The notes beneath the pieces are model-generated. The model made no database searches, was not told the DNA's origin, and was given only the letters and a program-made list of their open reading frames with translations. Of a DNA stretch of 64,000 nt, positions 1 to 64,000 are shown piece by piece. Made by a program: the position numbers and the translations under genes. The DNA is from Bernardetia sp. ABR2-2B (GTDB taxonomy: Bacteria; Bacteroidota; Bacteroidia; Cytophagales; Bernardetiaceae), in NCBI RefSeq assembly GCF_037126435.1, contig NZ_CP147020.1:4291001-4355000 (forward strand), written 5' to 3'. The first letter of the stretch is position 1, and each line of letters opens with the position of its first letter.

Positions 1-259
1 TGCTTCAATGTTTGATTGGTTGGAAAAATTAGCTAGAACAGGAAATCCAAATTCGGCTTCTGATACAGGCGTAGGTGCAATTTGTGTACGTGCTGCTTTG
101 CGTGGAGCTTACTTGAATGTAAAGATTAATGCTGCTTCTTTTGATGATATGACTTTTATTGAAGAAAGTTTAGAAAAAGCAAAAGCCTACCACAAAACAG
201 CAAAAAAAGGAGAAAAAAAGGTCTTGAAAATTGTCAAAAAAGCTATTGAGGAAATGTAA
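1..259 (+). CDS. Formimidoyl-THF cyclodeaminase / methenyl-THF cyclohydrolase family, C-terminal end (partial)
   Basis: The reading frame is open from the window edge (first full codon at base 2), so this is the 3' end of a gene that starts upstream. The stretch GNPNSASDTGVGA followed by RAALRGAYLNVKINA matches the conserved C-terminal part of the cyclodeaminase domain of FTCD/FchA proteins, all-helical enzymes that convert formimino- or methenyl-tetrahydrofolate in the cytoplasm. The last ~35 residues are a lysine-rich helix, as expected at the family's C-terminus. The convergent neighbour is metF, also a folate one-carbon enzyme, which fits. Whether the missing part includes a formiminotransferase domain cannot be seen. 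Confidence 0.8.
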   Translation, partial: ASMFDWLEKLARTGNPNSASDTGVGAICVRAALRGAYLNVKINAASFDDMTFIEESLEKAKAYHKTAKKGEKKVLKIVKKAIEEM

Positions 260-299
260 AGGTTATAGTAATATTTACAGGTTATTTTACAAATAAATC

Positions 300-337
300 A
301 AAAGACCATTTCAAGTTTACCTTTGAAGTGGTCTTTT
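300..337. terminator. Bidirectional hairpin terminator
   Basis: The arms 300-314 (AAAAGACCATTTCAA) and 323-337 (TTGAAGTGGTCTTTT) pair over 15 positions with one wobble and carry A/T runs on both sides. It lies between the convergent cyclodeaminase and metF genes and can serve both. Confidence 0.8.
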
Positions 338-385
338 GTAATTTTACTCTTACGTTTTAGTGTGAGAAAATGTATACCCGATGCC

Positions 386-419
386 GTTGTTGGTGTTTTA
401 GCGAAGCGACACCAACAAC
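386..419 (+). repeat. Dispersed palindromic repeat, copy 1
   Basis: GTTGTTGGTGT (386-396) and ACACCAACAAC (409-419) form a perfect 11-bp inverted repeat around the centre TTTAGCGAAGCG. The same unit occurs at 2293, 7798, 12900 and 49896. It lies between the shared terminator and the metF stop codon and has no U-tract of its own, so it looks like a REP-type repeat rather than a second terminator. Confidence 0.8.
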
Positions 420-432
420 CACTCAAATCAAT

Positions 433-1389
433 TTAAAATAATTGAGCTGCAATTTTTTCAGTAGCTCCCGAACGTCCCATTGTATAATAATGAAGACAGG
501 GCGCACCTTTCTCAATCAGTTCTTTTGATTGCTGCACAGCCCATTCTATTCCTATTTCCACAACAGCTTTATTATCTTTACAAGCAGAAACTGCAGTTAC
601 CAAATCATCGGGAATATCAATATGAAAAATACGTGGCAAAACACTTAGTTGCTTTTTTGTTGTAAAAGGTTTTAAACCAGGAATAATTGGAACATTGATT
701 CCGACTTCTCTACATTTTTCTACAAACTCAAAATATTTTGCATTATTGAAAAACATTTGAGTAACAATATATTCTGCACCTGCATCTACTTTTGCTTTTA
801 AGTAAGCCAAATCACTATTCAGATTGGGAGATTCGAAGTGTTTTTCAGGATAACCAGCCACACCAATACAAAAATTTGTTGGAATTGGGTGATGCAAATC
901 ATCATCGATATAATTCCCTTCATTCATATTTACAATTTGTCCAATTAAATCAACGGCATAATTATGTCCATCTTTTTCTGGAATAAAAGAACCCTCTGAT
1001 TTGACAGCATCTCCACGAAGAGCAAGGACGTTTTCAATACCTAAAAAAGACAAATCTATAAGAGCATTTTCAGTTTCTTCTTTTGAAAAGCCTCCACAAA
1101 TGATATGAGGAACAGCATCTACTTGATAACGATTCATAATAGCTGCACAAATACCAACTGTACCAGGGCGTTTGCGAGTTACCTTTTTCTCTAAAAGTCC
1201 TTCTCCACGTGTTTTATACACATACTCTTCTCTGTGATAAGTAACATCAACAAAAGGAGGATTAAATTCCATCAATGGGTTCATTGCATCAAAAATGGAC
1301 TGAATACTTTCACCTTTGAGTGGGGGAATAAGTTCAAATGAAAAGAGAGTTTTTCCTTTGTTTTCGTTTAAATGTTCAATTACTTTCAA
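433..1389 (-). CDS. metF: Methylenetetrahydrofolate reductase
   Basis: This 318-residue protein has the typical length of bacterial MetF, the FAD enzyme that reduces 5,10-methylene-THF to 5-methyl-THF for methionine synthesis. It starts with the family's FSFELIPP strand, containing the catalytic Glu, and continues with VDVTYH, the ALRGD loop and the FCIGVAGYPEKH and TQMFF motifs that line the flavin and folate site of the TIM barrel. The end of a folate cyclodeaminase gene converges on it, so two one-carbon genes sit side by side. A -7-like TATATTTG lies about 105 bases upstream on this strand. Nothing is missing. Confidence 0.96.
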   Translation of the reverse strand: MKVIEHLNENKGKTLFSFELIPPLKGESIQSIFDAMNPLMEFNPPFVDVTYHREEYVYKTRGEGLLEKKVTRKRPGTVGICAAIMNRYQVDAVPHIICGGFSKEETENALIDLSFLGIENVLALRGDAVKSEGSFIPEKDGHNYAVDLIGQIVNMNEGNYIDDDLHHPIPTNFCIGVAGYPEKHFESPNLNSDLAYLKAKVDAGAEYIVTQMFFNNAKYFEFVEKCREVGINVPIIPGLKPFTTKKQLSVLPRIFHIDIPDDLVTAVSACKDNKAVVEIGIEWAVQQSKELIEKGAPCLHYYTMGRSGATEKIAAQLF

Positions 1390-1493
1390 TGCTGTTCTGT
1401 TTTAGAGTAAGATAGATGATAAAGAAGATGAAAAAAATATTATTTTAGTCTTAGAATATTGTGTGAGATATGTTTGTTTGATTTAGTAGGCTA

Positions 1494-1501
1494 CAAATAT
1501 A
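1494..1501 (-). promoter_or_regulatory. Candidate metF promoter (-7 element)
   Basis: Read on the minus strand this is TATATTTG, an exact match to the Bacteroidota TAnnTTTG element, about 105 bases before the metF start. No good TTTG -33 element is seen at the expected distance, so the call is tentative. Confidence 0.4.
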
Positions 1502-1625
1502 CAACTTACAACTTATTTAATTAAATTTGTTTTACAGAAAAAAAGTGCCAAAGCAGAATTTTTATTTAAAAAAGACTGGTTTTTACTTTTTTGTCTATCT
1601 TCTAAAATCTAATTTCTAAATTTTT

Positions 1626-2192
1626 ATGAACCCTTGTGTAATTTGGTTTATTGGTCTTTCAGGTGCTGGTAAAACAACGCTTTCAGACGCTCTTTTTGAA
1701 GAATTAAAGAACAAATATACTTCTGTTCTGCTCAAAAAATTAGATGGTGATTTGCTTCGAAATGGTCTTAACAATAATCTTGGATTTTCTTTAACAGACC
1801 GAAATGAAAATATTCGTCGTTCGGCAGAGGTAGCCAAACTTTTTTATGAAACTGGTTTTGTTGTTTTGGCTTCTTTTATTACTCCTACTCATCAAAATCA
1901 AAAAACTATTGATGAGATTTTTCAACAAAAGGAAAATTCTGAAATAAAAAACTTATTCAGAATTTTTATCGATTGTCCTTTAGAAACATGTGAACAAAGA
2001 GATGTAAAAGGACTTTACAAAAAAGCACGTACAGGCGAAATAAAAGAGTTTACAGGAATTAGTAGTCCTTTTGAAAAACCGTTGCTAAGTCAGACAGATT
2101 TAATTATTGATAGCAGCAAACATACAGTTAAAGAAAGTATAGGACTTATTTTGGATAAATTAGAAGAAAAAGGGTTTTTGCAAAAAGTATAG
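1626..2192 (+). CDS. cysC: Adenylyl-sulfate (APS) kinase
   Basis: APS kinase phosphorylates adenosine 5'-phosphosulfate to PAPS, the donor for sulfotransferases and for some sulfate-reduction routes. The Walker A loop GLSGAGKTT is at residues 10-18, followed by DGD (about 41-43), RNENIRR (about 59-65) and the lid/substrate motif RDVKGLYKKARTGEI, with FTGISSPFE near the end. At 188 residues it is a stand-alone kinase of normal length. No cysD, cysN or cysH lies nearby, so its context is unusual. The product of PAPS use, PAP, is a known substrate of NrnA-type phosphatases, and an nrnA-like gene is at 28.2 kb. Confidence 0.93.
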   Translation: MNPCVIWFIGLSGAGKTTLSDALFEELKNKYTSVLLKKLDGDLLRNGLNNNLGFSLTDRNENIRRSAEVAKLFYETGFVVLASFITPTHQNQKTIDEIFQQKENSEIKNLFRIFIDCPLETCEQRDVKGLYKKARTGEIKEFTGISSPFEKPLLSQTDLIIDSSKHTVKESIGLILDKLEEKGFLQKV

Positions 2193-2292
2193 CTTACTAT
2201 TTGAATAAATAAAAGCTAGAATACTAGAAATTTTGAAAAAAAATGCTACTTTGTGATAGGATTCTAAAAATATCTAAAGAATACTCTTCGTC

Positions 2293-2338
2293 TTTGTTAG
2301 TGTTTTAGCGAATGTTTTAGCGTGGCGACACTAACAAA
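2293..2338 (+). repeat. Dispersed palindromic repeat, copy 2 (with internal duplication)
   Basis: TTTGTTAGTGT (2293-2303) and ACACTAACAAA (2328-2338) form a perfect 11-bp inverted repeat. The centre holds TGTTTTAGCG twice in tandem, so this copy is 12 bases longer in the loop than the others. It lies between cysC and the next gene, about 60 bases before that gene's start. Confidence 0.75.
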
Positions 2339-2401
2339 ATATTAAACTTCAATACTCGTATTGAATCTTATTTCCCATTTTGTATAAAAAATACTGTTAC
2401 T

Positions 2402-3049
2402 ATGAGTTTGCTCAAAAACCTTATCAATAAATTCCAACAACTTTTTAGTGGTTCGGCTGCTCCAAGTCCAGATTCAAGTAGAGCTACACAAGCAAGACAA
2501 CAGCTTTTTGTGGCAATTTTGGAAGCCTGTGATGATGGAATTATCACAACTGATGAAATGTCTGATGTGAGAGCATTACAAGCTAGGCTAGGAATGTCTG
2601 ATTCAGAACTCAACAGCATTAAAATCCAAGTTTTACAAAATCTCATTGATAGAGTAATGGAAGATAATATTGTTACTGAAGAGGAAATGGACTTTATCGA
2701 ACAAATAGAAATTGACCTCCAACTTGGAGTTGCTGATTCTTTAAAAATAAAAGGAGATATCGAAAGAGTACGAAGAATGTACAAACGTTCGAAGTCTGTT
2801 GGTGGAGATGAATTTGATGATGATGATTTTTTTGACGATGATAACGACGACTACGATGAAGACTATGACGATACAGAATATGATGATGATGAGGGAATAG
2901 ACATCGGAGATGCTGCTGCAATAGCTACTGCTGTGGGTGTAGGTGCAGTTTTGGCAGATGAGTTGTCTGAAAGTGACGCAGAAGAAAATGCAGTTGAAGA
3001 AGGTAGTGAAGATGCTAATGAAACAGAAAATTTCTCTGACGAATCATAG
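2402..3049 (+). CDS. Unknown protein with an EF-hand/TerB-like helical N-terminus and an acidic tail
   Basis: I do not recognise this 215-residue protein. Residues about 30-125 are helical and contain two similar acidic segments, DDGIITTDEMSDV and EDNIVTEEEMDFI, about 45 residues apart. Their form resembles an EF-hand-like or TerB-like duplicated helical unit. Residues about 135-165 are almost entirely Asp, Glu and Tyr, followed by a short Ala/Val-rich hydrophobic stretch (DAAAIATAVGVGAVLA) and another acidic, Ser-rich tail. There is no signal peptide. The acidic tract could bind divalent cations, but this is inference. It is read alone, before a histidine kinase gene 307 bases downstream. 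Confidence 0.7.
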   Translation: MSLLKNLINKFQQLFSGSAAPSPDSSRATQARQQLFVAILEACDDGIITTDEMSDVRALQARLGMSDSELNSIKIQVLQNLIDRVMEDNIVTEEEMDFIEQIEIDLQLGVADSLKIKGDIERVRRMYKRSKSVGGDEFDDDDFFDDDNDDYDEDYDDTEYDDDEGIDIGDAAAIATAVGVGAVLADELSESDAEENAVEEGSEDANETENFSDES

Positions 3050-3356
3050 AATAAAGTTTTTATAGTTAGTCTAAGGATTAATTATTTGTGAATTCTAAGA
3101 AAGTACAAAAGTCCTAATTTATCATACAGCTAACAACATTTTTTATTCAAGGTTAAGCAAGTTATGCCTTTACTATTTTAAAGCGCAACAATTTTTGTGG
3201 TTTAGTGTTTAGTTACAGCAAACATTATATTTTTAATGCTCATTAATTAATCTAGGCTTATTTTTTGCAATATTTCTATTCAAAATAATTGGTAAGCAAC
3301 TCTTACGAATATCCTGCTCTATTTTTCGATATTTTTATTTACTATTTTTTCAACTT
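3050..3356. other. Gene-free spacer
   Basis: This AT-rich spacer has no convincing ORF or hairpin terminator. The only notable sequence is AAAATAATTGGTAA at 3282-3295, which recurs at 8075-8088 upstream of a response-regulator gene. Confidence 0.6.
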
Positions 3357-4868
3357 ATGATTCCAGCACCTTTACCAAGTAATGAAAACGAACGATTAAA
3401 TGCTCTTTTGCGCTATGAAGTAATGGATACTGATTCTGAAAAAGAATTTGATGATTTGGTAAAACTCGCTTCTCAAATATGTGAGTCTGAAATTTCTTTG
3501 GTTTCTCTTATTGATTCTGAACGTCAATGGTTTAAAGCAAAAGTAGGTTTAGATGCTGCTGAAACGCATAGAGATATGGCATTTTGCGCTCACGCAATTC
3601 TTCAAGATGACGTTTTTGAAGTAGAAAATGCGCTTGAAGACGAGCGTTTTCATGATAATCCTTTAGTCGCAGATAAAGATGGTTTGAATATTCGTTTTTA
3701 TGCAGGAATGCCTCTCAAAAATCCAGAAGGACTAAATTTGGGAACGCTCTGCGTAATTGATAATGTTCCTAAAAAACTAACAGAAGCCCAAAAATTTGCT
3801 CTCAAAACACTAGGAAGTCAAGTAGTAACACAGTTAGAACTACGTCTTAAATTTAGAGATTTACAAGAAGAAATGAAGAAAGTACAGGCTGCTCAAAGAC
3901 AGCTTGTAGAAACAGAAAAAATGGCAACATTAGGGCAACTTGCTGCCAATGTAGCGCACGAAATAAATACTCCTTTAGGAGCAATTCGTTCTTCAGCTGA
4001 CAATTCAGTAATTACGATGAACGAACTTTTGCCTCGCCTTGCAGGTTTTTTGCAAGGGTTATCGCAAGAAAAATCAATTGTTTTTAATAATTTAATAGAA
4101 TATTCGGCAAGTGCTAAGAGTAACTTCTCCTCTAGGGAAAAACGAGCTGTAAAATATGAGTTAATAGAAAAACTAGAAGAACAAAATATTGATGATGCAA
4201 ATACAATTGCTGATTATATAGTAGAATTAGGATTGTATAATAATCCAGAACTTTATGAACCTTTGTTAGAAACAGAAAATCCTTGTTATACTTTTAAGGT
4301 AGCCCATCAGTTATCAGCAATTGCCAAAAATAACAAAACAATAAAGTTAGCTACTGATAAAGCTTCCAAAATTATATTTGCCCTCAAAAACTTTTCTCGT
4401 CAAAATCAAACAGGACAACAAGCAAAAGTAAATATCAATGCTACTATTGAGGATACGATTACTCTTTATGAAAATCAATTCAAACATGGCATAAATCTAC
4501 AGCTTCATCTTGAAGAAATTCCTGAGTTCATGGGCTATCCAGATGAATTAGTACAAGTTTGGACAAATCTTATTCATAATGCTATTCAAGCTATGAAAAG
4601 TAAAGGCGAACTAACCATAACGACAAAGTTAAAAGCAAATTCTCAAAACAAAAAGATACATCTTTCCGTAACAGATACAGGTGCAGGTATCCCAAAAGAT
4701 ATACAAAAAAAAGTATTTAATCCTTTCTTTACTACAAAAAGAGAAGGTGAAGGAAGTGGATTAGGATTAGATATTACCAAAAAAATAGTGGAAAAACACA
4801 ATGGTAAAATTTGGTTTGAAACACAAGAAAATAAAGGAACTACTTTTTTTGTAGAATTACCACTATAA
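3357..4868 (+). CDS. GAF-domain sensor histidine kinase with a helical insert next to the phospho-acceptor helix
   Basis: This 503-residue soluble kinase has a GAF domain (about 20-165, with typical FCAHAI and FYAGMPL segments), a coiled-coil linker (about 165-190), and an H-box with His201 in NVAHEINTPLGAI. An unusual helical insert of ~130 residues (about 215-345, including the SREKR segment) separates this from the second dimerisation helix, which contains KIIFALKNFSR. The ATPase domain has the N-box (NLIHNAIQAM), DTGAGIP, a PFFTTK F-box and GSGLGLDI. No membrane segment is present, so it should sense a cytoplasmic signal. A receiver-only protein follows 235 bases downstream and is a natural phospho-acceptor candidate. 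The ligand is unknown. Confidence 0.92.
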   Translation: MIPAPLPSNENERLNALLRYEVMDTDSEKEFDDLVKLASQICESEISLVSLIDSERQWFKAKVGLDAAETHRDMAFCAHAILQDDVFEVENALEDERFHDNPLVADKDGLNIRFYAGMPLKNPEGLNLGTLCVIDNVPKKLTEAQKFALKTLGSQVVTQLELRLKFRDLQEEMKKVQAAQRQLVETEKMATLGQLAANVAHEINTPLGAIRSSADNSVITMNELLPRLAGFLQGLSQEKSIVFNNLIEYSASAKSNFSSREKRAVKYELIEKLEEQNIDDANTIADYIVELGLYNNPELYEPLLETENPCYTFKVAHQLSAIAKNNKTIKLATDKASKIIFALKNFSRQNQTGQQAKVNINATIEDTITLYENQFKHGINLQLHLEEIPEFMGYPDELVQVWTNLIHNAIQAMKSKGELTITTKLKANSQNKKIHLSVTDTGAGIPKDIQKKVFNPFFTTKREGEGSGLGLDITKKIVEKHNGKIWFETQENKGTTFFVELPL

Positions 4869-5051
4869 GTAAATAGAAGTAACTATTTCTAATCAAATTT
4901 TTTTACTCAAAAAGATAAGTCTAGTTTAAAAATAGGAACTAACTAACAATTAATCAGTAGGTTATCTCAACCTGTGCACTTGAAATTATTCAATATGCAT
5001 CATTTTATTACTACGTGTCTTGTTCTTGATGTCATAAAGATATAATTTTTT

Positions 5052-5059
5052 TAACTTTG
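5052..5059 (+). promoter_or_regulatory. Candidate promoter (-7 element) for the response regulator
   Basis: TAACTTTG matches the Bacteroidota TAnnTTTG element and lies 44 bases before the start codon at 5104. The nearest upstream TTG is slightly too far away, so only the -7 part is well supported. Confidence 0.45.
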
Positions 5060-5103
5060 AAAAACTATTATCAATTCCAAAAACGATTCAAAATTCTTAT
5101 TTT

Positions 5104-5517
5104 ATGGCAAAAGCAAAAAAGACAAAAGCGATTCTTTGCGTAGATGATGACCACATTATCTTAGGCAGTCTCAAGATTCAATTAATGCAAGAGTTTAATG
5201 ACGATTTTATTATCGAAACAGCAGAAAGTGGAGACGAGGCATTAGAAATTCTTGATTTTCTAACAGAAAGAAATATCAATACATTAGTTATCATTACAGA
5301 CTGGCTAATGCCTGAAATGAAAGGTGATGAGCTTTTGGTAGAAGTAAATAAACAATTTCCGAAAGTAGGTAAAATAATGCTATCAGGACAAGCAGAAGAA
5401 GAAGCTATTCAAACAGCTTTTGAAGAGGGAAATATGCACTTTTTCTTATCCAAACCTTGGGATAAAAAAGAACTAATAGATAAAATTTATAAATCTGTTG
5501 AGATGATAAATGCCTAG
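5104..5517 (+). CDS. Single-domain response regulator
   Basis: This 137-residue receiver domain has no output domain. The acidic pocket is Asp15/Asp16, the phospho-acceptor is Asp66 (ITDWLMPEMKG), the switch Ser is at 94 (MLSGQA) and the conserved Lys is at 117 (LSKPWD). The KPWD ending is common in receivers of the RpfG/HD-GYP and hybrid-kinase groups. It follows the GAF kinase and is probably its partner, although it has its own promoter-like sequence. With no effector domain, it must act by protein-protein contact or as a phosphorelay intermediate. Confidence 0.9.
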   Translation: MAKAKKTKAILCVDDDHIILGSLKIQLMQEFNDDFIIETAESGDEALEILDFLTERNINTLVIITDWLMPEMKGDELLVEVNKQFPKVGKIMLSGQAEEEAIQTAFEEGNMHFFLSKPWDKKELIDKIYKSVEMINA

Positions 5518-5540
5518 TTGTCTCTCATAAAATAAAAGTA

Positions 5541-5579
5541 AAAGGTTTGACATACTAATCAGTAGGTCAGACCTTTTTT
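5541..5579 (+). terminator. Hairpin terminator
   Basis: An AAAGGTTTGAC arm pairs with GTCAGACCTTT across a short loop and is followed by a T-run. It lies 24 bases after the response-regulator stop codon and before dnaG. Confidence 0.7.
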
Positions 5580-5650
5580 ATTGACTTCTGATAACTCTTT
5601 GATAACTCTCATTTTTAGCTAAAATAATTACTTTTTTGTAATTTTACATT

Positions 5651-7765
5651 ATGTCTATTCCATCACACATCATCGACGAAATAAGAGATAATGCCCACAT
5701 TGAAGAAGTAGTGGGAGATTTTGTTACGCTCAAAAAGCAAGGAGCTAGTTTCAAAGCCTGTTGTCCCTTTCATCAAGAAAAAACACCTTCTTTTGTCGTT
5801 ACTCCAAGTAAAGGAATTTTTAAGTGCTTTGGTTGTGGGAAAGGAGGAGACAGTATTACTTTTGTGATGGAACACGAGAGTATGAGTTATCCTGAAGCCT
5901 TGCGTTTTTTGGCAGGAAAATACAGCATTACAATTCCAGAAGAGAATGAAGCGAGTGATGAAGCTAAGGAAGAGCAAAGACACAAAGAAAGCCTTTTAAT
6001 TGTACTTGCATTTGCACAAAAATTTTATACCGAAAATCTCAAGAATACAGACGAAGGAAAGTCTGTTGGAGGAAGTTATTTTAGAGAGCGTGGGTTTATA
6101 CAAAAAACACAAGAAAAATTTGAGCTAGGTTATGCGTTTGACGAGTGGGATTCTATCTTAAAAGCTGCAATAGAAAAAGGACACAGCAACCAGTTTTTGG
6201 AAGATACAGGACTGATAATAAAAAAAGAAGATAGGAATTACGACCGTTTTCGTGGGCGTGTAATGTTTCCAATTCATAATGTTTCGGGCAGGACAATTGG
6301 TTTTGGTGCAAGAGCTTTGAAAAAAGACCAACAACCTAAATATCTCAATAGTCCAGAAACAGAAGTTTATCAAAAAAGCCATGTTCTTTACGGAATTTTT
6401 CAAGCCAAAAATGCCATTCGTAAAGAAGAAAATTGTTATTTAGTAGAAGGATATACAGATGTAATCGGATTGCATCAAGCAGGTATTGAAAATGTAGTGG
6501 CAAGTTCGGGTACTTCGCTTACAGATGGACAAATAAATCTTCTAAAACGATTTACTGACCGTGTAACTCTTCTTTTTGATGGTGATAAAGCAGGTCTAAA
6601 GGCTGCCATTCGTGGAATAGATATTATCTTAGAGCAAGGTTTGGATGTTCAAGCTGTTGTTTTGCCAGAAGGACACGACCCAGATACGTTTGTTACAGAA
6701 CAAGGAGGAGATAAAACTAAAATATATTTGGAAAGCAAAGCTCAGAATTTTTTGCGTTTCAAGTATCAAGTTTTAGTTCCTGATAAAGATGACCCAATAG
6801 CTAGAGCAAGTGCATTGAAAGAGCTTTGCCAAACGATTGCTGTTGTACCTGATGTTTTTAAGCGTTCTTTATTAAATAAAGAATTGGCACACTGGATGGA
6901 AATAAGTGAGCAAGATGTTATTTTAGAAACAAATAAGTTTATTCATAAAAGAGCAGAACAAAAGCTAAAGGAAAAAGAGCGAGAAAAAAATAGACAGCAA
7001 AGAGAAAGACAACAAAATAGAAATAGTCAAACTTCTGCTCAAAATAATACGCAAACAAACTCAACTCTTGATGAGCTTGGTTATTTTCCACCTTCAGAAT
7101 ATGCACAGATAGGGTATGAACAAGGGTTTCAAAATGAACCTAACTACGAAGAATTAGCAGGACAAGCTATCAATTTATCAGAATTGGAAGCTGCATTTAA
7201 TCCTCAACCAAAAAAAGAAGAAAAAGAACTTACTGTTTTTCGTCAATATGAAGATGAAATTACACGTCTGATGATTCGTTATGGACACCAAACTATTGCA
7301 GGAGGAGAATATATTTGTGATTATATTTTGGAAGAAATAAGTGAAATTCCATCGCTTAATCCGTCTTACTCACAGCTTCGAATTATTTATGAAAATGCAC
7401 GAATAAATGATATTAAAATTTCTTATCAAGAACTATTGACAGATTTTATTCAGAATGATGAGAAATTAATTCAAATCGTTACAGGGTTTTTGACAGATTC
7501 TTCACAGATTAGCCCAAACTGGGAAAAGCGTATGCAACTTGTCATTCCTAACGAAGAACAACAATTAGCTACAATTATTCCTCAAACTATTTTACACCTA
7601 AAAAGAGTTTTTTTGAAAGGTGTTTTGAATGAAAACTTACGCAAAATCAAAAAAGCAAATAACCAAAGCCAAGAGGAGATAGAAAAATTAATGCTTATTT
7701 ATCAAGAACTTAAAGCACAAGAGATTCAAATCTCTAATGAATTAGGAATTGTTATTCATAAATAA
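5651..7765 (+). CDS. dnaG: DNA primase
   Basis: DnaG makes the RNA primers for the replisome. The CHC2 zinc-binding domain is at the N-terminus (Cys38, His41, Cys59, Cys62 in CPFH...FKCFGCG). The catalytic core contains the conserved RFRGRVMFPI segment and the TOPRIM motifs VEGYTDVIGLHQAG, SSGTSLT and LLFDGDKAG. A low-complexity Gln/Glu/Lys/Asn linker (about 435-480) leads to a divergent helicase-binding C-terminal domain. At 704 residues it is longer than the E. coli protein, chiefly through the linker, as in other Bacteroidota. A palindromic repeat element abuts the stop codon. Confidence 0.97.
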   Translation: MSIPSHIIDEIRDNAHIEEVVGDFVTLKKQGASFKACCPFHQEKTPSFVVTPSKGIFKCFGCGKGGDSITFVMEHESMSYPEALRFLAGKYSITIPEENEASDEAKEEQRHKESLLIVLAFAQKFYTENLKNTDEGKSVGGSYFRERGFIQKTQEKFELGYAFDEWDSILKAAIEKGHSNQFLEDTGLIIKKEDRNYDRFRGRVMFPIHNVSGRTIGFGARALKKDQQPKYLNSPETEVYQKSHVLYGIFQAKNAIRKEENCYLVEGYTDVIGLHQAGIENVVASSGTSLTDGQINLLKRFTDRVTLLFDGDKAGLKAAIRGIDIILEQGLDVQAVVLPEGHDPDTFVTEQGGDKTKIYLESKAQNFLRFKYQVLVPDKDDPIARASALKELCQTIAVVPDVFKRSLLNKELAHWMEISEQDVILETNKFIHKRAEQKLKEKEREKNRQQRERQQNRNSQTSAQNNTQTNSTLDELGYFPPSEYAQIGYEQGFQNEPNYEELAGQAINLSELEAAFNPQPKKEEKELTVFRQYEDEITRLMIRYGHQTIAGGEYICDYILEEISEIPSLNPSYSQLRIIYENARINDIKISYQELLTDFIQNDEKLIQIVTGFLTDSSQISPNWEKRMQLVIPNEEQQLATIIPQTILHLKRVFLKGVLNENLRKIKKANNQSQEEIEKLMLIYQELKAQEIQISNELGIVIHK

Positions 7766-7907
7766 GAAGTTGTTTAAGAATGGGCTTTGTAGATATATTT
7801 GTTGGTGTCGCTACGCTAAAACACCAACAAAGGCTGTGTTATTTTTCCTTAGAACTGGGTTTGCAAACCCAGTTCTAAGGAAAAATGAGTATTCTTAAAC
7901 AACTTCT
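7765..7907. mobile_element. 143-bp composite palindromic element with terminal inverted repeats (MITE-like)
   Basis: The ends are 17-bp perfect inverted repeats, AGAAGTTGTTTAAGAAT (7765-7781) and ATTCTTAAACAACTTCT (7891-7907). Inside are two further palindromes. One is copy 3 of the dispersed repeat (7798-7831, inverted relative to copies 1, 2 and 5). The other is a perfect 46-bp palindrome without a loop at 7841-7886, with half-site ATTTTTCCTTAGAACTGGGT plus TTG. It carries no ORF and has no clear target-site duplication. It abuts the dnaG stop codon and could also act as a terminator. The MITE label is an inference from the shape and from the partial second copy at 12848. Confidence 0.65.
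7798..7831 (-). repeat. Dispersed palindromic repeat, copy 3
   Basis: TTTGTTGGTGT (7798-7808) and ACACCAACAAA (7821-7831) pair perfectly. The centre, read on the minus strand, is TTTAGCGTAGCG, so this copy is inverted relative to copies 1, 2 and 5. It is nested in the 143-bp element. Confidence 0.8.
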
Positions 7908-8173
7908 AAGATTCTTTTTGAAAAAAAACTTTATTCTACTTATTTAATTATAATAATTGAATAAAAAATTTTGCATTTTGGTAAAAGTAGTGTAGATTTG
8001 AGAACAAACAAATCATTTTTTGATATTGAATTAAAAAATAACGTAGAAAAATACAATTACATAAAAAATTATAGAAAATAATTGGTAACCAGTTAGTACG
8101 GTATTTGATTACCTTTTTAATTAAGTTATTTTCTAATTTTCATTTACCATCTTATCACTCAAATATATTTACT

Positions 8174-8551
8174 ATGGGTTCTAAAAAAATACTTATTGCA
8201 GAAGATAGTTCTGTAATTCAAAACATTACTCGCAAAGTATTGCAGTTTCAAAACTATGAAATAGACACAGCAAAAGATGGTTTGCAAGTTTTGGAAGCAA
8301 TGGCAATGCAAGATTTTGATGCAATATTAATGGATATTAATATGCCAAAAATGGATGGAATGGAATGTGCCAAAAAAATCCGTGCGATGAGCGACCCTAA
8401 AAAGTCTAAGATTCCAATTATTGCAATTACTGGAAATGCTCGTAATTATACAGCAAAGGATTTCAATGCTGTGGGAATCAATGATTATATGCAAAAGCCT
8501 GTAAATTTTGATGATTTAGTTGAAAAACTATCTTCTTATTTAGATAAATAA
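8174..8551 (+). CDS. Single-domain response regulator
   Basis: This 125-residue receiver has the acidic pair Glu10/Asp11, phospho-acceptor Asp54 (ILMDINMPKMDGM), Thr86 (AITGNAR) and Lys108 (QKPV). An upstream ATG at 8105 would add 23 residues of hydrophobic, non-conserved sequence. The start at 8174 gives a receiver that begins exactly at its first strand, so I chose it. There is no output domain. Receivers of this shape often belong to hybrid-kinase phosphorelays. The upstream region shares the 14-base AAAATAATTGGTAA with the region before the GAF kinase at 3357. Confidence 0.9.
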   Translation: MGSKKILIAEDSSVIQNITRKVLQFQNYEIDTAKDGLQVLEAMAMQDFDAILMDINMPKMDGMECAKKIRAMSDPKKSKIPIIAITGNARNYTAKDFNAVGINDYMQKPVNFDDLVEKLSSYLDK

Positions 8552-8615
8552 ATAAGCCAAAAAATAAAATAAAAAGAGATTTACTTCCAAAATCAGATTT
8601 TATCTCGGTAAAATT

Positions 8616-8656
8616 AAAAACCTTCATCATTCTATTGTAGAATAATGAAGGTTTTT
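8616..8656. terminator. Bidirectional hairpin terminator
   Basis: The arm AAAAACCTTCATCATTCTA pairs with TAGAATAATGAAGGTTTTT with one mismatch and a 3-base loop. It sits between convergent genes and has A/T runs on both sides. Confidence 0.85.
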
Positions 8657-8728
8657 GCTTTCAAAAAAAAAGAGGAACTGTTTTATAAGTATAAGCTAAT
8701 TAATTTCTACATAATCATAAATAAAAAA

Positions 8729-9337
8729 CTACCTCATTTTCAAAGGTAAACTATACGCCAAACGTAAGGAATAAACAGAATTGCGAACAGCAAATCCAAA
8801 TCTGTCTAAGAACACACTATTTCTCCCCCAGTAGTGTCTAAATTCTGCCGAAAGCCACTTCCAGCCACCTGTTTCATATCGAAGACCAAAACCAACGAGC
8901 CAACCCACATCAAAATCATGAGTTGCCCAGCGTAAATCAAAACTAGGATTTTTATCATATTTTACTTGCCAAAGATAAGCTCCTGAAACTGCTGCCGAAA
9001 CTTGATAATGCCAATAGTTTCCTTCAAAAATATAGGAAAGTGAATACTGATTTTCCAAATAATGCAATCGTAAAGGGATTACATCTGAGCGTTCTTTGCC
9101 TATATTTCCTCCAATTTGATTGTAAAGAATTTGTGGAGCAATGCGCCAATTATCTTTCAATTTTATTTCTAAAAAACCTCCTGCGCCATATGCAAAACGA
9201 CGAAAGTTTTCAATATTTCGTATTCTTGAATAGTTTGCTTGTGAAAGAAAACCTGCCGAAAGAAGTTGAGCCTGTGCAGAGTTTATGAACAAGAAAAAAA
9301 CTGAAGATAAAATAGATAAAAGTAATTTCTGTTTCAT
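8729..9337 (-). CDS. Secreted or outer-membrane beta-barrel-like protein of unknown function
   Basis: The chosen start (9337) gives a clean signal peptide, MKQKLLLSILSSVFFLFINSAQAQ. A longer frame reaching 9532 overlaps the next gene and places 65 odd residues before it, so I rejected it. The mature part (about 180 residues) is rich in aromatic, alternating strand-like segments (for example WLVGFGLRYETGGWKWLSAEFRHYWG) and ends SLRLAYSLPLKMR, as expected for a small porin-like or outer-membrane beta-barrel protein. No specific family is recognised. It lies downstream of the RsmI-like gene on the same strand, 76 bases away. Confidence 0.75.
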   Translation of the reverse strand: MKQKLLLSILSSVFFLFINSAQAQLLSAGFLSQANYSRIRNIENFRRFAYGAGGFLEIKLKDNWRIAPQILYNQIGGNIGKERSDVIPLRLHYLENQYSLSYIFEGNYWHYQVSAAVSGAYLWQVKYDKNPSFDLRWATHDFDVGWLVGFGLRYETGGWKWLSAEFRHYWGRNSVFLDRFGFAVRNSVYSLRLAYSLPLKMR

Positions 9338-9413
9338 TTTTTGTCGTTCAAAAAAGTATTTGTATTTATTCTGTATTTCATCATATAAATTATTTATCAA
9401 TTCTGCCAAATAG

Positions 9414-10130
9414 TTATTGAGCGTATAAAACAAAAATAGTAGGAATTTTATGTAAATCTGGAATTTCTTTTTTCCACTCTCCGACTGTTTTTGTCTTGAT
9501 AAACTGACTTTTAGAAGTAATATTTGAAGCAATACAAAGACGAGTTTTGGGGTTCAAAACCTTTAAAATATCATTCAACAAAGGATTATTACGGTAAGGA
9601 GTTTCCATAAAAATTTGTGAACGCTTTAGTTTCTTGCTTTCAGATTCTAAATTTTTAACTTCATTCTTACGTTTTTCTTTATCAATAGAAAGATAGCCAT
9701 GAAAAGCAAAATTTTGTCCATTAAAACCAGAAGCCATCAAGGCAAGTAGAATAGATGAAGCCCCCACAAGTGGAACAATTTCAATATTATTTTTGTGTGC
9801 ATATTCGACTGCTAATGCTCCAGGGTCTGCAACTCCAGGGCAACCTGCTTCTGACATAATTCCAATTTTTGTAGGCTCATTATTCTCATCTTTTGCAGGA
9901 ATTTTCTTGAAATAGTTTTCTAGTTCTGCTTTAGTCGTTTTCTTATCTAGTTGAAAAAGAACTAAATCATCTATTACAATCCCTAATTTGAGCGCAGAAA
10001 TAAAACGCCTTGCTGTTCTTAGATTTTCTACCAAAAAATACTTTGTTTGACGAATAATCATTGGAATTTCTCTAGAAAGGCTTTCTTTATTTCCTTCCTT
10101 TAACCAAATTGGAATTAAATATATTTTCAT
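9414..10130 (-). CDS. RsmI-like SAM-dependent methyltransferase (short form)
   Basis: This 238-residue protein has the tetrapyrrole-methylase fold of RsmI, which 2'-O-methylates C1402 of 16S rRNA. The family motif is clear: SEAGCPGVADPGA, then PLVGASSILLALMASG and FHGYLS, and METPYRNN near the C-terminus. It lacks the extra C-terminal domain of E. coli RsmI (286 residues) and has a divergent N-terminus. Short forms like this exist in Bacteroidota beside a full-length RsmI, so the rRNA target should not be assumed. Confidence 0.85.
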   Translation of the reverse strand: MKIYLIPIWLKEGNKESLSREIPMIIRQTKYFLVENLRTARRFISALKLGIVIDDLVLFQLDKKTTKAELENYFKKIPAKDENNEPTKIGIMSEAGCPGVADPGALAVEYAHKNNIEIVPLVGASSILLALMASGFNGQNFAFHGYLSIDKEKRKNEVKNLESESKKLKRSQIFMETPYRNNPLLNDILKVLNPKTRLCIASNITSKSQFIKTKTVGEWKKEIPDLHKIPTIFVLYAQ

Positions 10131-10234
10131 TGTATATGCTAATTGCTATCAAAAAATAATAAAATAACGTAAATATAAACTAAACTTAACAAATCGTTCA
10201 CTTACTTAATATCAAAAGTGGATAAATGAAACAC

Positions 10235-10242
10235 TAACTTTG
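10235..10242 (+). promoter_or_regulatory. Candidate promoter (-7 element) for the phosphate-transporter pair
   Basis: TAACTTTG matches TAnnTTTG and is placed so that transcription would begin about 20 bases before the TTG start at 10275. No clear -33 element is seen. Confidence 0.45.
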
Positions 10243-10274
10243 CAGTCAAATATAGAATACCCTACTTATTCAAA

Positions 10275-11537
10275 TTGGGGTATCTCAAAAGTAAATTCAA
10301 TAAAACGAAAAATATTCAATTCATCTTGAACCTACCTCTGCAAAACCCTCTTCCTGCCAAAAACGAAAATAAAACAAATCTCTCAAAGATACTACTTCGC
10401 ATATTATATGCAGTATTAATTGTTTGTTTGTTTTTGGTTTCGATAGATATGTTGATGAGTGCTTTTCGCTTGTTTGGAAAAGAGGTTGCTGATACTATTT
10501 TTTCGGTTTCATCACATCCTTTCGTTGGAATTTTTATTGGGCTTTTAATTACTGCCATTCTGCAAAGTAGTTCTACCGTTACAGCAATGGTAGTGGCTGC
10601 CGTAGCAGCAGGTGCGCTTACTATCGAAACGGCAACTCCTATTATTATGGGAGCAAATGTGGGAACAACTATTACGAGTGCTATTGTTGCATTAGGGCAT
10701 ATTTCGAAAAAGAAAGAACTCCGAAAAGCTTTTGCAGCAGCTAGTTTGCACGATTTTTTTAATGTATTGACAGCCCTGATTCTTTTTCCATTAGAATATT
10801 ATACTCATTTTTTGTCTAATTTAGCCAAATATGTAACTGAATTACTTCCTTTTTCGGTTACTTCTGGAAATTTTATTCCTCCTATTATTTCTATTCCGTC
10901 TAATTTTGTAGTCAGTCAATTAGAGGACTATCCTATCTTGATTCTGATTTTTGCAATTCTCTGTTTGTTTTTGGCTATTCGTTTGTTTATCAATCTTTTG
11001 AAAGAGCAAATGATAGGGAAACAAAGGCAACAAATACACGAACTTTTTTTTGGAAGCACTTGGAAATCTTTTGGATGGGGATTTATTACTACGGCAGCTA
11101 TTCAATCTAGTTCAGTTACTACATCATTAGTTGTTCCTTTGGTCGCTACTCGTAAGGTAAACATTCAAAAAGCTTTTCCTTTTGTTGTAGGAGCAAATAT
11201 CGGAACTACACTCACTACACTTTTGGCAGCACTTTTTAAGTCAGAGGCAGCTATCACAATTGCTCTTGTTCATATTTTATTTAATCTTGTTGGTGCTATG
11301 ATTTTCTTGATTATTCCTTTCATGAGACAAATTCCTATTTCACTTTCACAACGTCTGGGAATGGCTGCCATGAATAACCGAAGTAGCGCACTAGCTTATT
11401 TATTAGTTGTCTTTTTTGTGCTTCCTTTTGGAATGATTTATAGTTCTTTTCAACAGAATGACTTAGATTTGCAGAAAGTAAGCACAACAGAGATACAAAA
11501 AGACTCTTCTTTGCTTGAAGAAGAAAAAAAAAAGTAA
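10275..11537 (+). CDS. Na+/phosphate cotransporter family protein (NptA-like)
   Basis: This is an inner-membrane transporter of the SLC34/NptA type. It has the two inverted QSSS repeats that define the family: ILQSSSTVTAMVVAA with MGANVGTTITSAI, and AIQSSSVTTSLVVP with VGANIGTTLTTLLAAL, each followed by transmembrane segments. There is no C-terminal PhoU-like domain; the protein ends in a charged tail. The start is uncertain: no ATG precedes the first membrane segment, and TTG codons at 10275 or 10326 are the candidates. The next gene, 62 bases on, is a second phosphate-type permease, so the two are probably co-transcribed. Confidence 0.88.
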   Translation: MGYLKSKFNKTKNIQFILNLPLQNPLPAKNENKTNLSKILLRILYAVLIVCLFLVSIDMLMSAFRLFGKEVADTIFSVSSHPFVGIFIGLLITAILQSSSTVTAMVVAAVAAGALTIETATPIIMGANVGTTITSAIVALGHISKKKELRKAFAAASLHDFFNVLTALILFPLEYYTHFLSNLAKYVTELLPFSVTSGNFIPPIISIPSNFVVSQLEDYPILILIFAILCLFLAIRLFINLLKEQMIGKQRQQIHELFFGSTWKSFGWGFITTAAIQSSSVTTSLVVPLVATRKVNIQKAFPFVVGANIGTTLTTLLAALFKSEAAITIALVHILFNLVGAMIFLIIPFMRQIPISLSQRLGMAAMNNRSSALAYLLVVFFVLPFGMIYSSFQQNDLDLQKVSTTEIQKDSSLLEEEKKK

Positions 11538-11599
11538 ATCTAAGAAAACGAATCTCTATAAGTTAATATACTGTCTATAAAAATAACTAAGTACGAAAA

Positions 11600-12724
11600 A
11601 TGGATTTTCACATCATATTTATGATTTTGGGTTTTAGTTTTGCAGCCTACTCAGTAGTAGGTAACGATGTAATCCAAACATTAGGAACATTTATAAGCTC
11701 TAATGGCAAAACACCTTGGTATTTACTTTGGGCTTATACAGGAGCGATTTTGATAACTGTACTTTTTTATGGTTGGTATTCTGGACAAGGTGTAGCCTAT
11801 GGAAGACTCAATGAAATTCCTTTTCCTGATGTTTTGCAATGGTGGCACGTTTTGCCTCCTTTAGTTTTACTAATTATTACTCGTTTTGGTATTCCTGTCA
11901 GTACGACTTTTTTAGTTTTGAGTGTTTTTGCTACCAAAAAGATTGGAAGCATGGTTACCAAATCAGCTTTGGGTTATTTGGTTGCTTTTGGTACTGCTAT
12001 TTTTGTTTACTTTTTGATAAGCCGTTTTTTTGAAGAAAATTTTATCAGAAAAGAAATAAAGAAAAATGAAAAAAGAATATGGACAGTCTTGCAATGGGGT
12101 TCGACAGGCTTTTTGTGGTCGCAATGGTTAATTCAAGACTTAGCAAATATTTATGTATATCTTCCTCGTGGAAACGACCTTTCTACAACTGCTTTTGTTT
12201 TGTCAATGCTTATGCTAGTGGGATTATTGGGTTATATTTTTTATAGTCGTGGTGGTAAAATCCAAAAAATTGTTACAACCAAAACTAATACTACGGATAT
12301 TCGTTCGGCTACTATTATCGACCTTATTTATGGAATTGTTTTGTTTATTTTTAAAGAAATGAGTGATATTCCGATGAGTACGACATGGGTTTTTGTTGGT
12401 CTTTTGGCTGGGCGTGAACTAATGATAAATCTTCGTGTCAATATGCAAGCTGCTTTTGAAGCTCGTCTGAAACAAGAAAAGAAAAAGGCTATAAAGAAAG
12501 GGAATCTGAATGAAATTTCAGAAGAACAAGATATTTTGAATCATCCACTTTATCCACGTTATTCGGATACAATTGGGATTTTAAGAATGATAGGTTCTGA
12601 CTTATTGAAAGTATTTGCTGGACTATTGGTCAGTTTGATTTTGGTTGTGCTGATTAGCGAATGGAGAGGAGATACAAGTTCTATTTTAGATGAATTGTTT
12701 AACTTTTTAAGTAGCCTTTGGTAG
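11600..12724 (+). CDS. PiT-family-like phosphate permease
   Basis: This 374-residue membrane protein has about ten hydrophobic segments. It carries two matched half-repeats typical of PiT (SLC20) transporters: VVGNDVIQTLGTF with FGIPVSTTFLVLSVF, and WSQWLIQDLANIYVYLPRG with DIPMSTTWVFVGLLAGREL. The usual GANDVAN signature is changed to GNDVIQT and QDLANIY, so this is a divergent branch. A charged cytoplasmic segment precedes the last membrane helix. It follows an NptA-like gene, which supports phosphate as substrate, although specificity is inferred. Confidence 0.8.
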   Translation: MDFHIIFMILGFSFAAYSVVGNDVIQTLGTFISSNGKTPWYLLWAYTGAILITVLFYGWYSGQGVAYGRLNEIPFPDVLQWWHVLPPLVLLIITRFGIPVSTTFLVLSVFATKKIGSMVTKSALGYLVAFGTAIFVYFLISRFFEENFIRKEIKKNEKRIWTVLQWGSTGFLWSQWLIQDLANIYVYLPRGNDLSTTAFVLSMLMLVGLLGYIFYSRGGKIQKIVTTKTNTTDIRSATIIDLIYGIVLFIFKEMSDIPMSTTWVFVGLLAGRELMINLRVNMQAAFEARLKQEKKKAIKKGNLNEISEEQDILNHPLYPRYSDTIGILRMIGSDLLKVFAGLLVSLILVVLISEWRGDTSSILDELFNFLSSLW

Positions 12725-12847
12725 CCAAATAAATCTAACAATGTTTTGTTTAGTAGTCAATTTTATGTTAGCTAATCAGTTTTATAAGATTAAGATAATG
12801 CTTATCTGAATCACGTTTTGAAGAACTGTAAAGTGAAGCTACTACTC

Positions 12848-12926
12848 ATTTTTCCTTAGAATTGGATTTGCAGTTCTAAGGAAAAATAACATAGCCTTAT
12901 TAGTATTTTAGTGAAACGACACTAAC
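12848..12926. repeat. Composite palindromic repeat, second copy (inverted order), containing dispersed-repeat copy 4
   Basis: ATTTTTCCTTAGAA (12848-12861) and TTCTAAGGAAAAAT (12874-12887) are the outer arms of the same palindrome found at 7841-7886, here with a diverged, shortened centre. The spacer AACATAGCCT then leads to a degenerate copy of the GTTGGTGT palindrome (about 12897-12926, TTAGTATTTTAGTG..CGACACTAAC). Palindrome, spacer and palindrome are in the reverse-complement order of those in the 7765-7907 element. The 17-bp outer inverted repeats are not recognisable here. It sits between the phosphate permease and the next gene. Confidence 0.7.
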
Positions 12927-12976
12927 AAACACAGAATATACTGTTAAAGACAAACTTTTAACCTACTACTTTCAAA

Positions 12977-13705
12977 ATGCCTTTACAAATTTTACATAAG
13001 TCAGAAAGTCGTTTGGTTGCTCTTTGGCAAATCAGTGAAAACAGCCAGTTTTTTGAAGATAAATTACCAAAAGAGGATTTAGAATATATCAATAGTAAAT
13101 ATTCAGACAAAAGCTCAAACAAAAAACTACAAGCAAAGCAAAACGAGAAAAAACTAGAACGTTTGGCTGTTCGATTTCTACTTAAGAGTTTAGTCGAATA
13201 CATGAATTTTGATTATACTTTTTTAGCAAAAACAAAAACAGGAAAACCTTTTTTGAAAGATAATGAAAACCTCAAGCTTTCTATCTCCCATGATTTTCCT
13301 TTTTGTGCTGCCATTATCGCCCAAAATAATGAAGTCGGAATTGATATTCAATCGCTTACACCAAAAATTGACCGAGTTTTTCATCGTGTAATGAGCCTAG
13401 AAGAACAATCAAAAGCACAAACATTGAAAGAACAAACTCGTTTTTGGTCTTCAAAAGAAGCTCTTTACAAATACGCAGATATTGAAGGACTTTTTTTTAA
13501 AGAAGATTTGAATGTTAATTCAATTACGACCTGTAAAAGCAGCGAAGCTAATTACGGATTACGGATTACGAATAATAATTATGAAAATGAAAAAATGCAG
13601 CTTTTTGGTAGGATTAAAAGTAATTTAATTTCTGATAAATGGCTGCCTTTATCTCATCATTCTTTTAAAAATGAAGACAAGGAATTTGTAGTCGTTTGGT
13701 TATAA
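12977..13705 (+). CDS. 4'-phosphopantetheinyl transferase superfamily protein
   Basis: This 242-residue Sfp/AcpT-like protein moves the 4'-phosphopantetheine arm from CoA to a carrier-protein serine. The family motifs are present: KTGKPFL, LSISHDF, the metal-binding VGIDIQ and the FWSSKEALYKYADIEGLFF helix with its catalytic Glu and Lys. The length fits the Sfp type. A 21-base stretch made of three ATTACGG/ATTACGA heptamers (13551-13571) encodes a variable loop, suggesting that a simple repeat expanded in the gene. It converges on the pseudouridine synthase, with 7 bases between stop codons. Confidence 0.9.
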   Translation: MPLQILHKSESRLVALWQISENSQFFEDKLPKEDLEYINSKYSDKSSNKKLQAKQNEKKLERLAVRFLLKSLVEYMNFDYTFLAKTKTGKPFLKDNENLKLSISHDFPFCAAIIAQNNEVGIDIQSLTPKIDRVFHRVMSLEEQSKAQTLKEQTRFWSSKEALYKYADIEGLFFKEDLNVNSITTCKSSEANYGLRITNNNYENEKMQLFGRIKSNLISDKWLPLSHHSFKNEDKEFVVVWL

Positions 13706-13712
13706 TTCATTA

Positions 13713-14306
13713 TTATTCTTTGACCTTCATTCCTAGTTTTGTATAAACTTCTGTTCCAGAAAGCTCTATTATATCTCCAGACTGCATTTCTCCTAATTCA
13801 AGACCTTCAATAGAATAACGCACCAAACGCAATGTTGGGAATTTTACGGCTGCTGTCATGTGTCTTACCTGTCTATTTTTCCCTTCTGTCAAAGTAAGTG
13901 AAATCCAAGAAGTTGGGATAGAAGCACGGTAACGAACAGGTGGATTACGTGGTGGAAGTGTGGGTTCTGAAATAGATTCAGCCTTTGCTGGGCTTGTAAA
14001 ATAATCTTTTTTCTTGATACGAATAACTATTCCTTCTTCTAATTGCTTTATTGCTTCCTTATGAATTTGTCCATCTACTTGCACATAATAAGTGCGTTCG
14101 TGTTTGAAGCTAGGATTTAGGAGTTTGTGATTAAGTTTTTTATCATCGGTCAGAATTAATAATCCTTCACTATCAGTATCTAGTCTGCCAAGTGGATAGA
14201 CATTTTTAGGAAAATCAAAAGCCAAATCGGCAAGTGTTGCCTTGTCGCCTTCTTTTGAAAACTGACAAATCATTCCGTAGGGTTTGTAAATAATGAAATA
14301 ACGCAT
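13713..14306 (-). CDS. rluE: 23S rRNA pseudouridine synthase, RluE-like (RsuA family)
   Basis: This 197-residue enzyme lacks an S4 domain and starts directly at the catalytic domain, as RluE does. The catalytic Asp43 lies in GRLDTDSEGLLILTDD. The PPVRYRASIPTSW segment and EGKNRQVRHMTAAVKFPTLRLVR match the RluE branch, which modifies U2457 of 23S rRNA in E. coli. The RluE assignment rests on motif resemblance. It could be another RsuA-family member with the same fold. Confidence 0.85.
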   Translation of the reverse strand: MRYFIIYKPYGMICQFSKEGDKATLADLAFDFPKNVYPLGRLDTDSEGLLILTDDKKLNHKLLNPSFKHERTYYVQVDGQIHKEAIKQLEEGIVIRIKKKDYFTSPAKAESISEPTLPPRNPPVRYRASIPTSWISLTLTEGKNRQVRHMTAAVKFPTLRLVRYSIEGLELGEMQSGDIIELSGTEVYTKLGMKVKE

Positions 14307-14366
14307 ATTTTTCTTGTATAAATTTTTGAATTACTTTTTTACAAAGTACGCATTTTCAGAAACAAA

Positions 14367-14399
14367 AAACACTTCTATTTTTAGGAAATAAAAGTGTTT
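14367..14399 (-). terminator. Hairpin terminator of the AIM24 gene
   Basis: AAACACTTCTATTTT pairs with AAATAAAAGTGTTT across a short loop. It lies just downstream, on the minus strand, of the gene ending at 14435. Confidence 0.6.
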
Positions 14400-14434
14400 C
14401 TTTCTCATTCTAAAGTATAAACTATATGTGTAGA

Positions 14435-15202
14435 TTAATCTCCTCCTAATATTCCACCTAAAGAAGTTGTTTTCGAAACAGCTTTACTCATCGGAGAAAG
14501 AGCCTGAACGAGTTTTGAAAGAGGCATTGATTGTAACCAAACTTTTCCAGTTCCAGAGAGTGTAGCCAAAAATAAACCTTCGCCACCAAAAAACATTGAT
14601 TTTAAATCTCCTGCTTTTTTAATATCCATCGTAACTCCTTCCTCAAAAGCAACAATACAGCCTGTATCTACTTTCAACGTTCCTCCTTTTAATTCTTTTT
14701 CAATGACAGTTCCTCCAGCGTGAAAAAATACCATTCCATCGCCTTGTAGTTTTTGCATAATAAAGCCTTCGCCACCAAAAAAGCCAGAACCAAAGCGTTT
14801 GTTTAAATGAACAGAAATTTTTGCACCCAAAGCAGCACAAAGAAAACTATCTTTCTGTACAATCAAGGTGCGATTATTACAAGAAGCAAGTTGAACAGGT
14901 GTAACCGTTCCAGGGTAAGGTGCTGCAAAAGCGACCTTTCCTTTTCCACTTCCTCGTTGCGTAAAGTGAGTCATAAAAAGAGATTCACCAGTTATCATCC
15001 TTGCACCTGCTGACATAAGTTTTCCAAAAATGCCTTGCTCGGGTTCTGAACCATCACCCATTTTGGTTTCGAAGTTTATATTTTCTTCCATATAGAGCAT
15101 TGCACCAGCTTCTGCAATAACGGTTTCATTTGGGTCTAATTCTACTTCTACAATCTGAATATCGTTTCCGATAATTTTATAATCTATTTCATGTGATTTC
15201 AT
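14435..15202 (-). CDS. AIM24 / TIGR00266 family protein
   Basis: This 255-residue protein has the glycine-rich beta pattern of the AIM24 (TIGR00266) family: [14 protein letters not shown] near the N-terminus, [26 protein letters not shown] in the middle, and repeated hydrophobic-glycine strands such as [29 protein letters not shown] and [23 protein letters not shown]. The family forms a trimeric beta-roll. Its bacterial function is not established. It is complete and apparently a single-gene unit with a downstream hairpin. Confidence 0.88.
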
Positions 15203-15373
15203 AGGAAAAGGTAGGTTTTTTTAGTTAGAAAGACTTGAAAATTTATTTGCTATCAAAAAATACAGATTTTGTAGTTGAAATGCAAAATTGAAGTTATTTA
15301 TTCTGAATAAAATATCTTACAAAGCAATTTCTTATTTTTATGAAATTTATTCTCTCAAAAAAATATAATATAA

Positions 15374-16042
15374 ATGAACCTCAAGTTAAAAATGTACTTT
15401 GTTTTATTTAGTGTCTTATTATTCTCTGTTTGTAGTTGTGTAACACAGAAAAAGACTGAAGGATTTAATAAAGAAAATGGTAACTATTATAATTCAAAAG
15501 TTGGTTTTGAAATAGATATTCCTAAAACTTGGTATGTACTTAGTGATAAGCAGATAGATAATATGCTTACCACAATGTGGAACAAAATGATAGAAGATAG
15601 TTTAATATCAAAAGAAGAAGTTGAAGATGCAGCAACATTTGCATTTTTAGGTTTTCAAACTCGCCCTAACATAGATATAGAAGAAAACCCTTATATAGGC
15701 ATTATAATAAATAATGAAGAAAAAATCCCTAATATACAGATTGTATTTGAGAGTATAGAAAAATTTCCTAATCTGAAAACAGAAAGTGATTATATTGCCC
15801 ATGCTGAACTTGGTAGAAGTCCATCTAAGTTAAATCCAGATTATATATCAAAAAAAGTGTTTTCAGAGAGAGAGTTTTATTACTTAAATATCTTAAAAGA
15901 GGAGGATAAAAATATTGCTACAAACAAAAGGTATACAACTCTAGTAGGTAAATTTGCATTATCTATTACTGTATCCTATTTTAATGAAAAGCAAAAGAAA
16001 GAAGTTGAAGAAATTTTGGAAACTATGAAGTTTGAAAAGTAA
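15374..16042 (+). CDS. Lipoprotein with a PsbP-like domain
   Basis: The N-terminus is a signal peptide with a lipobox-like LFSVCSC, so this is probably a lipoprotein. Residues about 40-222 start with YYNSKVGFEIDIPKTWYVLSDKQID and end with KKEVEEILETMKFEK. This layout of opening strand, variable middle and closing helix is shared with the C-terminal domain of the protein at 24422-26029 (NDYFGLAIDVPSKWTV ... EKELEEIINTLSFK). It resembles the PsbP-like fold often found in secreted bacterial proteins. Function unknown. Confidence 0.75.
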   Translation: MNLKLKMYFVLFSVLLFSVCSCVTQKKTEGFNKENGNYYNSKVGFEIDIPKTWYVLSDKQIDNMLTTMWNKMIEDSLISKEEVEDAATFAFLGFQTRPNIDIEENPYIGIIINNEEKIPNIQIVFESIEKFPNLKTESDYIAHAELGRSPSKLNPDYISKKVFSEREFYYLNILKEEDKNIATNKRYTTLVGKFALSITVSYFNEKQKKEVEEILETMKFEK

Positions 16043-16065
16043 AAAATATAGAATTATTTTCAACG

Positions 16066-16104
16066 AAAAAAGCGTCTTAGAAATAAATCTAAAACGCTTT
16101 TTTT
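16066..16104. terminator. Bidirectional hairpin terminator
   Basis: AAAAAGCGTCTTAG pairs with CTAAAACGCTTTTT with one mismatch across an 8-base loop. It sits between the convergent lipoprotein and ffh genes. Confidence 0.8.
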
Positions 16105-16143
16105 ATTGTATTTAACTAATAGTTAATCGCTAAAAACTAATCA

Positions 16144-17481
16144 TTATCTTTTGCCTTTCATCATTTTGGCTAATTTTTTACTTCCACCTGCACCTTGGAA
16201 TTGGTTCATTTTACGCATCATTTTACGCATTTCGCCAAACTGTTTGATAAGGTTGTTTACTTCTTGAATTGTACGTCCACTACCAGCAGCCAAACGACGA
16301 CGACGACTTCCATCTAATACATCTGGATTTGCTTTTTCGTGGTCAGTCATTGAATTAATAATTGCTTCGATAGGACGGAACGCATCATCATCGATTTCAA
16401 AATCTTTCATTTTTGAGCCAATTCCTGGTAACATTCCTACCAAATCTTTGATATTACCCATTTTTTTGATTTGTTCGATTTGAGAAATAAAATCGTTGAA
16501 ATCAAATTGGTTTTTACGGATTTTCTTATTGATTCTTCTTGCTTCATCTTCATCATAAGCTTGTTGCATACGATCAACAAGTGAAAGAACATCACCCATT
16601 CCCAAAATACGCTGTGCCATACGGTCTGGATAGAAAGCATCTATTCCATCCATTTTTTCACTCGTACCGATAAACTTAATTGGCTTATCCACCACTCTAC
16701 TAATAGAAAGGGCAGCACCACCACGAGAATCACCATCTAATTTCGTAAGAACAACACCATCATAATTAATACGGTCGTTGAATATTTTTGCAGTCGTAAC
16801 GGCATCTTGACCTGTCATTGCATCTACCACAAACAAAGTTTCGGTAGGATTCAAGACTTTTTTCATTTCTGCAATCTCTGTCATTAGAGATTCATCAATT
16901 GCCAAACGACCAGCCGTATCTACAATGATTATTTTTTTACCATTACTTTTACCGTGTTTGATAGCATTTTCTGCAATCTGAACAGGATTTTTATTTTCAG
17001 GCTCTGCATATACTTCAATATCTATCTGTGAAGCAAGTGTTTGTAACTGCTCAATGGCAGCAGGACGGTAAATATCACAGGCTGCCAAAAGAACTTGACG
17101 ACCTTGCTTTTTGAGATGATTTGCAAGTTTTGCAGTAAAAGTAGTTTTACCAGCACCATTCAGACCAGCCACCAAAATAATAGAAGGATTACCAGAAAGA
17201 TTCATTTCTTTCCTCTCTCCACCCATCAAAGCTGTCAGTTTATCATAAACAATTTTAGTGAAAAGTTCCCCTGGTTTTACGGCAATAAGAACTTCACGTC
17301 CATAGGCTTCATCTTTTATTTCGTCTGTAACGGCTTTTGCTACCTTATAATCTACATCGGCATCTACCAAAGCACGACGAATTTCTTTGATTGTCGTTGC
17401 TACGTTTACTTCTGTAATTTTCCCCTCGCCTTTCAGCGATTTCATGGCTTTGTCTAATCGGGCTGTTAAATTATCTAACAT
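16144..17481 (-). CDS. ffh: Signal recognition particle protein Ffh
   Basis: This is the SRP54 GTPase, which binds signal sequences on ribosomes with 4.5S RNA and docks with FtsY. It has the N-domain helices, G1 GLNGAGKTTFTAKLANHL, G3 DTAGR, G4 TKLDGD and GTSEKMDG, then the Met-rich M domain with the RNA-binding SGRRRRLAAGSGR-like segment and a terminal MRKMMRKMNQF. At 445 residues it is of normal length. A CTTG-N19-TAACTTTG promoter lies about 100 bases upstream on this strand. I see no SRP RNA gene nearby. Confidence 0.97.
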   Translation of the reverse strand: MLDNLTARLDKAMKSLKGEGKITEVNVATTIKEIRRALVDADVDYKVAKAVTDEIKDEAYGREVLIAVKPGELFTKIVYDKLTALMGGERKEMNLSGNPSIILVAGLNGAGKTTFTAKLANHLKKQGRQVLLAACDIYRPAAIEQLQTLASQIDIEVYAEPENKNPVQIAENAIKHGKSNGKKIIIVDTAGRLAIDESLMTEIAEMKKVLNPTETLFVVDAMTGQDAVTTAKIFNDRINYDGVVLTKLDGDSRGGAALSISRVVDKPIKFIGTSEKMDGIDAFYPDRMAQRILGMGDVLSLVDRMQQAYDEDEARRINKKIRKNQFDFNDFISQIEQIKKMGNIKDLVGMLPGIGSKMKDFEIDDDAFRPIEAIINSMTDHEKANPDVLDGSRRRRLAAGSGRTIQEVNNLIKQFGEMRKMMRKMNQFQGAGGSKKLAKMMKGKR

Positions 17482-17583
17482 ATATCAAGGTCGGTTGTAT
17501 TTTTTCTATGAAAATGGAATTTCTTTATTTTTAACTATTAACCGTCAACGAGGCTTTGCCGTCATTGAGAAGTTTTAAACACA

Positions 17584-17614
17584 CAAAGTTAAATAAAAAC
17601 AAGGAATAAACAAG
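17584..17614 (-). promoter_or_regulatory. Bacteroidota-type promoter of ffh
   Basis: On the minus strand the -33 element is CTTG (17614-17611), followed by a 19-base spacer and TAACTTTG (17591-17584). Both spacing and -7 sequence fit the TTTG-N19-TAnnTTTG consensus. It is ~100 bases upstream of the ffh start. Confidence 0.6.
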
Positions 17615-17733
17615 ATTTTGAAGCGAAGTTGTAGAACAATCTTAGTCTAGATTTATAACTTTGAAAGTCTGTTTTTAGAAAAAATTAATAGGAATATATA
17701 CTTTTATAACTATTTTTTTGAATTATTCGAACC

Positions 17734-17762
17734 TTTGTTTGCCCAAAAAATAGGTATCTTTG
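17734..17762 (+). promoter_or_regulatory. Bacteroidota-type promoter of the thioredoxin-like pair
   Basis: TTTG (17734-17737), a 17-base spacer and TATCTTTG (17755-17762) lie 32 bases before the ATG at 17795. They overlap an in-frame upstream ATG at 17735, which argues against that start. The rest of the 17482-17794 spacer holds only the ffh promoter and AT-rich sequence. Confidence 0.6.
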
Positions 17763-17794
17763 TTAAAAATAGTGTCTTATATAATCTTTCGTCT

Positions 17795-18331
17795 ATGAAA
17801 AAACAAAACTTTATCTATTCTTTTGTAATCTCTTTACTGAGCATTTTCTTCCTTTCTTTTGTGGTAAATTCTAATCAAATTTCTATAAAAAATAATAGTG
17901 TAGTTACTCCAATAGATAAAAATCAGCTTATTGAGCTTACTCAAAAAGATGATGATTCGCTTTTTATAATTAATTTTTGGGCTACTTGGTGCGCTCCCTG
18001 TGTGCGTGAACTTCCTTATTTTAATACTGCAAACAAGAAATATACTGATAAAATTTCGATGAAACTTATCAGTATGGATTTTGATGACCAGTTGGAAAAA
18101 CGAGTAATTCCATTTTTCGAACGAAAAAACTTTGAAGATTATGCAATGGATAAGTATCTTATTACGTCTATGGATTATGACAACTGGATGCCTAAGATAG
18201 ACAAAGACTGGTCAGGTTCTATTCCTGCAACGCTTTTTTATAATAAGGCAAAAAACATTCGTTATTTTCATGAAGGCGATTATAATGAAGAAGAATTATA
18301 TCATACGATTGATTCGCTTTTGGCGTTATAA
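17795..18331 (+). CDS. TlpA/ResA-like thiol-disulfide oxidoreductase
   Basis: A hydrophobic N-terminal segment (about 9-25) serves as signal or membrane anchor and is followed by a thioredoxin fold. The active site is Cys66/Cys69 in NFWATWCAPCVRELP, the TlpA/ResA form, and the cis-Pro region is SIPATLFY. Such proteins reduce disulfides or cytochrome apoproteins outside the cytoplasmic membrane. I took the start at 17795 rather than 17735 because the promoter overlaps the earlier ATG. A second thioredoxin-fold gene follows 66 bases downstream and is probably in the same transcript. Confidence 0.88.
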   Translation: MKKQNFIYSFVISLLSIFFLSFVVNSNQISIKNNSVVTPIDKNQLIELTQKDDDSLFIINFWATWCAPCVRELPYFNTANKKYTDKISMKLISMDFDDQLEKRVIPFFERKNFEDYAMDKYLITSMDYDNWMPKIDKDWSGSIPATLFYNKAKNIRYFHEGDYNEEELYHTIDSLLAL

Positions 18332-18397
18332 ATTGAATCAATTTTAGCATTTTAATTATTATTTCAAATTTTCAAACTATTCTAAATTCTTAAAACT

Positions 18398-19024
18398 ATG
18401 AATTACAACAAAATTTTTACTTCTCTTTCTATGTTAGTAGCAGTTTTTGCTATTACATTTTTATTTACTGCTGCAACTGACAAAAATGGTTATACTGTTG
18501 GCGATGAAGCAACAGACTTTAACCTCAAAAATATTGATGGCGAAATGGTTTCTCTTGCTGGAATAGAAGAGGCAAAGGGTTATATTGTTACCTTTACGTG
18601 TAACCACTGTCCGTATGCAAAATTATATGAAGACCGTTTGATTGAACTGCACAATCAATATGCAGAAAAAGGCTATCCAGTAGTTGCTATCAACCCAAAT
18701 GTAATGACAAAAGACGATGATAGTTTTGAAATGATGATCGAACGTGCAGCAGAAAAAGAATTTCCATTTGTTTATCTTTCTGATGAAGACCAAAGTATTG
18801 CAAAAGCATACGGAGCTACCAAAACACCTCACGTTTATGTATTGAGCAAAAATGATGGAAAACTAAAAGTAGAATATATTGGTGCGATTGATGATAATGC
18901 GAAAAGTGCTGATGAAGTTACAGAAACATACGTATTAGATGCAGTAGATGCACTTTTAGCTGGTAAAAAAGTAAGAAAAAAAGAAGCTAAAGCTGTTGGT
19001 TGTTCTATTAAATGGAAAAAGTAA
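18398..19024 (+). CDS. Secreted redoxin (thioredoxin/peroxiredoxin fold)
   Basis: After a signal peptide (about 1-26), this 208-residue protein has an AhpC/TSA-like redoxin domain that starts at VGDEATDFNLKNIDG. The active site is the uncommon CNHC (Cys68, Cys71) in TFTCNHCPYAKLYEDR, and the cis-Pro segment is TKTPHVYVLS. A further Cys sits near the C-terminus (AVGCSIKWKK). Related proteins are annotated as thioredoxin-family or alkyl-hydroperoxide-reductase-like. Its exact substrate is unknown. It is probably co-transcribed with the TlpA-like gene upstream. Confidence 0.85.
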   Translation: MNYNKIFTSLSMLVAVFAITFLFTAATDKNGYTVGDEATDFNLKNIDGEMVSLAGIEEAKGYIVTFTCNHCPYAKLYEDRLIELHNQYAEKGYPVVAINPNVMTKDDDSFEMMIERAAEKEFPFVYLSDEDQSIAKAYGATKTPHVYVLSKNDGKLKVEYIGAIDDNAKSADEVTETYVLDAVDALLAGKKVRKKEAKAVGCSIKWKK

Positions 19025-19045
19025 TATTTCAATTCATTGAAAATA

Positions 19046-19080
19046 AAAAAGAGACTGACCTTTTCGGACAGTCTCTTTTT
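19046..19080. terminator. Bidirectional hairpin terminator
   Basis: AAAAAGAGACTG pairs perfectly with CAGTCTCTTTTT. It sits between the convergent redoxin and unknown genes. Confidence 0.85.
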
Positions 19081-19103
19081 TATGCCTGTTTGTTTACTAT
19101 TTT

Positions 19104-19586
19104 CTATTTAAAATCTGATTTTCTATTGTTTTCTTGTCTGTCAGAAAGTGAAATATCATCTCTTTTCATAGGTTTAATTTTGTTGAGAGAAGCAACAACT
19201 GTATCAAGGTAACTTTCAGCTTCTTCGATACTCTGAAATTTTTTAGTAGGCATTCCAGAGTGTTCTACCATCTGACTTGCTTGTAAATCTGCTATATCAT
19301 TCATAGCCATTACTTCAGCAGTTTCTAAAAGACCATTTTCAGTCAGAAAGGATTGAACTTTTTCATGTAATTTTTCTATTTTTTTGCTTTGCAGGTTCAT
19401 TAATCTAATATCAGAAAGAACAGTAAAGTTAGTTGATACTTGAGAAATAGCCCTTTTCCAATCCTCTACAAAGCAGGGAATTTGACTTTCATCTTGAATT
19501 TTACCTATGATACTGAAATAGATTCTATTCTTGGTAGAGTTTGTATATAATTTATAATGTTGATTTTCTTTAATAGTAATATTCAT
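19104..19586 (-). CDS. Unknown cytoplasmic protein, possibly STAS/SpoIIAA-like
   Basis: This 160-residue protein has no signal peptide or membrane segment. It starts with strands (HYKLYTNSTKNRIYFSIIGKI), then FVEDWKRAISQVSTNFTVLSDIRLM, a long helix, a strand around AEVMAMND, and SIEEAESYLDTVV. This order of secondary structure, with a mid-protein strand ending in Asp, recalls STAS/SpoIIAA-like domains, but no signature settles it. The last 20 residues are charged and probably disordered. A TATATTTG element (19734-19727, minus strand) lies ~140 bases upstream. Confidence 0.65.
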   Translation of the reverse strand: MNITIKENQHYKLYTNSTKNRIYFSIIGKIQDESQIPCFVEDWKRAISQVSTNFTVLSDIRLMNLQSKKIEKLHEKVQSFLTENGLLETAEVMAMNDIADLQASQMVEHSGMPTKKFQSIEEAESYLDTVVASLNKIKPMKRDDISLSDRQENNRKSDFK

Positions 19587-19795
19587 CTTAAAAGAATTTA
19601 GGTAGGTAAATTGTCTGTATTTTGAATAGTTAAGTCTTTTAAGAGAAAAGTAATTAATTTCTCTTTGTTAAACAGTTATTCATTTTTGTTTAACTATTTA
19701 GTTGAGTTATAGTGTTTATTTTTAAACAAATATACGATTTGTTTAGCTAATTAAGAAATTTGATAGTAAACTAATTCTAAAATTAAAGACATACA

Positions 19796-19833
19796 AAAAA
19801 GTCTTTGCATAAATAATTATACAAAGACTTTTT
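19796..19833 (-). terminator. Hairpin terminator of the Ig-like repeat gene
   Basis: AAAAAGTCTTTG (19796-19807) pairs with CAAAGACTTTTT (19822-19833) across a 14-base loop. It lies 30 bases downstream of the gene ending at 19864. Confidence 0.8.
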
Positions 19834-19863
19834 CATATGTTATGTCCAATAAAAAGGAAAAGG

Positions 19864-21102
19864 TTATCTAATCAAAACGATTTCATCACTAATTACTTCT
19901 GATTCATTTCCTGCATCATCTTTGAATTTTATGAAAACTGCTTTTTTGCCATTTTCACCCATCAGACGCCAATCACTAACAAGTTCTTCATAAGGCAGCC
20001 AACGCCCACCTCTAAAATTATCACTATTTGAAAGCATCATATACTTTGCATCTTTAGCTTTTATGGTAAGTTCGACAATTCCATCAATATGTCTTGAAGT
20101 TTGGTCGCCTCCATTTATCGTAATCATTGTATCAGAAGGAGGAGTAGAATCTACGTCTATACTTGCCGAAACTACTTCTGTCTCATTTTTTGCATTATCT
20201 CTAAATTTTGCATAGAGTTTTTTCTCGCCATCACCTTCTGAAAGTGTCCATTTAAAGTATTTTTTGATAGGCTGCCATTCTTGTCCTTCAAAGGCTTCAT
20301 TATCCGAAACCATCATCTCAGTTGCTCCACCTGCTGTGAGTGTAAGCTGAACTTCGGCAGCTTGTTTGGTAAGTGCAGGTTCTCCATTATTTATAGTAAT
20401 TGAAGGACGAACAGGACCTTGTGTATCTAAGGTTACCTTATCTGTAACAACATCAGAAATATTACCCGAACGGTCACGAAATTTAGCAAAAACCATTTTT
20501 ACGCCATCTAATTTGCTTCCCAACTGCCAATCTTCAATTTCTGGACTAATCAGTTGCCAACGCTGACGATAAAAAGAACGATGGTTCGAAATCATAACAT
20601 AATAGCGTTTGTCTGGCTCTTCTGCACTCACAAAAAGCTTTACAAGTTGTGTAGAATCCTTAATTGCTTCTCCTTCTACATCAATTTTGAGTTTAGGATT
20701 TTGTGGAGGAGTCATGTCCAAATAAATACTTGCTGTTACTATTGCCATCATATTTGCTTTAGCATCTTTAAAACGCACATATACTTTTTGGTCGCCATCT
20801 TTTGGAATTAATTTCCAACCATAAACAGTTGGCTGATAAGGAATCCAATGTGCATCTATAAAATCTTGACGGTTACTAATTTGCATTTGTGTAACATCAA
20901 AAGCTGCAATTTGTAGGGTAACAAATGGAGTTTTGGTATAATGGCTTCCTTTGTTTATCGTAACTCTATTAGTAGAATCTTTTTTGAAGTTGAATTGAGC
21001 CTCTACATTTATAGAAATAAAGAAAAAAGAAAGTAAAAAAATGCCACTCAAGGTTGCTTTATAGAAAAAAGTAGAACGAAGAAATGTAATGCTATTTGTC
21101 AT
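19864..21102 (-). CDS. Secreted protein with four Ig-like tandem repeats
   Basis: A signal peptide (about 1-36, ending SINVEAQ) is followed by four repeats of ~90 residues that fill the protein to its end. Each repeat has the pattern: I-x-I-x-x-G, valine-rich strand, MxISN or MMLSN, F...W-x-P, W-x-L, DG-x-K-x-VYxKFKDxxGN, then D-x-x-PP. The DxTPP joints and the (K/R)FxDxxGNxS strands resemble bacterial Ig-like domains of extracellular proteins. No catalytic domain or type IX sorting tail is seen, so it is perhaps a structural periplasmic or surface protein. Two TAnnTTTG-like sites overlap at about 21199-21215 on the minus strand. Confidence 0.8.
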   Translation of the reverse strand: MTNSITFLRSTFFYKATLSGIFLLSFFFISINVEAQFNFKKDSTNRVTINKGSHYTKTPFVTLQIAAFDVTQMQISNRQDFIDAHWIPYQPTVYGWKLIPKDGDQKVYVRFKDAKANMMAIVTASIYLDMTPPQNPKLKIDVEGEAIKDSTQLVKLFVSAEEPDKRYYVMISNHRSFYRQRWQLISPEIEDWQLGSKLDGVKMVFAKFRDRSGNISDVVTDKVTLDTQGPVRPSITINNGEPALTKQAAEVQLTLTAGGATEMMVSDNEAFEGQEWQPIKKYFKWTLSEGDGEKKLYAKFRDNAKNETEVVSASIDVDSTPPSDTMITINGGDQTSRHIDGIVELTIKAKDAKYMMLSNSDNFRGGRWLPYEELVSDWRLMGENGKKAVFIKFKDDAGNESEVISDEIVLIR

Positions 21103-21234
21103 TTTATTAAATTATGTAATAATCAATTTTGTAGAAAGCTATTTTTTTATAGGGTGTTTTTTTGATATAATTCAATTGTAAATTCCCTAAAAGTATGCCA
21201 AAATTACCAAAAATAAAAGGATAAAATACCATTT

Positions 21235-21270
21235 AAACCCTAAGTGTCTTCGAAGACCTTTAGGGTTTTT
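21235..21270 (-). terminator. Hairpin terminator of the TonB-receptor-like gene
   Basis: The outer arms AAACCCTAA/TTAGGGTTT enclose an inner perfect GTCTTC/GAAGAC palindrome. It sits 35 bases beyond the stop codon of the gene ending at 21305. Confidence 0.7.
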
Positions 21271-21304
21271 GCTAATATCCTCCTCGCCTTCTTCTTCCAG
21301 AACC

Positions 21305-24157
21305 TTATCCACGTTTTTGTTTACTTGCTTCTTCTTCCATCTTTTTTGCTCTAGCTGTTTTGAAGTTGCGAATCATGTAGGTAAAACTTACCATAAAATA
21401 ACGCTGTAAAACCTGTGTTTGTATATCTTCAACGTAAGTTTCTGTTACATTTCTAGAAATACTATTGTTTTGGTCTAATAAATCAAAAATGGTTAGTTTT
21501 ATTTCTCCTCTTTCGTCTTTCATAAAACGCTTTCCTACGCTCATTGTCCACAACAAATAATCTTGATTAAAGCTATCAGAAAGACCGTTATAACTTTGAT
21601 ACGTAATATCATTTTGCCATAAAAAACCTTTTTTGAATAAAAATAAATTTCTAAACTCAACATTATGCGTAATAAAATTATTGTCTGCCTGTGGTTGAAT
21701 CGTATTTTCTACAATATTATATCCTAATGTATAAGTAAGTCCAAAGTCTATTTTTTCACTAATATTACTATTTATACTTAAACCTTCTGAAAGAATATAG
21801 TTATTAGAAATATTCTCACTTCCATTAATCAAAGTAGGCGTTCTGTTATAAGAAAAACGATTATTTAAACTGAAATTGAGTTTCCAAAAAGTAGCTCCGA
21901 TACTTGAATATAAACGACCTGATACTGCTCCATCCACATTCACGGGACGGTTGAGCTGAACACCTTCTGAAAGAAAAATATTATCTATTGTAAGTGAGTC
22001 TTGCCCAGAAATCCACGTCGAATTGGTAATATAATCGTTTGTGTAATTGATGAAGGTAAATAAAGAAAAGTTAAAGCGTTTGTCTGGATTATTATATGAA
22101 TAACGACCAATAATACGGTTCTCTGTTTGTTGGTCTAGCTCTTCATTACCGACAGAAAGTTGTAATGGATTAGTATTATCAACCACTTCTTGAAGCTGCG
22201 TAATTTGTGGATTGCGAGTAGAAGTACGATAGACAAAAAACATTCTACTGTTTTTAGAAAATCTATATCTCAAGAATATTCTAGGTAAAATATTAGTAAA
22301 TGTTCTTTCAAAATTAGTTTCAAATGGAAAAACTTGTCCACCTCTCAAGGTCGCATTTTGATAATTGAAATTAGTGCTAAAATTGAGCTTTCTAGTGCGA
22401 TAGCTATATGCCAAGCCAGTTTTGTGATACAAATAATCACTTTCAATGTTAGAAGAAAGTTGATTGTTTAGTATTCTGCCTTGTTCTGGGTTTTGCAAAA
22501 ACTCTGAAAGAATATCGTAGGTTTCTCTTTCGTTTTCTATTTGATTGTTTGAATACTCATACTCAAACTGTAAGCTAGATTTTTTTGAAAGAGGCTCGGT
22601 ATATTGAAATTCGGTTGCCCAAAGAATATCATTTCGATTATTAAATGTTTCTTGGTTAAGCGTGTCAGCACCTTTGAAGGTTTCTACATTTGCTAAAAGG
22701 TTACTTTCTCCATCTTGTAGATTTGTTTGTGTATTTAGTTTTAATGAAAAAGTACGACCACGTTTTTTGAATCGATGACGAAAAAGAGCATCGTTTTCAA
22801 AATTATAAGCTGTTGAATTACTACCAAAATCATTTACAGTTCTATTTAAAAGAAAATTATCATCTAAAAGAGTTTGAGCATCAGTAAGACTACTGCTTTC
22901 ATAGTTTTGAATATTTAATCTAGGTGTTAGAATGAGTTCGTTTACGGAATCAATTTTATATTCAAAACGCAGTGCAAAACGGTGATTTTGATTACTACTA
23001 CTGTTTATCTGGTCTTGGCTATAAAACTGACTTTGAGCTGTTCCGTTTGCGTTGTCTTGTAGGAAAAAATCTCTAGTTAGGTTTGTAGTTGAGGCATTAT
23101 CACTCCAGTTTAGAAAATAACTACCTGAAAGTTCAATTTTTTTGCCCCACTCATCAGTATAATTAATGCCTACGCTATGAGTTTGAGTAATTCCATTTTG
23201 TCCACCGACCAAAAAATTATTTATATCACTTGGGTTTCCTCTGTTTCTTCTCCAACGTCGTGTATTATTTTCCGAACCCACAACACCTAATAAATCTTGT
23301 GTAGAAAAATTTTGCTGACTAACATTATTCGTGATTCCAATGACCGAAATACGTTGTTTTCCATTGAAAAAATTGACATTTCCTCCTCCAATATAACGCT
23401 CATCTGTTCCATAACCACCGTAAATTTTTCCAAACTGACCATTTCTCATGTCTTTTTTGGTAATAATATTTATTGTCTTGACTGTATTTCCGTCGCTTAC
23501 GCCAGAAAATTGCGATTGGTCGCTCTCTTGATTATAGACTTGCACTTTATCTATTACTTGAGCAGGAAGGTTTTTCAAAGCTGCTTTTGGGTCTTTTCCA
23601 AAAAATTCTTTTCCATCTACTAAAACTCGTCCTACTTCTTCGCCTTCTGCCTGAATTTTTCCATCTACTGTTGTGATAGTAGGCATTTTTTTGATAAGTG
23701 TTTCGGCATCTGCATTTTTTTCTGTCTTGAATGCACCTGCATTGTATTGTGTAGTATCTCCAATTTGTTCTGAAACAGTTTGTCTTCCCTCTACTGTTAC
23801 GGCTAAAAGAGTGCTTTCTTCTATTAAAATAGGTTCTAAAACTGTATTTGGTTTTGATAAAACAACACTTTGAGAATAATTTTGATAGCCTACATAACTA
23901 ATTTGAAGAATATATTCTTTTTGAGTAAGATTCTTAAATAAAAACTTTCCTTCTACATCAGTTGTAGCAAAAACAAATTTTGAAGTATCACTAACAAAAC
24001 GCATCACAATATTTGCCGAAATGAGAGGTTCAGAGGTTTCTTTTTCCAAGACAATTCCCTCTATATTATAATTCTGAGCTAAAGTAAAATTGGAAAAGGA
24101 AAGGATAAAAAAACAAGAAAAAGTAAAAATGGAAGAGTAAAAAATGGATTTCATCAA
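21305..24157 (-). CDS. TonB-dependent-receptor-like outer-membrane beta-barrel protein
   Basis: This 950-residue outer-membrane protein has a signal peptide (about 1-27), then a carboxypeptidase-regulatory-like domain (about 30-110; IEGIVLEKETSEPLISANIVM, GKFLFKNL, YVGY). A plug follows (about 130-230; DAETLIKKMPTITTVDGKIQAEG, VLVDGKEFFGKDPKAALKNLPA, VKTINIITKKD), then a long barrel of aromatic strands ending RYFMVSFTYMIRNF. The plug and barrel pattern is that of the OMP_b-brl_3 branch of TonB-dependent receptors in Bacteroidota. It ends in a short basic tail. No SusD partner or regulator is adjacent, so the substrate cannot be guessed. Confidence 0.93.
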   Translation of the reverse strand: MMKSIFYSSIFTFSCFFILSFSNFTLAQNYNIEGIVLEKETSEPLISANIVMRFVSDTSKFVFATTDVEGKFLFKNLTQKEYILQISYVGYQNYSQSVVLSKPNTVLEPILIEESTLLAVTVEGRQTVSEQIGDTTQYNAGAFKTEKNADAETLIKKMPTITTVDGKIQAEGEEVGRVLVDGKEFFGKDPKAALKNLPAQVIDKVQVYNQESDQSQFSGVSDGNTVKTINIITKKDMRNGQFGKIYGGYGTDERYIGGGNVNFFNGKQRISVIGITNNVSQQNFSTQDLLGVVGSENNTRRWRRNRGNPSDINNFLVGGQNGITQTHSVGINYTDEWGKKIELSGSYFLNWSDNASTTNLTRDFFLQDNANGTAQSQFYSQDQINSSSNQNHRFALRFEYKIDSVNELILTPRLNIQNYESSSLTDAQTLLDDNFLLNRTVNDFGSNSTAYNFENDALFRHRFKKRGRTFSLKLNTQTNLQDGESNLLANVETFKGADTLNQETFNNRNDILWATEFQYTEPLSKKSSLQFEYEYSNNQIENERETYDILSEFLQNPEQGRILNNQLSSNIESDYLYHKTGLAYSYRTRKLNFSTNFNYQNATLRGGQVFPFETNFERTFTNILPRIFLRYRFSKNSRMFFVYRTSTRNPQITQLQEVVDNTNPLQLSVGNEELDQQTENRIIGRYSYNNPDKRFNFSLFTFINYTNDYITNSTWISGQDSLTIDNIFLSEGVQLNRPVNVDGAVSGRLYSSIGATFWKLNFSLNNRFSYNRTPTLINGSENISNNYILSEGLSINSNISEKIDFGLTYTLGYNIVENTIQPQADNNFITHNVEFRNLFLFKKGFLWQNDITYQSYNGLSDSFNQDYLLWTMSVGKRFMKDERGEIKLTIFDLLDQNNSISRNVTETYVEDIQTQVLQRYFMVSFTYMIRNFKTARAKKMEEEASKQKRG

Positions 24158-24362
24158 AAAAAAGTTATTAGGTAAAGCACTTGATTTAAGAATACTAACT
24201 TGACTTAGACACTTTGTAGAGTGAAAGGTTTAATTCTCAATTGTTTAAAAGTGTTAATAGGTTTAAATAATAGCTTTAGTATGGGAGGTAAAAGGTGCTT
24301 TTTTTATTGCTTTTGCCTGTTTTTCTACGATTTTAACTAGTGTCGTTAAAAATGACGATAAA

Positions 24363-24402
24363 AAAAGCCTATCTGATTAAATTAAAAATCAAATAGGCTT
24401 TT
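24363..24402 (-). terminator. Hairpin terminator
   Basis: AAAAGCCTATCTGATT pairs with AATCAAATAGGCTTTT with one mismatch across an 8-base loop. It lies 20 bases past the gene ending at 24422. Confidence 0.8.
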
Positions 24403-24421
24403 CATGAACTGCTAAACTCAT

Positions 24422-26029
24422 TTACTTAAATGATAATGTATTTATTATTTCTTCAAGCTCTTTTTCCTGTTCTGGAGTAGAATAAGCAGTAATTATACTT
24501 ACAGCAAATCCATTTATTATTGTGGCATAATACTTTTGATGAATAGGAGTTTGATTATAGGTCATAGAAGTATTCATAAGGTAAAACTCTTTACTAGAAA
24601 ATGTTTCTGTGGTAAATTCTTTATCAATATTTTCAAATGGCATTTGTGATTGTTCAAGCTGAGTAGCAATTTCCATCAAATAATTACTTCCTGATTTAAT
24701 TTGAGGAGCAGAGTCTAAATTAACAACTGTTATCATAAAATTAGTGTTATATTTTACCTTTGTTCCTACTGGATGTTGAAATACTTGTAATAAAGTAGCT
24801 GAACCTATCTCCTCATTTTCTGTTGCTTCTTTACCTCCTACCATCTTACCTGCCATTTTATTGAGCTGTTCTATCTGTTCTTTACTTTGAACAGTCCATT
24901 TAGAAGGAACATCTATTGCAAGACCAAAGTAATCATTGACATATTTTCCTTCTCTTACTGTTCCATAATCAAAATTTACCTTTTTTTTTGTTTTTTGCTC
25001 AATACCTCTTCCTTGCTCGTTCTGCTGATTATTGTTTTGTGCAGAACTATTTCCACCTGCAAGTACCCACGCACCTACATAGGTATAATCTAATTTGTTT
25101 TGAGCATCTCGTGCTTCTTCTTTACTAGTATATTCGTAAAGCGCAATTCTATAACGGTCGCTGTCACTGGTTGTGATAACTCTTGCTTGTGGAAACTGTC
25201 CACTCAACTGTCTGACAGCAGCATCAGCATATTCTTGTGTAGAGTAACTTCCATAAATTAGATAAAACTTTCCACTTTCTAATCCTGTATTCGAATCTGC
25301 ATTGTCTGCATCTGTATTTTCATCGTTTCCGTTTCCATCTGCTGTAAGTGTAGTTACATCACTACTTCCATTATCTGCTACTTCATTAGAAGTTGCTAAT
25401 GTTCCATTTTTCAAATCATATTCAGGTTCTGTACCACTACAATTCTGAACTTCATTTTCTTCGTCTTCTACTTCCCCAAACCAAACAACAGTTACGTTTT
25501 TGTATTGTCCAATTCCTATGGCAGCCCAGTCTTTATCAGCATAACGACCCGAGTTTTTGAGAATATCTGAATAAAAAGAACTTCCTTTCCAAAGCTCCAT
25601 AATTCTTTTGGGTTCGCTTCCACCATTATAAATCACTTCATAAGCTTTTCCTGCATATCCTGTAATTTCTTTTGGTTTGTCCCACATACAAGACTGTTTT
25701 GTATTGTCTCTTTCATTGAAACAACAGGCATTCCAAAAGCCTTTGTCAGACCAACTTTGCATACTACAAGAGTCTTTATCTATTCGGTTATGAAACAAAT
25801 CTCTTGCATGAAGTTTGGCTACGAAGGTAAGTTTTTTCGAAATTTCTATTTTGTGAGCTTCATTTTCTCCCCGATAGCTATCAATAAGTGCATAGAGTTG
25901 TTGTTCGAAACCATTCATACACACTTCTTCAGGAATACTTACTTGCTGTGCCGACGCTGAAAGAGAAAATACAAAACAGAGTAAGGAAAGAAGAAAGACT
26001 GTTTTTGTATGAAAATATTCTTTTATCAT
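24422..26029 (-). CDS. Secreted CAP-like / SPOR / PsbP-like fusion protein
   Basis: A signal peptide (ending SASAQ) leads into three parts. Residues about 35-195 look like a CAP/SCP domain (LYALIDSYRGENEAHKIEIS, FVAKLHARDLF, WAAIGIGQYKNVTVVWFGE) with many cysteines. A Ser/Asp/Asn-rich linker follows (about 215-255), then a SPOR domain (about 258-328; YLIYGSYSTQEYADAAVRQL, ARVITTSDSDRYRIALYEY) of the peptidoglycan-binding type. The C-terminal 170 residues match the PsbP-like domain of the lipoprotein at 15374. SPOR suggests location at the cell wall or septum. The combined function is unknown. Confidence 0.8.
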   Translation of the reverse strand: MIKEYFHTKTVFLLSLLCFVFSLSASAQQVSIPEEVCMNGFEQQLYALIDSYRGENEAHKIEISKKLTFVAKLHARDLFHNRIDKDSCSMQSWSDKGFWNACCFNERDNTKQSCMWDKPKEITGYAGKAYEVIYNGGSEPKRIMELWKGSSFYSDILKNSGRYADKDWAAIGIGQYKNVTVVWFGEVEDEENEVQNCSGTEPEYDLKNGTLATSNEVADNGSSDVTTLTADGNGNDENTDADNADSNTGLESGKFYLIYGSYSTQEYADAAVRQLSGQFPQARVITTSDSDRYRIALYEYTSKEEARDAQNKLDYTYVGAWVLAGGNSSAQNNNQQNEQGRGIEQKTKKKVNFDYGTVREGKYVNDYFGLAIDVPSKWTVQSKEQIEQLNKMAGKMVGGKEATENEEIGSATLLQVFQHPVGTKVKYNTNFMITVVNLDSAPQIKSGSNYLMEIATQLEQSQMPFENIDKEFTTETFSSKEFYLMNTSMTYNQTPIHQKYYATIINGFAVSIITAYSTPEQEKELEEIINTLSFK

Positions 26030-26176
26030 AATTATAAAAAATAAAAAGTTTTTTAGATTTGGATTTTGGTAAATTAATAATTTCTACAATTCAAAAAGTG
26101 TGCTTTTTCCTTCAAGAATACAGATTGTTTCGACAAAGTAGCAAAAAAAGACTTATGAATAAATCTTATTTTTACA

Positions 26177-26977
26177 TTACTCACAAGGCAAAGGTGTATC
26201 TGAAACGGGATATTTTATTTTAAAATCATAATGCCACCATTCATTCGAAATAGATTTGAAGCCAACATTTTCCATTATTGTTTTGAGTGTTTTTCTATTT
26301 CTCAAGATTTCGTCTTTTGTTTCAGTAGGAAAAGCCGTAAAAGTATGATGTGCCTCTTTTCCAAAAAAATCATAGCCTGTACCCATATTTAGCTCGTTGC
26401 CTAACGAATCTACCAAAGTCATATCAACAGCGCAACCTTTATTATGATTTGAGCCTTTTCTTGGATTAGCAACATAATTTTTGTTTGTCGTTGTGTTCCA
26501 CAAAATCCATTGCACAGATAAAGGGCGATAACCATCATAAATTTTGATTCTGTACCCTTGTTCTTTAAATTTTTGATGAGCTTCAAAAAGTGCTTCGGCA
26601 GCTACTTTTCTCAAAAGAGCTTTTGGGCAAGGATAAACTTTTTGCTTCATAAAATTATTTTCGGTTGCATAGCGAATATCCAAAACTAAGCTAGAGTCGT
26701 AGTTGATAAGCTCTACCATTGCAGAGTCTTCTAATTTTTCAAAATACGCTTTTTTTTCAGCCTCTTGTTTTGCTTGTACTTCTTTTTGAAGTTCTACTTT
26801 TCTTAATGAATCTTTTACAAACTCGGCTCTTTGAGCTTCTATTTTCTTGATAGAATCTTGACGTATTTTTTCTGTCTCTTCACTTGCTTGTAATTTTTTA
26901 GATGTTTGATTCGTACAACTAAAAAATAATGAGATTAATAAAAATAAAATTGATAGGAATTGGTATAAGTTTTTCAT
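26177..26977 (-). CDS. D-Ala-D-Ala dipeptidase (VanX/DdpX family, M15D), lipoprotein
   Basis: This 266-residue protein has a lipoprotein signal (LISLFFSC), a charged coiled-coil spacer (about 30-80), then the VanX domain. It shows LDIRYATENNFMKQKVYP, the Arg of YDGYRPLSVQ, the zinc ligands in SNHNKGCAVDMTL (SxHxxxxAxD) and EWWHYD with catalytic Glu and third ligand His. VanX enzymes cleave D-alanyl-D-alanine. Outside vancomycin clusters they recycle peptidoglycan dipeptides. It follows hemF by 41 bases on the same strand, so the two may share a transcript. No vanA or vanH is present, so resistance is not implied. Confidence 0.92.
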   Translation of the reverse strand: MKNLYQFLSILFLLISLFFSCTNQTSKKLQASEETEKIRQDSIKKIEAQRAEFVKDSLRKVELQKEVQAKQEAEKKAYFEKLEDSAMVELINYDSSLVLDIRYATENNFMKQKVYPCPKALLRKVAAEALFEAHQKFKEQGYRIKIYDGYRPLSVQWILWNTTTNKNYVANPRKGSNHNKGCAVDMTLVDSLGNELNMGTGYDFFGKEAHHTFTAFPTETKDEILRNRKTLKTIMENVGFKSISNEWWHYDFKIKYPVSDTPLPCE

Positions 26978-27018
26978 TTGAAGTATTTTTTATAAAAAAA
27001 TGGATAATAAAGAACAGA

Positions 27019-27957
27019 CTAAACCCAATCAATTCCTTTTTTCAAAAGTGATAATGTTCGCTCTTCTTCACTTCCTTTTTGTGGCTCGTGTGCGTATTGC
27101 CAGTTGGCTTCTGGAGGAAGGCTCATCAAAATAGATTCGGTTCTGCCATTGGTTTCTAAACCAAACTTTGTTCCTCTGTCATAGACCAAATTAAACTCTA
27201 CATAACGTCCTCTTCGAATGCGCTGCCACTCTGTTTGTTCTTTTGTGAAGGGAAGAATTTTATTTTTATTCGCAATTTGAGTATAAATTGGTGCAAAAGC
27301 TTCTCCTACTTCTCGTACAAAATCCCAACGGTCTTGTTTCGTAATTCCATCAGTTTCTGTATTTACTTCTTTTAGATGGTCAAAAAATATTCCTCCTATT
27401 CCTCTTGTTTCCTCTCTGTGAGGAATGTAAAAATAATCATCTGCTTTTTTCTTAAATTCTGGGTAATAACTCTTATGGTGTTTATCACAAGCTGTCTTCA
27501 AAGACTGATGAAAGAATTTTGCATCTTCATCAAAAATATAATGAGGTGTAAGGTCTATTCCTCCTCCAAACCAGTAAATTCCGTTACTCATCTCAAAATA
27601 ACGAACATTCATGTGAATAATCGGAACAAGTGGGTTTTTTGGGTGCAAAACTATCGAAACGCCTGTTGCAAAAAAATCAGCAGGTTCTAATTTCATTAAT
27701 TGCAACATACGTGCAGGAGATTCTCCAAAGACAGCCGAAAAATTAACACCACCTTTTTCAATCAAATTTCCATTTTCAATAACACGAGATGTTCCTCCAC
27801 CTCCACCTTTTCGCTCCCAAGTATCAATTTGAAACTTTGATTTTCCATCGGATTCTTCTAAGGCTTCACAGATTCTACTTTGCAATCCTTGAAACCAAGT
27901 TGAGATTTGAGTTTTATGCTGCGTAAAATCTGTTGAGAGTTGTGTAGTTGTATTCAA
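27019..27957 (-). CDS. hemF: Oxygen-dependent coproporphyrinogen III oxidase
   Basis: HemF converts coproporphyrinogen III to protoporphyrinogen IX with O2 in haem synthesis. The family signatures are plain: DTWERKGGGGGTSRVIENG, FFATGVSIVLHPKNP, HMNVRYFE, WFGGGIDLTPHY, EETRGIGGIFFDHL and GRYVEFNLVYDRGTKFGLETNGRTESILMSLPP. At 312 residues it is full length. A TATTTTTG element lies about 40 bases upstream on this strand. The presence of the aerobic enzyme fits an oxygen-respiring organism. Confidence 0.97.
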   Translation of the reverse strand: MNTTTQLSTDFTQHKTQISTWFQGLQSRICEALEESDGKSKFQIDTWERKGGGGGTSRVIENGNLIEKGGVNFSAVFGESPARMLQLMKLEPADFFATGVSIVLHPKNPLVPIIHMNVRYFEMSNGIYWFGGGIDLTPHYIFDEDAKFFHQSLKTACDKHHKSYYPEFKKKADDYFYIPHREETRGIGGIFFDHLKEVNTETDGITKQDRWDFVREVGEAFAPIYTQIANKNKILPFTKEQTEWQRIRRGRYVEFNLVYDRGTKFGLETNGRTESILMSLPPEANWQYAHEPQKGSEEERTLSLLKKGIDWV

Positions 27958-27993
27958 GTCGTTTTTTTTTAATCCATTTATTTTGCTTTTCTA

Positions 27994-28001
27994 CAAAAAT
28001 A
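27994..28001 (-). promoter_or_regulatory. Candidate hemF promoter (-7 element)
   Basis: On the minus strand this is TATTTTTG, fitting TAnnTTTG, about 40 bases before the hemF start. No clear -33 element is seen. Confidence 0.4.
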
Positions 28002-28169
28002 AGAATTAATTTAGTGAGATAATAATGGCTAAGTAAATAAATAATTTCTTAAAGTTTACGGTATTGAGACAAAACCTTTGACCTACGACAACGATATAAA
28101 AAAACTTGTTTTTTGTGCTATGAACCTATCGTAATTTCTGTTAAGTATATAATAACTAAAAAGTTTTGG

Positions 28170-28177
28170 TATCTTTG
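28170..28177 (+). promoter_or_regulatory. Candidate promoter (-7 element) of the nrnA-like gene
   Basis: TATCTTTG lies 51 bases before the ATG at 28228 and is an exact TAnnTTTG match. The -33 region is weak. Confidence 0.5.
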
Positions 28178-28227
28178 TAACGTTTTTCCAATGAAATTGA
28201 AATCATTTATCAACTAAGCGTATTTGA

Positions 28228-29247
28228 ATGCAAAATTTAGCAGGTCTTTCAGAACTTTTAAGCACTCCTCAAAAGGTAGTCATTTTTCCACATCAACGCC
28301 CTGATGCTGATGCTTTAGGTTCTTGCCAAGCTTTATCTCTTTATTTACAAAAGAAAAATCATCAGACAACAGTTATTTCTCCTACTGAATATCCAAGTTT
28401 CTTGAACTGGATGGCTGAAAATGAAAAAGTAGTTGTTTATTCAGACAAAACTCATCAAAAAATTGAAAAACTAGTTTCAGAAGCTACTCTCATTTGTTGT
28501 TTGGATTTTTCTAGTCCAAATCGAACAGCTCCTTTGGATTCTTTTATAGAAAAAAACTCTGATACACCTATCTTGATGATTGACCATCATAGAGGAAAAT
28601 CTGATTTTGCTCATTTTGAATTATGGGATATTACAGCAGCAGCAACAGCAGAACTGGTTTATGACCTTATTTTATTGATGAGTGATAGAGCTTTGATAGA
28701 TATTCAGATAGCACAATGCTTATATGCAGGTATTATGACGGATACAGCTTCTTTCAAACATCCAAACACAACAGGAAAAATACATCGTATTGCAGCTGAT
28801 TTGATAGATATGGGTTTGGATTCTTCTTATGTCCAGCGTATGATTTATGATAGCAATACAGAAAATAGAATTCGCCTTTTAGGACATGCACTTTCAGATT
28901 GTTTGACTGTTAGACAAGACTTAAAGACAGCTTATTTTGTCTTAAAGCAAAAAGATACTCGTAAATACAACCCACAATCAGGAGATACAGAAGGTATTGT
29001 AAATTATGCTCTTTCTATTGAAGGAATCGAATTTGCTGCTATCCTTATTGATTATGGTAGTGAAGTCAGAATGTCTTTTCGCTCAGTCGGAACGTTTTCA
29101 GTTGCTGATTTTGCTCGTAATTATTTTGGTGGTGGAGGACATCACAATGCAGCAGGAGGAAGAAGCCTAGAGCCTGTCAAAAAAGTAGTAGAGCGTTTTG
29201 AAAAACTCATTGAAGAACACCGTTCAGAACTCACAGCCGTACATTAA
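28228..29247 (+). CDS. nrnA: DHH-family nano-RNase / pAp phosphatase (NrnA-like)
   Basis: This 339-residue protein has the DHH/DHHA1 layout of NrnA, which degrades 2-5-nt RNAs and linear pGpG/pApA, and in many members dephosphorylates 3'-phosphoadenosine 5'-phosphate. Metal ligands are in HQRPDADALGS, CLDFSS, MIDHHRGKSDF and GIMTDTASF. The DHHA1 RNA-binding motif is GGGGHHNAAGGRS. Its pAp activity would complement the APS kinase (cysC at 1626), whose product PAPS yields PAP, but that link is inference. It precedes the FKBP genes by 144 bases. Confidence 0.93.
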   Translation: MQNLAGLSELLSTPQKVVIFPHQRPDADALGSCQALSLYLQKKNHQTTVISPTEYPSFLNWMAENEKVVVYSDKTHQKIEKLVSEATLICCLDFSSPNRTAPLDSFIEKNSDTPILMIDHHRGKSDFAHFELWDITAAATAELVYDLILLMSDRALIDIQIAQCLYAGIMTDTASFKHPNTTGKIHRIAADLIDMGLDSSYVQRMIYDSNTENRIRLLGHALSDCLTVRQDLKTAYFVLKQKDTRKYNPQSGDTEGIVNYALSIEGIEFAAILIDYGSEVRMSFRSVGTFSVADFARNYFGGGGHHNAAGGRSLEPVKKVVERFEKLIEEHRSELTAVH

Positions 29248-29391
29248 TTAGTATTAAAAATTAATTTTCTATAAATCTTTTCTACTTTGGTTTTTATATT
29301 AGACCTTTGTAGGCTAGTTTTAATATAGTTTATTTTAAAATTCTTATTTAATTTAGTTATTCTAATCGTTATTTTATCTAAAAAACAAAAA

Positions 29392-30336
29392 ATGAAATCT
29401 CTTTTTTTATATCGTTTTATATTATTTGCTCTTGTTGGAGCTACTATGTGGTCTTGTAACTCAGATTCACTTAATCAAGAAAAAGAACTTGACGGAATCC
29501 GTTATATGCTTCGTCAGCGTGGAGAGGGACAAGCACTAACTGATTCTAGTACAGTTCAAGTTTCTATGAAAATCTATAATAGTACGGATTCTCTGCTTCG
29601 TGATACTTATACAGAAGATTTTCCTTTAATGATAGATTTGAGTGATTCAAACAATACAAAAATGGGTATTGTAAAAATATTAATGGAAAAAGGTAGAATT
29701 GGAGATAGTGTAACGATGTTTATACACTCAGATTCTATTTTTGTACAAGGACAGCCTCGTCCTCCTTTTATAGAAGAGGGAAGTTCTATCCGTCAAGAGG
29801 TTACTTTGATAAAGCATTTTACGCCAACAGAAGCTGCTGCCGAACAAAAAGCAATGCAACAAAAGTATATGGAGGAAATGATGAAGAAACAAGCTGAAGC
29901 ACAAGCAGAATCAGCAAAAATTTCAGCAGAACAGGTAGAATATATTGAAAATACCTATTTACCAGAAAAAGGTATTACAGATTTCAAGAAAACAGAATCA
30001 GGACTTTTTTACAAAGTAGATAAACAAGGAAAAACTGATATTCAAGCTGGGGATAAAGTAAAAGTAAATTATGAAGGTACACTACTTATGACAGGAGAAA
30101 AATTTGATTCTTCTTTTGATAGAGGTGAAGCATTTGAGTTTCCTATCGGACAAGGACAAGTAATAAAGGCTTGGGACGAAGGTATTCCTCTTATTGGTCG
30201 TGGAGGAAAAGGATATTTGTATATTCCTTCTAACTTAGCTTATGGCGCACAAGGTGCAGGTGGAACAATAGGACCAAACTCAATGCTTGTTTTTAGAGTT
30301 GAAGTATTAGACGAAGTAACTAAAGCTGGAAACTAA
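29392..30336 (+). CDS. FKBP-type prolyl isomerase lipoprotein with a degenerate N-terminal FKBP domain (paralogue 1)
   Basis: The signal peptide ends in a lipobox (ATMWSC). Residues about 35-145 keep FKBP-like strands (VQVSMKIYNSTDSLLR, FPLMIDLSD, KGRIGDSVTMFIHSDSIF) without the active-site aromatics, so this looks like a decayed FKBP domain. A charged Gln/Ala/Glu coiled coil follows (about 150-195). The C-terminal domain (about 205-310) is canonical: VKVNYEGTLLMTG, FDSSFDRG, FEFPIGQGQVIKAWDEG, IPSNLAYG and FRVEVLDE. It probably assists folding of exported proteins. It is the first of four consecutive FKBP genes. Confidence 0.9.
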   Translation: MKSLFLYRFILFALVGATMWSCNSDSLNQEKELDGIRYMLRQRGEGQALTDSSTVQVSMKIYNSTDSLLRDTYTEDFPLMIDLSDSNNTKMGIVKILMEKGRIGDSVTMFIHSDSIFVQGQPRPPFIEEGSSIRQEVTLIKHFTPTEAAAEQKAMQQKYMEEMMKKQAEAQAESAKISAEQVEYIENTYLPEKGITDFKKTESGLFYKVDKQGKTDIQAGDKVKVNYEGTLLMTGEKFDSSFDRGEAFEFPIGQGQVIKAWDEGIPLIGRGGKGYLYIPSNLAYGAQGAGGTIGPNSMLVFRVEVLDEVTKAGN

Positions 30337-30347
30337 ATTATCTAGTA

Positions 30348-30384
30348 GAAACTCTCAAGTAAATAAATTCATCTTGAGAGTTTC
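30348..30384 (+). terminator. Hairpin terminator between FKBP paralogues 1 and 2
   Basis: GAAACTCTCAAG pairs perfectly with CTTGAGAGTTTC across a 13-base loop, followed by a T-rich tail. It suggests that the four FKBP genes are not one uniform operon. Confidence 0.75.
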
Positions 30385-30432
30385 TATTATTTTTATAAAA
30401 AAAAATATTTTTACTGTTTAAAAATAAATTTT

Positions 30433-31365
30433 ATGTCTTTGTATCGTTTTATTCTAATTATCTTGATAAGTTGTGTTTCTTTTTCTGTAAATGCTCAAAA
30501 AAATAAACATGAAAAAGAATTTAAAGGTATTCGTTATCAATTACATACTAAGAAAAAAGAGCGTAAAAAAGCTCTTGTAGTTACAGATTCTAGTATCCTA
30601 CAACTTAGTATGCAGATTTATAACAATGCGGATTCTCTTTTGAGAAGTACAGAAGACGAAGATTATCCTCTCATTTTAGATTTGCGTGATAGCACAACTA
30701 GACAAATTCCGATTGTAGAAATTATGATGAAAGATGGAAGAGTTGGAGATAGTCTAACACTATTTATTCATTCTGATTCTGTATTTCAGAATGGGCAAAT
30801 ACGTCCGATATTCATTCCAGAGGGAAGTTCTTTAAGACATGAAATAAAAATTCTGAAAAATTATACAGCACAACAATATGCTACTAAGCTAGATTCTATG
30901 CAAAAAGAATACATGGAACAAATGGCAAAAAAACAACAAGAACAACAAAAGCAAAAAGAAATGGAAGAAAAATTAAAAGTGCAAAATCAAATGGATTATT
31001 TAGAAAAGACTTATTTTGTAGAAAAGGGAATCAAAAATTTCCAAAAAACAGAATCTGGACTTTATTATGTTATTGATGAGCAAGGGACACCTATCGAAAA
31101 AGGACAAATGCTAAAAGTGCATTATGAAGGAACACTACTTAACGGCAAAAAATTTGATTCTTCTTTTGATAGAAATGACCCAATTGAGTTTCCTATCGGT
31201 GTAGGTAGAGTTATTCAAGGTTGGGATGAAGGAATCATTTTGATTGGAAAAGGTGGAAAAGGCACGTTATATATTCCTTCTCATTTGGGTTATGGTGAGC
31301 GTGGCGCAGGAAATGATATTCCACCAAATGCAACACTTGTTTTTAGAGTAGAAGTTTTAAATTAA
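30433..31365 (+). CDS. FKBP-type prolyl isomerase, secreted, double domain (paralogue 2)
   Basis: This protein shares the architecture of the preceding gene: signal peptide (ending SVNAQ, without a lipobox Cys), a degenerate N-terminal FKBP-like domain (ILQLSMQIYNNADSLLR, YPLILDLRD, GRVGDSLTLFIHSDSVF), a Gln/Lys/Glu coiled coil (about 160-195), and a canonical FKBP domain (LKVHYEGTLLNGKKFDSSFD, FPIGVGRVIQGWDEG, YIPSHLGYGERGAG). The conserved Trp, Phe and Tyr residues of the isomerase pocket are present in the C-terminal domain. Loss of the lipid anchor suggests a periplasmic soluble counterpart of paralogue 1. Confidence 0.9.
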   Translation: MSLYRFILIILISCVSFSVNAQKNKHEKEFKGIRYQLHTKKKERKKALVVTDSSILQLSMQIYNNADSLLRSTEDEDYPLILDLRDSTTRQIPIVEIMMKDGRVGDSLTLFIHSDSVFQNGQIRPIFIPEGSSLRHEIKILKNYTAQQYATKLDSMQKEYMEQMAKKQQEQQKQKEMEEKLKVQNQMDYLEKTYFVEKGIKNFQKTESGLYYVIDEQGTPIEKGQMLKVHYEGTLLNGKKFDSSFDRNDPIEFPIGVGRVIQGWDEGIILIGKGGKGTLYIPSHLGYGERGAGNDIPPNATLVFRVEVLN

Positions 31366-31441
31366 TTTTAATCTAAAGAATGTATTTCCTATTCTACAAC
31401 AACTATTATCTATTTTCTAATTCCTATTTCCCCAAATTAAA

Positions 31442-31909
31442 ATGAAGTTATCAAAATATATTACAGTCCTTTTTATTGGATTTGTTTTATTTACAGCTTG
31501 TAAAAAAGAAGAGGAAAACCCTTCAAGCCCAGCAGAACAAGACCAAATCCTTCAGGATTATTTTGCTGAAAATAATATTACTCCTCAAAAAACAGAATCA
31601 GGGTTATATTATGTCATAGACGAACAAGGAGCAACCCCTATTCAAATAGGAGAAAGAGTAACTGTAAATTATGAAGGAAAGTTATTATCAGGAGAAAAAT
31701 TCGATTCTTCTTTTGATAGAGGAGAGCCTTTCTCTTTTACAGTTGGAGGAGGAGTTATAAGTGGTTGGAATGAAGGCATTCCTCTCATTGGAAGAGGTGG
31801 CAAGGGAACACTTTATATACCATCTCATTTGGGATATGGTGCAAGAGGTTCAGGAAATGTAATCACACCCTATTCTATTTTAGTTTTTAGAGTAGAAGTA
31901 TTTGAATAA
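31442..31909 (+). CDS. FKBP-type prolyl isomerase lipoprotein, single domain (paralogue 3)
   Basis: This 155-residue lipoprotein (lipobox in VLFTAC, Cys ~20) has only the canonical FKBP domain (about 60-155): VTVNYEGKLLSGEKFDSSFDRGEPF, GGGVISGWNEGIPLIGRGGKGTLYIPSHLGYG and FRVEVFE. It keeps the TESGLYYVIDEQG lead-in of the two longer paralogues, so it looks like their C-terminal half on its own. The hinge GWDEG is GWNEG here. It follows the second paralogue by 76 bases. Confidence 0.9.
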   Translation: MKLSKYITVLFIGFVLFTACKKEEENPSSPAEQDQILQDYFAENNITPQKTESGLYYVIDEQGATPIQIGERVTVNYEGKLLSGEKFDSSFDRGEPFSFTVGGGVISGWNEGIPLIGRGGKGTLYIPSHLGYGARGSGNVITPYSILVFRVEVFE

Positions 31910-31976
31910 ACTCATAAAAAACTCAATCTTCCGAACAACTACAAAAATAATTATTTCAAGTAAAAGTAAAATCTAA

Positions 31977-32486
31977 ATGAAATTATCAAATTATATTTTC
32001 TTGCTTTTTCCTCTATTTTCTCTGTTTTCCTCTTGTAATAATAATGAAATAGAACCTCTAATAGACGTAAATTTACAAGCAGAGCGAGAAGACCAAATTA
32101 TAAGGCAATATTTAGCTGAAAATAATCTTACTGCTGAAAGAACAGATTTGGGGATTTATTACATTGTTTTGGAAGAGGGTGAAGGAACTGCTACCCCAAA
32201 TAATGGAGCTAAAGTAGTAGTAAACTATACAGGAAAAGTCATTTATGGAAGACAGTTTGATAGCTCTTATGAAACTAATAATCCTTTAGAGTTTACTATT
32301 GGAGCAAGTTCTGTAGTGATAGGCTTTGAAGAGGCTGTCAAACAAATGAAGTTGAATGAAAAAACACGCTTTTTTATTCCATCTCGGTATGCTTACGGAG
32401 AGCAAGGAAGAACAACACAAGACGGAACACAAATAATTCCAACACTTGCAACTCTGATTTTTGATATTGAGTTAGAACGGCTTTAA
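31977..32486 (+). CDS. FKBP-type prolyl isomerase lipoprotein, single domain, divergent (paralogue 4)
   Basis: This 169-residue lipoprotein (lipobox in LFSLFSSC) has a more distant FKBP domain: VVVNYTGKVIYGRQFDSSYETNNPLEFTIGASSVVIGFEEAVKQMKLNEKTRFFIPSRYAYGEQG. The usual pocket Trp of GWDEG is replaced (GFEEA), and an extra TTQDG loop precedes the last strand. Because the pocket is changed, isomerase activity may be weak and chaperone activity more likely. This is inference. It is the last FKBP gene before the rpoB promoter. Confidence 0.88.
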   Translation: MKLSNYIFLLFPLFSLFSSCNNNEIEPLIDVNLQAEREDQIIRQYLAENNLTAERTDLGIYYIVLEEGEGTATPNNGAKVVVNYTGKVIYGRQFDSSYETNNPLEFTIGASSVVIGFEEAVKQMKLNEKTRFFIPSRYAYGEQGRTTQDGTQIIPTLATLIFDIELERL

Positions 32487-32512
32487 AGATTTTATAGAAA
32501 AACAAAATTATA

Positions 32513-32543
32513 TTTGAAACTGATAAAATAATTCTTATCTTTG
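32513..32543 (+). promoter_or_regulatory. Bacteroidota-type promoter of rpoB
   Basis: TTTG (32513-32516), a 19-base spacer and TATCTTTG (32536-32543) give an essentially perfect consensus promoter. The leader to the TTG start at 32969 is ~420 bases and has no convincing ORF or ribosomal-protein gene. Three TTCGTAA heptamers lie in it at 32903-32930. Confidence 0.75.
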
Positions 32544-32968
32544 CAAGATATTTTGGCTACAAAAATCTGTTTTTGGTTCTAATTTAAGACTAAATACTAA
32601 TTCAATAGTCAAAATATAGTATTATTCTTGTTTTTATTTGAATTTTATTCAGAATCATAAAAAGTATTCCAAAACTGTTTGAACTACTTCAATTCACAAT
32701 CATTTATTTAAGTCAGAAAAAATAAAACCGTAAAGTTTAATAAGGAGCTAATTGTTTGATTACTAAGACAACTCTTTATCTAATTTTAGGGATTTTTACG
32801 ACTGCAATACTTTTGAACAAACAAGAAAATATAAAAGGATAGTTTTAAAAAAATAAGATAAAGACAATTACAGACGAATATCAATTACATTTTACCTATT
32901 TTTTCGTAATTCGTAATTTTTAATTCGTAATCGACATAAATTTCGTTCACTCAAAACCTATACGAGCC

Positions 32969-35900
32969 TTGGCTACATTAAAACACGGCAGAATAAACTT
33001 TCGCAAAACGACCTCCATTTTAGAATATCCACACTTCTTAGATGTACAGGTAAAGTCGTTTCAAGATTTCTTCCAACTAGGTACTCCTCCTGAAAAAAGA
33101 ACAGCAGACGGACTCTATAAAGTATTTATGGAGAACTTTCCGATTTCTGATTCAAGAGATAACTTTGTTTTGGAATTTGTCGATTATATCATAGACCCAC
33201 CAAAATATTCAGTTCAAGAATGTGTTGATAGAGGTCTTACTTATGCAGTGCCTTTAAAAGCAAAGCTACGTTTACTTTGTAACGACGAAGACAATGAAGA
33301 TTTCGAAACCATTGAACAAGAAGTATTTTTAGGAAATGTTCCTGTAATGACAGAGCGTGGCTCTTTTGTTATTAATGGTGCAGAACGTGTAATCGTTTCT
33401 CAACTTCACCGTTCGCCAGGTGTTTTCTTTGCTCAAAGTAAGCACACTAATGGTACAAAATTATACTCTGCACGTATTATTCCATTCAAAGGTTCTTGGA
33501 TTGAGTTTGCTACGGATGTAAACAATATAATGTATGCTTACATTGACCGTAAGAAAAAATTCCCTGTTACTACTCTTCTTCGTGCTATTGGATATGGTAC
33601 AGATAGAGAAATTTTGGAACTTTTTGGTCTTTCTGAAGAAGTAAAAGCTACAAAGACAAATATTCAGAAAGTAGTAGGTAGAAAATTAGCTGCTCGTGTT
33701 CTCCGTACTTGGACAGAAGATTTCGTAGATGAGGATACAGGAGAAGTTGTAAGTATTACTCGTAATGAGGTGCTTTTGGAGCGTGATTCTGAAATAGAAG
33801 AGGAGCATATCCAAACAATCATTGATTCGAATACAGAATCAATCATTCTTCATAGAGAAGATATTAATATTAATGATTTTGCGATTGTCTATAATACATT
33901 ACAAAAAGATAATTCAAATTCAGAGAAAGAAGCAGTAGAGCAAATTTATCGTCAGCTTCGTAATACAGAAGCTCCAGACGAACAAACAGCTCGTGATGTA
34001 ATTCAAAGTCTTTTCTTTAGTGAAAAGCGTTATGACTTAGGAGAAGTTGGTCGTTATAGAATCAACAGAAAACTAGGTTTGGATTTAGAAATGAGTGTCC
34101 GTGTTCTTACAAAAGAAGACATCATTCGTATCATTAGACATTTGATTACTCTTATTAACTCAAGAGCAGTTGTTGATGATATTGACCACCTTTCTAATCG
34201 TCGTGTACGTACCGTAGGAGAGCAACTTTATAGCCAGTTTGGTGTTGGTTTGGCTCGTATGGCTCGTACTATCAAAGAACGTATGAACGTTCGTGATAAT
34301 GAAGACTTTAAGCCAGTTGATTTGATTAATGCTCGTACTTTATCGTCAGTTATTAATTCTTTCTTCGGAACAAATCAGCTTTCACAGTTTATGGATCAAA
34401 CCAATCCATTAGCAGAAATCACGCATAAGCGTAGAATGTCTGCTCTAGGACCGGGTGGTCTTTCTCGTGAACGTGCAGGTTTTGAGGTTCGTGATGTTCA
34501 TTATACGCACTATGGTCGTTTGTGTACTATCGAAACTCCAGAAGGTCCAAATATTGGTCTAATTTCTTCGCTTTGTGTTCATGCAACTGTAAACGGTATG
34601 GGCTTTATCGAAACGCCTTATCGTATTGTTAAGAATCAAAAAGCTACTGACCAAGTTAAGTTTTTAACAGCAGAAGAAGAAGATGAGCAAATTATTGCAC
34701 AAGCAAACGCAGAATTAGATAACAAAAATAAGTTTACTTCTGACCTTGTAAAGTGTCGCTTAGAAGGAGATTTTCCTTTAGAATCTCCAGAAAATATTAC
34801 ATATATGGATGTTGCTCCAAACCAAATTGTTTCGGTAGCAGCTTCTCTTATTCCATTCTTAGAACATGATGATGCAAACCGTGCCTTGATGGGTTCAAAC
34901 ATGCAGCGTCAAGCAGTTCCTTTATTGCGTCCACAAGCTCCAATCGTAGGTACAGGTCTTGAAAGACGTGTAGCAATGGATTCTAGAGCATTGGTAGTAG
35001 CAGAAGATGATGGAGTAATTGATTATGTAGATTCTAAGAAAATTGTAGTAAAATATAATTGGACAAGCGAACAAAAATTAGTAAACTTCGATAACGAATA
35101 TACTACTTATCAGCTTACAAAATTCCGTAGAACAAACCAAGATACGTGTATCAACTTACGCCCTATCGTTTTGAAAGGCGATAAAGTGAAAAAAGGTGAT
35201 GTTCTTTGTGAAGGATATGCAACTGAAAAAGGAGAACTTGCACTTGGTCGTAACCTTATGGTTGCTTTTATGCCTTGGCAGGGTTATAATTTTGAGGATG
35301 CAATTGTAATTTCTGAAAAAGTAGTAAGAGATGATATTTATACTTCAATCCACATTGACCAATTCGAACTTGAAGTTCGTGATACAAAACGAGGAGAGGA
35401 AGAACTTACTTCTGAAATTCCGAATGTAAGCGAAGACGCAGTTAAAGATTTGGACGAAAACGGTATTATCCGTATTGGTGCAAAAGTAAAAGAACAAGAT
35501 ATTTTGGTAGGTAAAATTACTCCTAAAGGAGAAACAGACCCTACACCAGAAGAAAAACTTCTTCGTGCTATCTTTGGAGATAAAGCAGGTGATGTAAAAG
35601 ATGCTTCTATGCGTGCTTCGGCTTCGCTACAAGGTGTTGTAATCAATACACAGCTTTTCTCTCGTCCTAAAAAGGATAAAGATATGCGTGCCAAAACACG
35701 TAAGCAAGTAGATGTTTTGAAGAAAGAATATAGCCGTGACCTTGTCGGAATGCGTTCGCAGATGATAAATAAGATGGCAGAGCTTTTAGAAGACAGAACT
35801 TCTCAAGGTATTGTTCATAAATATGGAGATGTTGTTTTGGCAAAAGATTCAGGTTTTAATACACAAAACATTGAACAAGCATTCTTCCCAAGCAAAAACG

Positions 35901-36832
35901 CATACCGTGATGAGAGTAACTATAACGTTCCAGAAGAAGTAAACTTTATTGCTGATGTAATATTGAAAGATTTTACAGAAGATGAAGATACAAACGAACT
36001 TTTGGCAGAGCTTGTAAAGAATTACAATCAAAAACGTAATGAAATTACAGCAGAATTCAAACGTCAGCGTTTTGCTTTAGAAGTTGGAGACGAACTTCCA
36101 GCAGGAATTGTAAAACTTGCAAAAGTATATGTTGCTAAAAAACGTAAACTTAAAGTAGGGGATAAGATGGCTGGTCGTCATGGTAATAAAGGAGTTGTGG
36201 CTCGTATTGTTCGTGAAGAAGATATGCCTTTCCTTGCCGATGGTCGTCCTGTTGATATTGTACTGAATCCTCTAGGTGTACCTTCTCGTATGAACTTAGG
36301 TCAGATTTATGAGACTATTTTAGGACACGCAGGTCTTAGAATGGGAACTAAATACGCAACACCTATCTTTGACGGAGCAACAGAAGAAGAAGTAGCGACA
36401 GAAATCAAAAAAGCAGGTTTACCAGAGTGGTGTAAAATGGAAGTTTTTGATGGACGTACTGGAGAAGCATTTGAGCAAACGGTTACAGTAGGTATTATGT
36501 ATATGCTGAAACTGGGTCACTTAGTAGATGACAAAATGCACGCTCGTTCTATCGGACCTTACTCACTCATTACGCAGCAACCTTTGGGTGGTAAAGCTCA
36601 ATTTGGTGGTCAGCGTTTTGGAGAGATGGAAGTTTGGGCATTAGAGGCATTTGGAGCTTCGCATATTTTGAGAGAAATCTTGACAATAAAGTCAGATGAT
36701 GTTCTTGGACGTGCAAAAGCATATGAGTGCATCGTAAAAGGTGATAATATGCCAGAACCAAACATCCCAGAGTCATTTAATGTATTGATACACGAACTTC
36801 GTGGTCTTGCTCTTGAAATTACATTAGATTAA
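32969..36832 (+). CDS. rpoB: RNA polymerase beta subunit
   Basis: This 1287-residue beta subunit carries the full set of conserved segments: [22 protein letters not shown]-type protrusion and fork motifs (seen as FVINGAERV and QLHRSPG), the rifampicin-pocket region [82 protein letters not shown] and the C-terminal [18 protein letters not shown] clamp. The rif-pocket Asp, His and Ser are wild type by sequence. The start is TTG; an in-frame TAA lies 46 bases upstream and no ATG intervenes. A strong terminator follows and rpoC is not downstream. Confidence 0.98.
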
Positions 36833-36874
36833 ATTTAGCTAATACTTTCTAAGCATCTTAGAAAATTATATATA

Positions 36875-36913
36875 AAAAATCCCTTTTACTTATTAAAAGT
36901 AGAAGGGATTTTT
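36875..36913. terminator. Bidirectional terminator after rpoB
   Basis: AAAAATCCCTTTTACT pairs with AGTAGAAGGGATTTTT (one wobble) with A/T runs. It lies between rpoB and the convergent RDD gene and confirms that rpoB is not followed by rpoC. Confidence 0.85.
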
Positions 36914-36931
36914 CATTTATTCTAGTTTTTT

Positions 36932-37687
36932 CTAATCATTTGCTCCATTTCTAGTTCTAAAAATACTTTTCAAATCCATTGCTCTATCCATAATTCGTTT
37001 GTTGTTTCCAAAAAGAAGAATTATATCAATAACTAGAATAATAGTAAAAATAGCAGACACTAAGTTATTAGCTACTTTGAAAGAATTACCAAAACTATAA
37101 CTCAAATTATAAGCATATGTGCCAAAAACAGCTGCTAATCTAGGGATTCCGATAGGCGCATTTCGAAGAACCGACTGCCACCAACTAAGTCTGTTTTCAT
37201 TTCTTTCTTCTACTACTTCAATGTTCATCAAGTTCTTGCCTAAGCTCAAAGAACGCCCTTTGTACGAAAAATCTCTAAGTAAAAAATATGTCCAAAGTAA
37301 AGGAGAAAGTGTATAAGAGAGCAATACTTGTACAATCCAAATCAACGCTAAATCTATCAAAACACCACCCAAACGATGACCTGCACTTACTACATTTTGT
37401 ACCGTTTCATTGATTCTAAAATTCGAATTTACTCGGCTATAATACTCTGCCGAACGTTTTTTGAAGTGTCCTAAAGAGGTACTTTGAGGAATAGCAGGAA
37501 GTGTACGTGTTTGATTACAATGCCTATTTCCCAAATATGCCCAACTATCTGCATGAAAAGCCGATTTGCATTCAGCACAAAGCACTATTTTGTCTCCAGC
37601 TTCCAAAGTATCGCCTGTTATTGGGTCAATGCGTGATTGAGTCAAGAATTTTTCGTGTTTTCTAGGATGTAGTTGATGAACATTCAT
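36932..37687 (-). CDS. RDD-family membrane protein with an N-terminal RING/treble-clef-like Cys/His module
   Basis: Residues 1-60 hold a compact Cys/His module: DPITGDTLEAGD, Cys37-x2-Cys40, KSAFH with His45, a W-x-Y segment, and His56-Cys57. The rest is an RDD domain: GHRLGGVLIDLALIW with the Arg/Asp pair, a YKGRSLSLGKNLMNIEVV loop, and two further hydrophobic segments (about 190-225). RDD proteins are small transporters or exchangers. The N-terminal module recurs at identical positions in the protein at 49035-49871. It looks like a degenerate RING-type or treble-clef zinc site. I infer metal binding but cannot show it. Confidence 0.85.
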   Translation of the reverse strand: MNVHQLHPRKHEKFLTQSRIDPITGDTLEAGDKIVLCAECKSAFHADSWAYLGNRHCNQTRTLPAIPQSTSLGHFKKRSAEYYSRVNSNFRINETVQNVVSAGHRLGGVLIDLALIWIVQVLLSYTLSPLLWTYFLLRDFSYKGRSLSLGKNLMNIEVVEERNENRLSWWQSVLRNAPIGIPRLAAVFGTYAYNLSYSFGNSFKVANNLVSAIFTIILVIDIILLFGNNKRIMDRAMDLKSIFRTRNGAND

Positions 37688-37936
37688 GATATATAAATCT
37701 TTTGGGAAGTGCTAGTTTGTAAGGCTTATATAAGTAATACGTTAGAGTTTGGTTTTGTGTTGTATATTTTGACACTAACTTATTTCTTGTTACCTAAATT
37801 ACTAAAATTATTCCTAAAAAGTTCTTTTTGGATTCTTATAAAAACTAAATTATGAAAGAATTAACTTTTAGACTTATTAGATAATAAAAGAATAAGCCAG
37901 TCTTTCTATTAACCTTGTTACTTACAAAGTCTAACT
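37688..37936. other. Gene-free spacer upstream of the saccharopine-dehydrogenase-like gene
   Basis: AT-rich sequence between divergent genes, with no convincing ORF, hairpin terminator or repeat. The promoter of the rightward gene follows at 37937. Confidence 0.6.
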
Positions 37937-37967
37937 TCTGACTTCTAAATTTATTTTAATATCTTTG
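37937..37967 (+). promoter_or_regulatory. Bacteroidota-type promoter
   Basis: TCTG (37937-37940), a 19-base spacer and TATCTTTG (37960-37967) lie about 70 bases before the ATG at 38037. Confidence 0.6.
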
Positions 37968-38036
37968 AATCATAATTTTTAGAAGCCACATTTGAGCTAT
38001 TTTTTTTAATGAATCATATAAAACACAAACGTAATT

Positions 38037-39251
38037 ATGAGTAAAGTATTGATTATTGGTGCTGGTGGAGTGGGTAATGTTGTTGTCAAAAAATGTGCAA
38101 TGTTACCTGATGTTTTTTCAGAAATAACACTTGCCAGTCGTACGCTTCCAAAAGTAGAAGCTGCTGCAGAAGAAGTAAAAGAACTTACGGGAAGAGATAT
38201 TCAGACTGCAAAAGTAGATGCAGATAATGTTCAAGAATTGGTAGCTCTTATCAAAAAAGTTGAACCAAAATTAGTTATTAATGTAGCTCTTCCCTATCAA
38301 GACTTACCAATTATGGATGCTTGTTTGGAAACAAAAACGCATTATTTGGACACAGCCAATTACGAACCAAAAGATGTAGCCAAATTTGAGTATAGTTGGC
38401 AGTGGGCATACAAAAAACGTTTTGAAGAGGCAGGGATTATGGCTCTTTTGGGTTGTGGCTTTGACCCTGGGGTAACTGGAGTTTTTACAGCACATGCAGC
38501 TAAATATCATTTTGATAAAGACGGAATGGAATATTTGGATATTGTAGATTGTAATGCAGGAAGTCATGGAAAAGCATTTGCGACCAATTTTAATCCTGAA
38601 ATCAATATTCGTGAGATTACACAGCGTGGAAAATATTGGGAAAATGGCGATTGGAAAGAAACCGAGCCTTTAGAGGTCAATAGAATGATTAATTACCCAG
38701 AAGTAGGTCCTAAGAAATCATTTTTATTATATCATGAAGAATTAGAATCACTTACCAAAAACTTCCCGTCTCTAAAAAGAGCTAGATTTTGGATGACTTT
38801 TTCAGATGAATATATTACGCATTTGAGAGTATTAGAAAATGTAGGAATGACAAGAATTGATGAAGTGGAATATCAAGGACAAAAAATTGTTCCTCTTCAG
38901 TTTTTAAAAGCTGTTTTGCCAGAACCTTCTTCTTTAGGAGAAAATTACGAAGGACAAACTTCTATTGGTTGCCATATCAGAGGTAAAAAAGATGGAAAAG
39001 ATACTTATTTCTTCATTCACAACAATTGCGACCACGCCAAAACCTACAAAGAACTAGGAGCGCAAGCCGTTTCTTATACAACAGGTGTTCCTGCTATGAT
39101 AGGTGCAAAAATGATGTTGGAAGGAAAATGGATGAAAGCTGGTGTTTGGAATGTAGAAGAATTTAATCCAGATCCTTTTATGGAAGATTTGAATAAATAT
39201 GGTTTGCAATGGCACGAGAAATCAAGTGATTTTGTAGAATTTAATGATTAA
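38037..39251 (+). CDS. Saccharopine-dehydrogenase-family reductase, probably carboxynorspermidine synthase
   Basis: This 404-residue protein has an N-terminal Rossmann fold (VLIIGAGGVGNVVVKKCA) followed by the LYS1-like catalytic domain: LVINVALPYQDLPIMDACLE, YLDTANYEP, GCGFDPGVTGVFTAHAAKY, IGCHIRGKKDGKDTYFFIHNNCDH and VSYTTGVPAMIGAKMM. This set is typical of carboxynorspermidine dehydrogenase, which condenses aspartate semialdehyde with a diamine during norspermidine or spermidine synthesis. The decarboxylase partner (nspC) is not in the window. The polyamine assignment comes from family resemblance. Confidence 0.88.
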   Translation: MSKVLIIGAGGVGNVVVKKCAMLPDVFSEITLASRTLPKVEAAAEEVKELTGRDIQTAKVDADNVQELVALIKKVEPKLVINVALPYQDLPIMDACLETKTHYLDTANYEPKDVAKFEYSWQWAYKKRFEEAGIMALLGCGFDPGVTGVFTAHAAKYHFDKDGMEYLDIVDCNAGSHGKAFATNFNPEINIREITQRGKYWENGDWKETEPLEVNRMINYPEVGPKKSFLLYHEELESLTKNFPSLKRARFWMTFSDEYITHLRVLENVGMTRIDEVEYQGQKIVPLQFLKAVLPEPSSLGENYEGQTSIGCHIRGKKDGKDTYFFIHNNCDHAKTYKELGAQAVSYTTGVPAMIGAKMMLEGKWMKAGVWNVEEFNPDPFMEDLNKYGLQWHEKSSDFVEFND

Positions 39252-39269
39252 TATCAAAGACAAATCTTA

Positions 39270-39315
39270 ATAAAAAAACGGATTCAAATAGTAATGTTCG
39301 AATCCGTTTTTTATT
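39270..39315. terminator. Hairpin terminator, left copy of a 46-bp direct repeat
   Basis: ACGGATTC pairs with GAATCCGT, with A7 and T6 runs outside. The 28-base core (39279-39306), including the unpaired loop AAATAGTAATGTTC, recurs at 41432-41459 with one substitution. The two copies flank the RloA/RloB cassette. Confidence 0.85.
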
Positions 39316-39317
39316 GG

Positions 39318-39992
39318 TTACTCCCTTAGGTTTTCGTTTAGAAGTTCTACAAGTTCATATACTAGACTAGTAGGATTCTGTTTATGATAAGGTAAATTTT
39401 GTTTTTTATGTAAATCATGAAGCTTTTTTGATCTTTTTATAGCTTCACTTTGAGAGGCTTTTTCTTCTTTTTGTAATAACTCATAAATACCACTTGCAAA
39501 TTCCTTTTTTTTACCTACGTTTTCATAACTAATTCCCCAAATTTCACTCAATTTGCCATAATAAAAACTTCTATGATGTTCTGCTTCTGAATATTGATAA
39601 TGTAGATAAAACCACAATTCAAATGAATCATTAGAATAAGCCACCTTATATCCTAAACTCTGCGCCTGAACAATTGAATTATCAAAATCTGCAAACTCTT
39701 TTTCTCCTTGATTTACATCCAAATCAAAAACACACCAAATTTGATCATATTTTTGTTTTTGAGCTAATGTAATTGTACTTTCTACTAATTTCAAATCAGC
39801 TTGTCCTTTCAAATCTATTACCCTAACATCTTTACCCAAAACAGGAAAAGACTCAAAATAGAGTTTTTCAGTTTGTCCTTCGCAAGTAATCAAGATTAAT
39901 TGATTTGCTCTAATTTGTTGTACTTGATAAACTGGTTTAACTACTTTATTCCACGCTTTATTTTGGTCTGTCTTTTTTACTCTTTTAGGCAT
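39318..39992 (-). CDS. RloB-family TOPRIM-like protein (putative nuclease of an AbiL-like defence pair)
   Basis: This 224-residue protein has the RloB pattern: a basic N-terminus, then ITCEGQTEKLYFESF with Glu38 and Glu42, the acidic pair Asp90/Asp92 in CVFDLDVN, and SNDSFELWFYLHYQY. The Glu plus DxD arrangement is that of TOPRIM nucleases such as OLD. RloB genes lie in restriction loci and in the AbiL phage-abortive system (AbiLii), paired with an AAA ATPase. Here the gene overlaps the ATPase gene by 8 bases and is read after it, so the two are translationally coupled. The role in phage defence is inferred from this family context. Confidence 0.85.
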   Translation of the reverse strand: MPKRVKKTDQNKAWNKVVKPVYQVQQIRANQLILITCEGQTEKLYFESFPVLGKDVRVIDLKGQADLKLVESTITLAQKQKYDQIWCVFDLDVNQGEKEFADFDNSIVQAQSLGYKVAYSNDSFELWFYLHYQYSEAEHHRSFYYGKLSEIWGISYENVGKKKEFASGIYELLQKEEKASQSEAIKRSKKLHDLHKKQNLPYHKQNPTSLVYELVELLNENLRE

Positions 39993-41322
39993 CTTTTGAG
40001 ATTGTTTTGGTAGAATAAATAAGTTTATTGAAATCTCCTAGAAATGGAATTGCCCCATATTTTCCACGAATATAATCGCTTTCAAAAGAATCTGAGCTAG
40101 TTACTCCTTCCAATTCTACAAGGGTATATAAATGACTTGCTCCAAATTTATCTTTTTCTACAAAATCTATTTGGTCAGTTCGTAATAATTGATTTGAAAG
40201 TAAATTTGTATCATGGGTTATGAAAATAAGTTGAGCGTTAGTATTTTCAGCAGAATTAAATAATTCTACTATTTTTCTAGTGAGTAATGGATGGAAACGA
40301 GCATCAAATTCATCAATAATTAAAGGAGTGCCTTGCGTCAGGCTTGCATATAGAAATGGGCTTAATTCGAATATTTTTTTTGTTCCTTCTGATTCGCTGT
40401 TTTCAAAATTGAAATTGACCTTTCCTATTATTTTGTTATTCTCATTGTACATATTCCTTGATGAAATTACTATTTCCTCACCTTCATTTTGTTCAAGAAA
40501 TGAAAGAAACTCAGAATTTGTGTTTTCATTGATTAATGTCCTAAAATGTTCTCTAGGCTTAACTTTGATCAAAGAAAAATCTTGTAACCCAACGTCAGCA
40601 TATTTGAGCAGATTTATAGTATAATCTTTAGCTTTTTTATCTTTTAGTAAAACTTTGGCTTTATTAAAGATATTTTCTTCTGTAATTCCTTGTATTATAA
40701 TGATTGATTCAAATGATTCAAGTATTAATTTTGATATTTTACCAAAACCTAAAGCTACTAAAGTAGATAAAAATAAAGCATTATCTCTATACACTTGATT
40801 TTCATCTCCCTCTCCTAATACATGTAATAATTTATAGCCCTCTTCAAACTGCTTTTTATTTATTGTATCTATTTTATTATCCTCTCTAATAAATAAAACT
40901 ACTTCATCTTTTTCTTCAATAAGAAACAACCATTCGCTAACAACCTTCTGCCTCGTTACTTCGAATCCGTATCTATATTTTTTTTTGTTGGTAGTAAAAA
41001 TAAGTTGAAAAAAAGTAGGTTCATCTTGAGAGGATGTTAATAATTTAAAGCTTTCTGATAGAAGAAGGACATCATTTCTTTTCACAGATTCAAGTACGAT
41101 GATAATAAATGTATAGAAAGCTGCTACAATATTACTCTTACCACTAGCATTTGCGCCATAAATAGCTTTTGATTTTAGTAAAGAATCAAAACTATCTGAA
41201 TAAATTACATTATTTTTATCAATTTCTTTATTTTCAGAAACAATATCAGCAGCATTCATATTTAAAGATTGAATATCTTTAAAAGAGCGAAAATTACCAA
41301 AACTAAAATTTTCTATCAGCAT
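39985..41322 (-). CDS. RloA-like AAA15/ABC-type ATPase (AbiLi-like defence ATPase)
   Basis: This 445-residue ATPase begins with the AAA15 strand MLIENFSFGNFRSFKDIQSL and has Walker A GANASGKSN at residues 56-64. Further on are the signature region SEGTKKIFELSPF, Walker B LIIDEFDARFHPLLTRKIVELF, and the switch His in FITHDTNLL. This build is shared by ATPases of OLD, PARIS, Gabija and AbiL/RloA systems, in which the ATPase senses phage or DNA and controls a TOPRIM partner. The RloB gene follows with overlap. A TATTTTTG promoter element ends only 6 bases before the start codon. The cassette is bracketed by duplicated terminators, pointing to acquisition as a unit. Confidence 0.87.
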   Translation of the reverse strand: MLIENFSFGNFRSFKDIQSLNMNAADIVSENKEIDKNNVIYSDSFDSLLKSKAIYGANASGKSNIVAAFYTFIIIVLESVKRNDVLLLSESFKLLTSSQDEPTFFQLIFTTNKKKYRYGFEVTRQKVVSEWLFLIEEKDEVVLFIREDNKIDTINKKQFEEGYKLLHVLGEGDENQVYRDNALFLSTLVALGFGKISKLILESFESIIIIQGITEENIFNKAKVLLKDKKAKDYTINLLKYADVGLQDFSLIKVKPREHFRTLINENTNSEFLSFLEQNEGEEIVISSRNMYNENNKIIGKVNFNFENSESEGTKKIFELSPFLYASLTQGTPLIIDEFDARFHPLLTRKIVELFNSAENTNAQLIFITHDTNLLSNQLLRTDQIDFVEKDKFGASHLYTLVELEGVTSSDSFESDYIRGKYGAIPFLGDFNKLIYSTKTISKDA

Positions 41323-41423
41323 TTTTACAAAAATATATAGATTAAATAATTAGTTAAATATACGATTTTTAGTGTAAAAGTAATCAAGCAAAAAAAATGT
41401 TTTTTTTGATAAAACCTGTATCT

Positions 41424-41469
41424 ATAAAAAACGGATTCAAACAGTAATGTTCGAATCCGTTTTTTTATT
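41424..41469. terminator. Hairpin terminator, right copy of a 46-bp direct repeat
   Basis: The same hairpin as at 39270-39315: core 41432-41459 differs by one base (loop AAACAG instead of AAATAG), and the A/T runs are A6 and T7. It lies between the ATPase gene's upstream region and the end of the M1 peptidase gene. Confidence 0.85.
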
Positions 41470-41498
41470 TCCAAAAGGTTAATTAGCAGCAAATACTA

Positions 41499-43829
41499 CT
41501 ATTTTTTCTTCTTTTGCATTTGCATTGGATTAGGAGAAGAATAATTATTATCTCTTCTATAAAGCTCAAAACGAGTAGGAACTTCTTGACGTGGATAAGA
41601 GTTATTGTAAACATCTGTATCAGCTGTTTCCAAATTTGGGTCTAACTGAAAAGAAGCTACTTTTTTCTTTGTCATAAAGACTTTGCTAAACATTTCGTTG
41701 TTTTTTCTCCAAACCTCAGCAGGAATCTTTTGCGTTTCCTTGCTTCCATCAGCATACGTAAATTCAATAATTACAGGCATTACAAGTCCTCCTATATTTT
41801 TGAAATTTATCTGATAGAAATAAGGATTTTCTTTGACAAAAGTACGCTCTTCGTCTGTTAGACTATTCATATAACTTTCATAGTTTTTCTTTGCTTCAGC
41901 TTCTGTAATTCCGTCATCATAAGAATTATAGAAATCTTTAAGCTGTGGACGACGCTCCAAACGAGTTGTCTTCAAGGCTGTTTTGTTTCTGTGTGAAGTA
42001 ATACTTACCACTTCCTCTTCATTTACTTTTTCCATCTCAGCAGCTAAAGATTTTGGTTCAAAGAACATTACATCTTCAATTGAAATATCTACATTATCAG
42101 TCGTGTAGAACCAACCCCACCAAAACCAATCTAAATCAGTTCCAGAAGCATCTTCCATCGTACGGAAGAAGTCAGCAGGTTTTGGATGCTTAAATGCCCA
42201 ACGTTGAGAATATTCTTTAAACGCATAGTCAAAAAGCTCTCTTCCCATTACAGTTTCTCTCAAAATATTAAGAGCTGTTGCAGGTTTCCCATAGGCGTTA
42301 TTTCCAAACTGCAAAATCTCTTCTGAGTCTGTCATAATCGGCATAATACCAGCTTTTGAGCCTTTCATGTAATCTACAATATCTTTTGCATTTCCACGTC
42401 TTGAAGGATAATCACGTTGCCATTCTTCTTCTGTAATGAATTGCATAAACGTATTCAAACCTTCATCCATCCACGTCCAATGACGCTCATCAGAATTGAT
42501 AATCATAGGGAAGAAATTATGTCCTACTTCGTGAATAATTACTGAAATCATTGCATGTTTAATTCTTGAAGAATATGTTCCGTCTGTTTCTGGTCTTCCT
42601 CCATTAAAACAAATCATTGGATATTCCATTCCCCAAACAGGACCGTGAACAGAAATAGCAACAGGATAAGGATAATCAATGGTATGCTTAGAATATACTT
42701 CTAATGTATGCGCCACAACTTCGGTAGAATATTGTCCCCAAAGAGGATTTCCTTCTTTTGGATAATATGACATTGCCATAACCGTTTTACCATTTGGCAT
42801 CTTTACGCCCATTGCATCCCAAATAAATTTTCTAGAAGTAGCAAACGCAAAATCACGTACATTTTCAGCTCTAAATTTCCATGTCTTTGTGTCTTTTGCT
42901 TTATTTTTCTCTGCTTTTTCAGCTTCTTTTTGTGTAACAATCACGACAGGAATATCAGAAGTTTGTGCTTTTGCCCAACGTTCTTTTTGATCAGCAGTCA
43001 AAACTTCGTCTGGATTTTGAAGAACACCTGTTGCACCCAAAACGTGATCAGCAGGAACAGTCATTTCTACATCATAATCTCCAAACTCTAAAGCAAACTC
43101 GCCACGTCCTAAAAATTGCTTGTGTAACCAACCATTTACGTCATCATAAACTGCCATTCTTGGGAAAAATTGAGCTATTTCATATAAATAATTCTTATCA
43201 TCTTCAAAATATTCATAACCACTTCTACCACCATATTTTAGTTGGTCTTGAATGTTATAGTTCCATTTTATCTGAAAAGAATATTTCTCATTTGGCTTCA
43301 ATACTGTCGGTAAGTCTATTCTCATCATCGTTCTGTTGATGGTATGAGGTAGTGCTGTGCCATCAGTTGTCATTACGCCTTCGATATTAAATCCTCCTTC
43401 AAAATCTGAATCTCCTGTTACATAAGAAATCCCACGCAATGTAGTTTTTTCATTGAGTGTTCCTGTTGAAGTTTTGTAAGTATCAGAATCTTTTGCTCTC
43501 ATATTTTGGTCTAATTGTACCCAAAAGTAAGAAAGTTCGTCTGGCGAATTATTATGATACGTAATTGTTTCTTGTCCTGTAATACGCTGTTTTTCGTCGT
43601 CTAAAGTAAGCTTGATTTTGTAATCTACTTTTTGCTGCCAATATTTATGCCCCGGTGCGCCCGAACCTGCACGATAGACATTCGGTGTGGGAAGTTCCTG
43701 TTCTAGTTGTTTGAAGTAAGAACGATTGATATTTTTGTCTCGTTGTGCGAAAGCATTTTGAGAAGCGAATGAAATAAACATGCCTACTATAAAAAGTAAC
43801 ATGTTGGAATAGTTGTATTTAATATTCAT
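41499..43829 (-). CDS. M1-family zinc metallopeptidase, secreted
   Basis: A signal peptide (ending SQNAFAQ) precedes a 776-residue M1 aminopeptidase-like protein. The N-terminal beta domain (about 60-230) carries ITGQETITYHNNSP. The catalytic domain has a GMEYPMI substrate-binding motif and HEVGHNFFP with WMDEGLNTF, giving the HExxH-x18-E zinc site. The C-terminus ends in a Met/Gln/Lys-rich tail after RRDNNYSSPNP. It would trim peptides in the periplasm or outside the cell. It is the convergent neighbour of the polyamine gene across the RloA/RloB cassette. A TAAATTTG element (43912-43905, minus strand) lies about 80 bases upstream. Confidence 0.93.
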   Translation of the reverse strand: MNIKYNYSNMLLFIVGMFISFASQNAFAQRDKNINRSYFKQLEQELPTPNVYRAGSGAPGHKYWQQKVDYKIKLTLDDEKQRITGQETITYHNNSPDELSYFWVQLDQNMRAKDSDTYKTSTGTLNEKTTLRGISYVTGDSDFEGGFNIEGVMTTDGTALPHTINRTMMRIDLPTVLKPNEKYSFQIKWNYNIQDQLKYGGRSGYEYFEDDKNYLYEIAQFFPRMAVYDDVNGWLHKQFLGRGEFALEFGDYDVEMTVPADHVLGATGVLQNPDEVLTADQKERWAKAQTSDIPVVIVTQKEAEKAEKNKAKDTKTWKFRAENVRDFAFATSRKFIWDAMGVKMPNGKTVMAMSYYPKEGNPLWGQYSTEVVAHTLEVYSKHTIDYPYPVAISVHGPVWGMEYPMICFNGGRPETDGTYSSRIKHAMISVIIHEVGHNFFPMIINSDERHWTWMDEGLNTFMQFITEEEWQRDYPSRRGNAKDIVDYMKGSKAGIMPIMTDSEEILQFGNNAYGKPATALNILRETVMGRELFDYAFKEYSQRWAFKHPKPADFFRTMEDASGTDLDWFWWGWFYTTDNVDISIEDVMFFEPKSLAAEMEKVNEEEVVSITSHRNKTALKTTRLERRPQLKDFYNSYDDGITEAEAKKNYESYMNSLTDEERTFVKENPYFYQINFKNIGGLVMPVIIEFTYADGSKETQKIPAEVWRKNNEMFSKVFMTKKKVASFQLDPNLETADTDVYNNSYPRQEVPTRFELYRRDNNYSSPNPMQMQKKKK

Positions 43830-44142
43830 TGAGAAAAGGGTAATAAAATAATTAGATTAAGTCTATAGATGCTTAAAAAGAAATATAGATAAAGATATTT
43901 TTTCCAAATTTAAGTAATTCATAGCTATTTTGTAGTAATTAAAGTTATCTTGTTATGTTATAATATTTTAATTAGCTTATCAGAATGTATTTCTGGTTCT
44001 ATCAAACCGACCACTTAATTTGAAACTTTGCTATAAAAACCTAAAAGTAGGAACAAGGTTTGAACAATAATTTTTGATTCTTCGTTTTAAGTTTCAACTG
44101 TCAATTACAAAGTCTATTTTTACCTCCACATTATAACTGTTT
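43830..44142. other. Gene-free spacer between divergent genes
   Basis: AT-rich, with one minus-strand TAAATTTG (43905-43912) as a possible M1-peptidase promoter. No RNA gene, repeat or convincing rightward promoter is seen. Confidence 0.5.
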
Positions 44143-45492
44143 ATGAAAACCAACTTTATTTTTTCAAAAAAACTACTCTTCTTTCTAATTTTTAGTTTTT
44201 GTTTTATTAGTTATTCAGTTACGGCTCAAAAGAAAAATAATGATTATATAGATAATTTAATTGAAGTTTTTGGAGAGGACTGTTTTAAAGATAGCTTTCA
44301 TGGTTTTGTTTTGTATGATTTAGATAGTTCGAAATATATCTTTGAGTATAATGCTGATAAATATTTTACACCAGCATCAAATGTAAAAATAGCCTCTCTA
44401 TTCGCAGCCACCAAAATTTTGAGCAAACACTTGCCTTCTCTAAGTTATTTTGAAAAAGGAGATTCTCTTATTTTTTGGGGAACAGGAGACCCTACTTTTT
44501 TGCACCCTGTTTTTGAAAACTCTGCTGTTATTGATTTTTTATTACTAAAATCTAAAACAAAAAAGCTTTATTTCTCTACGACAAATTATAAAGATGAGCC
44601 TTTTGGTGATGGTTGGGCGTGGGAAGATTACAGAACAACGTATGGCGTAGAAAAATCTGTGTTGCCAATGTATGGAAATGCAGTGTATTTTGAAGCTGAC
44701 CCTTCTTGCGAAATTGAAGTATATCCAACCATTTTTAAAGATTTAATAAAAGAAAATAGCGAAATAAGCACTAAAAATTTTAGAGTAGAGAGAGATTTGG
44801 GTTTAAATTCATTTGAGTATAATATTGGAGATTTGTATTATAAAAATGGAAAATCTATTCCTTTTCATGCTACCTCAGAACTTATTACAATGCTTTTAAA
44901 AGATAAAATAGGCGTAGAAATTACTCATCTAGCTTATCCAATGCCTGAAAATACATCAACATTTTATACCATGGAGAGTGATGAAATGTATAAACGAATG
45001 ATGCAACAAAGTGATAATTTTTTGGCAGAACAAACTCTCTTGATGTGTTCGGCAGAGCTGTTCGGAACGCTTTCTACACGAAAAGTAGTTGAGTATTTAG
45101 ACAAGAATTATTTCAATACGTTTTATAATCGTCCTCGTTGGGTAGATGGTTCGGGTCTTTCTCGTTATAACCTTTTTACACCTCGCAATTTTGTAGAAAT
45201 GTTGAAATCTATTCGTAAGGATATGGGAGAAGAAAAATTATTTGAAACACTTGCTATTGGAGGAGAAGCAGGAACATTAAAACGTAGATATGAATTTTCA
45301 AGAAACTCAAAGCCTTTTTTGTATGGAAAGACAGGTACGATAAGTAATAATCATTGCTTGAGTGGATTTTTGGTTACTAAAAGTGGGCGTAAGTTTTGTT
45401 TTTCGTTTCAAAATAATCATCATAGAGAATCCTCAAGAACAATAGGAAACAAAATGGAAGAAATATTGACGACGATTTATAGCTTATACTAA
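44143..45492 (+). CDS. dacB: D-Ala-D-Ala carboxypeptidase / PBP4-type (peptidase S13)
   Basis: This 449-residue secreted penicillin-binding protein has a signal peptide (about 1-28, ending SVTAQ) and the three active-site motifs of class C PBPs: SNVK (SxxK) in FTPASNVKIASLFAA, SDN in MMQQSDNFLAEQ, and KTG in FLYGKTGTISNNH. It trims the D-Ala from peptidoglycan peptides or acts as an endopeptidase. The inserted domain between SxxK and SxN is present, as in DacB. It precedes a second M1 peptidase by 142 bases on the same strand. Confidence 0.92.
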   Translation: MKTNFIFSKKLLFFLIFSFCFISYSVTAQKKNNDYIDNLIEVFGEDCFKDSFHGFVLYDLDSSKYIFEYNADKYFTPASNVKIASLFAATKILSKHLPSLSYFEKGDSLIFWGTGDPTFLHPVFENSAVIDFLLLKSKTKKLYFSTTNYKDEPFGDGWAWEDYRTTYGVEKSVLPMYGNAVYFEADPSCEIEVYPTIFKDLIKENSEISTKNFRVERDLGLNSFEYNIGDLYYKNGKSIPFHATSELITMLLKDKIGVEITHLAYPMPENTSTFYTMESDEMYKRMMQQSDNFLAEQTLLMCSAELFGTLSTRKVVEYLDKNYFNTFYNRPRWVDGSGLSRYNLFTPRNFVEMLKSIRKDMGEEKLFETLAIGGEAGTLKRRYEFSRNSKPFLYGKTGTISNNHCLSGFLVTKSGRKFCFSFQNNHHRESSRTIGNKMEEILTTIYSLY

Positions 45493-45634
45493 GCATACTG
45501 TTTAATCATTTATCTCATTCTTCTGCCTTATTCCTCAACGACCATTATATAGACTTCCTTATTAATAAAATTTTGAGAAATATTATAAAATTTCTCAACA
45601 ATGTATTAATCTAAAAAATCTAATTTATAAAAAT

Positions 45635-47434
45635 ATGAAAAAAATAATTTACCTATTTTCTATACTACTTTTTACAATAACATTTGTTTTGCAAAGTGAA
45701 TTTGCTTATTCACAACATGCAAAGATGAAGTTTTCTTATCAAGATTCTTTGCGTGGTGCATTGAGAAAAGAACGTGCCTATGATGTAAAGTATTACGATT
45801 TAAACGTAAAGATTGATATTGAAAATGAATCTATTTCGGGATTTAATAAAATAACCTTTCAAAATATCGATTTAGATTCTGTCTTACAGTTAGACTTATT
45901 CGAAAATTTTGAGGTTGATTCTATCATTTATTACAATCAATATACTACACAAAGATTAATTAATCCTACAAAAACACTTCGAAATTATAGAGAAGGAAAA
46001 GTAATTTGGGTAGAACTTCCTACCGAAATTAGAAATAGCCTTAATACTTCCAAAATCAATAAAACGAACGAAATAATAAGTATTTTTTACCATGGAAAAC
46101 CTCAAAATGCTGTTAATCCTCCTTGGGACGGTGGTTTTACGTGGAAAAAAACAGCTAATGAAAAACCGTGGGTAACTGTCAGTTGTCAAGGTTTGGGAGC
46201 AAGTAGTTGGTTTCCTTTGAAAGACCATTTGAGCGATGAGCCTGATAGTGTCAGAATGTATTTTGAAGTACCAAAAAAATTATTTTGTGTTTCGAATGGC
46301 GATTTGATTTATATAAATAAGAATACACCAAATGAAAATTTTATAGGTTATGAATGGAAAACTTCCTATCCAATTGCATCTTACAACATGACACTAAATA
46401 TTGGCGACTATATTCATTTTGAAGATACATTTATTTCTAAAAATGAAATAACAAATCCTATAAATAAAAACAGTAAAGAAAATCAACCTTTAAAATTAGA
46501 TTATTATGTAATTAAAGGAAATGAAGCAAAGGCAAAACCATTTTTTGAAAGCCAAGTAAAACCAATGTTGGAGGCTTTTGAGTATTATTTTGGGGGATAC
46601 CCATTTGAAAAAGATGGTTATGCACTCGTAGAAACCCCATATTGGGGAATGGAACACCAATCTTGTGTGGCGTATGGAAATAACTATAAGCTTAATCCTT
46701 TTGGTTTTGATTTTATTATCATTCACGAATCTGGACACGAGTATTTTGGAAACAGTATTAGTGTAAGCGATAATGGAGAGCTTTGGATTCATGAAGCTTT
46801 TACGACTTATTCAGAAGCCCTTTTTGTAGAATATTTTCAAGGAAAAGAAAAAGCAATAGATTATTTATTGACACAAAAGCCCAAAATTTTGAATCAAGAT
46901 GTAATTCTTGCTCCTCTTGATGTCAATTATAATAATTGGCTAGGTGCAGATATGTATTATAAAGGAAGTTGGATGTTGCATTCGTTGCGCTCTGTGATAG
47001 ATAATGATGAGCTTTGGTTTGCAACGGTTAAAGGTTTTTATCAGACTTACAAACATTCTCATGTAAATACGCAGCAAGTCATAGACTTTTTTACTAAAAA
47101 AACAGGTAGAAATCTAGCTCCTATTTTTGATTTTTATTTGAATAATAAAGAAATTCCTGTTTTGGAATATGAGATTTTTGAAGAAGGAAAGAAAACTTTT
47201 TTATCTTATAAGTGGAAAGTGAATAAAGATAAAAACAAAGATTTTAATATGCCTATCGAAACATTTCTTACTCTAAAAAATGGACAAAAAAAATCTTTTG
47301 TATTAAATGCCACAACAGTAGCCCAAAAGATAGATATTTCAGATAAAATCAGTAAAAAAGATAGAAAGAAAATCGACGAGTTAGTGCTGGAAATTAATAA
47401 AAGAAAATATTTGGCTTCTACTTCTAAAAAATAA
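45635..47434 (+). CDS. M1-family zinc metallopeptidase, secreted (second copy)
   Basis: This 599-residue protein has a signal peptide (ending EFAYSQ) and an M1 peptidase domain. It shows GMEHQSCVAYG as the GxMEN-like motif (with His in place of Asn), HESGHEYFGN and WIHEAFTTYSEAL as the HExxH...E zinc site, and a C-terminal beta domain (about 510-599) that ends with a lysine-rich helix. It is shorter than, and only distantly related to, the M1 enzyme at 41499. The altered GxMEN motif suggests a different N-terminal specificity. Confidence 0.92.
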   Translation: MKKIIYLFSILLFTITFVLQSEFAYSQHAKMKFSYQDSLRGALRKERAYDVKYYDLNVKIDIENESISGFNKITFQNIDLDSVLQLDLFENFEVDSIIYYNQYTTQRLINPTKTLRNYREGKVIWVELPTEIRNSLNTSKINKTNEIISIFYHGKPQNAVNPPWDGGFTWKKTANEKPWVTVSCQGLGASSWFPLKDHLSDEPDSVRMYFEVPKKLFCVSNGDLIYINKNTPNENFIGYEWKTSYPIASYNMTLNIGDYIHFEDTFISKNEITNPINKNSKENQPLKLDYYVIKGNEAKAKPFFESQVKPMLEAFEYYFGGYPFEKDGYALVETPYWGMEHQSCVAYGNNYKLNPFGFDFIIIHESGHEYFGNSISVSDNGELWIHEAFTTYSEALFVEYFQGKEKAIDYLLTQKPKILNQDVILAPLDVNYNNWLGADMYYKGSWMLHSLRSVIDNDELWFATVKGFYQTYKHSHVNTQQVIDFFTKKTGRNLAPIFDFYLNNKEIPVLEYEIFEEGKKTFLSYKWKVNKDKNKDFNMPIETFLTLKNGQKKSFVLNATTVAQKIDISDKISKKDRKKIDELVLEINKRKYLASTSKK

Positions 47435-47437
47435 TAT

Positions 47438-47473
47438 ATAACTGGTTCAAGTATCGACGCTTGAACCAGTTAT
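47438..47473. terminator. Bidirectional hairpin terminator
   Basis: ATAACTGGTTCAAG and CTTGAACCAGTTAT pair perfectly over 14 bp across the loop TATCGACG. It sits between convergent M1 peptidase and gcvH genes. Confidence 0.85.
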
Positions 47474-47483
47474 TACTATTCTA

Positions 47484-47861
47484 CTAACTAACTAAAGTTG
47501 TATAATCAGCAGCAGACATAAGCTCGGCTACATCATCAACGTTATTTACTTTGATTTTTATCATCCAACCACCAGCATAAGGGTCAGAGTTTACTGTTTC
47601 GGGAGAATCTTCCAAGTCTGGATTTACTTCGCTTACTGTTCCTGTGATTGGCATATACAAATCAGAAACTGTCTTTACAGCCTCAACAGAACCAAAAACT
47701 TCACCTGCTTCTACTTCATCGCCTTCTGTTGTGATGTCTACATAAACGATGTCGCCAAGTTCAGATTGAGCAAATTCTGTAATTCCAACAGTTGCGATGT
47801 CGCCTTCTAAGCGAATCCATTCGTGTTCTTTTGTGTATTTTAATTCTTCTGGGAAAGTCAT
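47484..47861 (-). CDS. gcvH: Glycine cleavage system H protein
   Basis: This 125-residue lipoyl carrier shuttles the aminomethyl group in glycine decarboxylation. It has the H-protein start (LKYTKEHEWIRLEGDIATVGITEFAQ), a lipoyl-Lys at residue 63 in GSVEAVKTVSDLYMP, and the YAGGWMIKIK end. Full length. gcvP and gcvT are not nearby. A TATCTTTG element (47949-47942, minus strand) lies ~80 bases upstream. Confidence 0.97.
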   Translation of the reverse strand: MTFPEELKYTKEHEWIRLEGDIATVGITEFAQSELGDIVYVDITTEGDEVEAGEVFGSVEAVKTVSDLYMPITGTVSEVNPDLEDSPETVNSDPYAGGWMIKIKVNNVDDVAELMSAADYTTLVS

Positions 47862-47941
47862 TTTATTAAGATTTTTTGATGAAAAAGGTTGAGAAATAAG
47901 TTACAATCCATTACTAAAATTTAGCTAGATTGTTTATGAAT

Positions 47942-47949
47942 CAAAGATA
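47942..47949 (-). promoter_or_regulatory. Candidate gcvH promoter (-7 element)
   Basis: On the minus strand TATCTTTG matches TAnnTTTG exactly, ~80 bases before the gcvH start. A possible TTTG -33 is only 15 bases further upstream, closer than usual. Confidence 0.45.
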
Positions 47950-48015
47950 CAAAAATAGAACAGGCAAAAATAAATTTGCGTAAATATTTATCTTTCTTAA
48001 AGTTTTGAGTGAAAA

Positions 48016-48651
48016 TTATTTTTCTGAAGTGTCATTACTTATATTTTTTTTACTGATTTCTGTTCCATATTTCTCAAATAGCTCTTCAAAATCCTTTGCT
48101 AAAAACCAATAATTTATATTTCCAAAATCACAGTATTCTGTCGAAAAATAAACCTTTTTCTCATTTTCTAAAATATAATTTACTCGTTCTTGTGCTTCTT
48201 TACTAAACTCTATTTTTTTGTTTTTCTGCAAATACAAAAGTGCACCTGCTGCTAATGTTTTACCCTCTACACTTACTGTATAAAGTAGTTTTTCTAGCTC
48301 CTTTATTTCTTTATTTTTTATCAAAACTGAAATACTCTCAAAGGCTTTTTTAAAATCATCAATAAACATGGAATGAGGGTCATAATTAAAACTTATAGCT
48401 TCTTGATTTATCAAAAAATCTATTGCTTTATCTGTTTTGTTTGCTACCTTTTTAGGTTTGTGATTGATAATAATTTTAGGATTGATTTTTTTGTAGGCTT
48501 CTATGTTCTGAGGAAATATCCTTTGATAAAAAAGCTGTTTCCAATCTTTATTATCTTTATTTAGTTTCACAGTCTCATTTTCTGAATTGGTTATTATTTC
48601 TTGAGTTATGTTTTTATCATTATGATACATAAACATACAATTAAAAGTCAA
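48016..48651 (-). CDS. Unknown protein
   Basis: I do not recognise this 211-residue, Lys/Asn-rich protein. It has no signal peptide. A helical middle (about 100-160; IDDFKKAFESISVLIKNKEIKELEKLLYTV and TLAAGALLYLQKNKKIEFS) is followed by YFSTEYCDFGNINYWFLAKDFEELFEKYG. The N-terminal ~30 residues, with clustered Met and Asn, may include an upstream extension. It starts 12 bases after the stop of a small secreted protein on the same strand, so the two are likely co-transcribed. Confidence 0.65.
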   Translation of the reverse strand: MTFNCMFMYHNDKNITQEIITNSENETVKLNKDNKDWKQLFYQRIFPQNIEAYKKINPKIIINHKPKKVANKTDKAIDFLINQEAISFNYDPHSMFIDDFKKAFESISVLIKNKEIKELEKLLYTVSVEGKTLAAGALLYLQKNKKIEFSKEAQERVNYILENEKKVYFSTEYCDFGNINYWFLAKDFEELFEKYGTEISKKNISNDTSEK

Positions 48652-48663
48652 TAATTTATTTTT

Positions 48664-48987
48664 TTAAACTAAAAACTGAGAATTATAAATAAAATCTTCT
48701 TCTAAGCTCATTACAGTATATGCTATAAAATATAACTCTTTATCTAACGTATCTTTAATACGCATAGTGTTATTCAAAAGCTTTCCTTTTGTCAATTGAT
48801 ATTCAATTTTATCAAAACTTGATTCTGTTTTAAGTTGAGTTTGAATATTCTCAAAAAGCTGAATTATTGGTTTACTTGTTGGAAAAGAGTGTTTTATATC
48901 ATTTCCTAACTCTTCCTTTTTTTGTGCCAAAAGAGAAGACAGGAAAACAAAGTTTAAAAGAAAGGTAATAAATAGTGTTATTTTCAT
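48664..48987 (-). CDS. Small secreted protein of unknown function
   Basis: This 107-residue protein has a clear signal peptide (MKITLFITFLLNFVFLSSLLAQ). The mature part is short, with two helical stretches (FENIQTQLKTESSFDKIEYQLTKGKLL and KELYFIAYTVMSLEEDF). I recognise no family. The next gene in the same direction starts 12 bases after its stop. A frameshift joining the two was considered but is not supported by any known full-length template. Confidence 0.6.
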   Translation of the reverse strand: MKITLFITFLLNFVFLSSLLAQKKEELGNDIKHSFPTSKPIIQLFENIQTQLKTESSFDKIEYQLTKGKLLNNTMRIKDTLDKELYFIAYTVMSLEEDFIYNSQFLV

Positions 48988-49034
48988 AATAATTAAATTG
49001 TCAAAATGATAGATTTACTTTCTAAGTATATAAA

Positions 49035-49871
49035 TCATATCAATCGCAGCAAAGGATTTTCTCTCAATTGCCAAAAAAAGTTTGTGTTTGTATAGGTCTC
49101 AGGAAATGAAATTAATTCAATTAGAGTTTCTTTATTTCTGTCTGAAATAGAAGTCAAAAACTTTTTAATGAGTGTAGTTTGTAATTCTGTTTTTATTTTG
49201 ATTCCACTTTTATCTTTTATTTCAATTATTGCTTTATCATCTGATTTGTAAGTCACAACTACTTTTTCTACGTGTTTATAACTGATAAAACTTTTTTGTT
49301 TTTTTTCTGAAAAATAGATAATCAGCTCATTTTCTCCAATGCCTAACATTGCCTTATCTCTGTTTAAAGAATAAACCACTCTAATATAATAGTGAGCCAG
49401 ACCAAGAAGAATAGGAGAAGTCATTATTCCTGCAAGTCCTACTCCGATGCCAAACATAAAAACGATATACATTATCATTCCTAAAAGAAGAATTAAGCCT
49501 GTTCCTTTTCTTTCATTATAGACTATAATATTATTTTTTATAGATTCATATTCACTTGTCCAATATCCATTTTTTGTTTGTTTAATAAACTTTTTGAATG
49601 ATTTTGCACCTTCTAATGGAATAAAGACAGTTTCTTGTTTTGCTTTTGCAAGAATAAGGCTTTTTCCAAAAACAGGCTTTTTAATAGTTTGGCTTTGGTT
49701 ACAATGTTTTTTATCTAAATAAAGCCACGTATCTTTCAAAAAAGCAGATTTACAACTTGCACAAAAAACAACCTCATCGCCTTCTTCTATCAAATCTCCA
49801 GTAATTGGGTCTTGACGCTTTTCATTTAAAAAATCAGAATGTTTGTCGATATTTATTTTATGAATGTGCAT
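49035..49871 (-). CDS. Membrane protein with the RING/treble-clef-like module and a PH-like C-terminal domain
   Basis: Residues 1-60 repeat the module of the RDD protein at 36932: DPITGDLIEEGD, Cys37-x2-Cys40 in CASCKSAF, W-x-Y, and His56-Cys57, at the same residue positions. Here His45 is Leu. Residues about 130-175 form two hydrophobic segments (LILLLGMIMYIVFMFGIGVGLAG and SPILLGLAHYYIRVVYSL). The rest (about 180-278) has strands like a bacterial PH-like domain (KAMLGIGENELIIYFSEKKQKSFISYKHVEKVVVTY). The cytoplasmic side and function are unknown. Confidence 0.75.
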   Translation of the reverse strand: MHIHKINIDKHSDFLNEKRQDPITGDLIEEGDEVVFCASCKSAFLKDTWLYLDKKHCNQSQTIKKPVFGKSLILAKAKQETVFIPLEGAKSFKKFIKQTKNGYWTSEYESIKNNIIVYNERKGTGLILLLGMIMYIVFMFGIGVGLAGIMTSPILLGLAHYYIRVVYSLNRDKAMLGIGENELIIYFSEKKQKSFISYKHVEKVVVTYKSDDKAIIEIKDKSGIKIKTELQTTLIKKFLTSISDRNKETLIELISFPETYTNTNFFWQLRENPLLRLI

Positions 49872-49895
49872 AAATTTATCTTTTATATTAATGCC

Positions 49896-49929
49896 GTTGT
49901 TTGTGTTTTAGTGCAGCGACACCAACAAC
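49896..49929 (+). repeat. Dispersed palindromic repeat, copy 5
   Basis: GTTGTTTGTGT (49896-49906) and ACACCAACAAC (49919-49929) pair with one mismatch around TTTAGTGCAGCG. It lies between the start of the leftward membrane-protein gene and prfB, and shares the preceding ATGCC with copy 1. Confidence 0.75.
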
Positions 49930-50086
49930 TCATAGCAGGTCGTAATTATTCTTTCAAGTAAAACTACTTTTGATGAAATATAGTTTTGACTCAATCTACT
50001 TTTATAGTTGTCAAACTCTGTCTTACTTTTTACCTTTGTAGAGATACAACAAATTATTAATTTTTTCAGTCGTTTTAATTTAATTT

Positions 50087-51164
50087 ATGACTCAAGACCA
50101 ATTACGTGCCTTGCAAAATCGAACAGAAGATTTGCGAGGCTATCTTTGACTACGAAACCAAAAAATCCGAAATCGAAGAAGAACAAGCCCAAACTTTCAA
50201 ACCCGATTTTTGGAACAATCCAGAAGAAGCTGAAAAGCTACTAAGAAATATTAAATCAAAAAAAATATGGACAGATAGATTCGAAAAACTCTTTACCCAG
50301 CTTGGAGATTTAGAGGTTTTGTATGAGTTTTATCAAGCCGAAGAAGCTACGGAAGTTGAAGTCAATAAAGAAGCTGCAAAAGTAACCAAAACATTAGAAA
50401 ACTTAGAGTTTCAGAAAATGCTAAGTGGCGAAGAGGACAAACTAGATGCAATCTTAGAAATAAATTCAGGAGCAGGAGGAACAGAAAGCCAAGACTGGTC
50501 TGAAATGCTTTTGAGAATGTATAGAATGTGGGCAGAAAAAAATGACTATAAATATCAACTCATTGACCTTGTAAATGGAGATGTGGCAGGTATAAAATCA
50601 GTTACTATTCGTGTGAGTGGAGATTTTGCTTATGGTTATTTGAAGTCTGAAAATGGTGTTCATCGTTTGGTGCGTATTTCTCCTTTCAATTCGGCTGGAA
50701 AACGCCAAACTTCTTTTGCTTCTGTATATGTGTATCCAGTAGTGGATGATTCTATCGAAATTGAAATTAACCCTGCTGATATTGAGCGTCAAACCTTCCG
50801 TTCGGGTGGTGCTGGTGGACAGAATGTAAATAAAGTAGAAACGGCTGTTCGTCTAAAACACATTCCGACAGGAATTGTAGCTGAATGTCAGCAAGAACGT
50901 TCTCAACTTCAAAATGCAGAACTAGCTATGGAAATGCTCAAAGCAAAGCTTTATCAAATAGAGATAGAAAAACGCAATGCAGCAAGAGATGAAGTAGAAA
51001 GTTCGAAAAAGAAAATTGATTTTGGTTCGCAGATTCGAAATTATGTTTTGCACCCCTACAAACTTATAAAAGATGTCAGGACAGGTTATGAACGAACAGA
51101 TATTCAAGCCGTTTTAGATGGCGATTTGACCGAATATATGAAAGCCTTTTTGATGGAAAATTAA
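50087..51164 (+). CDS. prfB: Peptide chain release factor 2, with programmed +1 frameshift
   Basis: Translation starts at ATG 50087 and runs 20 codons to the CTT at 50144, then meets an in-frame TGA at 50147. A +1 slip on CTT-TGA-C lets reading continue at GAC (50148) to the stop at 51164, giving 358 residues. This is the classical RF2 autoregulatory site (TAT CTT TGA C), with a GAGG-like element just upstream (50136-50139). Downstream motifs are the catalytic GGQ ([24 protein letters not shown]) and the SPF anticodon-recognising tripeptide ([23 protein letters not shown]). An ORF caller would start it wrongly at 50106. Confidence 0.95.
50141..50150 (+). promoter_or_regulatory. RF2 programmed +1 frameshift site
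   Basis: TAT CTT TGA C with CTT at 50144-50146 and the in-frame TGA at 50147-50149. The slip is from CTT to TTT. RF2 levels control it, because slow termination at UGA favours the shift. Confidence 0.95.
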
Positions 51165-51185
51165 TACTTTTCTTAATTATTTTTC

Positions 51186-51224
51186 AAAAGTCTATTATTT
51201 CTTATAGAAGTAATAGGCTTTTTT
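51186..51224 (+). terminator. Hairpin terminator of prfB
   Basis: AAAAGTCTATTA pairs with TAATAGGCTTTT (one wobble), followed by a T-run. Confidence 0.75.
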
Positions 51225-51266
51225 AGTTGTAAGTGTCTCAAAACAAGAAGTTATTTCAGAAACGGA

Positions 51267-51298
51267 TTTGCTATTTTGATAAAAAAAATGTATTTTTG
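51267..51298 (+). promoter_or_regulatory. Bacteroidota-type promoter with a long leader
   Basis: TTTG (51267-51270), a 20-base spacer and TATTTTTG (51291-51298). Transcription from about 51305 would give a 290-base leader before the small gene at 51593. No other ORF lies in this leader, so a small RNA or leader regulation is possible but unproven. Confidence 0.5.
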
Positions 51299-51592
51299 GT
51301 ACATGTCAAAAGTTGTAGAAAGAAATAATTTTAACATAATTTATTCAATCTCAAACTTGAATTATTACTGTTTTGTAAAACCTAAACTATCTCTTTTACG
51401 TTACTAATTGCGACTAAGCACAAACAGTTTGAGCAAATGATAATTTAGAATAGTTTTAAAACTTGAAAAAAGTTATTTAATTTCTTACTTAAATCTCATT
51501 TAAAGCTTACTAAAAGTAGGGGATTAATAGGGCAATTTTTGACAAACTGTACACACAAATAATAAACACTCACTATTAAATTTTTTTCGCTT

Positions 51593-51790
51593 ATGTTAGA
51601 GTATCAAAAAATGATTATTCAAAAAGTTAGTTTTTCTAAAATGCTTTTTGAAAAAGAATTACGCAAAACAATAGCTCTTCTTACTTCAAATGAAGTTTTT
51701 GAACTTCGTAACTGGGCTATTTCTCAATTCGGACAACTGTATTATGATATTTTACAACGTTGTTTTGCCAGTTCAAGAGTAGTAGCTTAG
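51593..51790 (+). CDS. Small protein of unknown function (65 residues)
   Basis: The 65-residue product is predicted to be helical (FSKMLFEKELRKTIALLTSNEVFELRNWAISQFGQLYYDILQRCF), with no signal peptide or membrane segment. Its balanced composition and the normal TAATGTTAG-type start without overlapping genes support a real gene. A promoter lies 300 bases upstream. I recognise no family. Confidence 0.6.
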   Translation: MLEYQKMIIQKVSFSKMLFEKELRKTIALLTSNEVFELRNWAISQFGQLYYDILQRCFASSRVVA

Positions 51791-51962
51791 TAGAGCTAAT
51801 CAAACTATTTTTATCATTTAATTTTTTAATAACACTTAGCCAAAACTATTTGCCCCATTTTTAATTCATAAGACTTGATAATTCAAGTACATATATAATT
51901 TCAACCTACAAAAATTATTTTTATAACTTTTCTGTAACAAACAGGAAAGTTATTTTTTTTGG

Positions 51963-52910
51963 CTACTTTTTCACGAATTTTATATTTCTTTTTAGTCCTT
52001 CAAATTTGGTTCTTTTGATAGCACTACCCATAAAAAGCTCATCAAAAAGCTCGTTTGTGAGTTCGTGCCAGTCTTTTTTTGTCATTTGTTGTAACAGTTC
52101 AGAAGGCAAAAAATCACTTTCAGTATGAGGAATCTGTGCCGATTTTCGTTTGTTCCACGGACAAACATCTTGACAAATATCACAGCCAAAAATCCAATCT
52201 TCAAATTTTCCTTGCATTTCTGATGGAATTTTGTCTTTCAATTCTATTGTAAAATAAGAAATACATTTACTTCCATCAATCTGATACGGATTTTCTATTG
52301 AAAGGGCATCTGTCGGACAAGCATCTAAACACAACGTGCAATTTCCACAACGGTCTTTTGTAGGATTGTCATATTCTAATTCAATATCCAAAACTAAGGT
52401 TGCCAAAAAGAAGAAGCTGCCTGTTTTAGGGTTGATAGCATTTGTATGTTTTCCTTGCCACGTAATTCCACTTTTTTTTGCCCAAACTTTTTCCATAATC
52501 GGAGCAGAATCTACAAAAGCACGTCCATTAAAATCTCCAAATTCTTCTTTTAGATGATTGATAAGGTGTTTAAGTTTCTTTTTAATAACTTTATGATAAT
52601 CTCTTCCGTAGGCATATTTTGAGATTTTATAATTATTTTCTCGTTCTAATGACACAGGAGGGTAATAATTATAAGCAAATGTAAGAACAGATTTTGCATT
52701 ATCGACAAGTAAGCGAGGATCAAGACGAATATCAAAATAGTTTTCTATCCATTGCATCTGTCCGTTTTTTCCTTGAGTAAGCCACTTTTCCAAATCTCTA
52801 GCTTCTTTTTCTAAAAAAGTAGCCTTACTGATTCCACAATGCAAAAAACCAGCTTCGAAAGCTAAGTTCTTGAATTGTTCTGTTTTTTGATGTAACGAAA
52901 TTGGATTCAT
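51963..52910 (-). CDS. queG: Epoxyqueuosine reductase
   Basis: This 315-residue enzyme performs the last step of queuosine synthesis in tRNA, reducing epoxyqueuosine with cobalamin and two [4Fe-4S] clusters. Both cluster motifs are present: CGNCTLCLDACPTDAL and CDICQDVCPWNKRK. Upstream are KYAYGRDYHKVIKKKLK and FVDSAPIMEKVWAKKSGI, also family signatures, including the catalytic Asp of DSAP. The C-terminal HEAT-like region found in longer QueG proteins is short here. Confidence 0.95.
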   Translation of the reverse strand: MNPISLHQKTEQFKNLAFEAGFLHCGISKATFLEKEARDLEKWLTQGKNGQMQWIENYFDIRLDPRLLVDNAKSVLTFAYNYYPPVSLERENNYKISKYAYGRDYHKVIKKKLKHLINHLKEEFGDFNGRAFVDSAPIMEKVWAKKSGITWQGKHTNAINPKTGSFFFLATLVLDIELEYDNPTKDRCGNCTLCLDACPTDALSIENPYQIDGSKCISYFTIELKDKIPSEMQGKFEDWIFGCDICQDVCPWNKRKSAQIPHTESDFLPSELLQQMTKKDWHELTNELFDELFMGSAIKRTKFEGLKRNIKFVKK

Positions 52911-53190
52911 AAGAACTAAAAAAATAGATAAGTAGATTAATTATATTTAAAATCGTATTTTTGTGAAATGCTAGAAGGTTATTCTGTAAAAAATTACCTT
53001 TAGCAAAGTTCGTATTAGATTACTTTTTTGTTAAAGAATACTATTATACGTAAATTTAGACCAAAATAGCTCTAAACTGTCTAGTGAAAAAAAAGTTTTG
53101 AATCCTTATTTTTCTAAATAATATATTCCCTTCCTAACTTATACACTCTACAAAATATCAACTCAATATAACGTTTTAATTAAAATTTTA

Positions 53191-53607
53191 ATGAAAAATA
53201 CGCCCTCTTTTTACAAGATAATGTTCCTTACTATTATCTTTTTATTACCCCTTGCTACTTTATCAGCACAAAATACAGACTCAATAGAGTTACCAAAGGC
53301 ATATATTACAAATGAACTCTATGTGATACTTGATGGAGATGCTCCACAAGATGCCAAAGTATTTGAAGCTGACATTACAAGTTTAAATCTGACTACAATA
53401 GAAGATGCTAATCACTTTTTTAGTTTTTTCAATGATACGAGCGTAGAATTTGAAACAGATATTGCTGCTCAAAAAGTAAAAGTTACACTAATTCCTGATA
53501 CTGAAAAAGAAAATTGGACTTTGGGAGAATGGGGAATGTACTTCAAAAATAAAATATCTACTCAAAGAGAGCAATCTGGAACTTATATAGACTTTACAAA
53601 AAAATAA
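53191..53607 (+). CDS. Small secreted protein of unknown function
   Basis: This 138-residue protein has a signal peptide ending LATLSAQ. The mature part is acidic and contains ELYVILDGDAPQDAKVFEADIT, DANHFFSFFNDTSVEFETD, AAQKVKVTLIPD and WTLGEWGMYFKNK. I recognise no family. It ends 12 bases before the start of the giant adhesin, so the two are presumably co-transcribed and may act together at the surface. Confidence 0.7.
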   Translation: MKNTPSFYKIMFLTIIFLLPLATLSAQNTDSIELPKAYITNELYVILDGDAPQDAKVFEADITSLNLTTIEDANHFFSFFNDTSVEFETDIAAQKVKVTLIPDTEKENWTLGEWGMYFKNKISTQREQSGTYIDFTKK

Positions 53608-53619
53608 CTAGCTAAAACA

Positions 53620-56600
53620 ATGAAAAAATATTTTTACATATTCTCTACTGTCTTACTGACAGTGTTTTTTTATACGACTTCATCTTGGAATTCCTTAAAT
53701 GCACAAGGAACTACTTGTGTTAGTTCTACTCCTTTCTGTACAGACTCTGGACTGACTTATCCTGCTGGTACAAATAATGGAGATGCACCTATTGGACCTA
53801 ATTATGGAGATTTAGGAACAACTCCAAATCCAGCTTGGCTTTTTATGAGAGTAGATGATCCAGGAACTATTAATTTGAGATTATCTTCTACACCATCTAG
53901 AGATATAGATTTTGCTGTTTGGGGGCCATTTGAATCATGTACTACGCCTAGCGAGGCTTGTGCAATCATATTTGCAGGGGGACTTGCTCCTAGTAGTGAT
54001 AGTTATGCTTCTGCTACAACAGAGTTTCCTGATTTAAATAATGGACAAACAGGTGAAATATTTATAATGTTAGTTACTAATTTTAGTAACTCTCCTGCAG
54101 ATTTGTCTATTACTAAAATAGGTGGTTTTGGAAGTACCGATTGCTCTATCATATTTGTTGATGACTGTCCAGTAGATTTGGGAGAGGATATAAATGTGTG
54201 TAGCACAGAAACGCTGCCTTTATTAGAGGTTACTTGTCCAAATCCTAGTCCTAATTATAGATTTGAGTGGTTTGTAGATGATGTGTCTCAAGGTGCGCCT
54301 TCTACTGTTTCTACATTTGACCCTAACCATGTACCACAAATTGACCCTGTAACCTATAAAGTAGTTGTTACAGAATTATCATCGCCTTGTCCAGTTGGAG
54401 AAGATGAAATAGATGTTACTATAAAACCTGAACTTGAAAAAGATTTAATAGTTTTTCCGAATGATACTACAATTTGTTTCGGTTCTGATATTACTTTTAG
54501 AGTAGTAGCTTCCCAATTGGATATTGAATATCAATTACTTGTAGATGGAACTCTTTTTGGTACAGCAGTTACAGGAACTGATGCCACCATTGAGCTTCCT
54601 CTTACAGGACTTCCTGCAGGTATTTCTACAATTCAAGTACAAGCGAGTTATGCAGATGAGTCTTTTTGTACTGTTTTGCTAGATGAAGAGGCAGAAATTA
54701 CTGTTAGAGATGAGTTAATTAAAGACCTTACCGTTTTTCCAAATGATAGTACATTATGTTCTGCTTCAGGTGCTTTTGTCAGAATAGTAGACTCTCAATT
54801 AGATATTAATTATCAAATCTTGGATGACGGAGTTGCCTTTGGTAGTCCAGTTACAGGAACAGGAGCAACCATTGAACTTCCACTTACAGGACTTCCAGTA
54901 GGAATTTCTACAATTCAAGTAGAAGCAAGTTATTCAGATGAGCCTTTCTGTACTGTTTTATTAGATGAACAAGCAGAATTAGATGTATTAGGAGATATTA
55001 CGATTGATTTGGGAGAGGATAGAGTGATATGTGAAAATACTTCTGTCGACTTAGATGGAACGGACACTTCTCATCCAGCGAATGCTACCTATCAATGGAG
55101 AAGAAGTACAGATGGAGGAACGACTTATACAGATATTCCACTAGCAACAAATGTAACCTTTACAGCTTCTGAAATACTACCTGTTCCACAAACGCCTTTT
55201 GAGGTTTTTTATAAATTAGAAATGCGTATTCCTTCAAGTAGTTGTGTGTATGAAGATGAGATAAAAATTACTTTTGAGCCTTTGCCTATCACAACTATTA
55301 CTGTAGAGACAGATTCTATTTGTAATACAGGAGAAGGAACAATCAGAATAGTAAATCCAGAAATTGGTACAAGATATACTTATCAATTATACGAAAATAA
55401 TGCAGGAGTAGTTGGCGCACCTATCGGAACAGCAGAATCTTCATTAACAGGAGATCCTATTATTTTTACAACTCCTACGATAAGTACCACAACACAATAT
55501 TTTGTAATAGTAAGAAATACACTAACAGAAGGCGATTGTGAAATAACTTTAGATGCAGTACCCGAAATTATTGTACATCCACTTCCAACAGCAGAATTTA
55601 GTGGAGGAACGAATTTATGTCAAGGCGAGGATGTAGAACTGATCGTAACAATGAGTGGAACTCAGCCGTTTACACTTACTTATCAGCGAGATAGTGAGCC
55701 AGAGGTTACAGTTACTGGAATTAACGCAGATACTTATTCTTTTACTACAAGTGAAGCAGGAGTTTATACCATAACTAATGTACAAGATGCTTTTTGTGAA
55801 AATTCAGATAATCCAATAACAACTACTGTAAACGTAAATCCGAACCCTAGTTTTACATTAGGAGATGATTTGGAAGTTTGTGATGGTGCAATAATTTTGG
55901 AAGCTGAAAGTGTTGTTGATTTTGATAATCCTAGTTATAAATGGTTTAGAGATGGAACAGAACTAACTGGCGAAATTTCAGCTACACTCACAACTACTGT
56001 TGGTTCAGTAGGATTGGTAGCTACTACCTATGAATATAGATTAGAAGTAACTAATAATGAAACTTCAAATACAACAAATTGTCTTAGTTCAGATGTTATT
56101 TTGGTTACATTTTATCCAATTCCAGAAGCTGAAATTTCCTTTGCAGGTGCTACATTTACTGACCCACTACAATTCTGTGATTCAGATGGAGGACAAGTAA
56201 TAAGTGGTGTTACACCAGACCATGCAAGTTTTCCAAATATTACTTACGAATGGATAGATTTAGGAACAGGATTAGTTGTGAGTACAGACCCAGCATTTAC
56301 AGCTAATAATTTTAGTACAACAACAAATTACCAACTCACTGTATCAAATGGAGAAACTACTTCCTGTTCGAATGTAGCAACAGCAACCATTCAATTTATA
56401 GAAAATCCAGTTGCAGAGATTTCTCATGACGGAACAGCAGTTCCAAACGGTGGAAGTTTAGATTTTTGTTTTGATGAGGGAGCGCAGGTTTTAGATGGTG
56501 TTCATCCAAGTCATGCAGGTTTGAATATTACTTATGAGTGGACAGACATTACAAATGGAGTTTTGCTAGGAACTGACCCACAAGTATCAGTTTCGAGTCC

Positions 56601-59600
56601 TACAAATACTTTTTCTTCTATTGATTATCAATTGATAGTAAAAGATGAATCAAACCCTGTGTTTTGTGAGAGTTTAGCCACAATGACTATTAACTTTTAT
56701 CCAAACCCAGAAGCTGAAATTTCTTTTGATGGAAATATTGAAACAGGAAATTCATTACAATTCTGTAATTCAGACGGCACTCAAACACTTAACGGAGTAA
56801 CGCCAGACCACGCAAGTTTTGCAGGTATTACTTATGAATGGAAGGATGTTGCAACAGGAACAGTCGTCGGAACAGCCCCAACCTTAGATATTTCTAACTT
56901 TGGAGCAACTACAACCTATGAGCTTTCAGTAACAAATGGAATAACACCTTCTTGTGAACGAACGGCACAAATAACCATTCAATTTATAGAAAATCCAGTT
57001 GCTGAAATTTCTCATAACGGAGTAGCAGTTCCAAACGGTGGAAGTTTGGATTTTTGTTTTGATGAGGGAGCGCAGGTTTTAGATGGTGTTCATCCAAGTC
57101 ATGCAGGTTTGAATATTACTTATGAGTGGACAGACATTACAAATGGAGTTTTGTTAGGAACTGACCCACAAGTATCAGTTTCGAATCCTACAAATACTTT
57201 TTCTTCTATTGATTATCAATTGATAGTAAAAGATGAATCAAACCCTGTGTTTTGTGAGAGTTTAGCCACAATGACTATTAACTTTTATCCAAACCCAGAA
57301 GCTGAAATTTCTTTTGATGGAAATATTGAAACAGGAAATTCATTACAATTCTGTAATTCAGACGGCACTCAAACACTTAACGGAGTAACGCCAGACCACG
57401 CAAGTTTTCCAGGTATTACTTATGAATGGAAAGACATTGCAACAGGAACAGTCGTCGGAACAGCCCCAACCTTAGATGTTTCTAATTTTGGAGCAACTAC
57501 AACCTATGAGCTTTCAGTAACAAATGGAATAACACCTTCTTGTGAACGAACGGCACAAATAACCATTCAATTTATAGAAAATCCAGTTGCTGAAATTTCT
57601 CATGACGGAACAGCAGTTCCAAACGGTGGAAGTTTAGATTTTTGTTTTGACGAGGGAGCGCAAATTTTGAGTGGTGTTCATCCAAGCCATGCAGGATTGA
57701 ATATTACTTACGAATGGACAAACCTAACAACAGGAGTATTTGCAGGAAATACAGCACAAATATCAGTTACTAGCCCAAGTAATACGACACAAGCAGTTGA
57801 TTATCAATTAGTAGTAAATGATGAATCAAATCCAGTGTTTTGTGAGAGTACAACTATAATAACTATTAATTTCTTAGCAAATCCGATTGCAGAAATTCAA
57901 TTTGATGGAACTACTGCGCCTGACAACTTAGCTTTCTGTGATTCGGAAGGCGCACGTACTTTAGAAGGAGCTTTGCCTTCTCATTTAGATTTTGGTTCTG
58001 TTTCTTATGTGTGGACACAAGTAGGTGTTGGTGTTGTGAGTAACACAAGTACACTTGTTACACCTGCATCAAATTTTTCTAGTTCTGAAACTTATATTTT
58101 AGAAGTTATCAGTAATGATAATCCAAATCTTTGTAGTAGAACAGATGAAATCACAATCGAATTTTTCCCTTCTCCAGATACAGAAATAAAATTTGAAGGA
58201 GCTGTGGTTACTGATTTAGGGTTTTGTACGAGTGAAGGAGAACAAACAATTTCTGCTCCTGCATCTCCTTTTTATACTTATCAATGGTTTGTAAGTAGTG
58301 CTGCTGACCCTACTCTAATTCCTTTAGGAACAGAACAAAGTCAAGTTGTAAATAATTTTGCTCTTCAAGGAGGAGAAACAAATACAGCTATTTATACAGT
58401 AATTGTTACAGATACGAGGGCAACTTGTCCAGCACAAAGTTCTGTAAATGTTAGTTTTTATGCTGAACCCGAAACAGATGAATCTACTTTAGTTGTTTCA
58501 GCTTCTCCAATTACGCATTGTTTGACAGGAACTTCTGATATTATAGTTACGAATGCAGAAGAAGGCGTAGAATATCAATTGTTTAGAGAAGGAGTAGCCA
58601 TAACAGGTGCAATCCAAACTCCAACTGTTGATTTAGCTACAATTACTTTTACTGGATTACCTGAAAGCACTACACTTACAACAGGAGAGGATAGATTCAC
58701 ATATTCAGTACAAGCTACACGAATAGGCGATTTTGGAAGACGTTGTACACAAATGTTAGCCGATACAGCAACAGTTACTGTTTATCCAGAGCCAACAGCA
58801 ACAGTAAGTGGAACAGCAACAGTTTGTGCTGATAGCCCTACTGATGTAGTCTTTACCATTACAGGAAATTTTCCTGCAACGCTTACTTATCAAGTAACAG
58901 ATACATTTGGTATTGTGCGAGTAGAAACTGAAATTGTAGGAGCAGTCGGAAGCCCAAGTCCTCAAACATTTATAATAAACACGAATACAAATACATACAA
59001 ACCTCTTTCTATTACAGACAAAAATTGTAGTGGAACAGTTACGACAGACGAAGTAACAATTACGACAGTACATCCTCCAAAAGTAAATTGGGTAGAATCA
59101 AACACAGCTTTTTGTATTGATGAAGCTGCTACTTTCGAAGTAGCAGGAGGAATTAATCATCAATATTTTATTAATGGTTTGCCTGTTTCCACTTCAAATC
59201 CATACATCATTCAGCCTAACACACTTGAGGCAGGAACATATGAAATTTATGCTAAAGGCTTTGCTACTTCAAACGGTTGTTCTGCTAATAGCGAAGTAAT
59301 TACTTTTGTTGTGCATCCTCTTCCTGTCGTTGATTTGGGAGTAGATAGAATAAAATGTGTCGATGATGTTGTTCCATTAGTAGCTACTTTAGATGGTTCG
59401 TTTATCTATGATTGGAGAAGCATAAAAGATGATGGCGATATTGTTACGGTAGGAAATGGAAATGATTCTCTATATGTTTCTTTACAAGGAACGTATTTTG
59501 TAATTGTTACTAATCTTGAAACAGGTTGTAGTGATTCTAGTAATATTGTTTCGGTTACTAATTATGATACATTAGATGTAGATTTAGGCGAAGATGTATT

Positions 59601-62130
59601 TGTTTGTAACCCTTCCAGTTTGCCGTATCGTTTGGTGGGTTCTGATATTTCTCATCAAAACGGAACTACTTATGAATGGTACAAAGAAAATGACCCTGCA
59701 ATTATCGGAACAGATTCTGTTTATGATGCAACAGAAGAAGGAATTTATACAGTAACTGCCATAGACCCAAGAGGCTGTGAGGCAAGAGATACTATTCGTG
59801 TGAACTTCACAGCAGACCCAGATTTTCAAATCTTAGGACACGAAAATTACGCTTGTGGAAGTCAAGATACCTTACGAATAGAAGCTACAAACCTTCGAAA
59901 TATGCTTATTGATTGGGAAGGAAACGGAATTGTATCTTTGAGCGATTCTAACCGAAGAGCTATCGTTGATGTAAGTGGAATTTATACCGTAACAGTTACA
60001 GACACAAGTACAATAGCAAATTGTTCTATTACAAAATCGGTTGAAGTATTTGTTCGTCCTGCAATTGAATTTCCTTTATTAAACTCAGCTACAACAGATA
60101 CAACAACACTTTGTCAAGGAGATTCGCTCACTTTAGATGCCTTTGACCCAACTCATGACGATGATTATCAATATGTCTGGACGTGGTTAGAAAGCAATCA
60201 AGCAGTTGCTACAACTCCGAAAGTCAAAATTACCTATGAGACGACTGAAAGCTTTGCTTCACAGCGTTTTGAGATAAAAGTAACTGACCCAGATGGAGGT
60301 TGTTTTTCTACTGATACTGTAAATGTTCGTTTCAGAAGAAAACCAATTGCACGAATAAATGCAAGTGATTCAGTTATTTGTATCAATGAAAGCATAGTTT
60401 TAGAAGGAGGAGAAAGCTCTGGAAACCGTTTTGAATGGATAAAACTTCCCGAAACTACTTCTTTTGCAACCACTACAAACGTAACTGTAACACCTCAAGA
60501 AGTAGGCGAACATACGTATGTTTTGAAGACTTACTTTAATTCTTCTACTGAGTGTGGTGGCGTAAGTGATACTGTCAAAATTCGTGTCAATCGTAAAGCA
60601 ATTGCAAGTGTAGAAGAAGAAGAAATTCTTTTGTGTGAAAATGAAAATCTTGAAATAAATGGTTTCTTACCTGATAATCCTGCTTTTACAAAGTATATTT
60701 GGACGCACGAAGAAAATAATACGCTTCTTTCAAGAGATTCTGTTCTCAATATTTCTTTTGAGGACATTCAACCAGTTTCTTATGAGCCTTTTCATATTGT
60801 CTTGACAGTTTATGATTCGCTTACAGGTTGTGATTCTACGGACAGAGTTTTGGTTAAGTTTAATCGTGCTTCTGATATAAAAATTGATTCTACCTACAAA
60901 GAAGAGGTTTGTATTGGAGACTTTGTCGAACTAACAGCGAGAGGCGCAACTTCTTATCTTTGGAGTACAGGCGAAACAACTCAAACGATTACCGTACAAT
61001 TAGACACAACAGGTTTCCATATTTTCACAGTAACAGGTGGATATTTGAATGAATGTCAGAACACAGGGGATACAGCCATCGTTTTTGTAAATCCATTACC
61101 AACTATTAGAGCGCATAGCGTTGATACAGTCAGTATTTGTGCAGATGATTCGATTACGCTTTATCCTTCTGGTGGAAAAAATTATGTTTGGCTCAATGAC
61201 CCAACTGCTTTTGATACAATTACGGTTAGTCCGAAAGTTCCGACAGATTATATTGTGATGGGAACAGATTCAAATGGCTGTCAGAATGTAGATACAGTTC
61301 ATGTTTATGTAAGTCCGACTTTTGAGCTACCAGAACTATTACAGGTTTGTGAAAATGAAAGTGTAATGATTGGAGACACGCTCAACTTTTTAGATTCTGC
61401 TACTGAAGCTCGTGCAACTTATTTCTGGACACCAACAGGAGATGTAACTCCATTTATAAATGTTGCCGAATCTGGAACTTATAGTGTAGAAGTAAAAATT
61501 GATGATTGTGTCTTTACTAGGCAAACAGAAGTACAAATCAAAGAAAAGCCTGTTTTAGAATTAGTTTCTGATACGACACTTTGCTTTGAGCTAGGAGAAG
61601 AAGACCGTTTCGAAAGAGGACAAACGCATATTTTACGTTCTAACCTTCTCAATAGAGACTCTACCATAACTTATTTATATGTTTGGACAGATTCGACAGG
61701 ACAGTTTTTAGGAAACGAAGATTCACTAGAAATTGAAGAAGGTGGAAATTATCGTTTGCGTGTCATTGCTCGTTATACAACAGAATGTGAAACAAATGAT
61801 AGCACTTTTGTAACCGAACTTTGTCAGCCACGTCTTTTTATTCCTGAAGCCTTTACGCCAAATAGCGATAATTTGAATGATAATTTTGAGGTTTTTGGTA
61901 AGCATGTCAAAAACTTCGAAATGCAAATCTTCAACCGTTGGAGTGAAGTGATTTATGAAGTTCGTGCTGATGACATTTCAGACCTAGAACCTCAAGATTT
62001 TTGGGATGGAACTCATAAAGGTAAAAACGTACCGACAGGAGCATATATTTGGATTATTCGTTATACAGACCCTTTTAGTGGTTCTACAAAGCAAATCCAG
62101 AAAACAGGTTCATTTATGATTGTGAGATAA
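53620..62130 (+). CDS. Giant cell-surface protein with Ig/PKD-like repeats and a type B (CHU_C) sorting domain
   Basis: The 2836-residue product has a signal peptide (ending NSLNAQ), an N-terminal domain (about 32-190) like those of other CHU_C-tailed adhesins, about two dozen Ig/PKD-like repeats (about 190-2735; each with Tyr-x-W-x and a Cys pair), and a C-terminal domain (about 2740-2836). The last, RLFIPEAFTPNSDNLNDNF, FNRWSEVIYE, FWDGTHKGKNVPTGAYIWIIRYTD, is the gliding-motility-associated tail used for type IX secretion. Two 588-bp units (56386-56973 and 56974-57561) are nearly identical. It probably mediates adhesion or gliding. No catalytic domain is visible. Confidence 0.93.
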   Translation: MKKYFYIFSTVLLTVFFYTTSSWNSLNAQGTTCVSSTPFCTDSGLTYPAGTNNGDAPIGPNYGDLGTTPNPAWLFMRVDDPGTINLRLSSTPSRDIDFAVWGPFESCTTPSEACAIIFAGGLAPSSDSYASATTEFPDLNNGQTGEIFIMLVTNFSNSPADLSITKIGGFGSTDCSIIFVDDCPVDLGEDINVCSTETLPLLEVTCPNPSPNYRFEWFVDDVSQGAPSTVSTFDPNHVPQIDPVTYKVVVTELSSPCPVGEDEIDVTIKPELEKDLIVFPNDTTICFGSDITFRVVASQLDIEYQLLVDGTLFGTAVTGTDATIELPLTGLPAGISTIQVQASYADESFCTVLLDEEAEITVRDELIKDLTVFPNDSTLCSASGAFVRIVDSQLDINYQILDDGVAFGSPVTGTGATIELPLTGLPVGISTIQVEASYSDEPFCTVLLDEQAELDVLGDITIDLGEDRVICENTSVDLDGTDTSHPANATYQWRRSTDGGTTYTDIPLATNVTFTASEILPVPQTPFEVFYKLEMRIPSSSCVYEDEIKITFEPLPITTITVETDSICNTGEGTIRIVNPEIGTRYTYQLYENNAGVVGAPIGTAESSLTGDPIIFTTPTISTTTQYFVIVRNTLTEGDCEITLDAVPEIIVHPLPTAEFSGGTNLCQGEDVELIVTMSGTQPFTLTYQRDSEPEVTVTGINADTYSFTTSEAGVYTITNVQDAFCENSDNPITTTVNVNPNPSFTLGDDLEVCDGAIILEAESVVDFDNPSYKWFRDGTELTGEISATLTTTVGSVGLVATTYEYRLEVTNNETSNTTNCLSSDVILVTFYPIPEAEISFAGATFTDPLQFCDSDGGQVISGVTPDHASFPNITYEWIDLGTGLVVSTDPAFTANNFSTTTNYQLTVSNGETTSCSNVATATIQFIENPVAEISHDGTAVPNGGSLDFCFDEGAQVLDGVHPSHAGLNITYEWTDITNGVLLGTDPQVSVSSPTNTFSSIDYQLIVKDESNPVFCESLATMTINFYPNPEAEISFDGNIETGNSLQFCNSDGTQTLNGVTPDHASFAGITYEWKDVATGTVVGTAPTLDISNFGATTTYELSVTNGITPSCERTAQITIQFIENPVAEISHNGVAVPNGGSLDFCFDEGAQVLDGVHPSHAGLNITYEWTDITNGVLLGTDPQVSVSNPTNTFSSIDYQLIVKDESNPVFCESLATMTINFYPNPEAEISFDGNIETGNSLQFCNSDGTQTLNGVTPDHASFPGITYEWKDIATGTVVGTAPTLDVSNFGATTTYELSVTNGITPSCERTAQITIQFIENPVAEISHDGTAVPNGGSLDFCFDEGAQILSGVHPSHAGLNITYEWTNLTTGVFAGNTAQISVTSPSNTTQAVDYQLVVNDESNPVFCESTTIITINFLANPIAEIQFDGTTAPDNLAFCDSEGARTLEGALPSHLDFGSVSYVWTQVGVGVVSNTSTLVTPASNFSSSETYILEVISNDNPNLCSRTDEITIEFFPSPDTEIKFEGAVVTDLGFCTSEGEQTISAPASPFYTYQWFVSSAADPTLIPLGTEQSQVVNNFALQGGETNTAIYTVIVTDTRATCPAQSSVNVSFYAEPETDESTLVVSASPITHCLTGTSDIIVTNAEEGVEYQLFREGVAITGAIQTPTVDLATITFTGLPESTTLTTGEDRFTYSVQATRIGDFGRRCTQMLADTATVTVYPEPTATVSGTATVCADSPTDVVFTITGNFPATLTYQVTDTFGIVRVETEIVGAVGSPSPQTFIINTNTNTYKPLSITDKNCSGTVTTDEVTITTVHPPKVNWVESNTAFCIDEAATFEVAGGINHQYFINGLPVSTSNPYIIQPNTLEAGTYEIYAKGFATSNGCSANSEVITFVVHPLPVVDLGVDRIKCVDDVVPLVATLDGSFIYDWRSIKDDGDIVTVGNGNDSLYVSLQGTYFVIVTNLETGCSDSSNIVSVTNYDTLDVDLGEDVFVCNPSSLPYRLVGSDISHQNGTTYEWYKENDPAIIGTDSVYDATEEGIYTVTAIDPRGCEARDTIRVNFTADPDFQILGHENYACGSQDTLRIEATNLRNMLIDWEGNGIVSLSDSNRRAIVDVSGIYTVTVTDTSTIANCSITKSVEVFVRPAIEFPLLNSATTDTTTLCQGDSLTLDAFDPTHDDDYQYVWTWLESNQAVATTPKVKITYETTESFASQRFEIKVTDPDGGCFSTDTVNVRFRRKPIARINASDSVICINESIVLEGGESSGNRFEWIKLPETTSFATTTNVTVTPQEVGEHTYVLKTYFNSSTECGGVSDTVKIRVNRKAIASVEEEEILLCENENLEINGFLPDNPAFTKYIWTHEENNTLLSRDSVLNISFEDIQPVSYEPFHIVLTVYDSLTGCDSTDRVLVKFNRASDIKIDSTYKEEVCIGDFVELTARGATSYLWSTGETTQTITVQLDTTGFHIFTVTGGYLNECQNTGDTAIVFVNPLPTIRAHSVDTVSICADDSITLYPSGGKNYVWLNDPTAFDTITVSPKVPTDYIVMGTDSNGCQNVDTVHVYVSPTFELPELLQVCENESVMIGDTLNFLDSATEARATYFWTPTGDVTPFINVAESGTYSVEVKIDDCVFTRQTEVQIKEKPVLELVSDTTLCFELGEEDRFERGQTHILRSNLLNRDSTITYLYVWTDSTGQFLGNEDSLEIEEGGNYRLRVIARYTTECETNDSTFVTELCQPRLFIPEAFTPNSDNLNDNFEVFGKHVKNFEMQIFNRWSEVIYEVRADDISDLEPQDFWDGTHKGKNVPTGAYIWIIRYTDPFSGSTKQIQKTGSFMIVR
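56386..57690 (+). repeat. 588-bp tandem repeat in the adhesin gene (two full copies and a partial third)
   Basis: The marker ACCATTCAATTTATAG begins each unit at 56386, 56974 and 57562, giving an exact 588-bp (196-codon) period. Units 1 and 2 differ only by scattered single bases. The third diverges after about 130 bases. Each unit encodes two Ig-like domains, one with the NGGSLDFCFDEG segment and one with NSLQFCNSDGT. Confidence 0.9.
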
Positions 62131-62153
62131 TAACTTCACAATAACCATAAACT

Positions 62154-62192
62154 AAAAAACCTATTCAATCGTCTTGATTGAATAGGTTTTTT
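62154..62192. terminator. Bidirectional hairpin terminator of the adhesin gene
   Basis: AAAAAACCTATTCAATC and GATTGAATAGGTTTTTT pair perfectly over 17 bp with a 5-base loop (GTCTT), between convergent genes. Confidence 0.9.
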
Positions 62193-62221
62193 TCTTAAAA
62201 TTTATTTTCTAACTCTAATTC

Positions 62222-62674
62222 TCATTGGCAATTTATACATTCTTCAACAGTTGTAGCGTGAGGAGTTTTGTCTATCTTTCCCCAAGCAACACGTTCCCAA
62301 CCACGCTCATGAAAATAATAAAGAGCTAATTTAGTTATTACTTCGAAGGCTGCAATCTGTGAAGCTGCAAAAGGAGTTCCTGTAAAAAAGAAAGCAATCA
62401 AAAAAGTATCTATTGTTCCGAATATTCTCCAACTTACACCTTTTAAGAAACTTTTACCTTTAGAGACAAAACGGTTATTACTTTCATTGATTTGATTCCA
62501 AACTCTCTCATGTAAAAAATAAAGAATCGTTTTGGTAAACACTTCTCCCAAACCTATCTTTAAGGCATCTCCAAAATGACCTGTAATGAGCCATGATAAT
62601 AAAATAGTGTCTATGGTAGCAAATACTCGCCAACTGATTCCCTTTACAATGCTTCTATATATCGTTTCTTTCAC
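62222..62674 (-). CDS. Duplicated DUF2061 membrane protein
   Basis: This 150-residue protein is a tandem duplication of the DUF2061 unit. Each half contains a KGISWRVFATIDTILLSWLITG or KGVSWRIFGTIDTFLIAFFFTG hydrophobic stretch, then an E..TK..LY..HER.W segment (EVFTKTILYFLHERVW and EVITKLALYYFHERGWERV). Four membrane segments are expected in all. The tail ends CINCQ. In many Bacteroidota such genes accompany sulfate assimilation genes; here cysC is 60 kb away in the window. Function unknown. Confidence 0.88.
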   Translation of the reverse strand: MKETIYRSIVKGISWRVFATIDTILLSWLITGHFGDALKIGLGEVFTKTILYFLHERVWNQINESNNRFVSKGKSFLKGVSWRIFGTIDTFLIAFFFTGTPFAASQIAAFEVITKLALYYFHERGWERVAWGKIDKTPHATTVEECINCQ

Positions 62675-63022
62675 AATTTTTATTTTTACTTTTGAATAAT
62701 TTTTGAAAGCCTTTACTTATAATAAAGTTATCTTACAACAGAATTGTTTAACTAAAAAAAGTCCTAGAAACTATTCTTAAAAGATAATAGTAAAGCTATT
62801 AATACTTTCCTTAACGTGTTCTTTTTAATTGAGTTTCGTTTATACCTTGTTTAATTTAATTTAATTCTAGTTTTAAGAAATTTAATTCTATAAATTCTTT
62901 TAAAAATTATTTAAAATGGGTTGATTTTTAGCTAAACTGATTATTTTTTCGTTAGATTATTTACTACAAAGTTTATTTAAGAAATTATTTGACATTTTAA
63001 TTATCAAAAAAATATATACAAA
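62675..63022. other. Gene-free spacer between divergent genes
   Basis: Very AT-rich. No clear TAnnTTTG element, repeat or RNA gene is seen. It must hold promoters for both genes. Confidence 0.5.
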
Positions 63023-63667
63023 ATGGATACTATCAATATCTCAGTTTCTCTAGCTATTTTAGTTATCACAATTATAATTAGTGTCTTAGGATTTAATAAC
63101 CCAGAGCTACAAGCTAAATTATTACATAACCCTTTTTTAGCTAATAAAAGAAAACAATATCATCGTCTTCTCTCATCAGGTTTTATTCATAATGGCTGGG
63201 CGCATTTGGGTTTTAATATGCTTACTTTTTTCTTTTTTGGAGGAGTGGTAGAGCAAGTATTTATCAAAAGTTATGGAAATATTTGGGGAGCTGTCATTTT
63301 TTTAGGAGTTTATTTGGTTGCGATTATCGTTTCAGACTTACCTTCTTTTTTCAAATATAAAGATATGCCTGCTTATAGTTCTTTGGGCGCATCAGGTGGA
63401 GTTTCGGCAATTGTTTTTGCTTCTATTTTGTTTCAACCTACTGAGAAATTATTTTTATTATTAATTCCAATTCCAATTCCTGCTTTTGTTTTAGGAACTT
63501 TATATGTGATTTATTCTTATTATCAGAGCAAAAACTCATCTGATAACATCAATCATTCAGCGCATTTGTATGGAGCTGTGTTTGGTTTTGTGATTAGTGC
63601 GATTCTTATCCCAAGTGCTGTTACTGACTTTTTTATTCAGCTTTCCAAATATCGTTTACCTTTTTAG
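63023..63667 (+). CDS. Rhomboid-family intramembrane serine protease
   Basis: This 214-residue protein has six hydrophobic segments and the rhomboid motifs: HNGWAHLGFNMLTFFFFG in the second segment (with the His/Asn of the oxyanion region), the nucleophile Ser in SSLGASGGVSAIVFA, and the catalytic His in NHSAHLYGAVFGF. These give the Ser/His dyad within the membrane. It cleaves membrane proteins. The substrate is unknown. The following gene is a separate permease. Confidence 0.93.
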   Translation: MDTINISVSLAILVITIIISVLGFNNPELQAKLLHNPFLANKRKQYHRLLSSGFIHNGWAHLGFNMLTFFFFGGVVEQVFIKSYGNIWGAVIFLGVYLVAIIVSDLPSFFKYKDMPAYSSLGASGGVSAIVFASILFQPTEKLFLLLIPIPIPAFVLGTLYVIYSYYQSKNSSDNINHSAHLYGAVFGFVISAILIPSAVTDFFIQLSKYRLPF

Positions 63668-63708
63668 AAAATAAAAGTTAAATTTATACTCATTTCATTC
63701 AACATAAA

Positions 63709-63742
63709 AAGCAAAGTGTAGTTATCTGATTAGACTTTGCTT
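63709..63742 (+). terminator. Hairpin terminator of the rhomboid gene
   Basis: AAGCAAAGT and ACTTTGCTT pair across a 16-base loop, after the rhomboid stop codon. Confidence 0.6.
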
Positions 63743-63798
63743 CTTATGACACATTTTATATAATATTTCAAGAAAACAATTTTTTAAACTTTATTTTT

Positions 63799-64000
63799 AT
63801 GGACGAAAACAATCTCCAATTTACCAAACTTCCTTTTTCTATAAAGACAGCATTTTATATTGTTGCATTTTTGGTGCTTTTCGTTTTTGCAATTACAGAA
63901 GCAAAAGGGCTTTTAATTCCTTTTACTTATTCAGTTCTTATTTCATTTATTTTGTATCCTTTATGCAAATTTTTTGAGGACAAAGGAATACCTCGTATTC
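63799..64000 (+). CDS. AI-2E / PerM-family permease, N-terminal fragment (partial)
   Basis: The gene begins at ATG 63799 and runs off the window. The first 67 residues contain a short polar start, a hydrophobic helix (FYIVAFLVLFVFAI), the family's amphipathic LLIPFTYSVLISFILYPLCKFFE segment and the start of the next helix region after a basic turn (DKGIPRI). This is the typical N-terminus of AI-2E family transporters such as TqsA/YhhT/PerM. The rest cannot be seen. Confidence 0.8.
   Translation, partial: MDENNLQFTKLPFSIKTAFYIVAFLVLFVFAITEAKGLLIPFTYSVLISFILYPLCKFFEDKGIPRI

Follow-up and report, generated by a model that had tools for sequence, protein, structure and literature searches.

How did a two-gene defence module come to lie between two nearly identical terminator-like hairpins, with no visible mobile element beside it? 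The question is raised by an RloA/RloB pair on the main contig of Bernardetia sp. ABR2-2B, within the 64-kb stretch analysed here (the window). An earlier note had proposed that the pair inserted into a terminator once shared by two convergent genes and duplicated it. The locus holds a known defence pair, inserted with a copied local terminator, and in its details the event differs from that proposal. We consider it probable that RloAB was acquired between two convergent core genes, with the upstream gene's terminator copied in place of that of the M1 peptidase gene, and that the same outcome recurs in the genus. The matter bears on the routes by which genomes gain small defence and toxin-antitoxin modules when no mobile element is visible.

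Table 1. Features of the RloAB locus, with positions in the window
Feature	Position	Strand	Basis or remarks
Carboxynorspermidine synthase-like gene (saccharopine dehydrogenase family), left neighbour	38037..39251	+	ORF; Pfam Sacchrp_dh_C, Sacchrp_dh_NADP
Left hairpin, T1	39273..39312	.	Bidirectional terminator-like; belongs to the upstream gene; 5 nt separate its end from the RloB stop codon
RloB / AbiLii, 224 aa	39318..39992	-	Pfam, PADLOC; conserved E38, D90, D92, SNxxFExWxxLH
RloA / AbiLi, 445 aa, ABC-type ATPase	39985..41322	-	Walker A GANASGKS 56, Walker B LIIDEFD 334, THD 369
Leader between T2 and rloA, 103 nt	41323..41425	-	Putative promoter of the cassette itself
Right hairpin, T2	41426..41465	.	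Copy of T1 at the site where relatives carry a different M1 terminator
M1-family peptidase gene, right neighbour, convergent	41499..43829	-	ORF; Pfam

The two genes overlap by 8 nt, with RloB directly downstream of RloA. What had been described as an ATPase gene and an overlapping RloB gene on the minus strand is an intact RloA/RloB operon of the AbiL type. RloA matched Pfam AAA_21 (3.9e-31) and PADLOC AbiLi (6.7e-83), and RloB matched Pfam RloB (PF13707; 3.5e-40) and PADLOC AbiLii (7.5e-25). The AbiL profiles were the best in PADLOC for each protein; NCBIfam had no match for either. The GC content of RloAB was 28.5%, compared to 35.5% and 35.6% in the neighbours. The best NCBIfam model for the left neighbour was carboxynorspermidine synthase, at a score below the cut-off (403.5 of 800 bits).

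Motifs that we take to be Walker A, Walker B and the H-loop were present in RloA and aligned with those of homologues. In RloB, presumably of TOPRIM type, D90 and D92 were invariant and E38 was conserved in at least 90% of 40 sequences; E38 and D90 stood at the positions given for them previously, and all three residues are probably catalytic. In a structure model of RloB (pLDDT 91.5), E38 follows the strand 31-37 and D90/D92 are at the strand 84-91. Foldseek returned general Rossmann-like matches to this model, none at E <= 0.001, and singled out no TOPRIM structure. A sequence search of the PDB gave one distinct ATPase sequence for RloA (3.2e-4) and nothing below 0.012 for RloB.

By analogy with related systems, the role of sensor would fall to RloA and that of RNase effector to RloB. 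RloA would keep the TOPRIM-like nuclease silent until a phage trigger freed it, and RNA cutting would then stop translation and abort the infection. This scheme resembles the account of AriA and AriB in PMC12409363, where AriA holds AriB and phage proteins release AriB to cut tRNA; PARIS is treated in PMC10568477 as a two-gene relative of OLD nucleases. Like PARIS, RloAB has separate genes for an ABC ATPase and a nuclease, presumably TOPRIM-type in RloB, and the AriA profile also matches RloA. RloB differs in having matched only Pfam RloB and PADLOC AbiLii at 0.001, although an AriB model may not have been in the libraries. The likeness to AbiL (AbiLi/AbiLii of Lactococcus lactis) and to other RloA/RloB pairs extends to gene order, the ATPase followed by RloB. 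In the account of PMC10440598, AbiL is plasmid-borne, whereas RloAB of the window lies on the main contig between copied terminators. The same source relates RloB to OLD_TOPRIM domains and AbiLii, includes an RloB-type toxin (node D44) with an AAA partner among its toxin-antitoxin toxicity-neutralisation tests, and describes a phage screen of another AAA pair as giving no hits.

The hairpins T1 and T2 are direct repeats, identical at 39 of 40 bases without a gap. The one-base difference reported before within a 28-base core is correct (27/28), and the repeat itself stands as 40 bp of ungapped near-identity; the 46 bp claimed for it are reached only if the A and T runs are shifted by one base. 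When T1 and T2 were folded on both strands, the hairpins had energies of -17.4 to -22.3 kcal/mol, and none of 200 shuffles of each was as stable. Stable folds on both strands give them the look of bidirectional terminators. The terminal loop was 4 nt in three of the four folded strands and 8 nt on the minus strand of the left copy, so the stretch formerly taken for an unpaired loop is partly paired.

Recurrence of the core at many unrelated sites, named in the earlier note as an argument against an insertion, did not occur. With up to three mismatches allowed, the core matched twice in the window and never in 100 shuffles, and the exact pattern was found at T1 and T2 only in the entire genome, which argues against a common genomic repeat. 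The exact pattern, with diverged relatives of the hairpin left uncounted, was absent from the 38 other genomes of the relatives panel, and with five free positions, otherwise exact, it had no match in viral contigs. Between T1 and T2, rloA and rloB were the only plausible genes by ORFs and Pfam; the third ORF of at least 80 aa (114 aa, 40280-40624) is antisense within rloA. Neither a recombinase nor a transposase was found there by the same means. This distinguishes the locus from an integrase-borne island with attL and attR, and it does not class as a transposon with target duplication. Among 25 of 46 listed pairs, the longest inverted repeat was the palindromic terminator pair itself.

Comparison with relatives in the genus (G001 to G006, with G000 the genome under study) shows what the junction looks like elsewhere. 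RloAB was absent between the same two convergent genes in G002 and G006, where the aligned coding ends, stop codons included, are 380 bp and 332 bp apart, respectively. An empty site had been predicted to hold one copy of the repeat. Instead, G006 has a T1-like hairpin of the upstream gene (3/28 differences), then a spacer and a different hairpin before M1, and G002 has an M1-type terminator only. The M1 hairpin, which differs from T1, adjoins M1 in five of the six genus relatives (G001, G002, G004, G005 and G006) and stays beside M1 even where the upstream gene is located elsewhere; G003 and G008 have other hairpins. A T1-like hairpin also lies downstream of the left-neighbour orthologue in G005 (5 differences from T1, 4 from T2), with a weaker one in G001, and none was found in G002, G003 or G004. 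The presence of such a hairpin after the same gene in G005 and G006 indicates that T1 is native.

The M1-side flank beyond the T run is native as well, and T2 joins it via GTTTTTTTATTTC, which is common to G002 and compatible with a joint within the T run. Because five of the six relatives have a different M1 terminator, T2 appears to have replaced it, and a terminator common to both genes was not cleanly duplicated. A single shared terminator, later duplicated, could have existed as an in-between state. Thus the proposal of an insertion is supported, with RloAB absent from G002 and G006, and that of a shared terminator, as it was put, is not. The opposite pattern, in which all relatives have both copies, did not occur; none was seen with both T1 and T2. 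The relatives compared at this junction are other species with different spacers, no strain-level empty site being among them, and the comparison supports RloAB as an insertion. The two hairpins differ at 1 of 28 core bases and each differs from that of G006 at 3 of 28, suggesting that the copying was recent.

RloAB occurs patchily, which fits a module acquired by transfer; its lower GC content likewise supports an insertion. RloA was matched in 4 of 11 genomes of the family panel, including its own, with 29, 37 and 40% identity in the other three, and RloB in 39 of 194 genomes of the order panel, own genome included. Of 72,556 plasmid records, 171 had an RloA match, all below 60% identity, and two phage records matched RloB. 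In a scan of genome contigs, RloB was beside RloA in 77 of 80 loci. At one locus (L112:411-3698) about 1.3 kb of other sequence lies between the two.

Bracketing by terminators does not appear to be a general property of these cassettes. Hairpins were found on both sides of 17 of 69 RloAB cassettes, and matching pairs (score at least 18) flanked two, the window included, which weakens the idea; the RloAB regions of G001, G003 and G008 had no matching pair. Any direct repeat of the same score within 700 bp was seen at 7 of 69 cassettes, window included, compared to 7 of 220 mock cassettes, the latter seven stemming from 3 of 50 loci. Two candidates for a second RloAB with copied terminators were rejected. 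At L184 the pattern has three copies in that genome, and at L161 (Cytophagales) the repeat belongs to an IS91-type element. There (L161:1973-7489), RloAB lies between this element, with a Y2 transposase and a tyrosine recombinase, and a copy of apparently its two ends only, possibly a miniature IS91 derivative. IS91-family elements thus offer a likeness, in that the terminal repeat of the neighbouring element recurs after RloAB at L161; the window locus differs in having neither a transposase nor such ends.

To see whether the pattern extends beyond this locus, close hairpin pairs were surveyed in G000 (864 kb, the window among them) and in G001 and G002 (400 kb from each), where 1095 terminator-like hairpins were found in all. 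Pairs were scored for similarity, with a threshold of at least 18, and called near when within 8 kb. Near pairs reached the threshold in 12 of 4993 cases, compared to 37 of 231954 for more distant pairs (Fisher p 3e-10). The 12 near pairs form ten loci, of which six bracket accessory genes, three are tandem paralogues and one (G001_273) is counted with neither. With the six accessory pairs alone the Fisher p was 3e-4, set against unedited distant pairs. Near pairs are separated by gene-sized distances, only one of the 12 being below 500 bp. At G001_260 and G002_257 they lie within tandem-duplicated coding genes, and at G000_190 two paralogues, 80% identical over 759 aa, have the same terminator after each. 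In 80 RloAB loci of other lineages, 6 of 1188 near pairs reached the same score. This rate is not lower, suggesting that close hairpin pairs are not special to the genus and have several causes. Three distant genes (window 19047, L190:16559 and G000:C1 near 4625742) share a nearly identical terminator, which suggests that terminator copies are also dispersed.

The six bracketing loci are RloAB, NrdB/RpoC and SDR/SpoIIM in G000, LpxB/MnmG and NAT/esterase in G002, and aconitase/symporter in G001. At four of the six, the module is missing from some relatives, which have a single terminator copy. At SDR/SpoIIM, two copies surround a 169-aa ORF in G000, G002 and G006 have a single copy and no module, and no such stem is present in G001, G003 or G004. 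At NrdB/RpoC, the copies surround a helix-hairpin-helix gene and HigBA in G000, and again a single copy without the module is found in G002 and G006; in G001 and G004 a lone copy on the rpoC side accompanies other genes, the comparison at this locus covering G001, G002, G004 and G006. At LpxB/MnmG, a DUF4476 gene lies between two copies in G002 and G000 has one copy without a module. One copy with other left neighbours was found there in G001 and G004, and neither copy in G003 or in G006 (G005 left out); G006, which is close to G002, has a different gene at this site. At aconitase/symporter, HigBA lies between two copies in G001, and one copy was found within the 1.5-kb flank in all six relatives. 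Beyond this terminator are the symporter start in G002 and G004 (by eye), a nuclease-type ORF in G000 and G006, and another ORF in G003. The relatives are mixed at NAT/esterase, where the copies in G002 surround a cyclic-nucleotide-binding regulator and a DJ-1 gene. In G001 the two copies surround a DoxX-like gene, in G000 both the hairpin and the upstream gene are different, and G006 resembles G002 where seen.

Although 82% identical over 715 nt, the HigBA modules of G000 and G001 occupy different loci, each between the terminators of its own locus. The second copy is inverted at NrdB/RpoC; for the SDR/SpoIIM pair the alignment score is higher in inverted than in direct orientation. An accessory module between copied local terminators would thus be a recurring signature in the genus, produced by a mechanism that we infer. 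As for the earlier suggestion that the terminator is an insertion site for defence modules, the T1/T2 repeat gave no second cassette (exact pattern, 39 genomes); the wider idea of core-gene terminators receiving accessory modules is supported at other loci, by other terminators.

Accessory genes gather in hotspots at conserved intergenic sites. The loci described here resemble such hotspots in that one junction holds different genes in different species, for example at the rpoC and mnmG terminators, and differ from them in that the terminator of the locus itself occurs twice, once on each side of the module. Not every accessory gene next to a terminator comes with a second copy: the Fic/Doc gene at the mnmG terminator of G004 has none, and neither do the genes by the aconitase terminator of G000 and G006. 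The gene inserted upstream of the aconitase terminator in G000 (L309/L311 regions) is of the PDDEXK_3 family, with a similar ORF in G006, and appears by eye to be flanked in G000 by another direct repeat of about 50 bases. Outside the survey, a VapBC-like PIN-domain pair lies between near-identical hairpins (score 33) beside the rpoC terminator of G004 (L295:1518-2309).

In the favoured explanation, a complete AbiL-type operon would have entered the lineage between the two convergent core genes, and the M1 terminator at its distal end would have given way to a copy of the upstream one. The terminator hairpin may stall synthesis and the A and T runs may supply short homology, so that a nascent end would copy a foreign fragment and return via a second hairpin copy in either orientation. 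Selection would retain one terminator per gene. With a terminator on each side, the cassette would be insulated on both sides and both core genes would keep a terminator. Our confidence concerns mainly the insertion and its recurrence; the repair or template-switch route is itself put forward tentatively. It is favoured by the inverted alignments at NrdB/RpoC and SDR/SpoIIM, by the finding of no recombinase family in the six modules and by a T2 joint that may lie in the T run. An inverted second copy fits template copying better than a staggered-cut duplication.

The direct orientation of T1 and T2 is equally expected from a site-specific or duplicating insertion. In this alternative, which we regard as unlikely, a trans-acting enzyme recognises the terminator in its hairpin or cruciform form, and the complete palindrome ends up on either side of the insert, in the manner of a transposon-like insertion with target duplication. 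Copies that are identical at 39 of 40 bases, loop included, would follow naturally, as would hairpins that differ in sequence between loci and share their structure, and the single copies in some relatives at four loci. Yet at the six accessory loci Pfam found no recombinase or transposase family among the bracketed genes (the 169-aa ORF matched nothing), no common cassette ends were seen by eye, one pair is inverted, and T2 took the place of a different terminator rather than leaving it downstream.

Quite improbable, in our judgement, is an ordinary lateral insertion with a later gene conversion, unrelated to it, that overwrote the M1 terminator with T1 sequence. The two terminators do share an A run, ATTC...GAAT and a T run, and the native M1-side flank agrees with conversion, but the exchange would have to occur between weakly similar 40-bp sequences. 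It would also have to coincide with an insertion at several loci, where near pairs are gene-sized distances apart and only 1 of 12 is below 500 bp. Tandem duplication of a gene with its terminator, and later replacement or decay of one gene copy, accounts for G000_190 and perhaps two further near pairs in tandem paralogues, and an RDD-gene-like fragment just downstream of the left-neighbour orthologue in G001 indicates that duplications do occur at this junction, but it is scarcely credible for RloAB, as Pfam relates neither RloA nor RloB to either neighbour and no second neighbour copy lies between the two genes in G002 or G006.

Returning to insertion with a copied terminator, the combination of a locus-specific repeated scar with single-copy sites in relatives provides a definite signature, open to searches and tests, and would explain how genes are added between core genes without disturbing their transcription. 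A search of titles and abstract openings, with most subscription papers outside its scope, returned no account of duplicated bacterial terminators around accessory modules. A broader reading, possible though rather doubtful, is that small defence and toxin-antitoxin modules of the genus generally land at core-gene terminators, the local terminator being copied across; if so, newcomers would arrive transcriptionally insulated and carrying no recombinase.

Two further observations were made in passing. In the window, rpoB is followed by an opposing RDD-family gene (32969-36832; Pfam), and the 3' part of rpoC was found about 2.4 Mb away (G000:C1 near 1884106, L225:14106-16448; Pfam), so that the two genes seem to lie apart in this genome. 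A REP-like TTGT(C/T)GGTGTC hairpin with its complement recurs, by eye, near gene ends across the genus (L278, L211, L286, L009 and others).
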